From a virus: a stretch of 48,075 bases of DNA. The notes under the pieces are model-generated. The model made no database searches. It saw only the letters and a list, made by a program, of their open reading frames with translations, and had not been told where the DNA came from. Below are positions 1 through 48,075 of the stretch, piece after piece. The translations under genes were made by a program, and so were the position numbers. Numbering within the stretch: the stretch's first letter is position 1; every line of letters begins with the position of its first letter. The stretch spans positions 1-48,075 of IMG/VR virus record IMGVR_UViG_3300047508_000133, one strand, 5' to 3'.

Positions 1-68
1 GTCGCGCTTTAGCCGCCGCAGGTTTCGGAATACCGACAGGAACAAAGTTTTCTCAGATGGGATAACCC

Positions 69-305
69 ATGGGCATCCTGATCAGCTTCCTCGAACTGCT
101 GCTCTACATCGCGGTCATCATTTTTGTCGCCTATTGCATCGTGTGGCTGATCACGAGCTTCATGGGCTGGTCGATCGACGCCAATGTCTACAAGTTCGGC
201 AAGATCATCGTCGGGTTGCTGTGCCTCATCGCGATCGTGGTCTGGATCGCCAGCGTGCTGGGCTTGGGCGTCGGGTTTCCGCACTTCTTGGTCTATCGAG
301 GATAG
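69..305 (+). CDS. small two-helix membrane protein
   Basis: The 78-residue product is almost entirely hydrophobic, with two predicted membrane spans at about residues 5-30 and 43-68, separated by a short polar turn (SIDANVYKFG). It has no recognisable catalytic motif. Size and topology would suit a class II-type holin or another inner-membrane phage protein, but the lysis pair seems to lie at 29111-30301, so the role is unknown. The start codon lies in a short inverted repeat (57-61 with 66-70) that could partly hide the ribosome site. It is followed 12 bases later by the gene at 318 and probably belongs to the same operon as the terminase. Confidence 0.6.
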   Translation: MGILISFLELLLYIAVIIFVAYCIVWLITSFMGWSIDANVYKFGKIIVGLLCLIAIVVWIASVLGLGVGFPHFLVYRG

Positions 306-317
306 GGCAATCGGAAC

Positions 318-1199
318 ATGCCAACCGTCCTTGCAGCCGTGATTCCCGCCGGAGAGACGATGTCGAACACCGTTGATCTGACCGGGGTCACCGCGGTGGT
401 CGGCATCGTCATGCCGAACGATTGGACCGGAGCAGTCGTCACCGTGTGCGGCTCGCCGGATGGCGTGTTCTTTCATGATCTGCACGATGGACAAAGCGGC
501 ACCGAGCTTGCCTTCAATGCCAAGCCGGACTCGCTGGTGATGCTCAATCCTAACCGGATGCGCAGTTGCATAGCCGTGAAACTGCGTTCGGGCCACAAAG
601 ATGCGCCAGTGCCACAGGAGGCATTGCGCCAATTCGGTATCATCGTGGAGGGTGATGTAGCGGCGCAGCCGGGCACGGGCACTACTGCGCACGTCATCGA
701 GGACACGACTAACAACTTCCACGGTGTTGAGCAGAACTTTCAGGCGCCTGGGCCAATGACCGTCGCGGTTCAGGCGTGGCTGAAATCGGCCAATCGGCAG
801 GCGGCCTTTGAGATATTCAATTCCGATGGCGGCGCCCATGTGTATTTCGATCTTGCGACCAATGAGATTTATGCCGACGATGTTCACGGCATCGGCTTTT
901 CCGTTTTCAATCTGGCTATCGAGGGGCCAGGCCCCAACGGCTGGTGGCTTTGCAGCGCCTCGATCGCTCTTACTCCGATCAGCCCCACCCAGACGTTTCG
1001 GATCATGATCGACAAGAACAAGTCCGGCGGTCAGGCCTGGCCCGGTGACGGCGCCAGTTTTGTCCAGGTCTGGCAGCCGTCGTTGACGGAGGACGGCGGT
1101 CAGAATTTGCTGGTCAGCCCGGATGATCTGACCGATCCGGCGTGGGCTGCGTTCGGCGCATCGGTGCAGAATTTTGACGATGTGCTTCCCGCGCCATGA
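318..1199 (+). CDS. accessory virion protein with carbohydrate-binding-like module
   Basis: The 293-residue protein appears to have two parts. Residues about 5-112 align by eye with the whole 119-residue protein at 6001-6360: both share the pattern I-x-AGE, then FQVSSDG/CGSPDG, then a V-x-A-K-P segment, then FRSG/LRSG. Residues about 140-258 follow the pattern of jelly-roll carbohydrate-binding modules found on phage spikes and fibres: a TVAVQAWLKSA opening, YFDLATN, NGWWLCSASI, and a closing GDGASFVQVWQPSL. The last ~30 residues begin with NLLVSPDDLTDPAW, which looks like the start of another such module, cut short. A structural, surface-decoration role is inferred. An alternative start at 360 (MSNTVDL) is possible. 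Confidence 0.6.
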   Translation: MPTVLAAVIPAGETMSNTVDLTGVTAVVGIVMPNDWTGAVVTVCGSPDGVFFHDLHDGQSGTELAFNAKPDSLVMLNPNRMRSCIAVKLRSGHKDAPVPQEALRQFGIIVEGDVAAQPGTGTTAHVIEDTTNNFHGVEQNFQAPGPMTVAVQAWLKSANRQAAFEIFNSDGGAHVYFDLATNEIYADDVHGIGFSVFNLAIEGPGPNGWWLCSASIALTPISPTQTFRIMIDKNKSGGQAWPGDGASFVQVWQPSLTEDGGQNLLVSPDDLTDPAWAAFGASVQNFDDVLPAP

Positions 1200-1238
1200 A
1201 GTGCGACCGGCGCGCACCCAACAACTGAAGGAAACAGC

Positions 1239-1733
1239 ATGACTCGTGGTCCGCGTCCGCTCCCGACGCATCTCAAGCTATTGCGGGGCAACACCGGCAA
1301 GCGGCCTCTGAACAAGGACGAGCCGCAGCCCGAGGCGTTCACCGATGTGCCCGACCCGCCGAGCTTCGTCACTGGCTATGCGGCGGATGAGTGGTGGCAG
1401 ACGGCGACCGAGCTGCACCGGCTCGGGTTGCTCACGAAGGTCGACGTGCCGGCACTCGCCGCCTATTGCTTTTCGTTCGGCCAGTGGAAGCTCGCGGCCG
1501 AGGCGCTGCATCGAATACAGGCTGGTGATCCGGTGACGAACGGCATGTTAGTTGCTGCCAAGTACGGCGGCTACGCGGTCAACCCACTGGTATCCGTGGT
1601 GCGAAAGCACGCGAGCGACGTCGTGCGCTACGCCGCCGAGTTCGGCTTGACGCCGGCTGCGCGCAGCCGCATCTCGGCCGGCATCCACGGCGACAACTCG
1701 CAGGGCAAGTTTGCTGGACTCCTTGCCGGTTAA
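1239..1733 (+). CDS. terS: terminase small subunit, P27 family
   Basis: The 164-residue protein has the typical P27-family opening, GPRPLPTHLKLLRGNTGKRPLN, followed by a helical core with a DEWWQTATELHRLGLLTKVDVPALAAYC segment. The family binds phage DNA at the packaging start site and loads the large terminase. A good ribosome site (aaggaaac) precedes the ATG at 1239. The length is usual for the family. The 3' end overlaps the start of the large terminase by 23 bases, as is common for terminase pairs. Confidence 0.9.
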   Translation: MTRGPRPLPTHLKLLRGNTGKRPLNKDEPQPEAFTDVPDPPSFVTGYAADEWWQTATELHRLGLLTKVDVPALAAYCFSFGQWKLAAEALHRIQAGDPVTNGMLVAAKYGGYAVNPLVSVVRKHASDVVRYAAEFGLTPAARSRISAGIHGDNSQGKFAGLLAG

Positions 1734-4323
1734 GCGCACGCCGAAAGGCCGGGGGCGCGCAAAGGCGGTGATACGGTTCATCGAGCAATTGACGATCCCG
1801 AGCGGCACCGGCCAGGGCAAGGCGTTCAAGCTCGAGCCGTTTCAGAAGGATTTCATCCGCGACGTCTACGAGCCGCATATCGGTACGCGGCGAGTGGTGC
1901 GGCGGGCGATCCTGTCGATGGCGCGCAAGAACGGCAAAGCAATAGCGCTCGATACGCCCGTCCCAACGCCAAACGGGTGGGTGACGATGGGCGATATCCG
2001 CGAAGGGGACGTTCTCTTCGATGAGAGTGGCGCTTCTTGCCGGGTGACGTTCGCGACGCCGGTGCAGCTAAACCGCAAGTGCTATCGGGTTCATTTTGCT
2101 GATGGCACCAGCATCGTCGCCGACGCCGATCATCAATGGACGGTTCGCAGTCGGCAACATGGGCGCACTCTTGTGCGGACGACCGAACAGATGTCCGACA
2201 GCGTTCTGTTGCCGCGGGCCGACGAGCGTATCGATCGAAATTATTCCGTCGTGGTCGCCGGCGCGATCGAATGCCAGGAGCGGCGACTGCAGGTCCCGCC
2301 GTATACGTTGGGTGTGTGGCTCGGCGACGGCAGCACTGATAGCGCGCGCGTTTCGTCCTCTGAACCCGACCACGCCATCCTCGAAGAGGTTGCCGCGGAA
2401 GGCGTGCCGGTCCGACGCCAGCGTGACGGCAAAACGTGCACTTGGTGGTCACTGTCGGATGGCGTTCGCGATCGTACAAAAACCTGCACTCAAAAATCTC
2501 TTCGTGATATCGGCGTCCTGCACAACAAACACATTCCGCCATACTACTTGCGTGCATCGATTGAGCAGCGCATGGCGCTGCTGCAGGGATTGATGGACAC
2601 CGACGGTTATGTGTCGAAGGCTGGCCAGTGCGAGTTTGTTTCCACCTTGCAGCAGTTAGCGAGGGACGTCCTCGAATTGGTTCGTGGGCTCGGGTTCAAG
2701 GCAACATTCAGCACTGACCGCGCGCGTCTGAACGGTTTGGATTGCGGGCCGCGGTACCGCATCCAGTTCTGGGCCTATGCCGATCGGCCGGTGTTCCGTC
2801 TTGCGCGCAAGTGCGGGCGGCTCAAACCAAATCCAGGGCGCACCCGCAACGCTCGCAATTACATCACTGCGATCGAGCCGACTGAGAGCGTGCCGGTCCG
2901 CTGCATCCAGGTCGACTCGCCATCGCGATTGTTTCTTGCCGGCGAAGGCTTCACGCCAACACACAACACCGCGCTGATTGCCGCGATCGTGCTGGCGCAT
3001 CTCATCGGGCCCGAGGCGACGGTGCACGGCGAGATATATTCGGCCGCCAACGATCGCGACCAGGCCTCGATCGTGTTCAAGTTCGCGAAGCAGATCGTCG
3101 ACCTCGAGCCCGAGCTCGCGGCTGCGCTCGAGGTGGTCCCGTCCACAAAGACGATGATCGCGCGGCGCACCGGCTCGGTATATCGCGCGATCAGCGCCGA
3201 GGCCGGGACGAAGCATGGCTATTTGCCGAGCGTGGTCATCTACGACGAGCTGGCGCAGGCCAAGAACCGCGATCTTTACGACGTGCTCGATACGAGTTTT
3301 GGCGCACGCGAGGAGCCGCTGTTCATTGCGATCAGCACGCAATCGAACGACCCGGAGCACGTCCTGTCGAAGCTCGTCGACGACGGCTTGAGCGGTGTCG
3401 ACCCGGCGATCGTCTGCCATCTGTACGCTGCGGACGAGGACTGCGACCTGGCGGACGAGGCGCAATGGCGCAAGGCGAACCCGGCGCTCGGCAAGTTTCG
3501 CGATTATGAGGATCTGGCGACCGCGATACGCAAGGCGATCCGCATGCCGGCGGAAGAGCCGAAGGTCAGGAACCTGTTTCTCAACCAGCGCGTGGCGCCG
3601 ATCGCATCGCTGATCAGCCGCGCCGAGTGGATGGCCTGCATCGGCGAGGCGAAGATTGCGGACGGCGCAGTTGTGTATTTGGCGCTCGACCTTTCGAACA
3701 CCGTCGACCTCACGGCGCTAATGATCGGTACGACCCACGATCCATGCCGTGTCGTGCCGTACTTCTGGAAGCCGGGCGATACGCTCACCGAGCACGCGCA
3801 TCGCGACTTCGGCTCGGGATCGCACCGATATCGCGAGTGGGCCGAAGCAGGGCATTTGCATATCAGTCCGGGCAAGACGATCGATCCCGCCGTCATCGCG
3901 CAATTCATTGCCGAGTTGACGCAGCGGTACACGGTCCTCGGCATGGCTTATGACCGCTGGCGCATCAACGATCTTCTGCGCGAGTTCGATCGCGTGGGCC
4001 TGCAGGCCTACGAGGACGGCGACAAGGGCGGCGACGGTTTGCGGCTCGTGCCGTGGGGCCAAGGCTTCAAAGATATGGGGCCGGCGATCGACGCCGTCGA
4101 GCTTGCCGTGATGGAACGCAAATTGATCCATCCGAGCAACCCGATCCTGAACTGGAACATCGCGAACGCCGTGGCGGTGCTCGATCCGGCCGGCAACCGG
4201 AAGCTCGACAAGGACAAGTCGCGGTTTCGCATCGACGGCGCGGTGGCGCTCGCGATGCTCATGGGCCTGCGCTCGCGCGACCGGCAGGTGAAGCCGATCG
4301 ATATCATGGCGCTGATTGGTTGA
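1711..4323 (+). CDS. terL: terminase large subunit containing an intein
   Basis: The 870-residue precursor is a packaging ATPase/nuclease split by a 343-residue intein (residues 77-419). Joining the flanks gives a 527-residue terminase, normal for the Terminase_1 family. The ATPase P-loop region is SMARKNGK followed, after the intein, by TALIAAI; Walker B is SVVIYDELAQ. The C-terminal RNase H-like nuclease has acidic residues in VYLALDLSNTVDLTALM, in MAYDRW and in RFRIDGAVALAM. The protein translocates DNA into proheads with the P27-type small subunit. The TTG start at 1711 overlaps the upstream gene; no ATG gives a full N-terminus. Activity should need protein splicing because the intein breaks the ATP-binding loop. 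Confidence 0.93.
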   Translation: MLDSLPVKRTPKGRGRAKAVIRFIEQLTIPSGTGQGKAFKLEPFQKDFIRDVYEPHIGTRRVVRRAILSMARKNGKAIALDTPVPTPNGWVTMGDIREGDVLFDESGASCRVTFATPVQLNRKCYRVHFADGTSIVADADHQWTVRSRQHGRTLVRTTEQMSDSVLLPRADERIDRNYSVVVAGAIECQERRLQVPPYTLGVWLGDGSTDSARVSSSEPDHAILEEVAAEGVPVRRQRDGKTCTWWSLSDGVRDRTKTCTQKSLRDIGVLHNKHIPPYYLRASIEQRMALLQGLMDTDGYVSKAGQCEFVSTLQQLARDVLELVRGLGFKATFSTDRARLNGLDCGPRYRIQFWAYADRPVFRLARKCGRLKPNPGRTRNARNYITAIEPTESVPVRCIQVDSPSRLFLAGEGFTPTHNTALIAAIVLAHLIGPEATVHGEIYSAANDRDQASIVFKFAKQIVDLEPELAAALEVVPSTKTMIARRTGSVYRAISAEAGTKHGYLPSVVIYDELAQAKNRDLYDVLDTSFGAREEPLFIAISTQSNDPEHVLSKLVDDGLSGVDPAIVCHLYAADEDCDLADEAQWRKANPALGKFRDYEDLATAIRKAIRMPAEEPKVRNLFLNQRVAPIASLISRAEWMACIGEAKIADGAVVYLALDLSNTVDLTALMIGTTHDPCRVVPYFWKPGDTLTEHAHRDFGSGSHRYREWAEAGHLHISPGKTIDPAVIAQFIAELTQRYTVLGMAYDRWRINDLLREFDRVGLQAYEDGDKGGDGLRLVPWGQGFKDMGPAIDAVELAVMERKLIHPSNPILNWNIANAVAVLDPAGNRKLDKDKSRFRIDGAVALAMLMGLRSRDRQVKPIDIMALIG
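1939..2967 (+). other. class 3-type intein with LAGLIDADG homing endonuclease
   Basis: This in-frame insertion starts with Ala (residue 77 of the precursor) and ends with PTHN (417-419 are Thr-His-Asn), followed by extein Thr420. It lacks the usual Cys/Ser at position 1. Instead it shows the separated Trp-Cys-Thr set that marks class 3 inteins: Trp143 in DADHQW (block B), Cys398 in VPVRC (block F) and Thr417 in PTHN (block G). In class 3 splicing the block F Cys makes the first attack. The centre has two LAGLIDADG-like motifs, LGVWLGDG and LLQGLMDTDG, with NKHIPPYYL between them, so the endonuclease looks intact and the element may be able to home into intein-less terminase genes. Confidence 0.9.
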
Positions 4324-4327
4324 GATC

Positions 4328-4666
4328 ATGAACGAGCCAGGCAAGCAGTCCTGGCATCACTTCTACACCGGCCGTTATTGGCAGCGCCGGCGGCGGCTGC
4401 AGTTGCGCGAGCATCCGCTCTGTAAATTCTGCGCCGATCGCGGTGCGGTTACGCGCGCGACCGTGGTCGATCACGTCAAGCCGCACCGCGGCGACTGGAA
4501 TCTGTTCGTGCTCGGCGAGCTGCAATCGCTGTGCGCGGACTGTCACGACAAGCACAAGCGATACATCGAAATCCGCGGCCACAGCATCGAGGTCGGCGAC
4601 GACGGCTGGCCGCTCGACCCGAACCATCCGGCGAACCGCAATCAGAGGAGAGATACACATGGCTGA
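4328..4666 (+). CDS. HNH endonuclease
   Basis: The 112-residue protein has a CKFC zinc pair, a VVDHVKPHRGD motif carrying the first catalytic His, and a second SLCADCHD pair, the layout of compact phage HNH nucleases. Many HK97-like phages keep such a gene beside the terminase, where it is needed together with terminase for cutting at the packaging site; that role is inferred here. The ATG at 4328 is preferred; a TTG at 4316 would overlap the terminase stop and add four residues. The gene overlaps the next one by 8 bases. Confidence 0.88.
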   Translation: MNEPGKQSWHHFYTGRYWQRRRRLQLREHPLCKFCADRGAVTRATVVDHVKPHRGDWNLFVLGELQSLCADCHDKHKRYIEIRGHSIEVGDDGWPLDPNHPANRNQRRDTHG

Positions 4667-5270
4667 AAGCCAACTTGCACTCATCACCACGGTCGGCAGC
4701 GATTTTCCCGCGCATCCCGCTCACCCGATCGCGCCGGGCGGCGGCGGTCCTGTCGATCCCGGCTACGGTTACCCGTTGCCGCCGGTCGTCAGTCATCCGA
4801 TTGTGCCGCCGCCTCCTGGCGTGTGGCCATCTCCTGGGCACCCGAGTCACCAGCCGGTGCCGCCGACATATCCGGTCGACCCAAGTTATGGCCTGCCCTT
4901 GTTGCCGTCGATTTGGCCAACCCCGCCGGCATTTCCCGACAATAGTTTGCCTGTAGCGCCGGTTGCGCCCACCCATCCAATCTATCGGCCCGAGGCACCG
5001 AACAACGATCTGCCATTGCCTCCCGGTGCAGTATGGCCGCCGCTGCCGCCCGCGGTGCAGGGCCAGGTGATGGCGTTGGTCTGGATCGTGGGCGTCGGCT
5101 ATCGCTGGACGGTCATCGATACGTCGCTCAAACCCAGCCATCCGATTTATCCGCCAAGTGCCGTTCCGCATCCCGATCAGCCGCCCTATGCGAGCACGCA
5201 GCCCATTCCGCCGGGACATGCGAGCACGCAGCCCATTCCCGGGGCGCCTCCTGCGCCGCCGAAGCGCTGA
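4659..5270 (+). CDS. proline-rich protein
   Basis: The 203-residue protein is dominated by Pro, with loosely repeated units of the form HP-I-x-P-P and P-x-Y-G-x-P-L-P-P. Two near-identical ASTQPIP units sit at the C-terminus. One short non-repetitive segment, VMALVWIVGVGYRWTVIDTS (residues ~145-164), is the only part with a folded look. It should be extended and disordered. Function is unknown; a role as a virion or cell-surface spacer is only a guess. The start is set by a strong agaggaga ribosome site, and the stop is followed at once by an intrinsic terminator. Confidence 0.7.
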   Translation: MAESQLALITTVGSDFPAHPAHPIAPGGGGPVDPGYGYPLPPVVSHPIVPPPPGVWPSPGHPSHQPVPPTYPVDPSYGLPLLPSIWPTPPAFPDNSLPVAPVAPTHPIYRPEAPNNDLPLPPGAVWPPLPPAVQGQVMALVWIVGVGYRWTVIDTSLKPSHPIYPPSAVPHPDQPPYASTQPIPPGHASTQPIPGAPPAPPKR

Positions 5271-5280
5271 TCGACAACTC

Positions 5281-5305
5281 ACGGGCGCCTGAAGGCGCCC
5301 GTTTT
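5281..5305 (+). terminator. intrinsic terminator after the proline-rich gene
   Basis: A perfect 9-bp stem (5281-5289 with 5294-5302) with a tgaa tetraloop is followed by a short T run. It separates the terminase block from the gene at 5328. A terminator in the middle of a late operon is usual beside independently transcribed cargo genes; alternatively it may be bypassed by phage antitermination. Confidence 0.8.
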
Positions 5306-5327
5306 CATCAAAACCTGGAGGAGTACC

Positions 5328-5978
5328 ATGAAGCGACTTTTGACAACGGCTGCATCGATCCTTGTACTGTCGGCGCCCGCGTGCGCCGATGTGATCGATG
5401 TCTTCGCCACCGTAGACGGCGGCGCCCCTGCCCATACGAGTAGCGCCACCGGTCAGTTGATCATCAGTGCCGTCGCGCTCGGCCCGTTCAGCCTCAATAG
5501 CGTGGTCATCAACTCGGAGGCCACGTTGCCCGCGCCGGGCATTCTCAACACCAACACCTTGAACCTCAATCAGACCGTCGGCGGCAACCATACCCTAGTT
5601 CTGGATATCGTCGCGTCAGGTCTCGCGGGCCCCGGCGCTCTGCGTAACCTGCTGTCGTCGTTCAGCGTCAGCGGGCTCACGGCCGGCTGGGACGCCCGGG
5701 AACAAACCTTCATCAACGGCGCGCTGCTCGCCGATACCGGCGTGTTCACCAACCCATCGGACTCGGCATTTTCGATCAATCCCGCGTTTCTCGCCGGCAC
5801 CTACTCGGCCGAGGTCAAGTACACCATCGACGGCGTCGGCATCGGCGGTTTCAACGGCGGTGTCGACATGTCTCTCGCCGCAGTGCCGGGCCCTGTGGTC
5901 GGCGCCGGGCTCCCTGGCCTCGCGGTCGGCTTGGCTCTGCTCGGATTCGGGATCAGGCGGCGGGCTCAACTCACATAA
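5328..5978 (+). CDS. secreted surface protein with VPGP-type C-terminal sorting tail
   Basis: The 216-residue protein starts with a signal peptide (MKRLLTTAASILVLSAPACA, cleavage near residue 20). It ends in a PEP-CTERM-like tripartite tail: a VPGPVVGAGLPGL motif, a hydrophobic helix and a final GIRRRAQLT basic cluster. The middle is Asn/Ser/Gly-rich beta-type sequence. Proteins with such tails are exported and processed by an exosortase-like system of the host. It has a strong ribosome site (ggagg) and sits between a terminator and virion genes. It looks like lysogenic-conversion or cargo DNA rather than a virion gene, though expression is not shown. Comparable proteins are common in Bradyrhizobium-type genomes. 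Confidence 0.75.
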   Translation: MKRLLTTAASILVLSAPACADVIDVFATVDGGAPAHTSSATGQLIISAVALGPFSLNSVVINSEATLPAPGILNTNTLNLNQTVGGNHTLVLDIVASGLAGPGALRNLLSSFSVSGLTAGWDAREQTFINGALLADTGVFTNPSDSAFSINPAFLAGTYSAEVKYTIDGVGIGGFNGGVDMSLAAVPGPVVGAGLPGLAVGLALLGFGIRRRAQLT

Positions 5979-6000
5979 CGCGAACACGGGAGGAAACCAC

Positions 6001-6360
6001 ATGCCGCTCGCAATCGTGGACGGGCCGACCATCAAGGCCGGCGAGTCGCTTTCCGACGGCGCCGACTGCTCGGGCGGCACCATCGTGCGGATCACGGTGC
6101 CGCAGGAGTTCACGCCGGCAAATCTCACGTTTCAGGTTTCGAGCGACGGAAATCTCTACAACGACCTATTCGCGGCGGACGGCGCCGAGGTCACCGTCAC
6201 GGCGAAGCCGAGCACTGGCATCGTGATCGCCGAGCGATGGACGAAGTCGATCGCCTTCATCAAGTTTCGCTCGGGATCGCGCAGTCATCCAGTCGCGCAG
6301 CGCGAGGACTGTAAATTCGCCGTCGCGATCGAGACGACCGTCGAACAACCGACCGCCTGA
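6001..6360 (+). CDS. small accessory virion protein, paralogue of the 318-1199 N-terminus
   Basis: The 119-residue protein has a beta-rich pattern and aligns along its length with residues ~5-112 of the protein at 318-1199. It lies directly upstream of the protease-capsid gene with a clear ribosome site (gggaggaaacc). In related phages small proteins at this spot are often head decoration or fibre-attachment proteins; that role is inferred. Two paralogues flanking the terminase-capsid block suggest a domain that docks surface proteins on the head. Confidence 0.65.
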   Translation: MPLAIVDGPTIKAGESLSDGADCSGGTIVRITVPQEFTPANLTFQVSSDGNLYNDLFAADGAEVTVTAKPSTGIVIAERWTKSIAFIKFRSGSRSHPVAQREDCKFAVAIETTVEQPTA

Positions 6361-6413
6361 AGCTTCCGAAACCACCGAATTGCCGAACCTGCATCCTGCG
6401 GGAAGGAAGAGCC

Positions 6414-8513
6414 ATGCGAAAGCTCACGCGCCAAGACCTCGAACCCGAGGACGACGAGTCCGAACAGGACTTCATGGACCGCTGCACCGGCGAGACAGGC
6501 GACGAGGATGTGTGCCAGTTCATTTGGGACAACGCCGCCGCGAGTGGTATCCGGCACCGGACCCATGCCGGCAAGGTGAGCGGTTTGGAGTTCGTGCTGT
6601 CCGACGAGACGCCGGATCGCATGTCCGACGTCATCATGTCCGATGGCTGGGACTTGACCAACTTCAAGCGCAACCCCATCGCGCTGTTCGGGCACCGCAG
6701 CGACTTCCCGATCGGCAAGTGGCGAGGTCTGCGCGTCGAGAACAAGCAGCTCCGCGGTTTCCTCGACCTGGCGCCGGCAGGAACCTCCGAGCGCGTCGAC
6801 GAGATCCGAAAGCTCATCGAGGCCGACATTCTGCAGGCCACCAGCGTCGGCTTTCGTCCGATCGAGAGCAAGCCGCGGCCAGAGACCGATTGGGGACTTT
6901 TCTACACCAAGGCCGAGCTGGTCGAGACCAGCGTCGTCGCGGTGCCGGCGAACCCGAACGCGCTCGCCGTCGCGAAGTCTCTCAACATTTCATCCGCAAC
7001 GCTCGACTTTGTCTTTGCCGGGAAAGGCAGACGAGACAGGGCCGTGCGTCGCGGATTTCACGGCGGGCAAGCCGAACATAGACCGCAAATACGAAAGGGC
7101 ACGACAATGACGTCGTTTGCTCAACGGATCACTGCTGGCGAGCAGCGCCTCAATGCGCTTCGCGATCAGCTTCAGGACCATTACGACAAGCTCGACGACA
7201 GCAACGTCAGTGACACGCAGCTCGGGATCTCCGACGAGATCAACCAGAAGATCAGGCAGGAGGAGCGCGCGCTCGCCTCGCTGCGGGAATCCGAGCGCAA
7301 TCTCGCCGCCGAGTCCGATGGCGGCGGGAGATCGCTCGTCGTGCATCAGACGAGTGTTCCTGCGGCGCCGAAAGAAAAGGCCACGCCGCGGCCTTTCAGC
7401 TTCGAGAAAAAGAAGCTCGACCCGATCGATCTCCTCGTGCATTGCGGCGTTGCCCAGCTTTTTGCTCACCGTCAGCGCAAGCCGGTCGATCTGGTCATGC
7501 GCGAAATCTACGGCGACGACGATCTGCACAAGACGGCGCTCGCCTGGCATATGCGGGCCGCCAGCGCGGTCGCGCAGACTACCGTCACCGGATGGGCCGC
7601 AGAACTCGCGCAGCAGACCTATACGGCGTTCATGGATGCGCTCTATCCGTCGTCGATCTTCCCGCGACTGTCGGCGCTCGGCTTGTCGCTGAGCTTCGGG
7701 CCCTACGGCAAGATCATCATCCCGACGCGGGCGACCACGCCGACGATCGCCGGGTCGTTCGTTGGGGAAGGACTTCCGATCCCGGTTCGTCAAGGCTTGT
7801 TCACATCGCAAACCCTGACGCCGAAAAAGATGGCGGTCATCACGACCTTCACCCAGGAACTCGAGGATCACAGCCAGCCGGCAATCGAGGGTCTGCTGCG
7901 CGACTCCGTGCAAATGGACACGGCAATCGCGCTCGATAGCGTGCTGATCGATGCCAACGCGGCGACGACGGTTCGCCCGGCCGGCATTCTCAACGGTGTT
8001 TCCGGGCTGACGCCGACGGCCGGCGGCGGCTTCACGGCGTTGACCGGCGATATCAAGCAACTCACCGGCGCGCTGCTCACCGGCACCAAGGGCAACGTGC
8101 GCAACCCGGCGTGGCTGATGAACCCGCAACAGGTCAACAGCATCGGCCTGACTGCGGCGCCGGGCGCAGGCGTTTTCCCGTTCCGCGACGAGATCAGCCA
8201 AAAGCGATTGAGCGGATGGCCGGTGATCGATTCCGGTACGGTGCCGCTTGGTACGGTGATCGTGGTCGACGCCGCCGACTTCGTGTCTGTCGGTGGCGAG
8301 GCGCCGCGGTTCGAGATCAGCGATCAGGCGACGTTGCATCTTGAAGACACGACGCCGCTCGACATCGGTACGGCCGGCAGCCCGGCGACCGTCGCTGCCC
8401 CAGTGAAATCGATGTTCCAGACGAATAGCTACGCGTTGCGGCTTTTGTTGCCAATAAATTGGACCGTGCGGCGCACTGGTGTCGTCGCGTGGGCCGCCGG
8501 GGTCACCTGGTAG
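6414..8513 (+). CDS. fused HK97-type prohead protease and major capsid protein
   Basis: The 699-residue protein joins two functions normally found in separate genes. Residues ~55-185 are an HK97-type prohead protease with the catalytic His94 (ALFGHRSDFP) and Ser144 (QATSVGF). Residues ~232-300 form a charged coiled-coil like the delta/scaffold domain. Residues ~300-699 are the HK97-fold major capsid protein (FVGEGLPIPVRQ and, near the end, APVKSMFQTNSYALRLL). An in-frame ATG at 7107 (Met232), preceded by a gaaaggg ribosome site, could give capsid protein alone. The acidic first ~45 residues are typical of this fused subgroup. The portal gene lies downstream rather than upstream of the capsid gene. 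Confidence 0.92.
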   Translation: MRKLTRQDLEPEDDESEQDFMDRCTGETGDEDVCQFIWDNAAASGIRHRTHAGKVSGLEFVLSDETPDRMSDVIMSDGWDLTNFKRNPIALFGHRSDFPIGKWRGLRVENKQLRGFLDLAPAGTSERVDEIRKLIEADILQATSVGFRPIESKPRPETDWGLFYTKAELVETSVVAVPANPNALAVAKSLNISSATLDFVFAGKGRRDRAVRRGFHGGQAEHRPQIRKGTTMTSFAQRITAGEQRLNALRDQLQDHYDKLDDSNVSDTQLGISDEINQKIRQEERALASLRESERNLAAESDGGGRSLVVHQTSVPAAPKEKATPRPFSFEKKKLDPIDLLVHCGVAQLFAHRQRKPVDLVMREIYGDDDLHKTALAWHMRAASAVAQTTVTGWAAELAQQTYTAFMDALYPSSIFPRLSALGLSLSFGPYGKIIIPTRATTPTIAGSFVGEGLPIPVRQGLFTSQTLTPKKMAVITTFTQELEDHSQPAIEGLLRDSVQMDTAIALDSVLIDANAATTVRPAGILNGVSGLTPTAGGGFTALTGDIKQLTGALLTGTKGNVRNPAWLMNPQQVNSIGLTAAPGAGVFPFRDEISQKRLSGWPVIDSGTVPLGTVIVVDAADFVSVGGEAPRFEISDQATLHLEDTTPLDIGTAGSPATVAAPVKSMFQTNSYALRLLLPINWTVRRTGVVAWAAGVTW

Positions 8514-8546
8514 TAAGCAAACCCCCTTCAAAATGGGAGAAAGTAA

Positions 8547-8855
8547 ATGGCTGACGAGAATGTCAAGGCGCGTCTCGCCGAGGAGCGAGCCGCACGAGAG
8601 AAAAGCCAGGCCGAGCATCGCGAGGTGACGGCCAAGATCAAACCGACGCCGACTCAGGAGGAAAACGACCTCGCCGCGTCGGGCGAGCATGTTTCCCAGC
8701 ATGAGCCGGACGGATCGCCCGAAGAGGTCTCGCCGCATGTCAAGCGGGATGCCGAGGCAAGCAAGCCGGCAGGTCGCGGTTCCTATTCGACGCGGGCCAT
8801 GGAGCCGCCCAAGCCGACACCGGCGCACGAGCACGAGCCAAAAGTAAAGCCGTGA
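8547..8855 (+). CDS. small charged disordered protein
   Basis: The 102-residue protein is rich in Glu, Lys, Ala and Pro. Its N-terminal ~35 residues are helical and highly charged (EERAAREKSQAEHREVTAK); the rest is probably disordered. It has no known domain. It sits between capsid and portal, with a gggag ribosome site, and its stop directly abuts the portal ATG. A head-assembly or scaffold-like part is possible but not shown. Confidence 0.65.
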   Translation: MADENVKARLAEERAAREKSQAEHREVTAKIKPTPTQEENDLAASGEHVSQHEPDGSPEEVSPHVKRDAEASKPAGRGSYSTRAMEPPKPTPAHEHEPKVKP

Positions 8856-10265
8856 ATGAGCGCGACCGGGTGGTTGTCACGCATCGCGAAGCTGGTGCGC
8901 AAGGGCGAGGGCGACTTTCGCCCTGGCCCATACTACCTTCCGGTGACCGGCGGCTGGCTACCGGACGGCGCCGGCTGGAACTGGTGGCAGTGCGGCTACG
9001 ATCCGGCCGCGCTGTCCGCACAGACCGCGATGGTCGAGGGTTGCGTATCGGCGTACTCGCAGACGATCGCCATGCTGCCCGGCGATCATTGGCGGATCAA
9101 CGACAAGGGCGGCCGCGATCGCGTCCGCTCTTCGGCGCTTTCCCGTCTGCTGCGCTATCCGAACGATTATCAATCGATCAGCGACTTCATGCTGAACGCG
9201 GCGCGGTCGCTTTACCTGTACGGCAACACCTATGCGCTCGGGCTTCGCAACGATCGCTTCGAGATCGACGAGCTGCATTTGATGGATTCGATGAATTCCC
9301 ATCCGCGGCTGGCCAGCAATGGGGAGATTTTCTACCAGCTCTACGGCAACGACATCATTCAGCGCCGCCTTGGCCCCGACGCGCTGCTGGTTCCGCAGCG
9401 TGACGTTCTCCACATCAGGCTGCATACGGTGCGCCATCGCATGCCGACTCCGCTCGTCGGCGAATCACCGATCGTCGCCGCATATGGCGACATCGGCGTG
9501 AGCTCAGCGATAAGCCGTCAGCAATATTCGTACTACATGAACCAAGCCCGCCCGAGCGCTGTTCTCACGACCGACCTCACGCTCGATAAGGACCAGCTCC
9601 AGGCATTGCGTGACCGTTGGAACGAGCAGGCCAAGGGCCTGCACCAGGGCGGCACGCCGATCCTGACCGCGGGCCTCAAGGTTCAGCCATGGACGTCGGC
9701 CGGCAAGGATGCCGCCACGGCGGAAATCCTCAAGCTGTCGAATGAGAACATTGCGCTTGCATTCCGCATTCCGCTGCAGATCCTCGGCCTCGGCGGCTCG
9801 ACGTTCTCGTCGACCGAGCTGCTGATGCAGAGCTGGATCTCATCCGGTCTCGGCTTCGCGCTCAATCATATCGAGGAAGCGATCGGAAACCTGTTCCAGC
9901 TTACGGGCGTGCCGGACGAATATGTCGAGTTCGATACCGCCGAGCTTTTGCGTTCGGCGCAGAAGGATCGCATCGAGTCGCTGGCGCGCGGCGTCCAGGG
10001 CGGCATCTACGCGCCGAACGAAGCGCGCAACATCGAAGGGCTCGACAGCGTCGAATTCGGCGACGAGCCCCGTGTTCAGCAGCAGGTGGTCCCGCTCAGC
10101 CAAGTCGGGAAGATTCCAGCTGCGCCGGCGGCGCCGCCTCCTCCCGCCGCGCCGCCGGCTCCATCAGAACCTCCGCAAAAGAGCAACCGCGATGACATTG
10201 CACGAGAGGTCCGAACCCTGTTTGCCGGCGCCGACCGGGCCCGACGACGACGCCTTGCTTCTTGA
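8856..10265 (+). CDS. portal protein, HK97 family
   Basis: The 469-residue protein forms the 12-fold DNA entry channel at one head vertex. Family features visible include the early segment [21 protein letters not shown], the [26 protein letters not shown] helix region, and [15 protein letters not shown] with [20 protein letters not shown] in the stem/wing. The C-terminus ends in a Pro/Ala-rich stretch and a basic tail ([11 protein letters not shown]). The ATG at 8856 directly follows the upstream stop; a GTG at 8852 is an alternative in another frame. The 3' end overlaps the collagen-like gene by 74 bases. Confidence 0.93.
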
Positions 10266-11217
10266 CGCGTGGCGCGAAGCGCTCGCCGAGGCGCTCGACC
10301 TCGAGCGTGCGCAATGGCAACGCCATCGCGAGCTGGTCGAGGCGCAGAACGCGGCAACGATCCTGCAATTGCGCGCCGAGGCGGCCGAGTGGCGAGCGGG
10401 CGCTGATGCTCGGCTCCAAGCCGTGCTTCAGGAGGCGCTCGAAGAGGTCTTGGCGATCGCCGCCAAGATCAAGGACGGCGCCGACGGAGCGCCAGGGCCG
10501 GCCGGCGAGCGTGGCGAGGCCGGCGACCAGGGCGAGCGCGGCGAACCCGGCGCCATGGGCCCTGCGGGGCCCGCTGGTGCGTCCGGCGAAAAGGGCGACC
10601 AAGGGCCACCCGGCGCCGCAGGGCCTCCCGGTGAGGCCGGCAGCGCTGGCGAACAGGGCCCGGCGGGCATCCCGGGGCCCGCTGGGAAGGACGGCGCGCC
10701 GGGCACGATCGAGGCGGCATTACCGTACCGCGATGGCGAGGTGCATTACCGAGGCCAGGTCGTATTGCTCGGCGGCTCGACCTGGCAGGCGCGCGCCGAT
10801 ACCGCCCGTGCGCCACCGCACGAGGATTGGGCCTGCCTGGCGTCGGCTGGACGGGACGCGGCAACACCCGTCGTGCGCGGCACCTGGCGCGACGGCGATG
10901 CCTACGCGGCGCTCGATATCGTGGCGCTCAACGGCGGATCGTTCATTGCGCGCAAGGATGCCCCAGGCCCGTGTCCGGGCGAGGGCTGGCAGCTCATCGC
11001 CTCGGCCGGCAAGCCAGGCAAGCCCGGACCAAAGGGCGACCACGGAGCTCCTGGCGCGCGTGGCGAGCGTGGTCCCGCAGGCGATCCCGCGCCGGTCATC
11101 CTCGGCTGGCGCATCGATCGCGAGGCCTACACGGCGCAGCCGATCATGTCCGATAACAGCGAGGCGCCGCCGCTCGAGCTGCGCGCCCTCTTTGAGCAAT
11201 TTCACGAGGCGCGCTGA
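10192..11217 (+). CDS. collagen-like virion protein with duplicated sugar-binding-like module
   Basis: The 341-residue protein begins with ~90 residues of Ala/Glu/Leu-rich coiled coil. It continues with about 25 Gly-X-Y triplets (residues ~96-173). Two related ~45-residue modules follow: first [20 protein letters not shown]...[10 protein letters not shown], then [20 protein letters not shown]...[10 protein letters not shown]. These resemble chitin-binding CBM5/12-type modules. Nine more Gly-X-Y triplets (residues ~274-299) precede a short C-terminal region. A trimeric fibre is the expected structure. Being between portal and connector, it may be a head or neck fibre. The start overlaps the portal gene by 74 bases and has only a weak ribosome site, so the exact N-terminus is uncertain. 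Confidence 0.8.
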
Positions 11218-11864
11218 TGGCCGACGTTTGGGTCAAGGTGCTGACGCCGGCCGACAGCTATGCGCTCGTCACGCTGGACGAGATCAAAAGCATCCTCGGC
11301 TTGCCGCCGACCAATACCAGCGAAGACGCGCAACTGCAGGCGTGGATCGCTCAGTACAGCGATGTCGTCGCGACGATGTGCCAGCGCGTGTTCGCCTATG
11401 AGCAGGTCGCCGAGACCTGGCGCGGCGATTCGAGCCCGTTCGACAGCCCGCGCCTGTTCCTGACGCACTACCCGGTCGCCGATGCCGACATCGTCTCGGT
11501 GGAATCGCCGCGCGGCAACGTCCTCGATCCGGCGAGTTACGAGATCGAGAACCTGTCCGGTAAGATGCGCATCGATGGCGCATGGACCGAACCCGTCACC
11601 GTGACCTATAGCGGCGGCTACAATCTGCCCGACGAGGCGCCGCCCGCGCTCAAGGCGGCCACCACGCTGTTGATCCAGGCGGCGCGGATGCAGCAGCGCT
11701 TGAACGCCACCGGCGGCGTCCGCATGGTCCGGCATGGCGACACGATCGTACAGTATTACGATCCGCTGCAGGTGCTTGGTAAGGCCGCGCCCACCGCGCC
11801 GTTGCAGGCGGCGGCCGATACCGCGGCCGGTTTGCTCAGCGCGTATATGCGTATCTATGTGTGA
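11217..11864 (+). CDS. head-tail connector protein, phiE125 gp8-like
   Basis: The 215-residue protein fits the head-completion connector family that docks under the portal. It has the usual opening (ALVTLDEIKSILGLPP...AQLQAWIAQYSDVVATMCQR), the middle FLTHYPVADADIVSVESPRG, and a TVTYSGGYNLPDEAPPALKAA segment followed by a C-terminal helix. The ATG overlaps the preceding TGA (TGATG). The final codons lie in a 20-base tandem duplication. Confidence 0.82.
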   Translation: MADVWVKVLTPADSYALVTLDEIKSILGLPPTNTSEDAQLQAWIAQYSDVVATMCQRVFAYEQVAETWRGDSSPFDSPRLFLTHYPVADADIVSVESPRGNVLDPASYEIENLSGKMRIDGAWTEPVTVTYSGGYNLPDEAPPALKAATTLLIQAARMQQRLNATGGVRMVRHGDTIVQYYDPLQVLGKAAPTAPLQAAADTAAGLLSAYMRIYV

Positions 11865-11886
11865 TCATGCGCATCTATGTGTGATT
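11847..11886 (+). repeat. 20-bp tandem duplication spanning a stop codon
   Basis: Two adjacent 20-base copies (11847-11866 and 11867-11886) differ at two positions. The first copy encodes the last residues MRIYV and stop codon of the connector gene. The second copy repeats the same end just downstream, outside the reading frame in use. It looks like a recent replication slippage. Confidence 0.85.
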
Positions 11887-11905
11887 ATCCCGCAGGTTTT
11901 TTCAC

Positions 11906-12541
11906 GTGAAACATTACGAAGTGCCGCGCGAGTGGGACGGCGGGACAGCGTTCATCGTCGCCGGCGGCCCGTCGGTGCTCGGGCACGACCTCGAGGTGTT
12001 GCGCGACCGGCGCGTGATCGTCATCAATTCGAGCGTTCATGCGGCGCCGTGGGCCGACTTTCTGTATTTCGGCGACTGGCGCTGGTGGAACGAGCCGGAA
12101 AACCGGGCGGCGGTCGCCAGCTTCGGCGGCCGTGTCGTTACCACCTCGCAGATGGTGCGAGACGCGAAGGTGCTGCTATGCCGCAAGGTCAATCCGCCAG
12201 GACTGGCGCAGGCGCCCGATTGCCTGACGCAGAAGTGGACCTCGCTCACGGGGGCGACGAACCTCGCGGCGCACCTGGTGGGACGCGGCGGAACCATCGT
12301 CTGGCTCGGCGCCGACGGCAAGGCGGCTGCGGACGGCCGGCTCTGGCATCACAAGCCGCACCGTTGGGGGCCGAAGCCCGATCGCTATGATCGCCAGCGC
12401 GGCGACATCGCCACTATGGCGGCCCCGCTGCGGTCGATGGGCATCACGCTGCTCAACGCCAGCCCGGGCAGCGCCTATGCGGATTTGTGGCCGGTCGTCA
12501 GCCTCGAGGACGCGCTCGACCGGCGGCGGGCGGCGGCTTGA
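11906..12541 (+). CDS. DUF115/MptE-like protein
   Basis: The 211-residue protein carries the AFIVAGGPSVLGHD motif near the N-terminus, followed by VIVINSSVHAAPWADFLYFGD and, later, TIVWLGADGK. This is the pattern of the DUF115 family, which is related to 6-hydroxymethylpterin pyrophosphokinase MptE and to proteins of flagellar glycosylation loci. Phage members are known but their reaction is not established. The only usable start is the GTG at 11906, with a poor ribosome site. Its stop overlaps the TTG start of the glycosyltransferase-like gene, so the two are coupled. Confidence 0.65.
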   Translation: MKHYEVPREWDGGTAFIVAGGPSVLGHDLEVLRDRRVIVINSSVHAAPWADFLYFGDWRWWNEPENRAAVASFGGRVVTTSQMVRDAKVLLCRKVNPPGLAQAPDCLTQKWTSLTGATNLAAHLVGRGGTIVWLGADGKAAADGRLWHHKPHRWGPKPDRYDRQRGDIATMAAPLRSMGITLLNASPGSAYADLWPVVSLEDALDRRRAAA

Positions 12542-13422
12542 GGCCGGTCCTGGTCCGCGGGATGTGGGGGCTCGGCGACAACATATATTCGCGCCCGTTC
12601 GTGCGCGCGGCGGCGGCGCAATATGAGGTCTGGCTGGAGACGCCGTGGCCGGAACTCTATGGCGATCTCGATATCAAGTTCGTGCGCGGGACGCGCCGGC
12701 TGCGAACGCAGCAAAAAAACATGGCGCGACAGCCGGCGGGTCGCTGGTCGCTCCCGCCGTGGATGCAGGAAGTCAAGGTTTCCTACGGCGGCGATTTGAG
12801 GACGGCCTCAATCGTCCATGCGCTCGAGCGCAAGTGGTCGTCGCTCAATGTCGGTTTCGATTCGGCGCTGTTCGATCTGCCCGACATGGGTCCGCCGCCG
12901 GCAATGCCGAGGCACCGGCCTGTTGCGGTGGTGCGGCCGGTGACGGTGCGAACCGAATGGCGCAACCAGGCGCGCAACCCGCGGCCGGAATATGTGGCCG
13001 CCCTGGCGGCCGAGCTGATGACGACGCACACGGTGGTCGCGGTCGCCGATCTCGAGGCGGGCCAGGAATGGGCGGTCGGCGAGCTGCCGCCGGCGCACCG
13101 TTATCTCGTGCGTGGCGAGCTGAACGTGCGCGAGCTGCTCGCCCTGGTGCGCGAAGCCGACGTGGTGATCGGCGGCGTCGGCTGGATCGTGCCGGCCGGG
13201 TTGGCGCTGGGAACCAAGACCTTCGTGGTGCTGGGCGGCCACGGCGGACACAACGCGCCTGAAAAGATCACCGATCCAAGGCTCGATCTGAGCCAGATCG
13301 GCTTTGCAATGCCGGAGGCCTTCTGTCGATGCACGAGCATGTCGCACGACTGCGACAAGACGATAGCGGACCCGATCGGACAGTTCCGCCGCTGGTCGAG
13401 CAGCTTTCGCGCCGCCGCCTGA
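12538..13422 (+). CDS. glycosyltransferase family 9-like protein
   Basis: The 294-residue protein resembles ADP-heptose/GT9 transferases: an N-terminal RPVLVRGMWGLGDNIYSRPF loop, a central VAVVRPVTVRTEW segment that opens the second Rossmann half, and a C-terminal EADVVIGGVGWIVPAGLALG donor-site region. It ends with a Cys-rich FCRCTSMSHDCDK segment. The likely role is transfer of a sugar to a cell or virion acceptor; donor and acceptor cannot be read from sequence. The TTG at 12538 overlaps the preceding TGA; a GTG at 12487 would add 17 low-quality residues. It overlaps the methyltransferase gene by 94 bases. Confidence 0.68.
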   Translation: MRPVLVRGMWGLGDNIYSRPFVRAAAAQYEVWLETPWPELYGDLDIKFVRGTRRLRTQQKNMARQPAGRWSLPPWMQEVKVSYGGDLRTASIVHALERKWSSLNVGFDSALFDLPDMGPPPAMPRHRPVAVVRPVTVRTEWRNQARNPRPEYVAALAAELMTTHTVVAVADLEAGQEWAVGELPPAHRYLVRGELNVRELLALVREADVVIGGVGWIVPAGLALGTKTFVVLGGHGGHNAPEKITDPRLDLSQIGFAMPEAFCRCTSMSHDCDKTIADPIGQFRRWSSSFRAAA

Positions 13423-14018
13423 CCTGGTGGCCGACGATCGGCATCGGCTGGTATCCGGTCGAGGCGGGACACACGCCGTATGATCAAGCGTATTTCGACC
13501 AGTTCGATCGCAATGCCAGGACACCGATCGGCCGCGCTTTGATGTTGGCGCGCTGCGACTTCGTCGAGCAGCACTATCGGGGACCATTGATCGACGTCGG
13601 GATCGGATCGGGCGCGTTCATCGAATGCCGGCAAGCGCGGCAGCAAAAGACCTGGGGTTACGACATCAATCCGGCCGGACTCAAATGGCTCGAAAAGCGG
13701 ATGCTGCTGATCGATCCGTATCTCGTGCCGTTTCAGGCCATGACGATGTGGGACGTGCTCGAGCACATGGAGGATTTCGGATTGCTGCTCGCCAACTGCC
13801 GCGAATGGCTGTTCGTGTCGCTGCCAATCTTCCGTGACGCCGAGCATGCGCTGCGCTCGAAGCATTTCAAGCCGGACGAACATTGTTGGTATTTCACTCG
13901 TGCCGGGCTGGTGTTCGCGATGAAGTCCTGCGGCTTCACGCTGGCGTCGGAAAGCAATGTCGAAACCGAACTCGGCCGCGAGGACGTCGGAACGTTCGCG
14001 TTCAGAAGGAATGCCTGA
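13329..14018 (+). CDS. class I SAM-dependent methyltransferase
   Basis: The 229-residue protein has the Rossmann methyltransferase motif I (LIDVGIGSGAFIE), the motif II acidic residue (GYDINP) and the motif IV-like TMWDVLEHMED, matching the Methyltransf_23 pattern. Substrate is unknown. Its close coupling to the glycosyltransferase-like gene suggests methylation of a sugar or of a product of that enzyme. The first ~35 residues overlap the upstream gene and may not be part of the protein; later starts would still keep the methyltransferase fold. Confidence 0.75.
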   Translation: MHEHVARLRQDDSGPDRTVPPLVEQLSRRRLTWWPTIGIGWYPVEAGHTPYDQAYFDQFDRNARTPIGRALMLARCDFVEQHYRGPLIDVGIGSGAFIECRQARQQKTWGYDINPAGLKWLEKRMLLIDPYLVPFQAMTMWDVLEHMEDFGLLLANCREWLFVSLPIFRDAEHALRSKHFKPDEHCWYFTRAGLVFAMKSCGFTLASESNVETELGREDVGTFAFRRNA

Positions 14019-14388
14019 ATTGTTGACTGTCGACTTCGGCGCACTGATGTTCGATCCGGTCTATGCACAGCTCGGCGTGTCGGCGGTGTTTACGGTGGCG
14101 GCCAGCGGCAGCGCCGAGGTCAACATCACCGTCATCGACGACACCCGCCCGAAGGCCGTGCCGATCTCGACGCAAACCGGAGCGCAGGTAAGTAACGTCG
14201 GGCCGGGCGCCTTCGCCCGCGTCTATGAGCTGAGCCAAAAGGGCATCGCCCGCGCCGACTACGCCGACGCGGTCCTTGCCTTCAATGGCCGAACCTGGAT
14301 CGTGCGATCATGGGATCTGCGCGGCAGCCCGACGGGCGAGGACTGGGGCGAAGTGCGGTTTGCCCTGAAGGCTGACGCCGTTGGTTGA
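14011..14388 (+). CDS. probable head-tail joining protein
   Basis: The 125-residue protein is beta-rich, with LTVDFGALMFDPVYAQLGVSAVFT at its start and WIVRSWDLRGSPTGEDWGEVRFAL near its end. Position (after connector and cassette, before tail terminator and tube) and size fit the gpFII-like stopper or joining protein. The ATG at 14011 overlaps the upstream stop, but its ribosome site (agaagga) is directly adjacent; a TTG at 14020 has better spacing and would remove three residues. Confidence 0.6.
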   Translation: MPELLTVDFGALMFDPVYAQLGVSAVFTVAASGSAEVNITVIDDTRPKAVPISTQTGAQVSNVGPGAFARVYELSQKGIARADYADAVLAFNGRTWIVRSWDLRGSPTGEDWGEVRFALKADAVG

Positions 14389-14836
14389 CGTTCGCGAGGA
14401 CATCCTGGCGCGGCTGCTCGTGGTGGTCGCCGGTATTCCAAACATCAAATCGGCCCAGCGCAACAATACGGAGATTCCCGAGGACTTGTTGCCGGCGGCG
14501 CTCGTATTCGACGGCGACGAGGAAACCGACGACGCCGGTGACCTGTCGATGCGGCCTTCAAACCGGCCGAGCATGGTGCGCATGCATCCCGAGATCGTCA
14601 TCGCGCAGCAGGCCGACGAGGTCGGGTCCGATCTCACCACCTTGCGGCGCGAGCTGATCAAGCGGGTGCTGACCGATATCGAGCTCAACGAGCAGATCGT
14701 CAAGACCGGACGGAATGGCAATGGCGCAATCCGCTATCTCGGCTGCCAGACCGATCTCGGCTTGGGGCGCTCGCTGCAGGGGGCGCTGCGCGCCCAGTTC
14801 ATGTTCAAGTACGCACTCAAAATAGAGGACTTATAA
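14381..14836 (+). CDS. probable tail terminator protein
   Basis: The 151-residue protein opens with LVDVREDILARLLVVVAGIPNIKSAQRN and has a mixed alpha/beta middle (MVRMHPEIVIAQQADEVGS, then a helix). That layout is typical of gpU-like tail terminators, which cap the tail tube and join it to the head. No family motif is diagnostic, so the call leans on position just before the tube gene. The TTG start at 14381 overlaps the preceding stop. Confidence 0.6.
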   Translation: MVDVREDILARLLVVVAGIPNIKSAQRNNTEIPEDLLPAALVFDGDEETDDAGDLSMRPSNRPSMVRMHPEIVIAQQADEVGSDLTTLRRELIKRVLTDIELNEQIVKTGRNGNGAIRYLGCQTDLGLGRSLQGALRAQFMFKYALKIEDL

Positions 14837-14839
14837 GCC

Positions 14840-15367
14840 ATGCCCACGTCACCTAACGTCGCCAACTATCACATCGGCAAAGGCATCGTCAGCTTCAAGG
14901 AAACCGGTGCGACGACTTTCACCGACCTCGGCAACGCGCCAAAGTTCATCTACACGCCGGCGGTCACGAAGAAAGAACACTTCTCGGCGCGCGAGGGCGT
15001 CAAGACCAAGGACTTCACCGCCATCACCCAGATCGGCGCGACCATCAAGGTTACGCTCGACGAGATCACCGGGGAAAACCTCGCCATGTTCGCGCTCGCC
15101 ACGTCGGGCACCGACACCGATGGCAACGTCACGCTGTCCGGCCTGTCGAAGGCCGAGTTCGTCGGTGACATCAAGGTGGTCGGCACCAACGACATCGGCC
15201 AGCAGGTCGACTTCCTCGCCACCGTCTCGTTTGTGCCTTCCGGCGATTTCAGCTTTATCACCGACGCCGACGATTTCACGGTGATCGAGCTTGAGGCCGA
15301 GGTCATGAAGAGCACTGCGGGCGACTTCGGCATCTGGACAATCCGCGACGAAACCCCATCGGCGTAA
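14840..15367 (+). CDS. major tail (tube) protein
   Basis: The 175-residue protein shows the classic siphovirus tube pattern: GKGIVSFKETGATTFTDLGNAPKFIYTP, a KKEHFSAREGVKTKDFTAITQ loop, TIKVTLDEITGENLAMFAL, and a C-terminal DFTVIELEAEVMKST strand. It polymerises around the tape measure. It is followed by the chaperone genes and the tape measure, the conserved order in these phages. Confidence 0.85.
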   Translation: MPTSPNVANYHIGKGIVSFKETGATTFTDLGNAPKFIYTPAVTKKEHFSAREGVKTKDFTAITQIGATIKVTLDEITGENLAMFALATSGTDTDGNVTLSGLSKAEFVGDIKVVGTNDIGQQVDFLATVSFVPSGDFSFITDADDFTVIELEAEVMKSTAGDFGIWTIRDETPSA

Positions 15368-15378
15368 AGGATCACAGC

Positions 15379-15846
15379 ATGGTCGACCTATTGGACATAG
15401 CACCCTCGACGGCGGTCGAGGTCGTCAAGATCGATGGATTGCGAGTCAACGTGCGCGGCGTTTCGGTCGACGCCATCGCGTCTATCGTGGCCAGGTTTCC
15501 CGAGCTGAAATCACTGGCCGGCGGCTCCGGCGACAGCTTCCTGCCGCGCCTGATCCAAGGCTGCGGCGCGGCAGTCGGGCCGATCATCGCGGCCGGCTGC
15601 GGCCATCTCGCCGACGAGGTCTACGAGCAGCATGCCGCCAAGCTGCTGCCCGAGCACCAGTTGAAATTTCTCAAGGCCATTTACGGGCTGACGTTCCCAA
15701 ACGGGATAGGCTCCTTCGTCCAGGAACTGACGGGCCTCATCGGCGGGGCGGGCGAAGGGGCAAAGGCAGTCAAAGTGCGCTTGCGGAAATCGCCCTCGCC
15801 ATCGTCGCCCTCGGCCGACGCGGATTCCCACCAGACTTTGCAATGA
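15379..15846 (+). CDS. tail assembly chaperone, first frame (gpG-like)
   Basis: The 155-residue protein matches small helical tail chaperones encoded between tube and tape measure; VVKIDGLRVNVRGVSVDAIASIVARFPELKSL and EHQLKFLKAIYGLTFPNGIGSFVQELTGLI are typical. The last ~20 residues (SPSPSSPSADADSHQTLQ) are low-complexity. At that same place the -1 frame reads like real protein and continues into the gene at 15843. This suggests a ribosomal frameshift as in lambda G/GT. The stop overlaps the next ATG (ATGA). Confidence 0.75.
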   Translation: MVDLLDIAPSTAVEVVKIDGLRVNVRGVSVDAIASIVARFPELKSLAGGSGDSFLPRLIQGCGAAVGPIIAAGCGHLADEVYEQHAAKLLPEHQLKFLKAIYGLTFPNGIGSFVQELTGLIGGAGEGAKAVKVRLRKSPSPSSPSADADSHQTLQ

Positions 15847-15995
15847 CGCTGACGCCGCGCCAGATCGCGGCCTATCTGGAGCTCGGCGAGCGGCTCGACC
15901 GCATGGAGCGGGCGAACGATCTCGCGATCACCGCAATCGGTGCCCAGGGCGACCAGAAGGCGATCGACAAGACCCTCAAGGAATTGGGCGGGTGA
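15843..15995 (+). CDS. tail assembly chaperone, second frame (gpT-like)
   Basis: This 50-residue reading frame (MTLTPRQIAAYLELGERLDR...TLKELGG) begins at an ATGA overlap with the upstream chaperone gene. It has the helical TPRQIAAYLEL opening seen in second tail-chaperone segments. The same frame is open upstream of the ATG without any usual start codon, and codes for a plausible ALAEIALAIVALGRRGFPPDFA segment. The gene product may therefore be made either by coupled initiation or as a frameshift fusion. Confidence 0.6.
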   Translation: MTLTPRQIAAYLELGERLDRMERANDLAITAIGAQGDQKAIDKTLKELGG

Positions 15996-15996
15996 T

Positions 15997-16296
15997 TTAC
16001 CTGCCACCCTTGCGTTCGCTGGCCGCGCGGCCACCGCAGCGATGACCAAGGGCATCGAGGTCATTCGGGTTTTGGCATGGTCCGGTAATTGCGTTTGCTG
16101 GGATAGTCGCCGACATCACATGATTGGCGGATTGGGGCGGGATGGACGCGTGCTCTGCTGACCCATCACGCTCGCTTGGAGTTAATGATGCAGGCATCGC
16201 CAATATCGAAGCCGCCCCAAGCATCAATCCGATGCCCCATATCCAGCAGAGGAATTTGAACACAGTTTCTTTCCCTTTTATTCCGAAGACGCTCAA
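15997..16296 (-). CDS. possible small membrane protein, reverse-strand cassette
   Basis: This 99-residue frame has one hydrophobic segment (FKFLCWIWGIGLMLGAASILAMP) near its N-terminus and a polar, probably disordered remainder. It starts at a TTG that overlaps the stop of the upstream reverse-strand gene (16293-16505); a GTG a few codons later is an alternative. No family is recognised. Being antisense to the tail operon and lying in a spot without another gene, it is more plausible than a chance frame, but support is modest. Confidence 0.35.
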   Translation of the reverse strand: MSVFGIKGKETVFKFLCWIWGIGLMLGAASILAMPASLTPSERDGSAEHASIPPQSANHVMSATIPANAITGPCQNPNDLDALGHRCGGRAASERKGGR

Positions 16297-16505
16297 GAAA
16301 CATCGTTCGTCGTCAGAGGCCGCCCCATAGTGTAGGCGCCGCTCGCAAGCCTGATCGCGTCACGGTGCACAAGGCAATCATCGTCCTCCGCGATGCGGCA
16401 GAGGCCTTCCGCAATGGCGGCCTCGACAACCTGTTTCGGCAACTGCCAGTACAGGATCGCGCCATCCGCGCTCACAAGCTCAGTCATCAATTCTTCGCGT
16501 GTCAT
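16293..16505 (-). CDS. small reverse-strand protein of unknown function
   Basis: The 70-residue product (MTREELMTELVSADGAILYWQLPKQ... ) has a good ribosome site (gaaggga) before its ATG and balanced, soluble composition with a helical N-terminal half. It belongs to no family that can be recognised. It lies opposite to all surrounding tail genes, between the chaperone and DUF6441-like genes, a usual insertion spot for independently expressed cargo genes. Confidence 0.55.
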   Translation of the reverse strand: MTREELMTELVSADGAILYWQLPKQVVEAAIAEGLCRIAEDDDCLVHRDAIRLASGAYTMGRPLTTNDVS

Positions 16506-16630
16506 GTGTTGTTTCCCTTCGTTTTGTGTCGGTGCCGCCGCAAGGATTAGTTGCCATGACACGACACCAGATGCAACATCGCCGTCTTGTCATTTCGTGC
16601 CACGCAGTTGCTTAACGGTGCCATTCGGCC

Positions 16631-17167
16631 ATGAAGCTCGTCTTTTCGGCGCAGGAGGGAGCACTCCAGCGGCTCCTGGAGGACATCGAGCAGCAGGTCG
16701 ACGAAGCCAAGGCCGGCGCTGTGCAGGATGCCGCCAAGCTGGCGGTCACCCAGGGTCGGGCGAACATCGCGGCGGCCGGGTTCCCGGCGCAGTGGCAGAA
16801 GGCGTTGACGTCGAAATTCTTTCCGAACAAGGGCGGCGACCCGGCGGCCTTGATCTTCGATGCCAGCCCATTCGCCGGGGTGTTCGAGCGCGGCGCCAGG
16901 ATCGGGGGCCGGCCGCTGCTGTGGCTGCCGCTCGAGCGGAATTTGCCGACCGGCATCCATACGCCTCGTGCCTACCGGGGCAGGCTGGTGTCGGTGAACG
17001 TCACCGGCAAGCCGCCGCTGCTGTTCGACGCCGCCAAGCGCGAGCTGGGGCCGCTGTTCGTTGGGGTGAGCCAGGTCAGCATCCGCAAGCGCTTCGATCT
17101 CTATCGTATCTTCGCACAGGCGGCAGCGCGCATGGATGAGTTCTACGAGAACCGGATCAAGGGCTAA
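16631..17167 (+). CDS. DUF6441-like tail protein
   Basis: The 178-residue protein matches the DUF6441 phage family as remembered: helix-rich N-terminus, RANIAAAGFPAQWQKALTSKFFPN, IFDASPFAGVFERGARIGGRPLLWLPL, TPRAYRGRLVS and a GKPPLLFDA segment. Family members sit next to the tape measure gene and are taken to be minor tail proteins; their exact role is not known. It ends four bases before the tape measure ATG. Confidence 0.75.
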   Translation: MKLVFSAQEGALQRLLEDIEQQVDEAKAGAVQDAAKLAVTQGRANIAAAGFPAQWQKALTSKFFPNKGGDPAALIFDASPFAGVFERGARIGGRPLLWLPLERNLPTGIHTPRAYRGRLVSVNVTGKPPLLFDAAKRELGPLFVGVSQVSIRKRFDLYRIFAQAAARMDEFYENRIKG

Positions 17168-17170
17168 CCG

Positions 17171-20100
17171 ATGGCAACGATCAGTCAGCGCATTAGCATC
17201 GAAGGCGCCGATGACATCCGTAAGCAGTTCGATGAGCTTGCCAAGGCCGGCGCGGCGGCGTTCCAACAAATTCAGGATGCCGCCGAGAAAACCAAGGTTG
17301 ACCCGGCAGCGCAGCAGTCCTTCGAGGACCTCGTCGCCGCGGGATCGAAACTGGCGGGACAGTTCGATGAGCTTGCCAAGGCTGCCTCGCAATCGGCGCC
17401 GGAGATTGAGCAGGTCGGCAAGGCCGCTGCAGCGACGGGCGAAAGCCTTGTCGCGTTCGCCGACGCAGGGGACAAAGCCGCGCAAGCCATCACCGCGGTT
17501 GCCGACACAGGCAAGCAGGCCACGACCGAGGTCGCCAAATCGGGCGATGCGGCTGAGAAGTCGTCGGTCTCTTACGCAGACCTGACGCTCGCAGGGGACA
17601 AAGCCGCGCAAGCCATCACCGCGGTTGCCGACACAAGCAAGCAGGCCACGACCGAGGTCGCCAAATCGGGCGATGCGGCTGAGAAGTCGTCGGTCTCTTA
17701 CGCAAACCTGGCGCTCAATGTGGTCCGCACCGGCGCGTCGGTCGTGCAGGCGGGCGTAGGCATCGCTTCGGCTGGCACGGCAGCGGCGACGCTCGGCGTG
17801 CAGGCGATCGGCGCCGCCGCCGCCGTTGGCACGTTCGCCCTTACGCTTGGCAGTACGGTTGTTGCCGCCATTGGGGCAGCGATCACCGGCCTGGGCATCC
17901 TTACCTCCGCGCTGGAGCGAACTGCCTTCGACGTCGCGCGGCTGTCGGATACGCTCGATCACCTCGCAACGAATGCTAGCGGCCTTGGTCAATCGTTTAC
18001 GAGCTTGCAGGTCGGACAGCAGGCGTTCGCGCAGATCGGCATCTCGGGGGAAAAATTCCGCAGCGTTATCGCGTCGCTCGCCAAGGACCTCGAATCACTC
18101 AAACCTGGGGATGCTATCGAAGCCTCGACCAAGAAGATCACCGACGCGACAAATCAATTGCTTGCCGCCGAAAAGGCGCTGCTCGAGGTGCAGATCAAGC
18201 GCGAGGCAGAAGACATAAGCGCTCCGCGCGCGCCGTTCGATGCTCAACAGCGCATCCTGGCAATCACCGAGGAGCTCAATAACTCGACCCAAAAGCAAGT
18301 GGATGCCGAGAAAGACCTGAAGACTGCGCGCGAGGAGAGCGCCAAGGCCGCCGCCAACAATCTGACGAACATCTTGGAGCTCATGCAGCAGGTCGAGTTG
18401 AAAACGAAGGCGTCAGATACATTCATAGGACCCGTTCGGCCGACGTTCGATGCATTGACGACGATTGAGACCAAGATCAATGCGGTGAAGATCAGGCTGC
18501 AGGACGTCGTCAAGGCCGGCGGCGATGTTTCGAAGTCGCTGCTCAATATCATCGCCAACCTGCCGAAGGAAGACGCGTTCAAAGTCGGCGCAGCATTTGG
18601 TCTTTCGGAAACCGATGTCGACCGAATCCGCCGGTATGGGACCGAGGTCACGAAGATCGACAATCTCTTCGCGAAGATAAGAGGGGCCGGCGTCCTGATT
18701 TCCCCGTCGGATGCGACGACATTCGAGCAAATGAACGAGAGCAGCCAGCGCCTTGCCAGCGCATGGGAACGCCTCAAGCAGGCGTGGGCGTCGACGATCT
18801 TCTCGGGCCTGGCCGCGAGCGGCGCGACGGTGTTCAATAACTTAACTGCGCTGGCTGTGGAGTTTGCTGCCCTGGTCGTCGAGACATTCAATACGCTGAT
18901 CGGGCAGTTGTTCACGACGCTCGGCCAGATTGCTTCCGGCTGGGGCACCATCTTCAGCATGATCGGCCAAGGGTGGGTCGCCATCGGGCAGTTGATCGCC
19001 AGAGTGGTGACGACGACCGCCGGTGCCGTGGAATCCGTGCAGAGCGCGAGCGATCAAGCCACGGCTCTTATCGGGACGTGGATCACGACGCCGGTCGGAA
19101 ACGCCTGGCAATGGATCAAGGATACCTGGGACGGCATTGTGGCTTGGATCAGTGCGAAGATAGATCAGGCCACGGCTCTTATTACCGCCTGGGTCACGAC
19201 ACCGGTCGGTAATGCTTGGCAGTGGATCAAGGATAAATGGAATGCGATGCTGAAAGGCTTGGGGTTCGGCGGTGCAGCGCCGCCGGTTGGCGATAAAACG
19301 CCGCCTGTCGGTGCGGCACCGCCAGCCGGCGACAGTTCTGGCCTGGTGCAATTAATCGCCTCGCGCCGCAAGAGCGGCTCTGTTCCCCTGCCTCAACCTA
19401 TTCCAAGGGAGGCCTTCTCGGACGCCGAAGATTTGTTCGAGGAAAAGTTCAATAAGATTGCTGAACTTGTAAACAAGGCCGCGACGGCACTCGAAGATTT
19501 CAGGGAAATTCCGATTGATCAGAACGCTGAAAAATTGAAAGACGCGGTATTGGCTATTGCCCAACAACTTCCAGAAGTGGAAGGTATCGCTGCCGGCTTA
19601 ACGAAAATTCCACAAGTCGCGGATGCGATGGACGGTCTTAAAGCCGGGATTGTTGAAACCGTAAAAGGCGCTACGAAAGCACTCAAGGACTTTAATGCGG
19701 ACGCGGTGTTCGAACCCATCGTTGCAAGCGCGAGCAATGCGGCCGATCAGGTTAAAGAAGATTTCAAAGCTACACAGGACCCAAATGCCTGGCAGTGGAT
19801 CGTCGATACATTCAACAGCGTCGTGGGATCGCTCGGTTCCGCGATAGGCGAGGCCACGGCCCTCATTACGTCCTGGGTCACAACGCCGATCAGTAACGCC
19901 TGGCAATGGATCGTCGACACCTTCAACAGCGTGGTGAGCTCGCTCCGCTCCGCAATAGATCAGGCCACGGCGCTCATCACAACCTGGGTCACAACACCGA
20001 TCAGTAACGCCTGGCAGTGGATCGTCGATGCATGGAATGCGATGCTGCAAAAGCTGGGGTTTGGCGGTGGCGGCAGCTCGCCGGCTCCGGCAGGAGCAGG

Positions 20101-20929
20101 CGGCATGGCCTCGGGTGGCGTGGTGCGCGGGCGGCCAGGCACCGATACCAACCTGGCCTGGCTGACGGCTGGCGAGTTCGTCATTCGCCGTGAGGCGGTG
20201 CAGGCCTACGGCCTTGGCTTCCTGCACGCCATTAATGCCATGCGCGCTCCGCACTTCGCAGGCGGCGGCCTCGTCGGCATCCCGGCTTATGCTAGTGGCG
20301 GGGAGGTCATGAGCGGCATCCTGTCCGCTAAAGAGGTCGATCAAGTGCTCACCCGGGTGAGGGTAATGATCGACAACATAGCCTTGGCTATCGCCCAAAC
20401 GAATGATGCGATCATCGATAGCATGCGTCGCGTCATGCGGGACATCGACAGGGCGATGACGCAATTTTCGCAAAGCATTCAGTCTCTATTGGAGAGTACC
20501 AAGACGGCGTCGGATACGCTGTGGGATTTTCAGCAAAGCCATGCCAGCGGCGGCCTGCTCGGCGGTCGCGGCACCGGCACTTCCGACAGCAATCTCGCCT
20601 GGGTGTCGCGCGGCGAGTACATCACGCCGGCGCGGGCGGTAGCGCAGCCGGGCGTGTTGGACTTCCTCGAGGTGCTGCGGCGCTCGGGCGGCAATCTGCG
20701 CGATGTGCTCTACGGCATGACCCACTTTGCAATGGGTGGGCTCGTGCATGCGCCGATCGGCATTCCGGCCTTCGCCGGCGGCGGCATGAACCACGTCACC
20801 ATCCAGTTCCCCGGATTGCCGGCCATAACAGGGCTGCGTGCCTCGTCCGACGTGGTCGAGGAACTGCGTAGGAGCGCGGCGCTGGCGCAGGTGCGCTCGG
20901 GCGGCCGGAAGCCCAGCCGGTATTCCTGA
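17171..20929 (+). CDS. tape measure protein
   Basis: This is the longest gene (1252 residues), as expected for the ruler that sets tail length. The N-terminal ~180 residues are Ala-rich coiled coil with a 42-residue tandem repeat (99-182). Residues ~185-250 and ~550-625 are hydrophobic and could help DNA cross the inner membrane. Trp-rich 37-residue repeats with TTP-(V/I)-x-NAWQWI lie at ~630-700 and ~874-964. The C-terminus has two related Gly-rich blocks, each with S-GG-x-x-x-GRxGT-x-(T/S)-(D/N)-NLAWLT/VS and a GEF/GEY motif, typical of tape measure ends. The stop overlaps the next gene (TGATG). Confidence 0.92.
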   Translation: MATISQRISIEGADDIRKQFDELAKAGAAAFQQIQDAAEKTKVDPAAQQSFEDLVAAGSKLAGQFDELAKAASQSAPEIEQVGKAAAATGESLVAFADAGDKAAQAITAVADTGKQATTEVAKSGDAAEKSSVSYADLTLAGDKAAQAITAVADTSKQATTEVAKSGDAAEKSSVSYANLALNVVRTGASVVQAGVGIASAGTAAATLGVQAIGAAAAVGTFALTLGSTVVAAIGAAITGLGILTSALERTAFDVARLSDTLDHLATNASGLGQSFTSLQVGQQAFAQIGISGEKFRSVIASLAKDLESLKPGDAIEASTKKITDATNQLLAAEKALLEVQIKREAEDISAPRAPFDAQQRILAITEELNNSTQKQVDAEKDLKTAREESAKAAANNLTNILELMQQVELKTKASDTFIGPVRPTFDALTTIETKINAVKIRLQDVVKAGGDVSKSLLNIIANLPKEDAFKVGAAFGLSETDVDRIRRYGTEVTKIDNLFAKIRGAGVLISPSDATTFEQMNESSQRLASAWERLKQAWASTIFSGLAASGATVFNNLTALAVEFAALVVETFNTLIGQLFTTLGQIASGWGTIFSMIGQGWVAIGQLIARVVTTTAGAVESVQSASDQATALIGTWITTPVGNAWQWIKDTWDGIVAWISAKIDQATALITAWVTTPVGNAWQWIKDKWNAMLKGLGFGGAAPPVGDKTPPVGAAPPAGDSSGLVQLIASRRKSGSVPLPQPIPREAFSDAEDLFEEKFNKIAELVNKAATALEDFREIPIDQNAEKLKDAVLAIAQQLPEVEGIAAGLTKIPQVADAMDGLKAGIVETVKGATKALKDFNADAVFEPIVASASNAADQVKEDFKATQDPNAWQWIVDTFNSVVGSLGSAIGEATALITSWVTTPISNAWQWIVDTFNSVVSSLRSAIDQATALITTWVTTPISNAWQWIVDAWNAMLQKLGFGGGGSSPAPAGAGGMASGGVVRGRPGTDTNLAWLTAGEFVIRREAVQAYGLGFLHAINAMRAPHFAGGGLVGIPAYASGGEVMSGILSAKEVDQVLTRVRVMIDNIALAIAQTNDAIIDSMRRVMRDIDRAMTQFSQSIQSLLESTKTASDTLWDFQQSHASGGLLGGRGTGTSDSNLAWVSRGEYITPARAVAQPGVLDFLEVLRRSGGNLRDVLYGMTHFAMGGLVHAPIGIPAFAGGGMNHVTIQFPGLPAITGLRASSDVVEELRRSAALAQVRSGGRKPSRYS
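17465..17716 (+). repeat. 126-bp in-frame tandem repeat in the tape measure gene
   Basis: Two adjacent 126-base copies (17465-17590 and 17591-17716) differ at only three bases by eye. Each encodes 42 residues (AGDKAAQAITAVADT...SSVSYA). Such near-identity points to a recent duplication that would lengthen the tail slightly. Confidence 0.9.
19058..20063 (+). repeat. 111-bp (37-residue) degenerate repeats in the tape measure gene
   Basis: Units starting at 19058, 19169, and (by their NAWQWI segment) 19790, 19901 and 20012 keep an exact 111-base period within each cluster. They encode ATALI-x-x-W-(V/I)-TTP-(V/I)-x-NAWQWI plus a WNAML-x-x-LGFGG end. Both clusters finish with nearly the same GFGG linker, so the second cluster looks like a copy of the first. 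Confidence 0.85.
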
Positions 20930-21315
20930 TGCCCGCCCCGGCTTATACGCTGCTGGCGATCGACGGCATCGACTTCAGCCAGTATGCCGTGCGCGGCATC
21001 ACCATGACATTGACGCCGATCGCGCAGGCGACAAACGTGGCGCGCGATTGCCGCGGGGCGCTCGCCGACATCTCGGTCGAGCAATTCCGGCAGTATAAGG
21101 TGACGATCGCCTGCACCGATCATGAGGCGCCGGAGCTCACCGATGTGTGGCCCGGGGCGGACGTCACCATTACCTGCATTCCTGCTCTCGGCGCCGCCAA
21201 CACGACCGGCGACGTGCTGACCATTCTCGCCAAGGTGACGGCGTGGGACACCTCGCGCGACGAGTGGTCGGCAGAGGTGGCATGGAAGCTCGAGGCAGAG
21301 CAGAGGACCGTCTGA
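20929..21315 (+). CDS. minor tail protein, tail tip
   Basis: The 128-residue beta-rich protein (YTLLAIDGIDFSQYAVRGITMTLTPI...) lies between the tape measure and the large tail-tip protein, the usual place for distal tail components that begin the baseplate hub. The DGIDFSQYAVRG pattern is common in such proteins. No catalytic motif is seen. Start and stop are coupled to neighbours (TGATG at 20927). Confidence 0.6.
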   Translation: MPAPAYTLLAIDGIDFSQYAVRGITMTLTPIAQATNVARDCRGALADISVEQFRQYKVTIACTDHEAPELTDVWPGADVTITCIPALGAANTTGDVLTILAKVTAWDTSRDEWSAEVAWKLEAEQRTV

Positions 21316-21318
21316 CCC

Positions 21319-23301
21319 ATGCCCGCCGGGATGCCGTACTTTGCCTGGATCGATCCCGGCGAGACGGTATTCGGGCCCGAGCATATGCGCTGGGACGAGA
21401 GTGTGTTCTCGTTCACCTTGAAGCAGGACGAGGGCGATCCGGCGAGCCTGACCGTGGTGGTACGCCGGCCGCGCAACGAGGCCGGCAATGCGATCGGCCT
21501 GCTCGGGCCCGGCCGCAAGATTTGGGCGTGGTTCGCGCTCGACTGTGGCCCGGACCTGATCCGGTTTCGGGGCCGGCTCGTCGGCGTTCCGACCAGCATC
21601 TTCGAGGAGCTGGTGACGCTCGAATTCGTCGCGCGGCCGATCGATCTCGTGGCGCAGAAGGCGGCGCTCGCCGACACGCTGCGGGTGCTGCCGTACTACG
21701 ACGAGGTGGTGATCGATCCGACACGGCGCACCGACCCTGAGGTCGTGCTCGAGGGTTACAGCAAGATTTGGCATTACGATCGGGAGACCCTTGTTCTGAC
21801 CGTGTCCGACGAGATCACCGGCGAAGATGGCCTCGTGGAATTCGATGGCGCTAGCGAAGGCGGCAAGGTGCTCTATGACGGCCTCGCCCTCACCCTCACC
21901 ACCGGGCCGCTGGCGCGGGTCGATGTCAGCGCCGAATACACCTGGACTCAATCGGCGCAAGGCAATGTCGACCTGACCGGCTACCTGATGCGGAATTGGC
22001 CGGAGTCTTATCGAGGCTACATCACGTCGTATACCCTGACGGCTGACAACTGGCCGAAGGCTGGGGCCGGGATAGGCGACGGCTGGGTCGTTGCCAACGC
22101 GAGCGCCGACACGCCCTACAGCCTTCAGGTCAAGACCAGGATTTCTGGCAGCAAGCTGACGGTGACGAATCCGGACACCACGTGGTTTGGCACCTCGAGC
22201 TATACCACCACGTTCGAGGATACGCAGAGCTATGTGGATGCGCCGATCGGGATAGGTTTTTCCGAGCTGGTGACCAGTGACGTCATCAACGTGGGGAAAA
22301 ATAATTCGTATAGCCGCAGCTATTCGGCCACAGCCGCCTTTTTGCCGTTGAACTATACGACGGTCACACTCGTAGCAGCCTACACGGCGAACCGGCAATG
22401 CACCGAGGTCGTGACATTCTCGCTCTATGCCGATGTGCAGCCCGTCCTGACTGATCCGGACGATGGGGAGGCGCTGCTCATCAACGATGTCAAGTCGGTC
22501 AATCTAAGCGAAGCGATCGGCGCGGGCACAGGTGCCTATGTGCCGATCGGCGATCCGCGGCGGCGGTCCTATATTGCGACCGATCGCGGCAATCGAAGCC
22601 TCGAGCACCTGATCGCGCTGGCGCGGGCCCACCTGCTGCAACGGGCGCGCGTCGTGGAAATCGCGTTTGCTCCGAAACTCTCGCGCATGCCGGAAATCAC
22701 ACTGCGCAAGAACGCCTTTCTGGTCGAGCCGCGGGTCGGCGAAGCGCTGGGGAAGATCATCGGATATTCGCTGGCGCTGGACGGCTCGGACGGCCGGATC
22801 AAATGCGAGGTCCGCATCGGATGCGCCATTGGCTATGGCGGATCGGCAGTGGCCGCGGGCGGGGAGCCGACCTATTGCGACATCGACTATGTCGGTGCCG
22901 ACTATCAGCAGTTCACCGGCAGAACGGTCCTGTTCGACACGTCGGTCGGCTATCAGCCGCCGAGCTCGGCCCCGAACGACGACGGCATCGAGTTTCTGTC
23001 CGTTCTCACGGCGGAGGATGTGATCCAGACCGGCCTTGTCGTCGAAAACCCGCCTTCGGTGCAAGCGCCTATTCTGTTCCGGGCCGGCCAGTTTGCTTCG
23101 GTGCCGATCAGCGGCGCCGATATAGAGCAGATGAAGGAGATCCCCGCCGCGCGGAGCCAGGCCATCAGCAACGCAATGAAAGATTGCGAGACCAGCGTGA
23201 CCTTCAAGCTCAAGAGCATGTCGCGACAGTTTTCCAGCGACTACGCAGTGCAAGTCACCGATCTAAGTATTCCAACCGGCTATGATCTGGAGGCGGTATA
23301 A
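21319..23301 (+). CDS. tail hub/tip protein
   Basis: The 660-residue protein starts with a hub-like segment (VFGPEHMRWDESVFSFTLKQDEGDPASLTVVVRRPRN...GRKIWAWFAL) that resembles the N-terminal part of baseplate hub proteins. It continues with beta-rich insertions (about residues 190-390) and a conserved-looking C-terminal half (NRSLEHLIALARAHLLQRARVVEIAF...). It should form the ring that carries the receptor-binding proteins encoded downstream. Its TAA overlaps the next ATG. Confidence 0.7.
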   Translation: MPAGMPYFAWIDPGETVFGPEHMRWDESVFSFTLKQDEGDPASLTVVVRRPRNEAGNAIGLLGPGRKIWAWFALDCGPDLIRFRGRLVGVPTSIFEELVTLEFVARPIDLVAQKAALADTLRVLPYYDEVVIDPTRRTDPEVVLEGYSKIWHYDRETLVLTVSDEITGEDGLVEFDGASEGGKVLYDGLALTLTTGPLARVDVSAEYTWTQSAQGNVDLTGYLMRNWPESYRGYITSYTLTADNWPKAGAGIGDGWVVANASADTPYSLQVKTRISGSKLTVTNPDTTWFGTSSYTTTFEDTQSYVDAPIGIGFSELVTSDVINVGKNNSYSRSYSATAAFLPLNYTTVTLVAAYTANRQCTEVVTFSLYADVQPVLTDPDDGEALLINDVKSVNLSEAIGAGTGAYVPIGDPRRRSYIATDRGNRSLEHLIALARAHLLQRARVVEIAFAPKLSRMPEITLRKNAFLVEPRVGEALGKIIGYSLALDGSDGRIKCEVRIGCAIGYGGSAVAAGGEPTYCDIDYVGADYQQFTGRTVLFDTSVGYQPPSSAPNDDGIEFLSVLTAEDVIQTGLVVENPPSVQAPILFRAGQFASVPISGADIEQMKEIPAARSQAISNAMKDCETSVTFKLKSMSRQFSSDYAVQVTDLSIPTGYDLEAV

Positions 23302-23690
23302 TGGCGGGTTTAGAACTCGTTGTCCGACCGGTCGTGTTTCCCAACATTCGGCCGGCGCCGGCCAGAATGCTCGCGCCTGAGAGTAATCCCGACCAGGGCT
23401 TCGCCGTTATCAAAGGAACGGGCGGCAACCTCATCGATCTGCCGCATAGTTGGAGCGCCAGCCATTCAGAAACGAAGCAACAGCAGGAAACTAAACGGAT
23501 GTACGATGTAGAGAAGGTTTATCAAGTGGACGACAACGGCGAGATCAACAAGAAAAACTTCGTCGAGGTCGAACGCTTGAAGAAGGTAAGGCTCGATGAC
23601 GGAGGAGACCAAGGCGCGATAAGGGTGATTTATGCCGAGCCGCCACCTGCCAACAATATCGAGGTTAAATTCACCGACATGCTCCGATAA
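23301..23690 (+). CDS. tail tip accessory protein
   Basis: The 129-residue protein opens with LELVVRPVVFPNIRPAPARML and has a charged central region (WSASHSETKQQQETKRMYDVEKVYQV). No family is recognised with certainty. Being coupled to the hub gene (TAATG overlap) suggests that it joins the tail tip. Confidence 0.6.
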   Translation: MAGLELVVRPVVFPNIRPAPARMLAPESNPDQGFAVIKGTGGNLIDLPHSWSASHSETKQQQETKRMYDVEKVYQVDDNGEINKKNFVEVERLKKVRLDDGGDQGAIRVIYAEPPPANNIEVKFTDMLR

Positions 23691-23696
23691 TCCATC

Positions 23697-24491
23697 ATGA
23701 CGCTCATCTACGTCACCACAGGAGCATGGGGGGCCGGCACCGGCACGCCGAACAGCGCGGCGCAGGTCGACGGCAACTTTTACGATGTCGATCAGCGCAT
23801 CGTCGACTTGAATGCCGCGCTCGCCGAAGGCAAGCGCATCGACAGCGTCACTTACACAGCCAACAGCATGACGTTCCACTTCACCGATGGGACGTCGCAA
23901 GTCATTCCGTTGCCGGTCGCCGTCATCACATATGTGGGGCAGTGGACGAACGGCACGCCCTACACGACCGGCCAGATGGTTTCGGTTCGTGGCCTGGGCA
24001 TGTACCAGGTGCTCGTCAGCCACACCACGCCGCCGCTGCCGGCGGCTTTTGATCCGGCTGCGACGGATGGTTCCGGGAACCCTCTCTATGCGTTCTGGAT
24101 GCCGTTGTACGACGTCAACTACGATGCGGCGATCTTCGTGCCAGGCAGCGTTCAGCGCATCGCCGGCGAGGTGCTGTTCCAGGCCGTTGCCGGCCGGACC
24201 ATGCAATTGGTGAGTGGGAATGCGCATGCCTACGCCTATCTGGATGTAGGCATCGGCGCCGGCACTAATATCGTGATTTCGATCCAGAAGAACCGGGCCG
24301 AGATCGGCACCATCACGTTTGCGGCCGGCGGCACGCTCGACAGCGGCGGCGGTCAAAGCGGGGCCTTCAATATTCCGGCTACCGTGGACTTTGCCGAAGG
24401 CGACAGTTATGCGCTGCGGGTCACGGCTTCCAACAACGCTGGAGCGAGCGGCTTGTCGGTGACGCTGCCGTTCCTGCGCACGGATATCTGA
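23697..24491 (+). CDS. tail fibre or receptor-binding adaptor protein
   Basis: The 264-residue protein has a hub-docking-like N-terminus (YVTTGAWGAGTGTPNSAAQVDGNFYDVDQRI) followed by a region with a module resembling CBM5/12 (TYVGQWTNGTPYTTGQMVSVRGLGMYQVL) and a C-terminal jelly-roll-like domain. Position among tail tip genes and the sugar-binding-like module suggest host surface recognition. Its stop overlaps the small frame at 24491. Confidence 0.65.
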   Translation: MTLIYVTTGAWGAGTGTPNSAAQVDGNFYDVDQRIVDLNAALAEGKRIDSVTYTANSMTFHFTDGTSQVIPLPVAVITYVGQWTNGTPYTTGQMVSVRGLGMYQVLVSHTTPPLPAAFDPAATDGSGNPLYAFWMPLYDVNYDAAIFVPGSVQRIAGEVLFQAVAGRTMQLVSGNAHAYAYLDVGIGAGTNIVISIQKNRAEIGTITFAAGGTLDSGGGQSGAFNIPATVDFAEGDSYALRVTASNNAGASGLSVTLPFLRTDI

Positions 24492-24667
24492 TGCCGGTCG
24501 GGTCGTATTCTCCTGATGTGCTGACGCGCATCTTCAATGTGCATTGGATGGGTGGTCTGGCGGTGATATTTGGCGCCATGGACGAAGATGCCCCAGACCA
24601 AGGCAGTGCTGCCGTGAGCGAGGAGGTGACTGTTGAGCGAATAGAGGGATGTTGCCATGTCGAGTGA
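24491..24667 (+). CDS. possible small coupled protein
   Basis: A 58-residue frame (MPVGSYSPDVLTRIFNVHWMGG...) begins at the TGATG overlap with the upstream fibre gene and ends by overlapping the next gene by 11 bases. No family is known. It fills what would otherwise be a 165-base gap in a tightly packed operon, which is its main support. Confidence 0.4.
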   Translation: MPVGSYSPDVLTRIFNVHWMGGLAVIFGAMDEDAPDQGSAAVSEEVTVERIEGCCHVE

Positions 24668-24911
24668 TGGTGATGTGTTGGCGGGGAACACGAAGCGGAT
24701 TCTGGCGGGGATCGTCGAGCAGTTGACGGAGCATGGTTCTGGCGGCGGCGTGCTGTGCTCACGCGAGCAGGCCGAAAAGCTACATCAACGGGTGCTTGAG
24801 CTGTTCGATGAGCATGCGGCGCGGATGAGCAAGCGTCGTTCGATCTTATATCGAGGATGCTCGACTCTGTATGGCGCCGATGGCGAATTGGACGTGAACG
24901 GACGGTCATGA
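24657..24911 (+). CDS. small helical protein
   Basis: The 84-residue product is mostly helical (KRILAGIVEQLTEHG...SREQAEKLHQRVLELFDEHAARMS) with an agaggga ribosome site upstream. It is coupled by ATGA to the large lectin-like gene. It could be a chaperone for that fibre protein, as small helical genes beside fibres often are, but this is only inferred from position. Confidence 0.5.
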   Translation: MSSDGDVLAGNTKRILAGIVEQLTEHGSGGGVLCSREQAEKLHQRVLELFDEHAARMSKRRSILYRGCSTLYGADGELDVNGRS

Positions 24912-26707
24912 GCTATCTGGAAATGGCCAAAGCGCCGCTGCCAGACATGAGCAGTGGCATTATCTCGATCTGGTTTCGGGATGCCACGAAAGGCCCTGCG
25001 CCAACCGCCGAAGCGTGGCCATCCGGACTGTGGACGCCCGGCACCGACTCGATGGTGCCGCCCTGGACTCAGGAGATAGTCCAGGACCTGTCTCCGTCGT
25101 CGGCGTTTTTTTGGGATGCCTATGGTGCGCCACTCGATAGTTTCCAGGGTTTGCTGACTGGGCCGGCGGCGGTTTGGATGCCGACGCCGCCGCCGTTTGC
25201 TACCGATACCGTTCACATGCTGCTAAGTTTTGGCGACCCGGACCAGCCTTACAATTTCTGTCCATGGCGAATGGACTCCCCAAATGTGATCAAGGCGGTC
25301 AATTATACGGGTGAGGCGGTACCCGGCATCGGATTCAACCCCAATGATTGGCCGCCGCCCTATGCGCCGTATTTTATCAATGTGGGCGATGACGGCGGCA
25401 AGTTCACGGTGCGCAACATGCGGCTTGAGCCGCCGGTAGCAAAGCCAAAGATGGTTCCGCAATCGTTCATCGGAGTCGACAAGGATGGTTATCTGATCAT
25501 TTGTCTCCAAACGAATACCAGGGCGACGTATAAAGGCTACGCATTCGAATTGGCGGATATTTCCGAATTGAAGGCGAGGGCCACCACCTTGGTGATTGAT
25601 GGGCCGCCCTACAGCTACTCGCAGATCGGGTTTCCCTACCCTGATGGACATTTTGAAGAACACCCTGGATATTGGGATGGTTATCAATTCACCTATAACG
25701 ATGTCTCCAACGAGGTCATGAGTGGTCAACCGGAAATCTTCGTTCTCGGCGGCCCTCCTGTCTACTTGGATTTCTTCGGCGGGCCGGTTGTGTCCGGCAA
25801 TACATGGCACCATCTGCTGTTCTCTTTTGACATCAGTGGATCGGTGACGTGTGAGCAGCCCGATGATGCGGCTTCCGGGGCGCCGACCGTAACGACCAAG
25901 TGCAAAGCCTGGCTGGCGGTGGACGATCGGAATTATACCGACATGGCATTGCAGCGGCGCGTGCGGATACCAGATGGATTGGTGACTCCGCTCCTGCCGG
26001 GAATGGGGCACGACATACTTTTCGGCAAGCTCACCAGCTGGTATCGAGGCGATTTGTCGTTAGGGCCAAACGACATCGTTCCACAAAACATCTGGATTCG
26101 TAGTTTCAGCGGTGGTTACCCGCGGGACGGTTTGCTTCAATATGCGTCCAACAGCGGCCTCTCGACCGGCCCCCCCGATAACGAGCATTATCCGGCTGGC
26201 GATTTCAATGGCCTCGCCTGGACTGCTTCGCTCTGGACCCTGTACTGGCCAGCAGCACCAGGCCCGGCTTTTGCGACAATGGAGCCGCCACGACCGACCG
26301 TGCCAAACCCGGCGACCTTCGATAAGCCAATATACGAGTGCGCCTCGTTTAGTATTCCGGTGAACGGGCATCCCATCGGCATTCCGGCAACTGCGCGCCA
26401 CCTTACGCACAACACCGGCTTGGAAATGGGCGAGTTGCAGATATGGGCCAACAAGACTCTCGATACGGCTGATGTGAACATGCGCCGTCTGTTCGTTGAC
26501 AAGGACGGAAAGCCCGTATTGCCGAATGCCGCCGAGAAGGTGCTCGGCAAGCCCGATATTCTCCTGAATGGTTCCGGTAACTGGCAAGCCGGCACCAATA
26601 CCGGCCGATCTGGCTTCACTGCCACGGGCGCGATCAATCCTGCTGGCCAGTTCAGGCCCATTGCAAAAATTAAAAGCTTCCTGCCGGACCCGCAACTCGG
26701 TAAATGA
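24908..26707 (+). CDS. large tail protein with lectin-like (LamG/ConA-type) domain
   Basis: The 599-residue protein has a concanavalin A-like pattern: SGNTWHHLLFSFDISGSV and KAWLAVDDRNYTD, the usual paired strands of LamG folds, then a C-terminal TGLEMGELQIWANKTLDTADVNMRRLFVDKDGKPV block that is common in phage fibre proteins. It is rich in Pro, Trp, Tyr and Gly. A receptor-binding role is likely. The ATG at 24908 forms an ATGA overlap and is preferred over an upstream start in the same frame. Confidence 0.68.
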   Translation: MSYLEMAKAPLPDMSSGIISIWFRDATKGPAPTAEAWPSGLWTPGTDSMVPPWTQEIVQDLSPSSAFFWDAYGAPLDSFQGLLTGPAAVWMPTPPPFATDTVHMLLSFGDPDQPYNFCPWRMDSPNVIKAVNYTGEAVPGIGFNPNDWPPPYAPYFINVGDDGGKFTVRNMRLEPPVAKPKMVPQSFIGVDKDGYLIICLQTNTRATYKGYAFELADISELKARATTLVIDGPPYSYSQIGFPYPDGHFEEHPGYWDGYQFTYNDVSNEVMSGQPEIFVLGGPPVYLDFFGGPVVSGNTWHHLLFSFDISGSVTCEQPDDAASGAPTVTTKCKAWLAVDDRNYTDMALQRRVRIPDGLVTPLLPGMGHDILFGKLTSWYRGDLSLGPNDIVPQNIWIRSFSGGYPRDGLLQYASNSGLSTGPPDNEHYPAGDFNGLAWTASLWTLYWPAAPGPAFATMEPPRPTVPNPATFDKPIYECASFSIPVNGHPIGIPATARHLTHNTGLEMGELQIWANKTLDTADVNMRRLFVDKDGKPVLPNAAEKVLGKPDILLNGSGNWQAGTNTGRSGFTATGAINPAGQFRPIAKIKSFLPDPQLGK

Positions 26708-26713
26708 CGAGAC

Positions 26714-27145
26714 ATGCTCGTCTGTAACGTAAGCCAGTTGCACCGGCGGGCGGCGATCGCAGCCGATCTCGCCGAGGCCGCCGCGGCGGTCGACGCACCA
26801 GGCACCGGGAACGTTGTTTTCGCCACGCTGGTCGACGACCCGGCCTCAGTGGGCGAGCACGTCGATGCGTTCCTCGGGCAGATCATGCTCGAGACGGCGA
26901 GTGCTGGCTCGACTGTCAGTGCCGGGCTGGCCTACGCTGCCGCGATCGTCGAGGCCGTGACCGCCGTCGATGTGTCGTCGGCTGCCGTGCCGTTGGTGGT
27001 GGTGGAGGCGGCGACTGCCACTGACGCGCCCGATGCCACGGTCGCCGCTCTTCCTGCGCGAAGTGCGATGCTTCCATCGGCGTTCGTCAATTCACCCGGC
27101 ACAGCGCGCCAGGCCAATGTCAACGGCATTATGGTCAATCTGTAA
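26714..27145 (+). CDS. Ala/Val-rich tail-associated protein
   Basis: The 143-residue protein is extremely rich in Ala, Val and Thr, with loose repeats of the type AAIVEAVTAVDVSSAAVPLVVVEAATATDAPD. The C-terminus ends in a more defined segment (NSPGTARQANVNGIMVNL) that recalls short virion motifs. Function is not known; being between two fibre genes, it is probably a virion protein. Confidence 0.55.
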   Translation: MLVCNVSQLHRRAAIAADLAEAAAAVDAPGTGNVVFATLVDDPASVGEHVDAFLGQIMLETASAGSTVSAGLAYAAAIVEAVTAVDVSSAAVPLVVVEAATATDAPDATVAALPARSAMLPSAFVNSPGTARQANVNGIMVNL

Positions 27146-27157
27146 GGTAACGGCGGC

Positions 27158-28477
27158 ATGGCATCCTATTACGTTTGGTCAGGCGCCACAGGGTCGGGCA
27201 ACGGCTCGAGCTGGGCCAACGCCTTCACGACGTTGGTGACCGCGTTCGTGACCGAAGTAGCGGGTGATACGCTCTATGTTGCACATGATCATGCCGAGTC
27301 TGCCGCAGGCGTCACGCTAACCTCGTCCGGCGTCGTTTCCAATCCGACCAAGGTGATCTGCGTCAATCGCGCTGGCTCGGTGCCGCCGGTGTCCGCTGAC
27401 CGACGCGCGACGGCGACAATCACCGCGACGGGGGGCAACAATCTCTCGATCTCGGGCACCACATTCTATGACGGGATTATTTTCATCGCCGGCACTGGGG
27501 CGGCATCGAGCGCCTTCCTGATCCTTGCCGCCGCCACCAGTACTTCGTTGCGCTTCGATAATTGCTCGCTGCGACTTGGAATCACAATCGCCGGCAGTCA
27601 GATAATGTTTGCGGGCGGTTCCAACAGTTTCGGGGCTTGTTACTTTGAGTTGAACAATACGACATTATCGTATGGCAACTCAGGTCATGGCACCCTGCTG
27701 GCCGGCGTTTTGAAATGGCGCAACACACCTTCCGCGTTGCTGGGGACCGTGCCGACGCTGCTGTTGACGCCCGCACCGCTGCGCGGCGGCTCACTCGAAT
27801 GTATCGGGGTGGATTTTTCGGCAGCTGGGTCCGGCAAAACGCTTGTCGATGCCGCGAACGCGCAAGGCTTCATGTCGCGATTCATGGATTGCAAGCTCAA
27901 TGCTTCCGTCACCAAAGAGACGCCGCCGCTAGCGCAAGGATCTTCCAGCACCGAGTTTATCCGCTCTGGCGCGTCCGGGGTGAACTATACTGTTCATCGC
28001 TCGGTTTATACCGGCACTCTGGACGAGGAGACGACCATCGTTCGCACCGGCGGCGCGTCGGACGGCACCACGCCAATTGCGTGGAAAATCGTCACCGTCA
28101 ACAGCAATTATTCGCTGCCGTTCGAGTGCCCGCCGATTGCGATTTGGAACAACGTCACCGGCTCGGCGGTAACGGCGACGGTAGAGGGCATCTGGGGTGG
28201 CGGCGCGGTGCCGAACGACGATGATGTCTGGATCGATGTCGAATATCTCGGCGACGCGTCTTCGCCGCAGGCTTCGTTCGTCAACGACGGCAAGGCCGAC
28301 TTGCTGGCAACGGCCGCCGCCCAGACCTCGAGCTCGGCAACCTGGGGCGGCTCGACCACCAAGTTCAAGCTGAATGTGACGTTCACGCCGCAGCAAAAAG
28401 GCTGGATCTACGCGCGTGTCAAATGCGCAAAGGCGTCGTCGACTTTCTATATCGATCCGCTGGTGACACTGACCTGA
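27158..28477 (+). CDS. beta-helix tail spike-like protein
   Basis: The 439-residue protein opens with YYVWSGATGSGNGSSWANAFTTL...GDTLYVAHDH, the typical start of right-handed beta-helix (pectate-lyase-like) proteins. Ser/Thr/Asn-rich strands follow, and a compact C-terminal jelly-roll-like domain (about residues 320-439). Such proteins often bind or cleave surface polysaccharide. No catalytic residues can be assigned. Confidence 0.68.
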   Translation: MASYYVWSGATGSGNGSSWANAFTTLVTAFVTEVAGDTLYVAHDHAESAAGVTLTSSGVVSNPTKVICVNRAGSVPPVSADRRATATITATGGNNLSISGTTFYDGIIFIAGTGAASSAFLILAAATSTSLRFDNCSLRLGITIAGSQIMFAGGSNSFGACYFELNNTTLSYGNSGHGTLLAGVLKWRNTPSALLGTVPTLLLTPAPLRGGSLECIGVDFSAAGSGKTLVDAANAQGFMSRFMDCKLNASVTKETPPLAQGSSSTEFIRSGASGVNYTVHRSVYTGTLDEETTIVRTGGASDGTTPIAWKIVTVNSNYSLPFECPPIAIWNNVTGSAVTATVEGIWGGGAVPNDDDVWIDVEYLGDASSPQASFVNDGKADLLATAAAQTSSSATWGGSTTKFKLNVTFTPQQKGWIYARVKCAKASSTFYIDPLVTLT

Positions 28478-28500
28478 CCGCTTCCCAAGGAGAAAAGCCC

Positions 28501-29085
28501 ATGACCGAGGAACGCGCACAGGCGCGCGAATGCAATGACGCGTCCGTAATTCGCGGCAGCGGTCTAGGAGAGCGTGCCGACGCGCACGGCCGCTACGAGA
28601 TCGAATGCATCGGGGCGGACGGCAAGCTGAAATGGCGCGAGACGATCGACAACGTGGTCGCCACCGTCGGCAAGAACCTGGCGCTTGATTCGTTCCTCGC
28701 CGGGGCGGCCTACACCGTAGTCGGGCCGTTCATGGGACTGATCTCGTCGACATCCTATTCAGCGGTCTCGGCCGGCGACACGATGGCGTCGCACTCGGGA
28801 TGGCTCGAGGCCGGCGGCGCCAATGCCCCGACCTACACGGGCAACAGAAAGACTGCAGTATGGTCGGCGGCCTCGGCCGGCTCGAAGGCGCTGTCGGCGG
28901 CACTGTCGTTCGCGGTCACTAGTACCGGCACCGTCAAGGGCGCTTTCCTCTGCTACGGCACCGGCGCGGTCAACACCAAGGACGATGCCAACGGCACGCT
29001 GTGGTCGGCCGGCACGTTCTCGACCGGCGACAAAGCGGTGACGAACGGCGACACGCTCAATGTAAATTATAGCACCAGTCTATAA
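28501..29085 (+). CDS. tail fibre-associated protein
   Basis: The 194-residue protein has an N-terminal DAHGRYEIECIGADGKLKWRETIDNVVATVGKNLALDSFL segment and a central YTVVGPFMGLISSTSYS, a pattern that recurs in fibre-region proteins of alphaproteobacterial phages. The rest is Gly/Thr/Ser-rich beta sequence. A strong aaggag ribosome site marks the ATG at 28501, so high expression is expected, as for a virion protein. Confidence 0.65.
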   Translation: MTEERAQARECNDASVIRGSGLGERADAHGRYEIECIGADGKLKWRETIDNVVATVGKNLALDSFLAGAAYTVVGPFMGLISSTSYSAVSAGDTMASHSGWLEAGGANAPTYTGNRKTAVWSAASAGSKALSAALSFAVTSTGTVKGAFLCYGTGAVNTKDDANGTLWSAGTFSTGDKAVTNGDTLNVNYSTSL

Positions 29086-29110
29086 TTGCGTGCGGCTTCA
29101 GGGGTCGTAA

Positions 29111-29332
29111 ATGGAAGTCACCGAGCAGGCTGCAAAGGTCGCTAACACCGCGATCGACGCCATGCGGTCGACGCCGCTGGCGATCGCGCTGTTGCTCGTT
29201 AACGTCGCCTTTCTCGGCTTCGCTGCCTATGTGCTCGGCGAGGTGTCGGAAAACTCCCACGCGCGCAATGCAGCGCAGATCGAGTTGATCAACAGCTTGG
29301 TCCGCGAATGTCGGCAGCCGTTGGCGAAATGA
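29111..29332 (+). CDS. holin-like small membrane protein
   Basis: The 73-residue protein has one membrane helix (residues ~22-45, TPLAIALLLVNVAFLGFAAYVL), a short amphipathic N-terminus and a charged C-terminus. Being just upstream of the amidase gene, it is the best holin candidate; single-span holins are known. A spanin-type role is possible but there is no lipobox. Confidence 0.6.
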   Translation: MEVTEQAAKVANTAIDAMRSTPLAIALLLVNVAFLGFAAYVLGEVSENSHARNAAQIELINSLVRECRQPLAK

Positions 29333-29341
29333 GGTAAGAGC

Positions 29342-30301
29342 ATGACGCGCCTTGCTGGGAAAGTTAGTTGGTTCGGCGGCCCGGATGATGACGGCGTCTC
29401 GCCGGACGAGGGCTTGGCCTTCATCTACGATGTCGACGACGCTCCGCACCTGTTTCTGCCCAGGCAGCCGCCGGGCACGACCGGACTGGCGCGCCGGCTC
29501 AATCCCGAGGTCCACTACATCGCTTGCCGCTGGGATTATGACGTCACGTCCAAGACGGAGCTGCTCAATATCAAGGCGCTGGTGCGCGCACCCAAGACCG
29601 GCCGAGCGTTCGTCGCCGAGCCAGCGGATTGGGGGCCACACGAGAATACTGGGCGCGTCGCCGACATCTCGCCCGGCCTCATGGCAGCGCTCGGGATCGA
29701 CACCGATGACGAGGTCGAGGTCACTTTCCCATTCGAGCGAGGAGATGATTCCGTCGCCGTGCCGTACGATCGCATCGCCATTTCATCGGGCCATGGAGCG
29801 TTGGTGCGCGGCGCCAGCGGAATCCTCGACGAGGTCGACGAGGCGCGCCGCGTGGTCGAGGCGGTGGCCGACAAGCTCGCCGCGCGCGGTGTCGACGTCA
29901 TGACCTTCCACGACGACGTGAGCACCACGCAGAGCGAAAACCTCGACCGCATCGTCGACTGGCACAACCAACAGAACCGCGAGTTGGACGTCAGCGTGCA
30001 TTTCAATGCCTACAACGACACCACGAAGCCGATGGGCACGGAGGTTTTATACGTCACCCAGAGTGCGCTCGCCGGAAAGCTATCGACGGCCATCGCGGAC
30101 GCCGGCGACCTGCTCGACCGGGGCGCAAAGGAGCGCACCGATCTGGCATTCTTGAACGGGACCGAAATGCCGGCCGTGCTCATCGAAACTTGTTTCGTCG
30201 ACAGTGAGGCCGACGCCGAGCTCTACGAGGCGAACTTCGATGTGATCTGCGAGGCCATCGCACAAGTGCTCGGCGGGCCACCACAGCGATTGGGTCGCTA
30301 A
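29342..30301 (+). CDS. N-acetylmuramoyl-L-alanine amidase (endolysin)
   Basis: The 319-residue enzyme has an N-terminal ~145-residue domain with a DWGPHENTGRVADISPGLMAALGI motif that looks like a double-psi beta-barrel, and a C-terminal Amidase_3 domain. Zinc ligands and catalytic residues are visible: His in ISSGHGA, Glu in ILDEVDEARR, His in VSVHFNAY and the catalytic Glu in VLIETCFVDSEAD. It should cleave the bond between muramic acid and L-Ala at lysis. There is no signal peptide, so release through the holin is expected. It is the last gene of the late operon. Confidence 0.88.
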   Translation: MTRLAGKVSWFGGPDDDGVSPDEGLAFIYDVDDAPHLFLPRQPPGTTGLARRLNPEVHYIACRWDYDVTSKTELLNIKALVRAPKTGRAFVAEPADWGPHENTGRVADISPGLMAALGIDTDDEVEVTFPFERGDDSVAVPYDRIAISSGHGALVRGASGILDEVDEARRVVEAVADKLAARGVDVMTFHDDVSTTQSENLDRIVDWHNQQNRELDVSVHFNAYNDTTKPMGTEVLYVTQSALAGKLSTAIADAGDLLDRGAKERTDLAFLNGTEMPAVLIETCFVDSEADAELYEANFDVICEAIAQVLGGPPQRLGR

Positions 30302-30322
30302 AGCGTTCCTCCCTGACTTCAC

Positions 30323-30364
30323 AGGCTCTCGCCCTTACCCATGGGGCGAGGGCCTCTTTTTTTT
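30323..30364 (+). terminator. strong intrinsic terminator at the end of the late operon
   Basis: A 12-bp stem (30323-30334 with 30344-30355, one G-T pair) with a 9-base loop is followed by eight Ts. The T tract follows the stem only in the + direction, so it stops late transcription before the reverse-strand genes. Confidence 0.92.
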
Positions 30365-30464
30365 ATGCGCGGTTCAACCAGCCTTCCGGCAGCCCGTGCG
30401 GGAAAAGCTCTTTCTCGGTCTCGGGGATCAGATGCCGCGGGCGATCTGGCTGTCGATCATTCAA
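30363..30464 (-). CDS. possible 33-residue protein at the end of the reverse operon
   Basis: A short frame (MNDRQPDRPRHLIPETEKELF...GWLNRA) starts at a TTG that overlaps the stop of the upstream gene and ends in the T tract of the late terminator. Residues LIPETEKELFPHGLPEGWLNRA have good protein character. It is too short for firm support, but the coupling is the same as for every other gene in this operon. Confidence 0.45.
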   Translation of the reverse strand: MNDRQPDRPRHLIPETEKELFPHGLPEGWLNRA

Positions 30465-30673
30465 TGCCGCCGCTTCCGGAGTAGGCGTTGAAAGTAGTCA
30501 AGGATGATTTGGACCCGGCTGTCGTGCATCATCTTGATAATCGCCTTCTCATCCGGCAGCAATGGCCCGTTAGCCATTTCCCATTTGGCAAGCCGCTCGA
30601 TCCGGTCGGTCAGATCGTCGCAATCGTCGATCAGCATCCAGCCTTCCGAGATTTCGCGAAAACCGTCGCGCAT
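30461..30673 (-). CDS. small helical protein of unknown function
   Basis: The 70-residue product (MRDGFREISEGWMLIDDCDDLTDRIERLAKWEMANG...) is helical and charged. A gggaggg ribosome site precedes the ATG, which overlaps the stop of the upstream gene. No family is recognised. Confidence 0.6.
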   Translation of the reverse strand: MRDGFREISEGWMLIDDCDDLTDRIERLAKWEMANGPLLPDEKAIIKMMHDSRVQIILDYFQRLLRKRRH

Positions 30674-30930
30674 CAGACCAGCCCTCCCCACTCGGGCGGC
30701 CTGATGTGCCGCGACCGGATGGCGCTGCGGCAGGCGGCGAGGTCGAACGGTTTCTCGATCACGTAGGTCGCAAACGAAAATTCCGGTTGACGCTCGTTGA
30801 GCACATGCTCGGCGATCTTGCGGACCATGCCGAGCCCTTCGAGATATGCCGTGCATCCGCAACAGGTCTGGCGCGGCAGCGGTTCGCCGTGCTCGTCGTC
30901 GAGGATCAGGATCGCCATCACGACCGTCAT
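30673..30930 (-). CDS. small protein of unknown function
   Basis: The 85-residue protein has a VMAILILDDEHGEPL opening and a CCGCTAY cluster that could bind metal, then an amphipathic helix (GLGMVRKIAEHVLNERQ). ATGA overlap with the upstream gene. Some phage proteins with this size and opening belong to unnamed families; no role is assigned. Confidence 0.55.
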   Translation of the reverse strand: MTVVMAILILDDEHGEPLPRQTCCGCTAYLEGLGMVRKIAEHVLNERQPEFSFATYVIEKPFDLAACRSAIRSRHIRPPEWGGLV

Positions 30931-31202
30931 GCCGTCCCCTTCATTTCGGGCTGGCCCTCGAACCGCGCGATCATCTCCCGGAACAGCGTGACGATGTCCT
31001 TGCGGTCGGCGCCGTTCGAGATGAAATTGCAGCGCCCTTCTTTCTCGCCGTACTCGAACAGCAGCAGCACGAAGCCGACCTTGCGGTCGTTGCCGCGCAG
31101 GTCGCCGTTGAATGTCTCATCGAGCGCCTTCGCGACCGCGTTCATCGTGTCGCGGTATTCAGGCTGGATCGGCGCATCGCCAAGGCTGTGTTTCTTAACC
31201 AT
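30927..31202 (-). CDS. small protein of unknown function
   Basis: The 91-residue protein has a helix (EYRDTMNAVAKALDETFNG) followed by a strand pair (VGFVLLLFEYGE and RCNFISNGADRKDIVTLFREMIARFEG). The FNGD...KVGFVLLLFEYG...RCNFISNGADR pattern is well known among phage and prophage genes of Proteobacteria, where it has no assigned function. It is coupled to both neighbours. Confidence 0.65.
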   Translation of the reverse strand: MVKKHSLGDAPIQPEYRDTMNAVAKALDETFNGDLRGNDRKVGFVLLLFEYGEKEGRCNFISNGADRKDIVTLFREMIARFEGQPEMKGTA

Positions 31203-31419
31203 GCGTGGCCCTTCTCCGTCTGAGTTCTTCTAGAAGCGCGGCCCGCACAAAGTCGGAGACACTAACGAGTGCATGATCAGCCGCGAGCACAATCTCGGCG
31301 AACATGGCGTTCGGTATGCTGGCTCGGACTGCAGTGCTGTCGGCAGCCGTGAATATTTTTACGCGCTTGCGCCCCCGAAGGGGATTCTGCGGTTCTCGGC
31401 GCCTGCGGTCGCGGCTCAT
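31195..31419 (-). CDS. ribbon-helix-helix-like small protein
   Basis: The 74-residue protein has a basic N-terminus (SRDRRRREPQNPLRGRKRVKIFT). Its C-terminal segment, AMFAEIVLAADHALVSVSDFVRAALLEELRRR, has the length and helix spacing of a ribbon-helix-helix fold, suggesting DNA binding. It may regulate its own operon. Overlaps neighbours on both sides by 4 to 8 bases. Confidence 0.5.
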   Translation of the reverse strand: MSRDRRRREPQNPLRGRKRVKIFTAADSTAVRASIPNAMFAEIVLAADHALVSVSDFVRAALLEELRRRRATHG

Positions 31420-31601
31420 AGCAACCGCTCCAGCTGCGCCAGCTCGCCATAATCATCCGCGATCTCCTGCATGATCCCGATCCTGCGCTGGGACTCCTGG
31501 TCGTTCATTTGCATTCGGGCATAGACCCGCTTGCGCAACGCGACCTCGCGCAGGGCCTCCCGCTGCTTGTCTTCGGCTGTATAGCGGCTCATGCGCGTCA
31601 T
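31416..31601 (-). CDS. small coiled-coil protein
   Basis: The 61-residue product (MTRMSRYTAEDKQREALREVALRKRVYARM...) is helical along its whole length. The ATG at 31601 overlaps the upstream stop (ATGA). A second ATG three codons later is possible. Function unknown. Confidence 0.55.
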   Translation of the reverse strand: MTRMSRYTAEDKQREALREVALRKRVYARMQMNDQESQRRIGIMQEIADDYGELAQLERLL

Positions 31602-31993
31602 GTTGGCGGCCTCGAATAGGTGACGACCGCGCGGGCGCCGGTCGGCTCCTCGACCCACTCGACGGTCGGCACGATGACGCCCAGCCACTCGACGTCACGC
31701 TTGAGCACCGATAGCGGGATGAACGGCGCGCGGGTGCGGCCTTCGTCATCGGCGCCGATGATGATCGCGCGGCCGGCATACGGCTCATGCTGGACGGGCA
31801 ACTTGAACGCGTGAATGGGATCGCCGTTCTTCAGGCCGAACTCGGAGACCCAGATCGAATCGTGCTCGTCGCTGATAATGCTGTGATCCATGCCGCCGCC
31901 AACGATGCGCCTCATCGCGTCGAGCATGTCCTTGTCCGGCAGGTCGATCGCCTCGATGGTGCGCGCCTCTGGGTCGATCAGGTAGCCCCTCAT
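31598..31993 (-). CDS. DUF3846-like phage protein
   Basis: The 131-residue protein opens with MRGYLIDPEARTIEAIDLPD and contains ISDEHDSIWVSEFGLKNGDPIHAFKLP and RAIIIGADDEG. That order recalls DUF3846 proteins, which are frequent in phages and have no known function. It is followed by smaller coupled genes. The ATG overlaps the stop of the XRE regulator. Confidence 0.55.
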   Translation of the reverse strand: MRGYLIDPEARTIEAIDLPDKDMLDAMRRIVGGGMDHSIISDEHDSIWVSEFGLKNGDPIHAFKLPVQHEPYAGRAIIIGADDEGRTRAPFIPLSVLKRDVEWLGVIVPTVEWVEEPTGARAVVTYSRPPT

Positions 31994-32322
31994 CAGTCCG
32001 CCTCCTCGTCGCTCAAGACGATAGCCGGTGTTCGCCGGGGCGCGCAGAAGTTCGGCCTCCCGCGGAAGGTGGCAGGCGGTATCGGCGCGTCAAACCGCAC
32101 GAGTAGGTCCTCGGCACTGCAATGGAGGGCCTCGGTGACTCGCGGGATCAAGGCGGCGCTGAGGCTGGTCTGCCCGTGTTCAATACGCATGATGACGTGG
32201 CGGCTCACGCCGATCGCGGCAGCAAGATCGCGTTGCGTTATCTTGCGATGTTTGCGGATCGCGTGAAACCGGAGACCAATAGCGGTATTATTTGGGGGGG
32301 GGGGGGTCGAAGTGCTGGGCAT
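31993..32322 (-). CDS. XRE-family regulator with a homopolymeric tract
   Basis: The 109-residue protein contains an HTH of the XRE/Cro/CI type (residues ~16-70: GLRFHAIRKHRKITQRDLAAAIGVSRHVIMRIEHG). Its C-terminus is short and has no peptidase or dimerisation domain, so it is smaller than a CI repressor and more like a Cro or plasmid-type regulator. The ATG at 32322 is followed by TSTPPPPNN, coded by 13 consecutive Cs on the coding strand. It is probably the first gene of the small reverse operon and may control it. Confidence 0.78.
   Translation of the reverse strand: MPSTSTPPPPNNTAIGLRFHAIRKHRKITQRDLAAAIGVSRHVIMRIEHGQTSLSAALIPRVTEALHCSAEDLLVRFDAPIPPATFRGRPNFCAPRRTPAIVLSDEEAD
32294..32306 (+). 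repeat. 13-base G tract inside the XRE regulator gene
   Basis: Thirteen consecutive Gs on this strand (Cs on the coding strand) lie within codons ~5-9 of the regulator. Tracts of this length slip readily in replication, and any change not divisible by three would break the protein. It may be a phase-variation switch or a sequencing-error hot spot. Confidence 0.85.
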
Positions 32323-32497
32323 GGACGGTCGATCCCTCTTCGTCACGGAATGGGTCAGACGGTCGGTTGCAGCTCAGGGAATTCCCCGCTCTTGGAAGTC
32401 GGGCGGGATGAAAGAGCTTAGGGAGTGGACAGGATACGACAGACGTTACAAAACGGCAATGTATCAACTTTCACACATTGAATGCAAAATCTGTGGA

Positions 32498-32557
32498 AAT
32501 ATGCGTTTTGTGCCAGACACATATCCGTTTTGTGCCAAGGCATATGCGTTTTGTGCC
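32498..32557 (+). repeat. three iteron-like direct repeats
   Basis: Three 17-base units of the form ATATGCGTTTTGTGCCA begin at 32498, 32520 and 32541; the middle one has one change (ATATCCG). Spacing of 22 and 21 bases puts them on the same face of the helix. They lie between the AraC-like and XRE genes, upstream of the XRE gene, in AT-richer DNA. They are likely protein-binding sites: an operator or a replication iteron. Confidence 0.85.
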
Positions 32558-32597
32558 AAAGGATTACCATAAGGGATTGGCGATCTATACTAAGTTT

Positions 32598-33527
32598 TCA
32601 ACCCTTGCCCAGCGTTTGCGATGGCAGCTCACTGAACAGGCTGTGGTACTGGTCGGCGAAACGGCCGAGGTGGAGGAAGCCGTGAGCACGGGCGACCTGC
32701 CGCACCGTTATGCTGGGACCAGCGCGCTTGAGCGCCACATGCACATCGCAGAGCCGCTTGTGGCGCAGGAACGCCATCGGCGCCATTCCCATCACCTCCT
32801 CGAAAATACGATACAGCGTCCGCCGGGTGACGCCGAAACGCTCGCACAATTCGGAACTATGGACCGGACGCCCGGCGGAGGTCAGGTAGCGGTCCATCTC
32901 GAGGATAAGCGGTTTCGGCGCGGGGGGACGGGAACCACGATACCGGGAGGCATGGCTGATCGGTGCGGTCAAAAGCTCAAAGATGTTGCGCTGGTGGAAC
33001 GCGAGCACGTCGTCCGAGAGCGTCATCCCGTGCTCGACGATCTCCGTCAGCAGCCATCGCAAATGCCGCGACGAGAAGGCGCGGTGGATCACCGAGGCGC
33101 GGCGACGCTCTAGATCATCATACGCACCGGGAGATGGAGCCAGAAAGGTCTGCAACGCCGCGGAGGGGATAAAGGTGGTCGCAAATCTGGTCTTGTCCTG
33201 TAATCTCGTAAACCGTTCCTCGCCGGGGGCCACGAAGGCGAGATCGCCGGGGGCGAACATTAGGCGCCCGTTGGCCAGACCATCGGTTCCGAACAGAGTC
33301 CCCAAGCCCCAGCGCGTATCACTCATCACCCCGGCCGTCCGAACCCCACGCGAGAACGAGCCGGTCGAAATGCTGACCATCGGATCGGATCGAAACGCGA
33401 TCTCAGTGATTTCGCCGGACATCCGGCCGGCGCCGAGCTGCACCACGTCGGTCTGCTTGTCCGGCGACAGGTCCGCCACAAGTGCTTCGAAATCATCAAA
33501 ATGCGTCCGCCTGATCGCAACTGGCAC
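32598..33527 (-). CDS. AraC-family transcription regulator
   Basis: The 309-residue protein has a C-terminal AraC-type double HTH (RPVHSSELCERFGVTRRTLYRIFEEVMGMAPMAFLRHKRL and SITVRQVARAHGFLHLGRFADQYHSLFSELPSQTL). A cupin-like N-terminal region comes before it, resembling the AraC-binding-like domain. A GTG at 33527 with a gggggaag ribosome site is chosen. The longer frame starting at 33647 would begin inside the promoter at 33643-33671. AraC regulators are unusual in phages, so it may be cargo acting on host genes in the lysogen. Sensor ligand unknown. Confidence 0.8.
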   Translation of the reverse strand: MPVAIRRTHFDDFEALVADLSPDKQTDVVQLGAGRMSGEITEIAFRSDPMVSISTGSFSRGVRTAGVMSDTRWGLGTLFGTDGLANGRLMFAPGDLAFVAPGEERFTRLQDKTRFATTFIPSAALQTFLAPSPGAYDDLERRRASVIHRAFSSRHLRWLLTEIVEHGMTLSDDVLAFHQRNIFELLTAPISHASRYRGSRPPAPKPLILEMDRYLTSAGRPVHSSELCERFGVTRRTLYRIFEEVMGMAPMAFLRHKRLCDVHVALKRAGPSITVRQVARAHGFLHLGRFADQYHSLFSELPSQTLGKG

Positions 33528-33609
33528 ACGACTTCCCCCACCAACACTAACCTGCCCAGATTGGGCCCTCAGCTTCCACCGGATCGCCCATTGACGCCAA
33601 AAAAAATCG

Positions 33610-33639
33610 TTGCCGGATAGCGTGCATATCTTATATATT
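33610..33639 (+). promoter_or_regulatory. possible divergent promoter for the ribbon-helix-helix gene
   Basis: TTGCCG at 33610-33615 and TATATT at 33634-33639 are 18 bases apart, pointing to the gene at 33690. It faces the promoter of the AraC-like gene, so the two promoters overlap and could be controlled together. The -35 match is weak. Confidence 0.4.
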
Positions 33640-33642
33640 TCA

Positions 33643-33671
33643 TGCATACGTTTTCATGCATATCGTGTCAA
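33643..33671 (-). promoter_or_regulatory. promoter of the AraC-like gene, with TGCATA repeats
   Basis: Reading the - strand, a perfect TTGACA (33671-33666) is followed after 17 bases by TATGCA (33648-33643). TGCATA hexamers at 33623, 33643 and 33657 overlap or flank the -10 and spacer. They may bind a regulator. Part of this region (GCATACGTTTTC) resembles the 32498 iterons (ATATGCGTTTTG), so one protein could act at both places. Confidence 0.65.
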
Positions 33672-33689
33672 CATTCGGGCATACGAAAC

Positions 33690-33899
33690 ATGACAATCAG
33701 TTCAAACATTGCTATTCGGCCACCCATGGGGCGGAAGCTACGTTGGCCGGAGCGGATTATGGTGAAGCTGGCGCCTGGGACGCTTGCTCGCATCTCTGCC
33801 GTATTAGGGGAAAAGGAACGGCGAATGTCGTTCCTGCGCGACGCCATCGAGCGCGAAACCGTGCGCCGGGAAAAGAAGAAGAAGAAGGCTATGCCGTGA
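33690..33899 (+). CDS. ribbon-helix-helix-like DNA-binding protein
   Basis: The 69-residue protein has the pattern of a small CopG/Arc-like regulator: a strand (ERIMVKLAPGT), a helix (LARISAVLGEKE) and a second helix (RMSFLRDAIERETVRREKKKKK). A basic C-terminal tail follows. It lies divergent to the AraC-like gene and just upstream of the candidate attP and the integrase, so it may regulate the lysogeny region. Confidence 0.6.
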   Translation: MTISSNIAIRPPMGRKLRWPERIMVKLAPGTLARISAVLGEKERRMSFLRDAIERETVRREKKKKKAMP

Positions 33900-33913
33900 T
33901 GGACCCGCCGCTG

Positions 33914-34133
33914 ATTTGGACACCATTTGGACACTGGCCGCCTTTGGCATTGATATTGTTAGCGTTTTCGGCCTATTCATGTGCCCTACAACAGTGTGAT
34001 TTTGCATTTGGTGTCATATCATGTCGTTGTTGATGGCTGCAAGAAACCCTTGCGGCACAAGCGGAAGTGTCTATGGTGGTCCGAAGGCGTCCAGAGCCGT
34101 TGAAATCCGATATTTAGGACACAGCTTAGACAC
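33914..34133 (+). other. candidate attP with paired arm-type repeats
   Basis: A pair of ATTTGGACAC units (33914-33923 and 33925-33934) and a second, related pair (TTTAGGACAC at 34113-34122 and GCTTAGACAC at 34124-34133) share the consensus TT-x-GGACAC. Units in each pair are spaced by exactly 11 bases. They flank a 178-base stretch without genes that contains a short inverted repeat (GCAAG 34039-34043, CTTGC 34049-34053), which could be the strand-exchange core. Integrase is encoded 200 bases downstream. This layout is that of lambda-type attP sites; the call is an inference. Confidence 0.5.
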
Positions 34134-34147
34134 AAGGGGAAATTCCG

Positions 34148-34330
34148 ATGGTTGAGTTTTCTGAGTTGGATATTCGCGAGAAGCTGGCGCATATCGATCA
34201 AATGCTGGCGGACCACGACCGCAAACGTCAAGAAATCAGAATGGCGCCATGGGCCATGATGCTTTCCGGCATGACGGCTGGCGCGGCCTTCTTTGCTGCT
34301 GGTGTCGCCTTCATCAAGGTTTTGAGCTAG
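34148..34330 (+). CDS. small membrane protein next to the integrase
   Basis: The 60-residue protein has a charged helix (LDIREKLAHIDQMLADHDRKRQEIRM) and one C-terminal membrane span (APWAMMLSGMTAGAAFFAAGVAFIKVL). A plausible ribosome site (aagggg) lies upstream. Function unknown; small membrane proteins of this layout sit beside integrase genes in several phages. Confidence 0.6.
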   Translation: MVEFSELDIREKLAHIDQMLADHDRKRQEIRMAPWAMMLSGMTAGAAFFAAGVAFIKVLS

Positions 34331-34332
34331 CC

Positions 34333-35589
34333 ATGCCCAAGCCCCGCGCCGCCAAGCTCGAAAGCGCCACCGCCCGACTCAAACTGCCTGTCGCCGGCAA
34401 GCCGGTCTGGGTCTCCCTGGCGCCCGGCATCTCGCTCGGCTATCGCCGCAACGCCGGCGCCGGCACGTGGAGCGTCCGCAGCCAGGGCCCCGGCACCGGC
34501 TGGATCAAGCGCATCGGTCTCGCCGACGATCTTGAGCCCGCCGCCCCACCGGTGGTGCTGACCTTCTGGCAAGCCCAGGAACAAGCCCGCTTGCTGGCGC
34601 GCCGGCAGTCGGGCGCTCCGGTCGACGAAAGCCGGCCGGTCACCGTGGCCGAGGCGCTCAATCGCTACGAGACCTATCTGAAAGCCCGCGGCGGCCGGCC
34701 CTACAATGCGCAGCAGCCTCGCGCGCTGTTGCCGGCGGCTATGCTCGGCAAGCCGGTTGCCCTGATTTCCCGCGGCGAGCTGGAACGCTGGCGCGATGGC
34801 CTCGTGGGGGACCGGCAAGCCGCGACCGTCAACCGGCTCATGAACGGCCTCATGGCGTCGATCGCGCTAGCCGCCAAGAGCGACAGCCGCCTGCGGCAGC
34901 ACCTGCCCGAGATCAAGATCGGGCCGCTACCGTCGGCGTCACGGGCCCGCAACGTCGTCCTAACCGACGATCAGGTGCGTGCGGTCATCGCCGCGGCCTA
35001 TGAGCGCGATCCGCAGCTTGGGCTGTTCGTCGATGTGCTGGCCGCGACCGGGTCGAGGCCGTGCCAAGTCGTGCGCCTCACCATCGCGGACCTGAAGGAG
35101 ATCCCGCCGCGCCTGATGATGCCCCGGTCCGCCAAGGGCGGCTCGCGTGATCGTCTTGCCCGATTGGCCGAGCACGTCGCCGTGCCCATCACCGCCGCGC
35201 TGGCGAGGCGCCTGAGGGCCGCGGCCGAGGGCCGGCCTACCGATGCCCCGCTGCTCATACGTCGCACCGGCGAGCCCTGGGGGCACGATCCGAACGTGGT
35301 CTATCGCCGAGCGGTCCGCGAGGTCATTGCGTCGGTCGGCCTCGATCCCGATCGGGTGACGCTCTACGCCTTGAGGCACAGCGCCGTCACGCGGCAGTTG
35401 CTCGCCGGCACGCCGATCCGCGTCGTCGCCGCGTTGTGCGACACCTCGGTCACAATGATCGAAAAGCACTATGCCAAGGACATCGCCTCGCACAGCGATG
35501 AGATTTTCCGCCGCGGCCTGCTGCAGGACCCTCCGGGGGAGGCGAGCGCCGACAACGTCATCAGCCTGAAGGTGAAGGGGACGGCATGA
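34333..35589 (+). CDS. int: tyrosine recombinase (integrase)
   Basis: The 418-residue protein has an N-terminal arm-type domain (~11-95), a core-binding domain (~103-185) and a catalytic domain (~205-400). Arg242 (ATGSRPCQ), the Y345-A-L-R348-H349 box (Tyr replacing the usual first His) and the nucleophile Tyr380 (MIEKHYAKD) are visible; YALRHS boxes are common in such integrases. It integrates and excises the phage genome. The N-terminal domain (residues 11-85) matches residues 107-181 of the following gene product at 60 of 75 positions by eye. The ATG at 34333 directly follows the small membrane gene. Confidence 0.92.
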   Translation: MPKPRAAKLESATARLKLPVAGKPVWVSLAPGISLGYRRNAGAGTWSVRSQGPGTGWIKRIGLADDLEPAAPPVVLTFWQAQEQARLLARRQSGAPVDESRPVTVAEALNRYETYLKARGGRPYNAQQPRALLPAAMLGKPVALISRGELERWRDGLVGDRQAATVNRLMNGLMASIALAAKSDSRLRQHLPEIKIGPLPSASRARNVVLTDDQVRAVIAAAYERDPQLGLFVDVLAATGSRPCQVVRLTIADLKEIPPRLMMPRSAKGGSRDRLARLAEHVAVPITAALARRLRAAAEGRPTDAPLLIRRTGEPWGHDPNVVYRRAVREVIASVGLDPDRVTLYALRHSAVTRQLLAGTPIRVVAALCDTSVTMIEKHYAKDIASHSDEIFRRGLLQDPPGEASADNVISLKVKGTA

Positions 35590-35641
35590 CCCCCGAGATC
35601 ACTCAAGACCGCCGGCAGCGATGCTGTCGCGAGGCGGCGGC

Positions 35642-36283
35642 ATGACAAAGCCCAAGAAGCCAAAAAACCAAAAGTTGCCGCACCTCGCGATGACGGTCGA
35701 TGAATTCTGCACGGCGTTCAGAATATCAAAGCCGTTTTTCTACAAGCTGCGCAGCCAGGGCTTAGGTCCGCGCGAAATGAAACTCGGCGCTCGGACGTTG
35801 ATTTCGATGGCGGCGGCGGACGAATGGCGCAAGATCGTCGAGGAGCCGACCGCCGAGCCTGGGGGAGAGGCCGAGCTTGGGAAAGCGAGCACGGCTGTTC
35901 GAGCGCGTCCAAAACTACCGAAGCCGAGGCAGCCGAGGCAGCCGCCGCCAAGCCTCCAAAGCGCCACCGCACGATTGCGCCTGCCTGTCGCCGGAAAGCC
36001 GATCTGGGTGCGGCTCGCGCCCGGCATCTCGCTCGGCTATCGCCGCAACGCGCGCTTCGGCACGTGGAGCGTCCGCGTCCGCGGCAATGGTGCGGAGTGG
36101 ATCAAGCGCATTGCCCTCGCCGACGATCTTGAGGCCGCCGCCCCACCGGCCGTGCTGACCTATTGGCAGGCCTGGGAGCAAGCCCTCAAGCTGGCTGGCG
36201 CACCGGTCGAGGATCGCCGGACGAACGCCCACCGGCAAAGAGGGAGGCTGATCGCGCGGCCCAGCGAGGGGGAGCAACAATGA
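35642..36283 (+). CDS. excisionase-like HTH fused to a second integrase arm domain
   Basis: The 213-residue protein is a mosaic. Residues 14-66 form a MerR/excisionase-like winged HTH (HLAMTVDEFCTAFRISKPFFYKLRSQGLG...) that matches the protein at 37721-37951 at 40 of 49 aligned positions. Residues 67-105 are a Pro/Lys/Arg-rich linker. Residues 107-189 duplicate the N-terminal domain of the integrase just upstream (34363-34623 in DNA). It lacks core-binding and catalytic domains. A likely role is recombination directionality: binding attP with both modules and competing with or guiding integrase. The HTH could also make it a regulator of int. Confidence 0.8.
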   Translation: MTKPKKPKNQKLPHLAMTVDEFCTAFRISKPFFYKLRSQGLGPREMKLGARTLISMAAADEWRKIVEEPTAEPGGEAELGKASTAVRARPKLPKPRQPRQPPPSLQSATARLRLPVAGKPIWVRLAPGISLGYRRNARFGTWSVRVRGNGAEWIKRIALADDLEAAAPPAVLTYWQAWEQALKLAGAPVEDRRTNAHRQRGRLIARPSEGEQQ

Positions 36284-36393
36284 ATGTGCTCGCCGACATC
36301 AAGTCGACGCTGCGCTTGCAAAGCTGGGTGTTGACGTTCAATACCGCGATGATCGTGGCAATCGTCGGCAAGCTGTTCCTTGGCGGACATTGA
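36280..36393 (+). CDS. tiny membrane protein
   Basis: This 37-residue product (MNVLADIKSTLRLQSWVLTFNTAMIVAIVGKLFLGGH) has one membrane span. It is coupled to the mosaic gene by an ATGA overlap and has a strong ribosome site (gagggggag). It recalls the small membrane protein at 34148, at the other side of the integrase. Function unknown. Confidence 0.6.
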   Translation: MNVLADIKSTLRLQSWVLTFNTAMIVAIVGKLFLGGH

Positions 36394-36418
36394 TATGTCC
36401 GACGAGGCCCATGGTCGG

Positions 36419-36461
36419 AGGGCCAGCCTCCGGTGCCGAATTTCCATCATCGGCTGGCCCT
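36419..36461. terminator. inverted repeat between convergent genes
   Basis: A perfect 10-bp inverted repeat (36419-36428 with 36452-36461) with a 23-base loop lies between the end of the integrase operon and the end of the reverse-strand operon. It lacks a T run, so it could be a weak two-way terminator or an mRNA-stabilising hairpin. Confidence 0.35.
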
Positions 36462-36533
36462 CGCCTTGCGTCGCCTGTCGGCTCCCACTATCGCCGGGAC
36501 GGTGCCCGTGGTGGGCAGGGTCTGCAACTCTAG

Positions 36534-36704
36534 TCACAATCCTTTTGCGATCTCGAACAGCTTCTCTTCGGCCTTGACGAAGCGGAGTGCGACGTCGGTG
36601 GAAATGGCTTGGTCCTCGTTCGGCGCGGTGTCGACGCAACGCAGGAACGCCGCGCGGGCGTCGCGCCATTCGATCACCGCGTCGAACAATTGCTCGGGCG
36701 TCAT
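36534..36704 (-). CDS. small helical protein at the end of the recombination operon
   Basis: The 56-residue product (MTPEQLFDAVIEWRDARAAFLRCVD...) is helical. It may start at 36776 instead, where an ATG overlaps the stop of the DnaA-like gene. The 36704 start is preferred because its ATGA overlaps the end of a coding-like segment that continues the DnaA-like frame past its TGA. No known family. Confidence 0.5.
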   Translation of the reverse strand: MTPEQLFDAVIEWRDARAAFLRCVDTAPNEDQAISTDVALRFVKAEEKLFEIAKGL

Positions 36705-36775
36705 TCGGCTGCGACGAGACGCGGATAGACCTCGCCGGTTGGGCGTTCCGGCCTCCTGTTTTGAAGCCACCCCCA

Positions 36776-37285
36776 TCAAATCCCCACGTACTCGCGCATC
36801 ACTCTGACCCACTCGGCCGGCGTCGCGTCGTCCGGCATCCCGTCTTTCGTCGCTTCGAGAGACGCCGCCATCTTGCGTATTCCATGCAGCACCGTGGTGT
36901 GATCCCGGCCGCCGAAGCGCCGCCCGATTTCCGGCAAGCTGCGCGAGGTCAGATGCTTGCACAAGGCGAACGCGATATGGCGCGGGCGCACGACGTCCAG
37001 GCTGCGGCGCTCCGCCACCAGCTCGTTTTTTCTCAAGTTGAATTCATCGCAAACCGCCCACAAAATCTCACCGATGGACGGTTCACGAGGTTCACTTCGA
37101 ACCAGTGGCGGCGGGGGTGCAGCAGGCTTGGCAGCTGGCGGGGGCGCAGGGGGCAGCTCGGGCGGCCGGATCGTTTCAGGCGGCGGTATGAACTGCCGCC
37201 AAAATGCCGAGTGGATCGATCGATACCTCGCCAGCATTTCGTCCGTGTTCGAATAATCCGGCACGCGTGCGGGTGCGACCTTCAT
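36776..37285 (-). CDS. stand-alone DnaA domain IV (DnaA box-binding) protein
   Basis: The 169-residue protein has an N-terminal region of unknown type, a Pro-rich linker (~35-62) and a C-terminal domain typical of DnaA domain IV: VVRPRHIAFALCKHLTSRSLPEIGRRF followed by the signature GGRDHTTVLHGIRKM. The AAA+ ATPase part is missing. It can probably bind DnaA boxes, either to recruit replication to phage DNA or to interfere with host initiation. A strong ggagg ribosome site marks the ATG. It sits in the RecT operon, which links it to replication/recombination. Confidence 0.85.
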   Translation of the reverse strand: MKVAPARVPDYSNTDEMLARYRSIHSAFWRQFIPPPETIRPPELPPAPPPAAKPAAPPPPLVRSEPREPSIGEILWAVCDEFNLRKNELVAERRSLDVVRPRHIAFALCKHLTSRSLPEIGRRFGGRDHTTVLHGIRKMAASLEATKDGMPDDATPAEWVRVMREYVGI

Positions 37286-37306
37286 TGCTACGCCTCCACA
37301 ATTTAC

Positions 37307-37525
37307 TCACTGCAGCAGATCTTCCCTCGTGATCTCTGCCTCTATCTTGACGACCCGGTCCAAAAGACGGGTGATCGCGGCCACACGGTCGTGCTGGCGC
37401 TTGGCCCACCACCAGATCATGGTCGCCAGCATTCCCTCGCGGCCGTCATCATCGAGTGGCGCGAGGATGTCGCGCATAGTGTCGAGGTCGCGATACACCT
37501 TCGCCTTCGATGCTTCTCTTTTCAT
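37307..37525 (-). CDS. small helical protein of unknown function
   Basis: The 72-residue product has a charged, helical make-up (KVYRDLDTMRDILAPLDDDGREGMLATMIWWWAKRQHDRVAAI...). An ATGA overlap couples it to the HTH gene upstream. No known family. Confidence 0.6.
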   Translation of the reverse strand: MKREASKAKVYRDLDTMRDILAPLDDDGREGMLATMIWWWAKRQHDRVAAITRLLDRVVKIEAEITREDLLQ

Positions 37526-37740
37526 GACGCATCCCGTTTTGTGCCTTCGGCGATCATCAAGGCGTCGCGGACACGCATGCCGAGGCGCCCGGGGCTGATG
37601 CGGATGATCTTGTCCGCGTGGACCCTTTGCATGGTTCGCGAGCTGACGCCGGCCAGCTCGGCCGCCTGTCGAAGATTGATGATTTTCATGAGCTGCACCG
37701 CCGTCGGAAGCGGCTCATTCTCAAGACGCTTTTTGCTCAT
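37522..37740 (-). CDS. small HTH protein
   Basis: The 72-residue protein has a MerR/excisionase-type HTH (MKIINLRQAAELAGVSSRTMQRVHADKIIRISPGRLGMRVRDALMI). The ATG at 37740 has a well spaced aggagag site; an ATG two codons upstream is less well placed. It overlaps the end of the neighbouring HTH gene by 20 bases. Two small HTH genes in a row suggest control of the recombination operon or of excision. Confidence 0.65.
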   Translation of the reverse strand: MSKKRLENEPLPTAVQLMKIINLRQAAELAGVSSRTMQRVHADKIIRISPGRLGMRVRDALMIAEGTKRDAS

Positions 37741-37951
37741 GTTCATCTCTCCTGTCCTCGCGGGCGGCGATCCATTCGTTTGCCGCCGCCATCGAGATTA
37801 TTGTCCGAGCACCCAGTTTAATCTCGCGAGGTCCGAGCCCTTGGTTGCGTAGACTGTAATAAAACCCCTTTGAGATTCGAAACGCCTCGCAAAATTCCTC
37901 GACGGTCATTGCAAGGTGCGGCGTGCTGGGTCTGGGCTTTCTGTTCGGCAT
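37721..37951 (-). CDS. excisionase-like small HTH protein
   Basis: The 76-residue protein carries a single MerR/excisionase-like HTH (HLAMTVEEFCEAFRISKGFYYSLRNQGLG...MAAANEW), followed by a charged tail. It is a close paralogue of the N-terminal part of the mosaic protein at 35642 (40 of 49 positions identical by eye). It starts just after the RecT stop codon (TAAAATG). It could be the true excisionase or a regulator of the switch. Confidence 0.72.
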   Translation of the reverse strand: MPNRKPRPSTPHLAMTVEEFCEAFRISKGFYYSLRNQGLGPREIKLGARTIISMAAANEWIAAREDRRDEHEQKAS

Positions 37952-37952
37952 T

Positions 37953-39125
37953 TTACGTCTCGTGCAAACCCATCTCATTGCACACCGCGTTGACTTCCGC
38001 CGACATCTCGGCGGTGTCCTCGCTCGTCATCTGCGCGCCGTTGCGCATCGCGCGCGCGTTCGGCCCGGTCCACCACGTAACAAGCATGGCGGCGCTGTCC
38101 TTGCCGCCGGCGAATTTTGCTGCCTCGATGATCTGGCGCACCAGGAGCTTAAAAGTGTCCGGGTCTTTGGGCGGCTTGCGCTGCGCCATGCCGAGCATCT
38201 CGCCGATGGTGGGCTCTGGCGGATCAACCTCGCCCGCCTGGTCGATAGTGGTGCCGTCGCCCGGCCGCGGGTCGCCTGGATCATCCCGCTCAGCGTCGCC
38301 GGTCTCCTGGGCGGGCGGCTCGTCTTCGCGCGCGCCGGCCCACTGTTCGAGCGCCGCCATGGCATTCGCCGGCTGGCGCCGCGTCACCGCCTTGCCGCGC
38401 TCGGCGGCGCCCTTCATGTCGTAAAGCTCATCGTCGCGGTGCAGGACGGTGTCGAGATCGGTCGACGACGGCAGCTGCTTGGCGTGCAGGCGCGCCACGG
38501 TCTTGCGCACCATTTCCGGATAGGTGATCGGATCGTTCCAAGGGCCCTTCTTGGATCGTGAGTATTTGCGGCGGATGTCCTCGACCTCATCGATCGTCAT
38601 CACCTCGCGCGAGATGCCTCCATCCTTGAACTTCGCGATCGAGTAAGCGTGCGTGATCGGCCGCGCGCGTCCACCCTTGAGCGCAGGCTTGTGCAGGATA
38701 TGGGGATCGTCGCCGAGCTGGTAGTCGAACTCGTCGCCGGCGTGCACGACCTCGGCGTACCAATCGGAAAGCTCGCCGCTGTTGCGCGCCTTCTTTCGAA
38801 TGCCCGCGATCATCGGCAAATAGGTTGCCTGGTCGCTGCTTTTGCGTTGCCCATCTTCGGATTCGCCAAACGGCACGATCGCTGCCTCCCGGCCGTCCGG
38901 CAACAACCCGTCCTGCGCGCATTTCATGCAACTGTTAAAGATCGATGTCCGGGTACACCCGTATAACTTCTGATTGTTCTGCATCGCGGTCATGACCACC
39001 CGATTGAATCTTTCGACCGGAATATGGGCTGGCAACGCGTAGCGGAATTGCGGCGTCATCTTCTCAAGGTCACGGCGAAACTGCTCGACCACAGACAGTT
39101 GCTTAGCGGTTGTTGGCTGGTTCAT
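37953..39125 (-). CDS. recT: RecT-family single-strand annealing protein
   Basis: The 390-residue protein opens with helix-rich QLSVVEQFRRDLEKMTPQFRYALP and contains the RecT core: NQKLYGCTRTSIFNSCMKCAQDGLLPDGREAAIVPFG, ATYLPMIAGIRKKARNSGELSDWYAEVV and WNDPITYPEMVRKTVARLHAKQLP. The C-terminal ~120 residues are acidic and disordered, then helical. It anneals single strands produced by the adjacent exonuclease. The ATG at 39125 overlaps the exonuclease stop (ATGA). Confidence 0.92.
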   Translation of the reverse strand: MNQPTTAKQLSVVEQFRRDLEKMTPQFRYALPAHIPVERFNRVVMTAMQNNQKLYGCTRTSIFNSCMKCAQDGLLPDGREAAIVPFGESEDGQRKSSDQATYLPMIAGIRKKARNSGELSDWYAEVVHAGDEFDYQLGDDPHILHKPALKGGRARPITHAYSIAKFKDGGISREVMTIDEVEDIRRKYSRSKKGPWNDPITYPEMVRKTVARLHAKQLPSSTDLDTVLHRDDELYDMKGAAERGKAVTRRQPANAMAALEQWAGAREDEPPAQETGDAERDDPGDPRPGDGTTIDQAGEVDPPEPTIGEMLGMAQRKPPKDPDTFKLLVRQIIEAAKFAGGKDSAAMLVTWWTGPNARAMRNGAQMTSEDTAEMSAEVNAVCNEMGLHET

Positions 39126-40057
39126 TCGACCTTCTCCCTCACGGAACGCAGCACGCGATAGTCGACCGCCTTCTGGACGATCTCCGGCCGGTGCGTGGTT
39201 TTCAGCGAAATCTTCCAGCCATTCACGATGGCGATCTCGGCGTCGCCGATCTTGGCGCGCATTTCGGTTTCCGCCGCTTTCTTTTCCTTCTCGGCCACCG
39301 CGATCATGGCGGCATTGCGCGCGCGGATTTCGCACAGCTCCTGAATGCGGTTGTCGCCGCGCAGGTCAATGATCTTGCCCTCGGCCTCGCGCGGGTACAT
39401 CAGCTTGACCAGATCGCCGTCGCGCTCGTAATCGATCGTCGGCACCTGCCCGGCGTCGAGCGCCTGCCAAAACAGATTCACGGCGACGCGTATGTGATGC
39501 TCGGTCGGCTTGTGCCGCGGCACCTCGATCACATGGCAGTCGAAGGCGAAGTCGCCGAGCACGAGTACACCGACAGCACCGAACGCGGCGTCCGCGAGCA
39601 TGACCTCGGTAGCGTTTTGCAGAATGATCCATAGCGGCGGCGAGGGGTCTTCGCCGTAGTCGCCGGCCCAATACTTCTTGAACGCGTAACTGCCGATCGT
39701 CTTGGTCTGCAGCACGCCGCGGCCGCGGGGATCGCCGTCGATCCAGAAGTCGGGCGTCGCGCCAATACGAGCATGTGAATCGCGAAGATATTCGGCGTTC
39801 TTGTTAATGAGCCACTCCGGTCGAAGTTTGGCAACCTCGGCCGCCACCACGGATTCGAGCGCGTTGCCGCGCCGGATCACACTGCTCTCGGGATCGGGCG
39901 CCGGCAGATCCATGCCGCACTTCTCGGCGTAGAGACCTGCGATCGTCTGCCAAGGATGCACGCCGAACAGCGCGCCGATCGCGCTGGCCGTTACGTCCTG
40001 CTTGCGCAGCTCCAACCACTGCTCGCGCGACGTGATCGGTATTCGTTGCACGGCCAT
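39122..40057 (-). CDS. YqaJ-type recombination exonuclease
   Basis: The 311-residue protein has the YqaJ/lambda-exonuclease fold. Seen are the N-terminal DVTASAIGALFGVHPWQT, then SSVIRRGNALESVV, the catalytic Asp in GATPDFWIDGD, and the GVLQTKTI motif with Gln and Lys. A helical C-terminal region follows residue ~230. It would degrade one strand of DNA ends for RecT. It is the first gene of the leftward recombination operon. Confidence 0.85.
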   Translation of the reverse strand: MAVQRIPITSREQWLELRKQDVTASAIGALFGVHPWQTIAGLYAEKCGMDLPAPDPESSVIRRGNALESVVAAEVAKLRPEWLINKNAEYLRDSHARIGATPDFWIDGDPRGRGVLQTKTIGSYAFKKYWAGDYGEDPSPPLWIILQNATEVMLADAAFGAVGVLVLGDFAFDCHVIEVPRHKPTEHHIRVAVNLFWQALDAGQVPTIDYERDGDLVKLMYPREAEGKIIDLRGDNRIQELCEIRARNAAMIAVAEKEKKAAETEMRAKIGDAEIAIVNGWKISLKTTHRPEIVQKAVDYRVLRSVREKVE

Positions 40058-40107
40058 ACCTGTCGTCCCAACAGTCGCCTGTATCTGGTGTCACGTCCTG
40101 TCATGCG

Positions 40108-40124
40108 GTGTCATACTATGACAC
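40108..40124. promoter_or_regulatory. 17-bp perfect palindrome, likely operator
   Basis: GTGTCATA-C-TATGACAC is fully symmetric. Further half-site-like TGTCA or TGTCG units lie at ~40089, 40099 and 40130. It is in the divergent region between the leftward exonuclease/RecT operon and the rightward early operon, so it may be the control point for both. Confidence 0.75.
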
Positions 40125-40140
40125 GTCATGTCGTGTTTAC

Positions 40141-40171
40141 TTGACATCTCTTGTCGGAAAACTAGTAAAAT
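40141..40171 (+). promoter_or_regulatory. rightward early promoter
   Basis: A perfect TTGACA (40141-40146) is followed by TAGTAA (40163-40168, 16-base spacing) or TAAAAT (40166-40171, 19-base spacing). The AT-rich downstream part fits a transcription start before the gene at 40221. It lies 17 bases from the operator palindrome, so repression is likely. Confidence 0.7.
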
Positions 40172-40220
40172 CCCGCCTAAAAATATTTTCAAGGGGCCGC
40201 TCAAGTTCCGACGCAGACAA

Positions 40221-40420
40221 ATGCGCGGATATCGCACTTTTGTCCATGCCGGACTCAAATGTTACAGACACTTAGCAAAAACCGAAAAAATTTCGAATGA
40301 CATGCTGCGCCATGAGTTCCAAGGGCCCCCCACTATTGACGCCGCAGCACGTCCGGTCGCAATGTTCTGCCACCGGCCCGCCGGACAGCGGGAGATAGCG
40401 GGAGCAGAGGAGGCGGCAGC

Positions 40421-40424
<4 letters not shown>
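40221..40424 (+). CDS. possible leader protein of the early operon
   Basis: The 67-residue frame (MRGYRTFVHAGLKCYRHLAKTEKIS...) lies directly after the early promoter, and its stop overlaps the ATG of the GapR-like gene (ATGA). No strong ribosome site or known family is seen. The rest of the 40058-40420 region has no other gene. Confidence 0.4.
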
Positions 40425-41004
<580 letters not shown>

Positions 41005-41062
41005 AGTCCACTATTCCCTAAAGCGACACAGCCCCGCAGGCGCCAGCGGGGGAGGCTGCGCG

Positions 41063-41581
41063 ATGATCGCTCTCGATGCAGGTGCCAGCATTCTCGCGCT
41101 CGACTCGGCGAAGGTCACCGGTGTCTGTGAAGGCATCCCGGGCGGCGATCCTGTTCTCGAAACGGTGAACTTCGCGCGGCCGAACGACGATGAGTTCGAC
41201 ATCTGGGCGCGGGCGCAGACGTGGTTCATCCGCCGCATCCTCGACCGCCGGCCGGGCATGATTGTCCTAGAGGGCCTTATCCCGCAATACGATAAAACTT
41301 TGCAATGCGGGATTTTCAGCGCGTTCGGCGGCATTGCCCGCAACAAGCAAATCCCGATCCTTGTGGCGCCGGTGCAGACGTGGCGCGCGTTCGTGCTCGG
41401 GTCCGGCCACCTCAAGAAAGACGTCGCCAAGGCTCGCGCGCTCTCGATCTGTGGCGCGCTCGGGTGGTCGGCGCCGGATCATAACGCCGCCGAGGCAGGT
41501 TGCCAGTTCATTTGGGCTTGCTCGCAGGTCGCGCCGAAGAGCGTGCCGCGGATTCCGCTGTTAATGAGAGGTGCAGCATGA
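41063..41581 (+). CDS. RuvC-like Holliday junction resolvase
   Basis: The 172-residue protein has the RNase H-like layout of RuvC: ILALDSAKVTGVCEG with the first Asp, PGMIVLEGLI with the Glu, and a C-terminal PDHNAAEAGCQFIWA with the last acidic pair. It should resolve branched DNA before packaging. A gggggagg site precedes its ATG. Its stop overlaps the start of the MT-A70 gene. Confidence 0.82.
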   Translation: MIALDAGASILALDSAKVTGVCEGIPGGDPVLETVNFARPNDDEFDIWARAQTWFIRRILDRRPGMIVLEGLIPQYDKTLQCGIFSAFGGIARNKQIPILVAPVQTWRAFVLGSGHLKKDVAKARALSICGALGWSAPDHNAAEAGCQFIWACSQVAPKSVPRIPLLMRGAA

Positions 41582-42618
41582 AGAAGCGTGTGATCGCGAA
41601 ACGCAAGTCAAAGCATCGGCAGCTTTCGCTATTCGATCCGGCTGGAATTCCTCTGCCAGGGAAAGTGACACGCACCGGATGGCAGCCGCCGAAGAACATG
41701 AGCTTCGACGACTGGCTGTCGTTCGGAAGCATGCTCGACCTCGTCGAGGGTGCGGTCCAATGGTGGCGCGGTGATTGGTGGGCGTTCGGTATTAAACGCA
41801 AGTATGGCGAGGGCCGCGAGATCGCCGAACAAGCGGGGGTCAATTATGGGACGATTCGCGTCTATGCATCGGTTGCAAACGCCTTTGAATTGTTAAGGCG
41901 CCGTAACAATCTGACCTTCAGTCACCACCAGGAAGTGGCCGGGTTTGAGCCGGCCGATCAGGATTTTTGGCTTGATCGCGCCCTCGAAGGCGACGGCGGG
42001 AAGCCTTGGTCGAGCAACCAGCTTCGCGCGGCGATCGCGCAAGGCAAGGCATTCCAGCGCACGCGCAAGGTCGAGCTTGAGGCCGAAACGCTCGGCAAGT
42101 TCGTCATCCTGTACGCCGATCCGCCGTGGCAATACGAGAACCCGCCCATGGGCGGCTCTAACCGCTCGATCGAAAACCACTATCCGACAATGACGCTGGA
42201 AGAGATATGCGCGCTCCCGGTCGGCGACATCGCGCACGAGAACGCCGTCCTTTTCATGTGGGCGACGTCGCCGAAACTCTACGAATGTATGAAGGTGCTC
42301 GACGCGTGGGGTTTCAACTATCGCACCGACATGGTGTGGGTCAAAGACAAGATCGGCATGGGTTACCATGTGCGCGAGAAGCACGAATCCTTGCTGATCG
42401 CAAAGCGCGGTGAGCTGCCGCCGCCCGCCGTTGAAAACCGGCCCGACTCCGTTGTCGACGCGCCGCGGCTCGAGCACAGCGCCAAGCCGCCGGTGTTCTA
42501 TGACGTGCTCGATCGCATGTATCCCGGCGTCCGCAAAATCGAGCTGTTCGGCCGCGCGCCAGAAACCCGCACACTATGGACGGCATGGGGTAATCAAGCC
42601 AGTGAGGCCGCGGAATGA
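41578..42618 (+). CDS. MT-A70-family DNA adenine N6-methyltransferase
   Basis: The 346-residue protein has a C-terminal MT-A70 methyltransferase domain with the DPPW catalytic motif at 181-184, followed by ENAVLFMWATSPKLYECMKVLDAWGF and VREKHESLLIAKRG. The N-terminal ~165 residues contain an FDDWLSFGSMLDLVEGAVQWWRGDWW segment and an HTH-like part (EIAEQAGVNYGTIRVYASVANAFE) that probably binds DNA. It may modify phage DNA against restriction or affect gene control. Target sequence unknown. Coupled to both neighbours by ATGA. Confidence 0.88.
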   Translation: MKKRVIAKRKSKHRQLSLFDPAGIPLPGKVTRTGWQPPKNMSFDDWLSFGSMLDLVEGAVQWWRGDWWAFGIKRKYGEGREIAEQAGVNYGTIRVYASVANAFELLRRRNNLTFSHHQEVAGFEPADQDFWLDRALEGDGGKPWSSNQLRAAIAQGKAFQRTRKVELEAETLGKFVILYADPPWQYENPPMGGSNRSIENHYPTMTLEEICALPVGDIAHENAVLFMWATSPKLYECMKVLDAWGFNYRTDMVWVKDKIGMGYHVREKHESLLIAKRGELPPPAVENRPDSVVDAPRLEHSAKPPVFYDVLDRMYPGVRKIELFGRAPETRTLWTAWGNQASEAAE

Positions 42619-43214
42619 ATCGCACTCACTCATTTGACGAGAGCCTGCGGCGATCGCAATCGTACGAGAATGCGCCCTGGTGGTTCGAGGTGTATCGGCA
42701 TGCCTTTCCTAATTTGAAGGCTGCTGTCAGTGTCCGCGCAGATGGGTGGGCTCAACGGGGTGGGATTGATCGAGTTCTTACGTTGGGTTGCGGAAAGACT
42801 TTGACCGTCGATGAAAAAGTTCGTGAAAAGGCTTATCAAGATATTTTGCTCGAAAGGTTTTCGGATGAAGCCGCCAAAACTCCCGGCTGGATTCAAAAGA
42901 AGCTCGCTTGCGATTACATCGCATATGCCTTTGTGCCGCTTAGGACGTGTTACCTGCTGCCAACGCTGACTTTGCAGCGAGCGTGGCAAATGCACGGTCG
43001 AAAATGGATTGGCGAATATCGCCCTATCCGGGCTCACAACGAGCGGTATGTCACACTCAGTATCGGTGTGCCAATCGAGGTGCTTTTCAAGGCGATCAAC
43101 GACGCAATGCGGGTGCGCTGGGACGATTTGCCAACAAAGCCAATCGAGAAAACGCCGATCGAAGATGATGTTGATGATCTCCCGCTGTTTGCACGACGGA
43201 AGGCGGCCGAATAA
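42615..43214 (+). CDS. PD-(D/E)XK-like protein
   Basis: The 199-residue protein shows a nuclease-like stretch: AAVSVRADGWAQRGGIDRVLTLGCGKTLTVDEKVREKAYQDILLE. The Asp of GGIDRV and the DEK of TVDEK fit a PD-(D/E)XK core. Other parts (GWIQKKLACDYIAYAFVP) support a compact alpha/beta domain. It is probably a nuclease used in recombination or against host DNA, but activity is not certain. Coupled to the MT-A70 gene. Confidence 0.55.
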   Translation: MNRTHSFDESLRRSQSYENAPWWFEVYRHAFPNLKAAVSVRADGWAQRGGIDRVLTLGCGKTLTVDEKVREKAYQDILLERFSDEAAKTPGWIQKKLACDYIAYAFVPLRTCYLLPTLTLQRAWQMHGRKWIGEYRPIRAHNERYVTLSIGVPIEVLFKAINDAMRVRWDDLPTKPIEKTPIEDDVDDLPLFARRKAAE

Positions 43215-43384
43215 TGGAAGACAAAGAGCCAACGTGGCTCCAAATTAAATCGAGGGTCTACGTCTATTGGCCACTAAACGATCCACTAGCGGAAGAGATC
43301 GTGCGCCTGAAAGATTTGGCAGACTTTGCGGCCGCGAATGACATCGCGTTCAAACGGTTCAGGAAGGCACGACACTGGCATTAA
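43214..43384 (+). CDS. small protein of unknown function
   Basis: This 56-residue frame (MEDKEPTWLQIKSRVYVYWPLNDPLAEEIVRL...) starts at a TAATG overlap with the upstream gene and ends 4 bases before the next ATG. Its helical second half (AEEIVRLKDLADFAAANDIAFKRFRKAR) and precise spacing support it as a real gene. No known family. Confidence 0.6.
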   Translation: MEDKEPTWLQIKSRVYVYWPLNDPLAEEIVRLKDLADFAAANDIAFKRFRKARHWH

Positions 43385-43388
43385 AAAT

Positions 43389-43637
43389 ATGAAAACCAAG
43401 GCAGAATACACACGCGCCAAGCAGACCATGCCGATGGTGATGCCGGCGGGCTCGCTTGCCGCGACGCATTCCGCGCCCAACACTTGCGCGGTGCGCTGGC
43501 TCTACAGGCGGCTCGGCGTGCGCTCGATCGACGACTGGAATCCGCTGCTTGTCCAGCATCAGATCACCGTCTGTGATCTGGGCTGCAAGGCCGGCTGCGC
43601 CCTGCTGCGCGCGATCTTCCGGGAGGCGGCCGAATGA
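43389..43637 (+). CDS. small protein of unknown function
   Basis: The 82-residue product (MKTKAEYTRAKQTMPMVMPAGSLAATHSAPNTCAVRWLYRRLGV...) contains four cysteines, a pair as CDLGCKAGC near the end, and could bind a metal. It overlaps the start of the cytosine methyltransferase gene by 4 bases (ATGA). Confidence 0.55.
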   Translation: MKTKAEYTRAKQTMPMVMPAGSLAATHSAPNTCAVRWLYRRLGVRSIDDWNPLLVQHQITVCDLGCKAGCALLRAIFREAAE

Positions 43638-44561
43638 CGAAACCGCTAGCGATCGACCTGTTCTGCGGGCTCGGAGGCTGGGCCGAAGGGCTGCTGGCCG
43701 AGGGTTGGGACGTGATCGGCTTCGACATCGAGCCTCACGTCTACGGCGAGCACCGCTATCCGGCGCAACTGGTCATCCAAGACGTGCGGACGCTGCACGG
43801 CTCGCAGTTCCGCAATGCCGCGCTGATCGTCGCCTCGCCGCCGTGCCAGGCGTACAGCTACCGGGGCGATGCCGTGGAAGCGGGCGAAGGCCCTGCCGCC
43901 GCCAGACAACGAATTGTTCGAGACGTGCTTTCGCATCCAGCGCGAGGCCTGCGAGGCGGCCGGGCGGCACATTCCGCTTATCGTCGAGAACGTGCGTGGA
44001 GCGCAGAAATGGGTGGGGCGGGCGCGATGGTCGTTCGGGAGCTACTATCTGTGGGGCGATGTGCCAGCGCTGATGCCGATCACGTTGAGGGCCGCGAAGG
44101 GCAAGCCCTTTGGCATGAAACGCTGGACCAATCCGGCCGAGGGGCGGAAGCAGCAGGGCAGTGGCGCGGCGTGGTGGGACAAGGCTTTGGATGAGCGCCG
44201 CAAGGAAGCCACCGCAATGATGCGCGAGGGGATCAAGCATAATGGCGATTGGTTTCGCGATCCGGCGTGCCCAACGCGACAAGGTGGGCAAACGGGACGG
44301 AAATACGACGTTCCATCGTGTGATGGGATCAAACGCCCAGGCATCGAATTAGGCGAGGTCGGCTTCAACGTCGCCAACGCTCGCGAGTTCGCCCACATGG
44401 TCGAGGGCGTGAAGATCGAGCGCAGCGCCGACGACAAGCGCCAGCACATCGGCACGTCCCGCAAGTTCGCCAGCGCCATGATCGCTAAGATACCGCTGCC
44501 GCTGAGCCGGCACATCGGGGCGGTCTTTCGGCCCATGCCAATGATGGAGGCGGCCGAATGA
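43634..44561 (+). pseudogene. C5 cytosine DNA methyltransferase with a frameshift
   Basis: The N-terminal part (frame starting at 43634) has the SAM-binding motif AIDLFCGLGGW and the catalytic PPC motif in ASPPCQAYSY (69-78). The frame is then lost, and the continuation, with AMPWKRAK, RHIPLIVENVRG (ENV motif) and YYLWGDVP, is in the +1 frame up to 44561. Removing one G from the GGGG run at 43863-43866 restores one ~308-residue enzyme. Either the gene is broken, or a frameshift is used, or there is a base error. The C-terminal part alone could start at the ATG at 43869. In the intact state it would methylate cytosine in phage DNA. The end overlaps the next gene. Confidence 0.8.
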
Positions 44562-44905
44562 GACGCGTCGTGCTGGAGAGCCCGTATCAAGGGGGCCTCT
44601 TTAGGCGCTGGCTGAACCGGCGTTTTGCACGAGCTTGTGCACGTGACTGTCTCATGAGAGGGGAAGCCGTTTTCGCGTCGCACTTGCTCTACACGCAACG
44701 CGGCGTGCTGCGCGACGACATCGAGGAGGAACGCAAGCTCGGCATCGACGCCGGCCACGCGTGGATCGCGAGCGCCGACGCGATGGTGGTCTACATGCCA
44801 CGCGGTGGCGTGGTTTCGCCCGGCATGAACGTCGGCATTCAGAGAGCCCGCGCGGTCGGCATTCCGGTGGAATTCCGGCGGCTCGAACCGACAGGCGGGA
44901 CGTGA
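44558..44905 (+). CDS. DUF7768/nucleoside 2-deoxyribosyltransferase-like protein
   Basis: The 115-residue protein has an opening RRVVLESPYQGG, a helix with ARACARDCLMRGEAVFASHLLYTQRGVLRDD and a SPGMNVGIQRARAVGIPV segment, a pattern shared with phage proteins assigned to DUF7768 and with the nucleoside 2-deoxyribosyltransferase fold. It may handle nucleotides or be a host-takeover factor; substrate is unknown. Coupled to neighbours by ATGA and TGATG. Confidence 0.65.
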   Translation: MRRVVLESPYQGGLFRRWLNRRFARACARDCLMRGEAVFASHLLYTQRGVLRDDIEEERKLGIDAGHAWIASADAMVVYMPRGGVVSPGMNVGIQRARAVGIPVEFRRLEPTGGT

Positions 44906-45468
44906 TGAAAACTGCGCCGACCATAGATCGCTTCGTGTTTGCCGGCGGGCGCGTGCTCGAATGCGAGAACTCGCGCGGGGTCGAACCTCGATCGATTGAT
45001 CGTCTCAAAACCAATGAATTTGGTGGAGCGTTAGAACGCTTCCTGATCGAGGCGCACGACTGGCTTGCTTCCCGTTGCGGCAGCCCGATCGAGATTATTC
45101 TCGGGGCGTGGTTGTTCGCTGTTATGCGCGGGATGGAAATAGATGTTGTACTATGCGCAAATCGAACGGACGCTGAGAGCATCGCGCACGATCGTGTGGT
45201 GATCGTACCGCAGCTTCGCTGGGAGCGGTATTTTCCTGACTTTGGCATTCGCTTTCCATTGTTGGCGCGCCAATGGCTTTTCATCGAATGCGACGGCAAG
45301 CATTTTCATTCCGGCAAAGTGCAAATTGCGAAGGATCGCGGCCGCCAACAAGAGATGATGGATGCTGGCTATCGGGTGTTCCGCTTCGCCGGCAGCGAGA
45401 TCAACCGTAATCCGTTTTTCTGTGCTTCGCCCGTGATCCACTACGGGCTGCAAGGAGGGCGCAGATGA
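44905..45468 (+). CDS. DUF559/Vsr-like PD-(D/E)XK endonuclease
   Basis: The 187-residue protein has a nuclease core in its C-terminal half: PIEIILGAWL with Glu, PQLRWERYFPDFGIRFP with Asp, and QWLFIECDGKHFHS with the E-x-D-G-K cluster, then RGRQQEMMDAGYRVFRFAGSEI. This is the DUF559/Vsr-like order. It is likely to cut or nick DNA; whether it acts in recombination or defence is unknown. Next to methyltransferase genes, a modification-dependent role is possible. Confidence 0.68.
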   Translation: MKTAPTIDRFVFAGGRVLECENSRGVEPRSIDRLKTNEFGGALERFLIEAHDWLASRCGSPIEIILGAWLFAVMRGMEIDVVLCANRTDAESIAHDRVVIVPQLRWERYFPDFGIRFPLLARQWLFIECDGKHFHSGKVQIAKDRGRQQEMMDAGYRVFRFAGSEINRNPFFCASPVIHYGLQGGRR

Positions 45469-46403
45469 CCGCTCGCCCTTGGATGCCGCTCTACATCGCC
45501 GATTATCTGGCCGACACCCAGCACCTAAACCACGCGGAACACGGAGTGTATTTGCTGCTGCTCATGCACCATTGGCAGCACGGATCGATACCCGCAGACG
45601 AAGAACTCATCGCCAGGATTGCACGCTACGATAGGCATGCAAATGCAGATGCAAAACTGGCCTGGACGCGGATTTGGAAAATGGTGCGGTCATTCTTCGA
45701 ATTGACTGTGCTGGATGGGCAACAGGTTTTTAGGCAGAAGCGAAGTGTTGAGGAATTGGACAAAGCGTCTGATATTTCAGGCAAACGTCGAGCAGCCGCC
45801 TTTGCGAGGCACCAGCACAAGCACAGCAATAGCAATGCAAATGCAAGTGACTTGCATACACACGCGCGCGCGACTCCACAACCACATCCACATAAAGAAA
45901 GGAAGAACGAACAAACCGACGATGCAAATGCAGAGCAAAAGCAGACGCCGCCTGACGGCGGCGTTCGTTCGTTCGAACCCGATCACGTCAAAAAAAAATT
46001 GAGCGAAGATTGGCCGCCAGATTACCGCACGGTTTTTGCCGAGCGCTTTCCACCGGGAACGGCGCTAATGCCCGGCCTCGACGAACTCGAAAAGGTTCGA
46101 CAGCGGGGCGAAGTCTCCTGGGCGACGATGCTCAGTGCACTCGCAGGCTATCGCAAAACACTTCCGCCAGATCGTCATCCGATGAACCCCGCAAAATGGC
46201 TCAAGGAGCGGCGCTACCATGACCGATACGAAACACACACCGCAGAACCGCGACGCAACGGCGCTGACCGCGCACTCGAACTCGCACGAGAAGCCGAAGC
46301 CGCAGAACGCGCAGGCACTGCTGAACGAACGGCTGAAACGATCGGAGGCGATGAAACTGGTGGCGATGATCTTGGCCGGGTTTCCGCGAGGCGCAGCTCG
46401 TGA
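45465..46403 (+). CDS. DUF1376-type replication protein
   Basis: The 312-residue protein has the N-terminal DUF1376 (YdaU-like) domain: PWMPLYIADYLADTQHLNHAEHGVYLLLLMHHW, which is common in phage replication modules. A low-complexity basic/Asn/His-rich middle (~110-160) and a C-terminal part (WPPDYRTVFAERFPPGTALMPGLDELEKVRQRGEVSW) follow. It probably helps to load the host helicase. Its last 61 residues overlap the next gene by 185 bases and look low-complexity there. Confidence 0.75.
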   Translation: MTARPWMPLYIADYLADTQHLNHAEHGVYLLLLMHHWQHGSIPADEELIARIARYDRHANADAKLAWTRIWKMVRSFFELTVLDGQQVFRQKRSVEELDKASDISGKRRAAAFARHQHKHSNSNANASDLHTHARATPQPHPHKERKNEQTDDANAEQKQTPPDGGVRSFEPDHVKKKLSEDWPPDYRTVFAERFPPGTALMPGLDELEKVRQRGEVSWATMLSALAGYRKTLPPDRHPMNPAKWLKERRYHDRYETHTAEPRRNGADRALELAREAEAAERAGTAERTAETIGGDETGGDDLGRVSARRSS

Positions 46404-46929
46404 CGAGGACGTGTATCTCGACACGCTCGCCGCCGCCCTTTGCCAAGAACCAAGCTCGATCGCAATTGCTTGCGCAAACCCACACAGCGGGATTGTGCAA
46501 GAGTGCATGTTCAAGCCGACCGCCAAAGAGATTCACGATTGGTGCGCGCGAGCAGCCGAACCGTTACGCCGCATCGCCGCCGAAGCCGACCGCCGCAACA
46601 AGGCGCCACCGGCGACCATCGACCGCAGCAACCGACCCACCATCGACGAACTGCATGCGCGCCTAGGGCCGACGTTCGGCATCAAGCGCGTCGATGCGAT
46701 CGACAAAATCCGTGGCGATCCCGACGACGAGGAGCGCGAACGTCGCGCCAAGGCCGAGCGCGCTGCCACGATGATCGAACGCAATCGCCGCAGCATCCTC
46801 GCAGACTACGCGCGCTTGAAGCTCGATCCGGTGAAAGCAAGCGACGGAACGCTGGTCTCGCCTGCGCTGCTGCGCTCGCTCGATCGAATGCCAACGCCGC
46901 CAGTGCAGAACGCGGAGGACATGCGATGA
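46219..46929 (+). CDS. replication module protein of unknown type
   Basis: The 236-residue protein has a helical core (LLNERLKRSEAMKLVAMILAGFPRGAARDEDVYLDTLAAALCQEPSSIAIAC and PTAKEIHDWCARAAEP) that resembles proteins following DUF1376 genes in alphaproteobacterial phages, where loader or helicase-partner roles are proposed. The C-terminal third is charged and disordered. The first ~40 residues lie in the 185-base overlap, so a later start may be used. Confidence 0.6.
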   Translation: MTDTKHTPQNRDATALTAHSNSHEKPKPQNAQALLNERLKRSEAMKLVAMILAGFPRGAARDEDVYLDTLAAALCQEPSSIAIACANPHSGIVQECMFKPTAKEIHDWCARAAEPLRRIAAEADRRNKAPPATIDRSNRPTIDELHARLGPTFGIKRVDAIDKIRGDPDDEERERRAKAERAATMIERNRRSILADYARLKLDPVKASDGTLVSPALLRSLDRMPTPPVQNAEDMR

Positions 46930-47153
46930 TCCAGGATCGGCCTCAGCAACCGATACTCAAGCCAAACCCTCAAAATCCGGTGACGCTCGCCGCGCGCCAA
47001 GGGTTTGACGATGGCTACTTCCGCAACGACGAGGAGCGCCGCGAATTCGAAACTGAGGCCGAGCGCGTGGCATACGATACCGAGTTTGCGATCGGCAGGC
47101 GGCAGCGCAAGGAGGCTGCTCGCGCGGCCCGGAAGGCGAAGGCAAAACGATGA
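46926..47153 (+). CDS. small charged protein
   Basis: The 75-residue protein has a central helix (RQGFDDGYFRNDEERREFETEAERVAYDTEFAIGRRQRKEAA) and a basic tail. ATGA overlaps on both sides. A DNA- or RNA-binding role is possible from the basic tail but no family is known. Confidence 0.55.
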   Translation: MIQDRPQQPILKPNPQNPVTLAARQGFDDGYFRNDEERREFETEAERVAYDTEFAIGRRQRKEAARAARKAKAKR

Positions 47154-47644
47154 CGCTTGCGCGCCTGAACACCATTGCGATCGACAGCCAATCGCCGCCC
47201 GCACCGGCGCAGTGGTCCGCAGCATGGGTGCAGCGGCGCCTGATTGAGGCCTACAGCGTCGAGCGCCGACTACCGCGAACGCGCCAACGAGCCTTCGCCA
47301 ATGGCTGGCCATCGATGGTGGTCGAATTCACCGACGTCGTCGGTCGCGCCGACGAGGCGCGCCAACAGATCCTGCAAGACTGGGAACATGCCGGCGCCGG
47401 CGTATCCGCCGAGGAGATCGGCCGCATGGAGGACGCCCACGATTGGCTGCGGACGATCCTTGGCCACCATCCGATAGAGCGCCTATGCCTCGCCCAGTGG
47501 GCAACGGCGATCGCCTATCGCCGGTCCGTGCGCAGGATGCTGGCCCAACGCCGCTGGTCACGGACCACGTTCTACCGCTACGTCACGGCCGGTGCGCACG
47601 TCGTCGCGCTCGAGCTGCAGCGGCAAGGCGAGCCGGTGACTTGA
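47150..47644 (+). CDS. DUF6362-like HTH protein
   Basis: The 164-residue protein has a pattern seen in phage DUF6362 proteins at the right end of early operons: an RLIEAYSVERRLP opening, FANGWPSMVVEFTDVVGRADEARQQI, GVSAEEIGRMEDAHDWL and a C-terminal HTH (RRMLAQRRWSRTTFYRYVTAGAHVVALELQ). It might act as a late-gene regulator, given its place as last clear gene before the late region in a circular map. The role is not demonstrated. Confidence 0.62.
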   Translation: MTLARLNTIAIDSQSPPAPAQWSAAWVQRRLIEAYSVERRLPRTRQRAFANGWPSMVVEFTDVVGRADEARQQILQDWEHAGAGVSAEEIGRMEDAHDWLRTILGHHPIERLCLAQWATAIAYRRSVRRMLAQRRWSRTTFYRYVTAGAHVVALELQRQGEPVT

Positions 47645-47668
47645 ATTGATTAACCAATGTGAGGAAGG

Positions 47669-47746
47669 ATGGGCTTTGGCGGGCACAAGGCGAAGCGCCG
47701 AGCCAGGCGGCGCCGTCGGGAGAGTAGGCATCTCCCGACGCGATGA
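47669..47746 (+). CDS. possible 25-residue Arg-rich peptide
   Basis: A short frame (MGFGGHKAKRRARRRRRESR...) follows a gaggaagg site that is close to its ATG. Its stop overlaps the next small frame (ATGA). Such a basic peptide might bind nucleic acid. Support is weak, as it is short and overlaps a stable hairpin. Confidence 0.28.
   Translation: MGFGGHKAKRRARRRRRESRHLPTR
47714..47740 (+). other. stable hairpin near the end of the early operon
   Basis: A perfect 10-bp stem (47714-47723 with 47731-47740) with a 7-base loop lies shortly after the last clear gene. There is no T run, so it is not a typical intrinsic terminator; it may protect mRNA ends or assist Rho-dependent termination. Confidence 0.5.
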
Positions 47747-47868
47747 GCGGCCGCGCCGTGTCCGCCGAATGGGGAGAAACCGCGATGGTATGGATCGCGA
47801 TTTCTATAACCATCAGGAAAACCGCGCGCTCCTGGCAAGTTGTGGTGCGGCTCGGCCTGATGCAGTGA
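47743..47868 (+). CDS. possible 41-residue membrane peptide
   Basis: A short frame (MSGRAVSAEWGETAMVWIAISITIRK...) overlaps the end of the Arg-rich peptide. A second ATG at 47785 with a gggga ribosome site would give a 27-residue peptide with the hydrophobic MVWIAISITI segment. No family; low support. Confidence 0.28.
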   Translation: MSGRAVSAEWGETAMVWIAISITIRKTARSWQVVVRLGLMQ

Positions 47869-48075
47869 AACAGGGGCGGCAGGCTGGCGTGCTTGCCGCC
47901 CCACCCCACCAACATAGCACTCGGTTGCCCGCCTTGGCCAATCATCTTGACACCTCTAAAACTTATGGTACCACTTGGGCCACCCCTACATGCTTGAGTG
48001 GAATGGCGCGCCCGGGCCTCGCCTGTGCGTGCTGCATGCGACCCTTGTTACCCCTACATCCCAATCAGAATAAAG
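47869..48075. other. non-coding right end with repeated decamer
   Basis: No credible gene is seen. ACCCCTACAT occurs at 47982-47991 and 48050-48059, 68 bases apart. If the genome is circular or has joined ends, this region lies a little over 1 kb before the terminase genes, where packaging sites usually lie. That use is only inferred. Confidence 0.4.

Follow-up and report, generated by a model that had tools for sequence, protein, structure and literature searches.

A predicted fusion of an excisionase-type winged HTH and an integrase arm-type domain, encoded behind the integrase of a temperate phage

The window, that is the whole stretch of DNA analysed here, is 48,075 bases long and is a virus record of IMG/VR, probably a metagenome assembly. 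It has genes for terminase, portal, major head, tape-measure and endolysin as well as for RecT, a YqaJ nuclease and an integrase, and since structural, RecT/YqaJ and integrase genes are all present, we take it to be a temperate tailed phage. Integrases related to that of the window occur in Hyphomicrobiales, e.g. Bradyrhizobium, Methylobacterium and Lichenibacterium. The genes around the integrase, among them the hybrid gene that is the subject of this study, are the following:

34148 to 34330, plus strand: 60-codon ORF for a small membrane-type protein, the first gene of the presumed integrase operon, its start about 15 bp past the right arm-type pair described further on.
34333 to 35589, plus strand: tyrosine integrase, with the arm domain at residues ~9-90 (Pfam Phage_integrase just above its cut-off; PHROG 1; structural model).
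35586 to 35645, plus strand: 19-codon ORF, its start overlapping the integrase stop and its stop the hybrid start (ATGA in each case).
35642 to 36283, plus strand: the hybrid gene, with an HTH at residues ~14-69, a flexible linker at ~70-105, an arm-type domain at ~106-185 and a short C-terminal tail.
35681 to 35848, plus strand: winged HTH of the hybrid, of excisionase type (Pfam HTH_17 at E 3e-4, short of the cut-off; structural matches 8c3t, 8dgl and 4j2n).
35957 to 36196, plus strand: arm-type domain of the hybrid, as in integrases (BLASTP match to the N-terminus of the integrase at 1e-41; structural matches 3jtz, 3rmp and 3ju0).
36280 to 36393, plus strand: 37-codon ORF, encoding a hydrophobic mini-protein and overlapping the hybrid stop with its start (ATGA).
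37721 to 37951, minus strand: free HTH protein, the presumed excisionase or recombination directionality factor (RDF), next to the RecT gene.

The hybrid ORF encodes 213 residues before its stop and has no frameshift or internal stop. The original prediction, that its two ends each resemble another protein of the window, holds in alignment. Residues 13-62 are identical to the free HTH protein at 41 of 50 positions (E 1e-30; 40 of 49 in the earlier count), and residues 92-193 match integrase residues 1-101 with 72 of 106 identical (E 1e-41; earlier 60 of 75, over a shorter stretch). The DNA itself matches at 81% across 264 bp and at 77% across 151 bp. The shared part was also said to stop before the core-binding domain of the integrase, which is borne out, as the homology fades past about integrase residue 101 and the next helix in the model runs from 105. 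The hybrid ends past its arm domain, has neither a core-binding nor a catalytic domain and is not classed as a tyrosine recombinase; a loose search 3' of the gene found no remnant of an integrase catalytic domain, and none of the profile databases searched gave the hybrid a name. Its arm part has zero stops and zero indels and keeps every residue that is invariant across the compared arm domains, the hybrid itself being one of the rows. Some positions conserved in the other arms are altered, e.g. G to R and R to L. The GC pattern of coding DNA is retained in the HTH and arm parts, with the weakest codon-position signal in the latter half of the linker.

AlphaFold2, given an alignment made from window and locus sequences, modelled the hybrid as two domains, each with a pLDDT of about 90 or higher, separated by a disordered linker. 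When the model was compared with the PDB by Foldseek, the RdfS excisionase took ranks 1 and 2 and the attP arm-domain structure of a P4-like integrase rank 3, at weak E-values (best 0.007). The best five in VIA-align were 3jtz (Z 8.6), 8c3t (8.2), 3rmp (8.1), 3ju0 (7.7) and 8dgl (6.8); a single match at Z near 8 is borderline, and all five are of the two expected kinds, with most of each domain covered. The arm-type domain of the HPI integrase, 3jtz, aligns to hybrid residues 104-188, and together with 3rmp and the HAI7 arm domain 3ju0 it fills ranks 1, 3 and 4. In the model this half consists of strands at 121-126, 129-135, 140-148 and 151-160 and a helix at 174-184, which is the arm-domain fold. 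That fold is a three- to four-stranded sheet followed by a C-terminal helix.

The HTH half aligns to excisionases over residues ~4-69, with 8c3t (the GIsul2 excisionase, residues 14-69) at Z 8.2, 8dgl_A at 6.8 and 4j2n_A at 6.1. MerR-family regulators score almost as well, so an excisionase role is not proven by the fold alone. The proposal that this half is excisionase-like is sustained by the fold, and free copies of the same HTH adjoin integrases of this family. By its modelled structure the hybrid is thus an excisionase-type winged HTH combined with an integrase arm-type domain.

The ATGA overlaps that join the integrase gene, the 19-codon ORF, the hybrid and the 37-codon ORF suggest, at the level of sequence, that their translation is coupled. 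The hybrid begins 52 bp after the integrase gene, and no RNA structure exceeding that of shuffled sequences was found at this junction. In the genomes, 21 of 59 arm-integrase hits have a free HTH homologue no more than 8 kb away, and in 18 of these 21 it is on the integrase strand, downstream of the arm start by 1.2-3.1 kb. The hybrid occupies the slot that is typical of free HTH genes in related loci, right behind the integrase gene and on the same strand. In the window itself, and in the related records L004 and L009, the HTH gene is on the strand opposite to the integrase.

Several other features of the region were observed. A second small HTH-like ORF (37522-37746, minus strand) overlaps the end of the free HTH gene, and L004 has one too. 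The protein encoded at 36776-37285 (minus strand) has the C-terminal DNA-binding domain of DnaA (Pfam Bac_DnaA_C) and lacks the ATPase part, and a gene for an AraC-type regulator (Pfam HTH_18; 32598-33647, minus strand), possibly cargo, adjoins the attP region. The integrase model aligns over its length with lambda Int (1z1b/1z1g). Around its residues 368-372 (ALCDTS) the window has CDTS, L004 SDTS and most relatives HDTS; this site may equal the usual catalytic His/Trp position of tyrosine recombinases. L004 also has GC-rich low-complexity repeats between small genes at 9000-10700, with RRGxARxG readable in several frames. In another related record, L018, a second, partial copy of the integrase C-terminal part (1635-1937) stands directly behind the complete integrase, which suggests tandem integrase duplication and decay in this integrase family.

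Upstream of integrases of the window family we found hexamers, RGACAY, in tandem at a spacing of one helical turn. In the window they frame a conserved block:

33918 to 33934, plus strand: left candidate arm-type pair, GGACAC-N5-GGACAC.
34041 to 34076, plus strand: candidate attP core region, a conserved block common to the window and L004, AGAAACCCTTGCGGCACAAGCGGAAGTGTCTATG.
34117 to 34133, plus strand: right candidate arm-type pair, GGACAC-N5-AGACAC.

Pairs of the GGACAC-N5-GGACAC type number 27 in 26.5 kb upstream of integrases as compared to 0 in 295 kb elsewhere, and 4 as compared to 0 in a second set of loci, counts to be read knowing that some loci in both sets have no pair and that several records of the first set are near-duplicates of each other. 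By chance 0.17 pairs would be expected per 48 kb, both strands included. The upstream pairs are always on the integrase strand (window, L004, L006, L009-L013, L017-L020, L023, L031 and L052-L054). The distance between the left and right pairs is 199 bp in the window and in L009-L013 and 209 bp in L004, and in many other loci a pair is found just ahead of the integrase start codon. Because of their position and enrichment we take the pairs as likely arm-type sites. The possibility that the shared domain is something other than an arm-binding domain is countered by the fold matches and by these candidate sites, which are placed where arm sites were expected; the assignment of the shared integrase half as an arm-type binding domain (3jtz, 3rmp, 3ju0) is therefore retained.

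The block between the pairs is the best-conserved part of the region between the window and L004. A search for attB with this candidate core gave matches in 4 of 297 genomes, with 1-2 mismatches; these are probably due to chance, with no tRNA and no arm pairs alongside. A sigma-70-like promoter match at 33928-33957 overlaps the left arm pair, but it is weak and in L009 the spacing to GATATT is wider by about 10 bp, and we do not rely on it. Excisionase binding sites were expected but were not located.

The reading that we prefer, with a probability of roughly 0.4, is that the hybrid is a DNA-binding modulator, a co-expressed brake on integrase expression and on recombination, whose binding, repression and direction of action we infer. 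It would be a two-headed DNA binder, with a winged HTH, a flexible linker and the arm domain of a sister integrase, and it would occupy the GGACAC arm pairs, and perhaps nearby excisionase sites, at attP, attL and attR. It should be made along with Int, because its gene is sited in the integrase operon with ATGA overlaps. Bound to the right pair it should dampen integrase expression, since this pair just precedes the first start codon of the operon. A bound arm domain that is unable to bridge to the core site would also interfere with Int complexes. On these two predicted effects we favour a brake, which would act, most simply, to stabilise the prophage after integration. This reading is supported by the identification of the two halves by sequence and, independently, by fold, and further by the enrichment of the candidate arm sites, the intact ORF with its invariant arm residues and coding GC pattern, and the precedents given below. 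Against it stand the single known copy, the absence of the hybrid from the closest relative, L004, the altered residues at conserved arm positions and the excisionase sites that were not located. The wider claim, that the hybrid represents a functional class of regulator in which an excisionase joined to an arm domain reads both kinds of attP site and sets direction or integrase expression, is put forward tentatively, at somewhat less than even odds.

Known systems show parts of such a logic. In KplE1 both Int and the RDF repress the integrase gene, since att overlaps its promoter (PMC2951348). IntS and TorI of this element resemble the system predicted for the window in that arm and RDF sites overlap the integrase promoter region and that the integrase and RDF genes are transcribed apart (PMC2951348), but there the regulators are a full Int and a free RDF, with no hybrid. 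IntS of ICEMlSymR7A is its own repressor, and RdfS binds 40 bp of attP adjoining an arm site, upstream of intS (PMC11963761). RdfS (PDB 8DGL), from a rhizobial element, shares the winged-HTH excisionase fold and is the top Foldseek match of the HTH half; unlike the hybrid it is an HTH alone, without an arm-type domain, and its gene lies away from intS. The P4-like arm domains (3JTZ, 3RMP, 3JU0) share their fold with the C-terminal half (71 residues, Z 7.7-8.6), but they sit within an integrase, whereas the arm domain of the hybrid is detached and joined to an HTH.

The main non-functional rival to a brake is an unselected fusion, a by-product of recombination between relatives that has been kept by chance and has not yet decayed, and the history of the two halves bears on it. 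For the arm domain the nucleotide identities are 81.1% between hybrid and window integrase, 84.8% between hybrid and L004 integrase and 85.2% between the two integrases; for the HTH they are 75.0% between hybrid and free HTH, 73.1% between hybrid and L004 and 74.4% between the free HTH and L004. In the trees the hybrid arm falls in a clade with the window and L004 integrases (98/90), and the hybrid HTH groups with, yet outside, the HTH pair of the window and L004 (93/90). A recent duplication of either half within the genome is ruled out by the equal distances to L004 and by the trees. It had been proposed that the halves were duplicated from the window genes; the homology is real, but in alignment the halves, nearly as far from the window genes as from those of L004, are not recent self-copies. 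From the identities and trees, both come from one small phage clade and split at about the time when L004 and the window phage diverged. The hybrid gene is missing from two near relatives, L005 and L004 (the integrase of L004 being 82% identical to that of the window), and either it was lost in these two or it was acquired from a third member of the clade.

A chance by-product would fit the single occurrence, the 1-nt offset of the linker beside the arm relative to the integrase 5' end, the weak codon-position GC pattern in the second half of the linker, and the further broken integrase copies in the family (L018, L023). It is disfavoured by the 213 intact codons with all invariant arm residues retained, by two domains that fold confidently, by the ATGA overlaps at both ends of the ORF and by a divergence from the parents that is not recent, and we regard it as less likely than a brake. 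Nonsynonymous to synonymous changes private to the hybrid are 14:8 in the arm and 9:7 in the HTH, in each case comparable to the two functional copies (12:9 and 7:5 in the working integrases). Such ratios support, but do not prove, selection after the fusion, because some of the changes may predate it. We found no second hybrid in the phages and plasmids searched, nor in viral contigs (direct, arm-profile and HTH-profile scans), nor in 18 related records, 397 genomes of the order and 392 of the family; these scans are samples from which records very close to the window may be absent, and those of viral and genome contigs use strict peptide patterns that may miss distant hybrids. A gene confined to this sequence and in decay would have spoken against the control idea; it is unique to this record, but signs of decay are absent.

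The main functional rival is an excision helper, a modified directionality factor whose HTH would sit on excisionase sites while its arm would occupy a weak arm site next to them in advance, letting excision complexes assemble when Int is scarce. This would be a covalent version of the lambda contact between Xis and the N-terminal domain of Int. There, Xis bound at X1 points its C-terminus towards the N-domain of Int bound at P2 and promotes the binding of that domain (PMC4880445). The two domains cooperate at X1-P2 (PDB 5J0N; PMC4880445), but they belong to separate proteins, whereas in the window they are covalently joined. The domain order of the hybrid is as in lambda (PMC4880445), and the free HTH of related loci is, like the hybrid, usually right behind the integrase gene on the same strand. 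However, lambda excision needs a bridge from P2 to a core site, which an arm domain that has no core-binding domain cannot form, the phage already has a separate HTH gene, and co-expression with the integrase rather than with the opposite-strand genes points to a role on the lysogeny side. We regard a helper as improbable. An assembly chimera of two related phages would be in keeping with a probably metagenome-assembled IMG/VR record and with a 35-nt exact run, shared by hybrid and integrase, that could mislead a short-k assembler, but it is very improbable, as near-identity to one parent would be expected, whereas identity to every known parent is 81-85% in the arm and 73-75% in the HTH at the nucleotide level, the frame and both ATGA junctions are intact, and the shared run lies inside the arm domain, away from the domain junction.

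The statement that no RDF of this make-up has been described stands for the open literature searched, with subscription journals mostly outside it. Its parts are known, as is the regulatory logic; no description was found of an excisionase domain covalently joined to an integrase arm domain, and there is one example of it.

The direction of phage integration is set by how the Int arm domains and the excisionase share the attP arms. In the hybrid, the two-protein Int-Xis contact of lambda appears to have been fused by nature. With the GGACAC pairs there is a first predicted arm-site code for one family of phage integrases from alphaproteobacteria, the arm domain of which lacks a Pfam model. If the hybrid binds as predicted, it would be a tool to probe arm occupancy in integration as compared to excision, and it would offer a design idea for a one-protein integrase brake.
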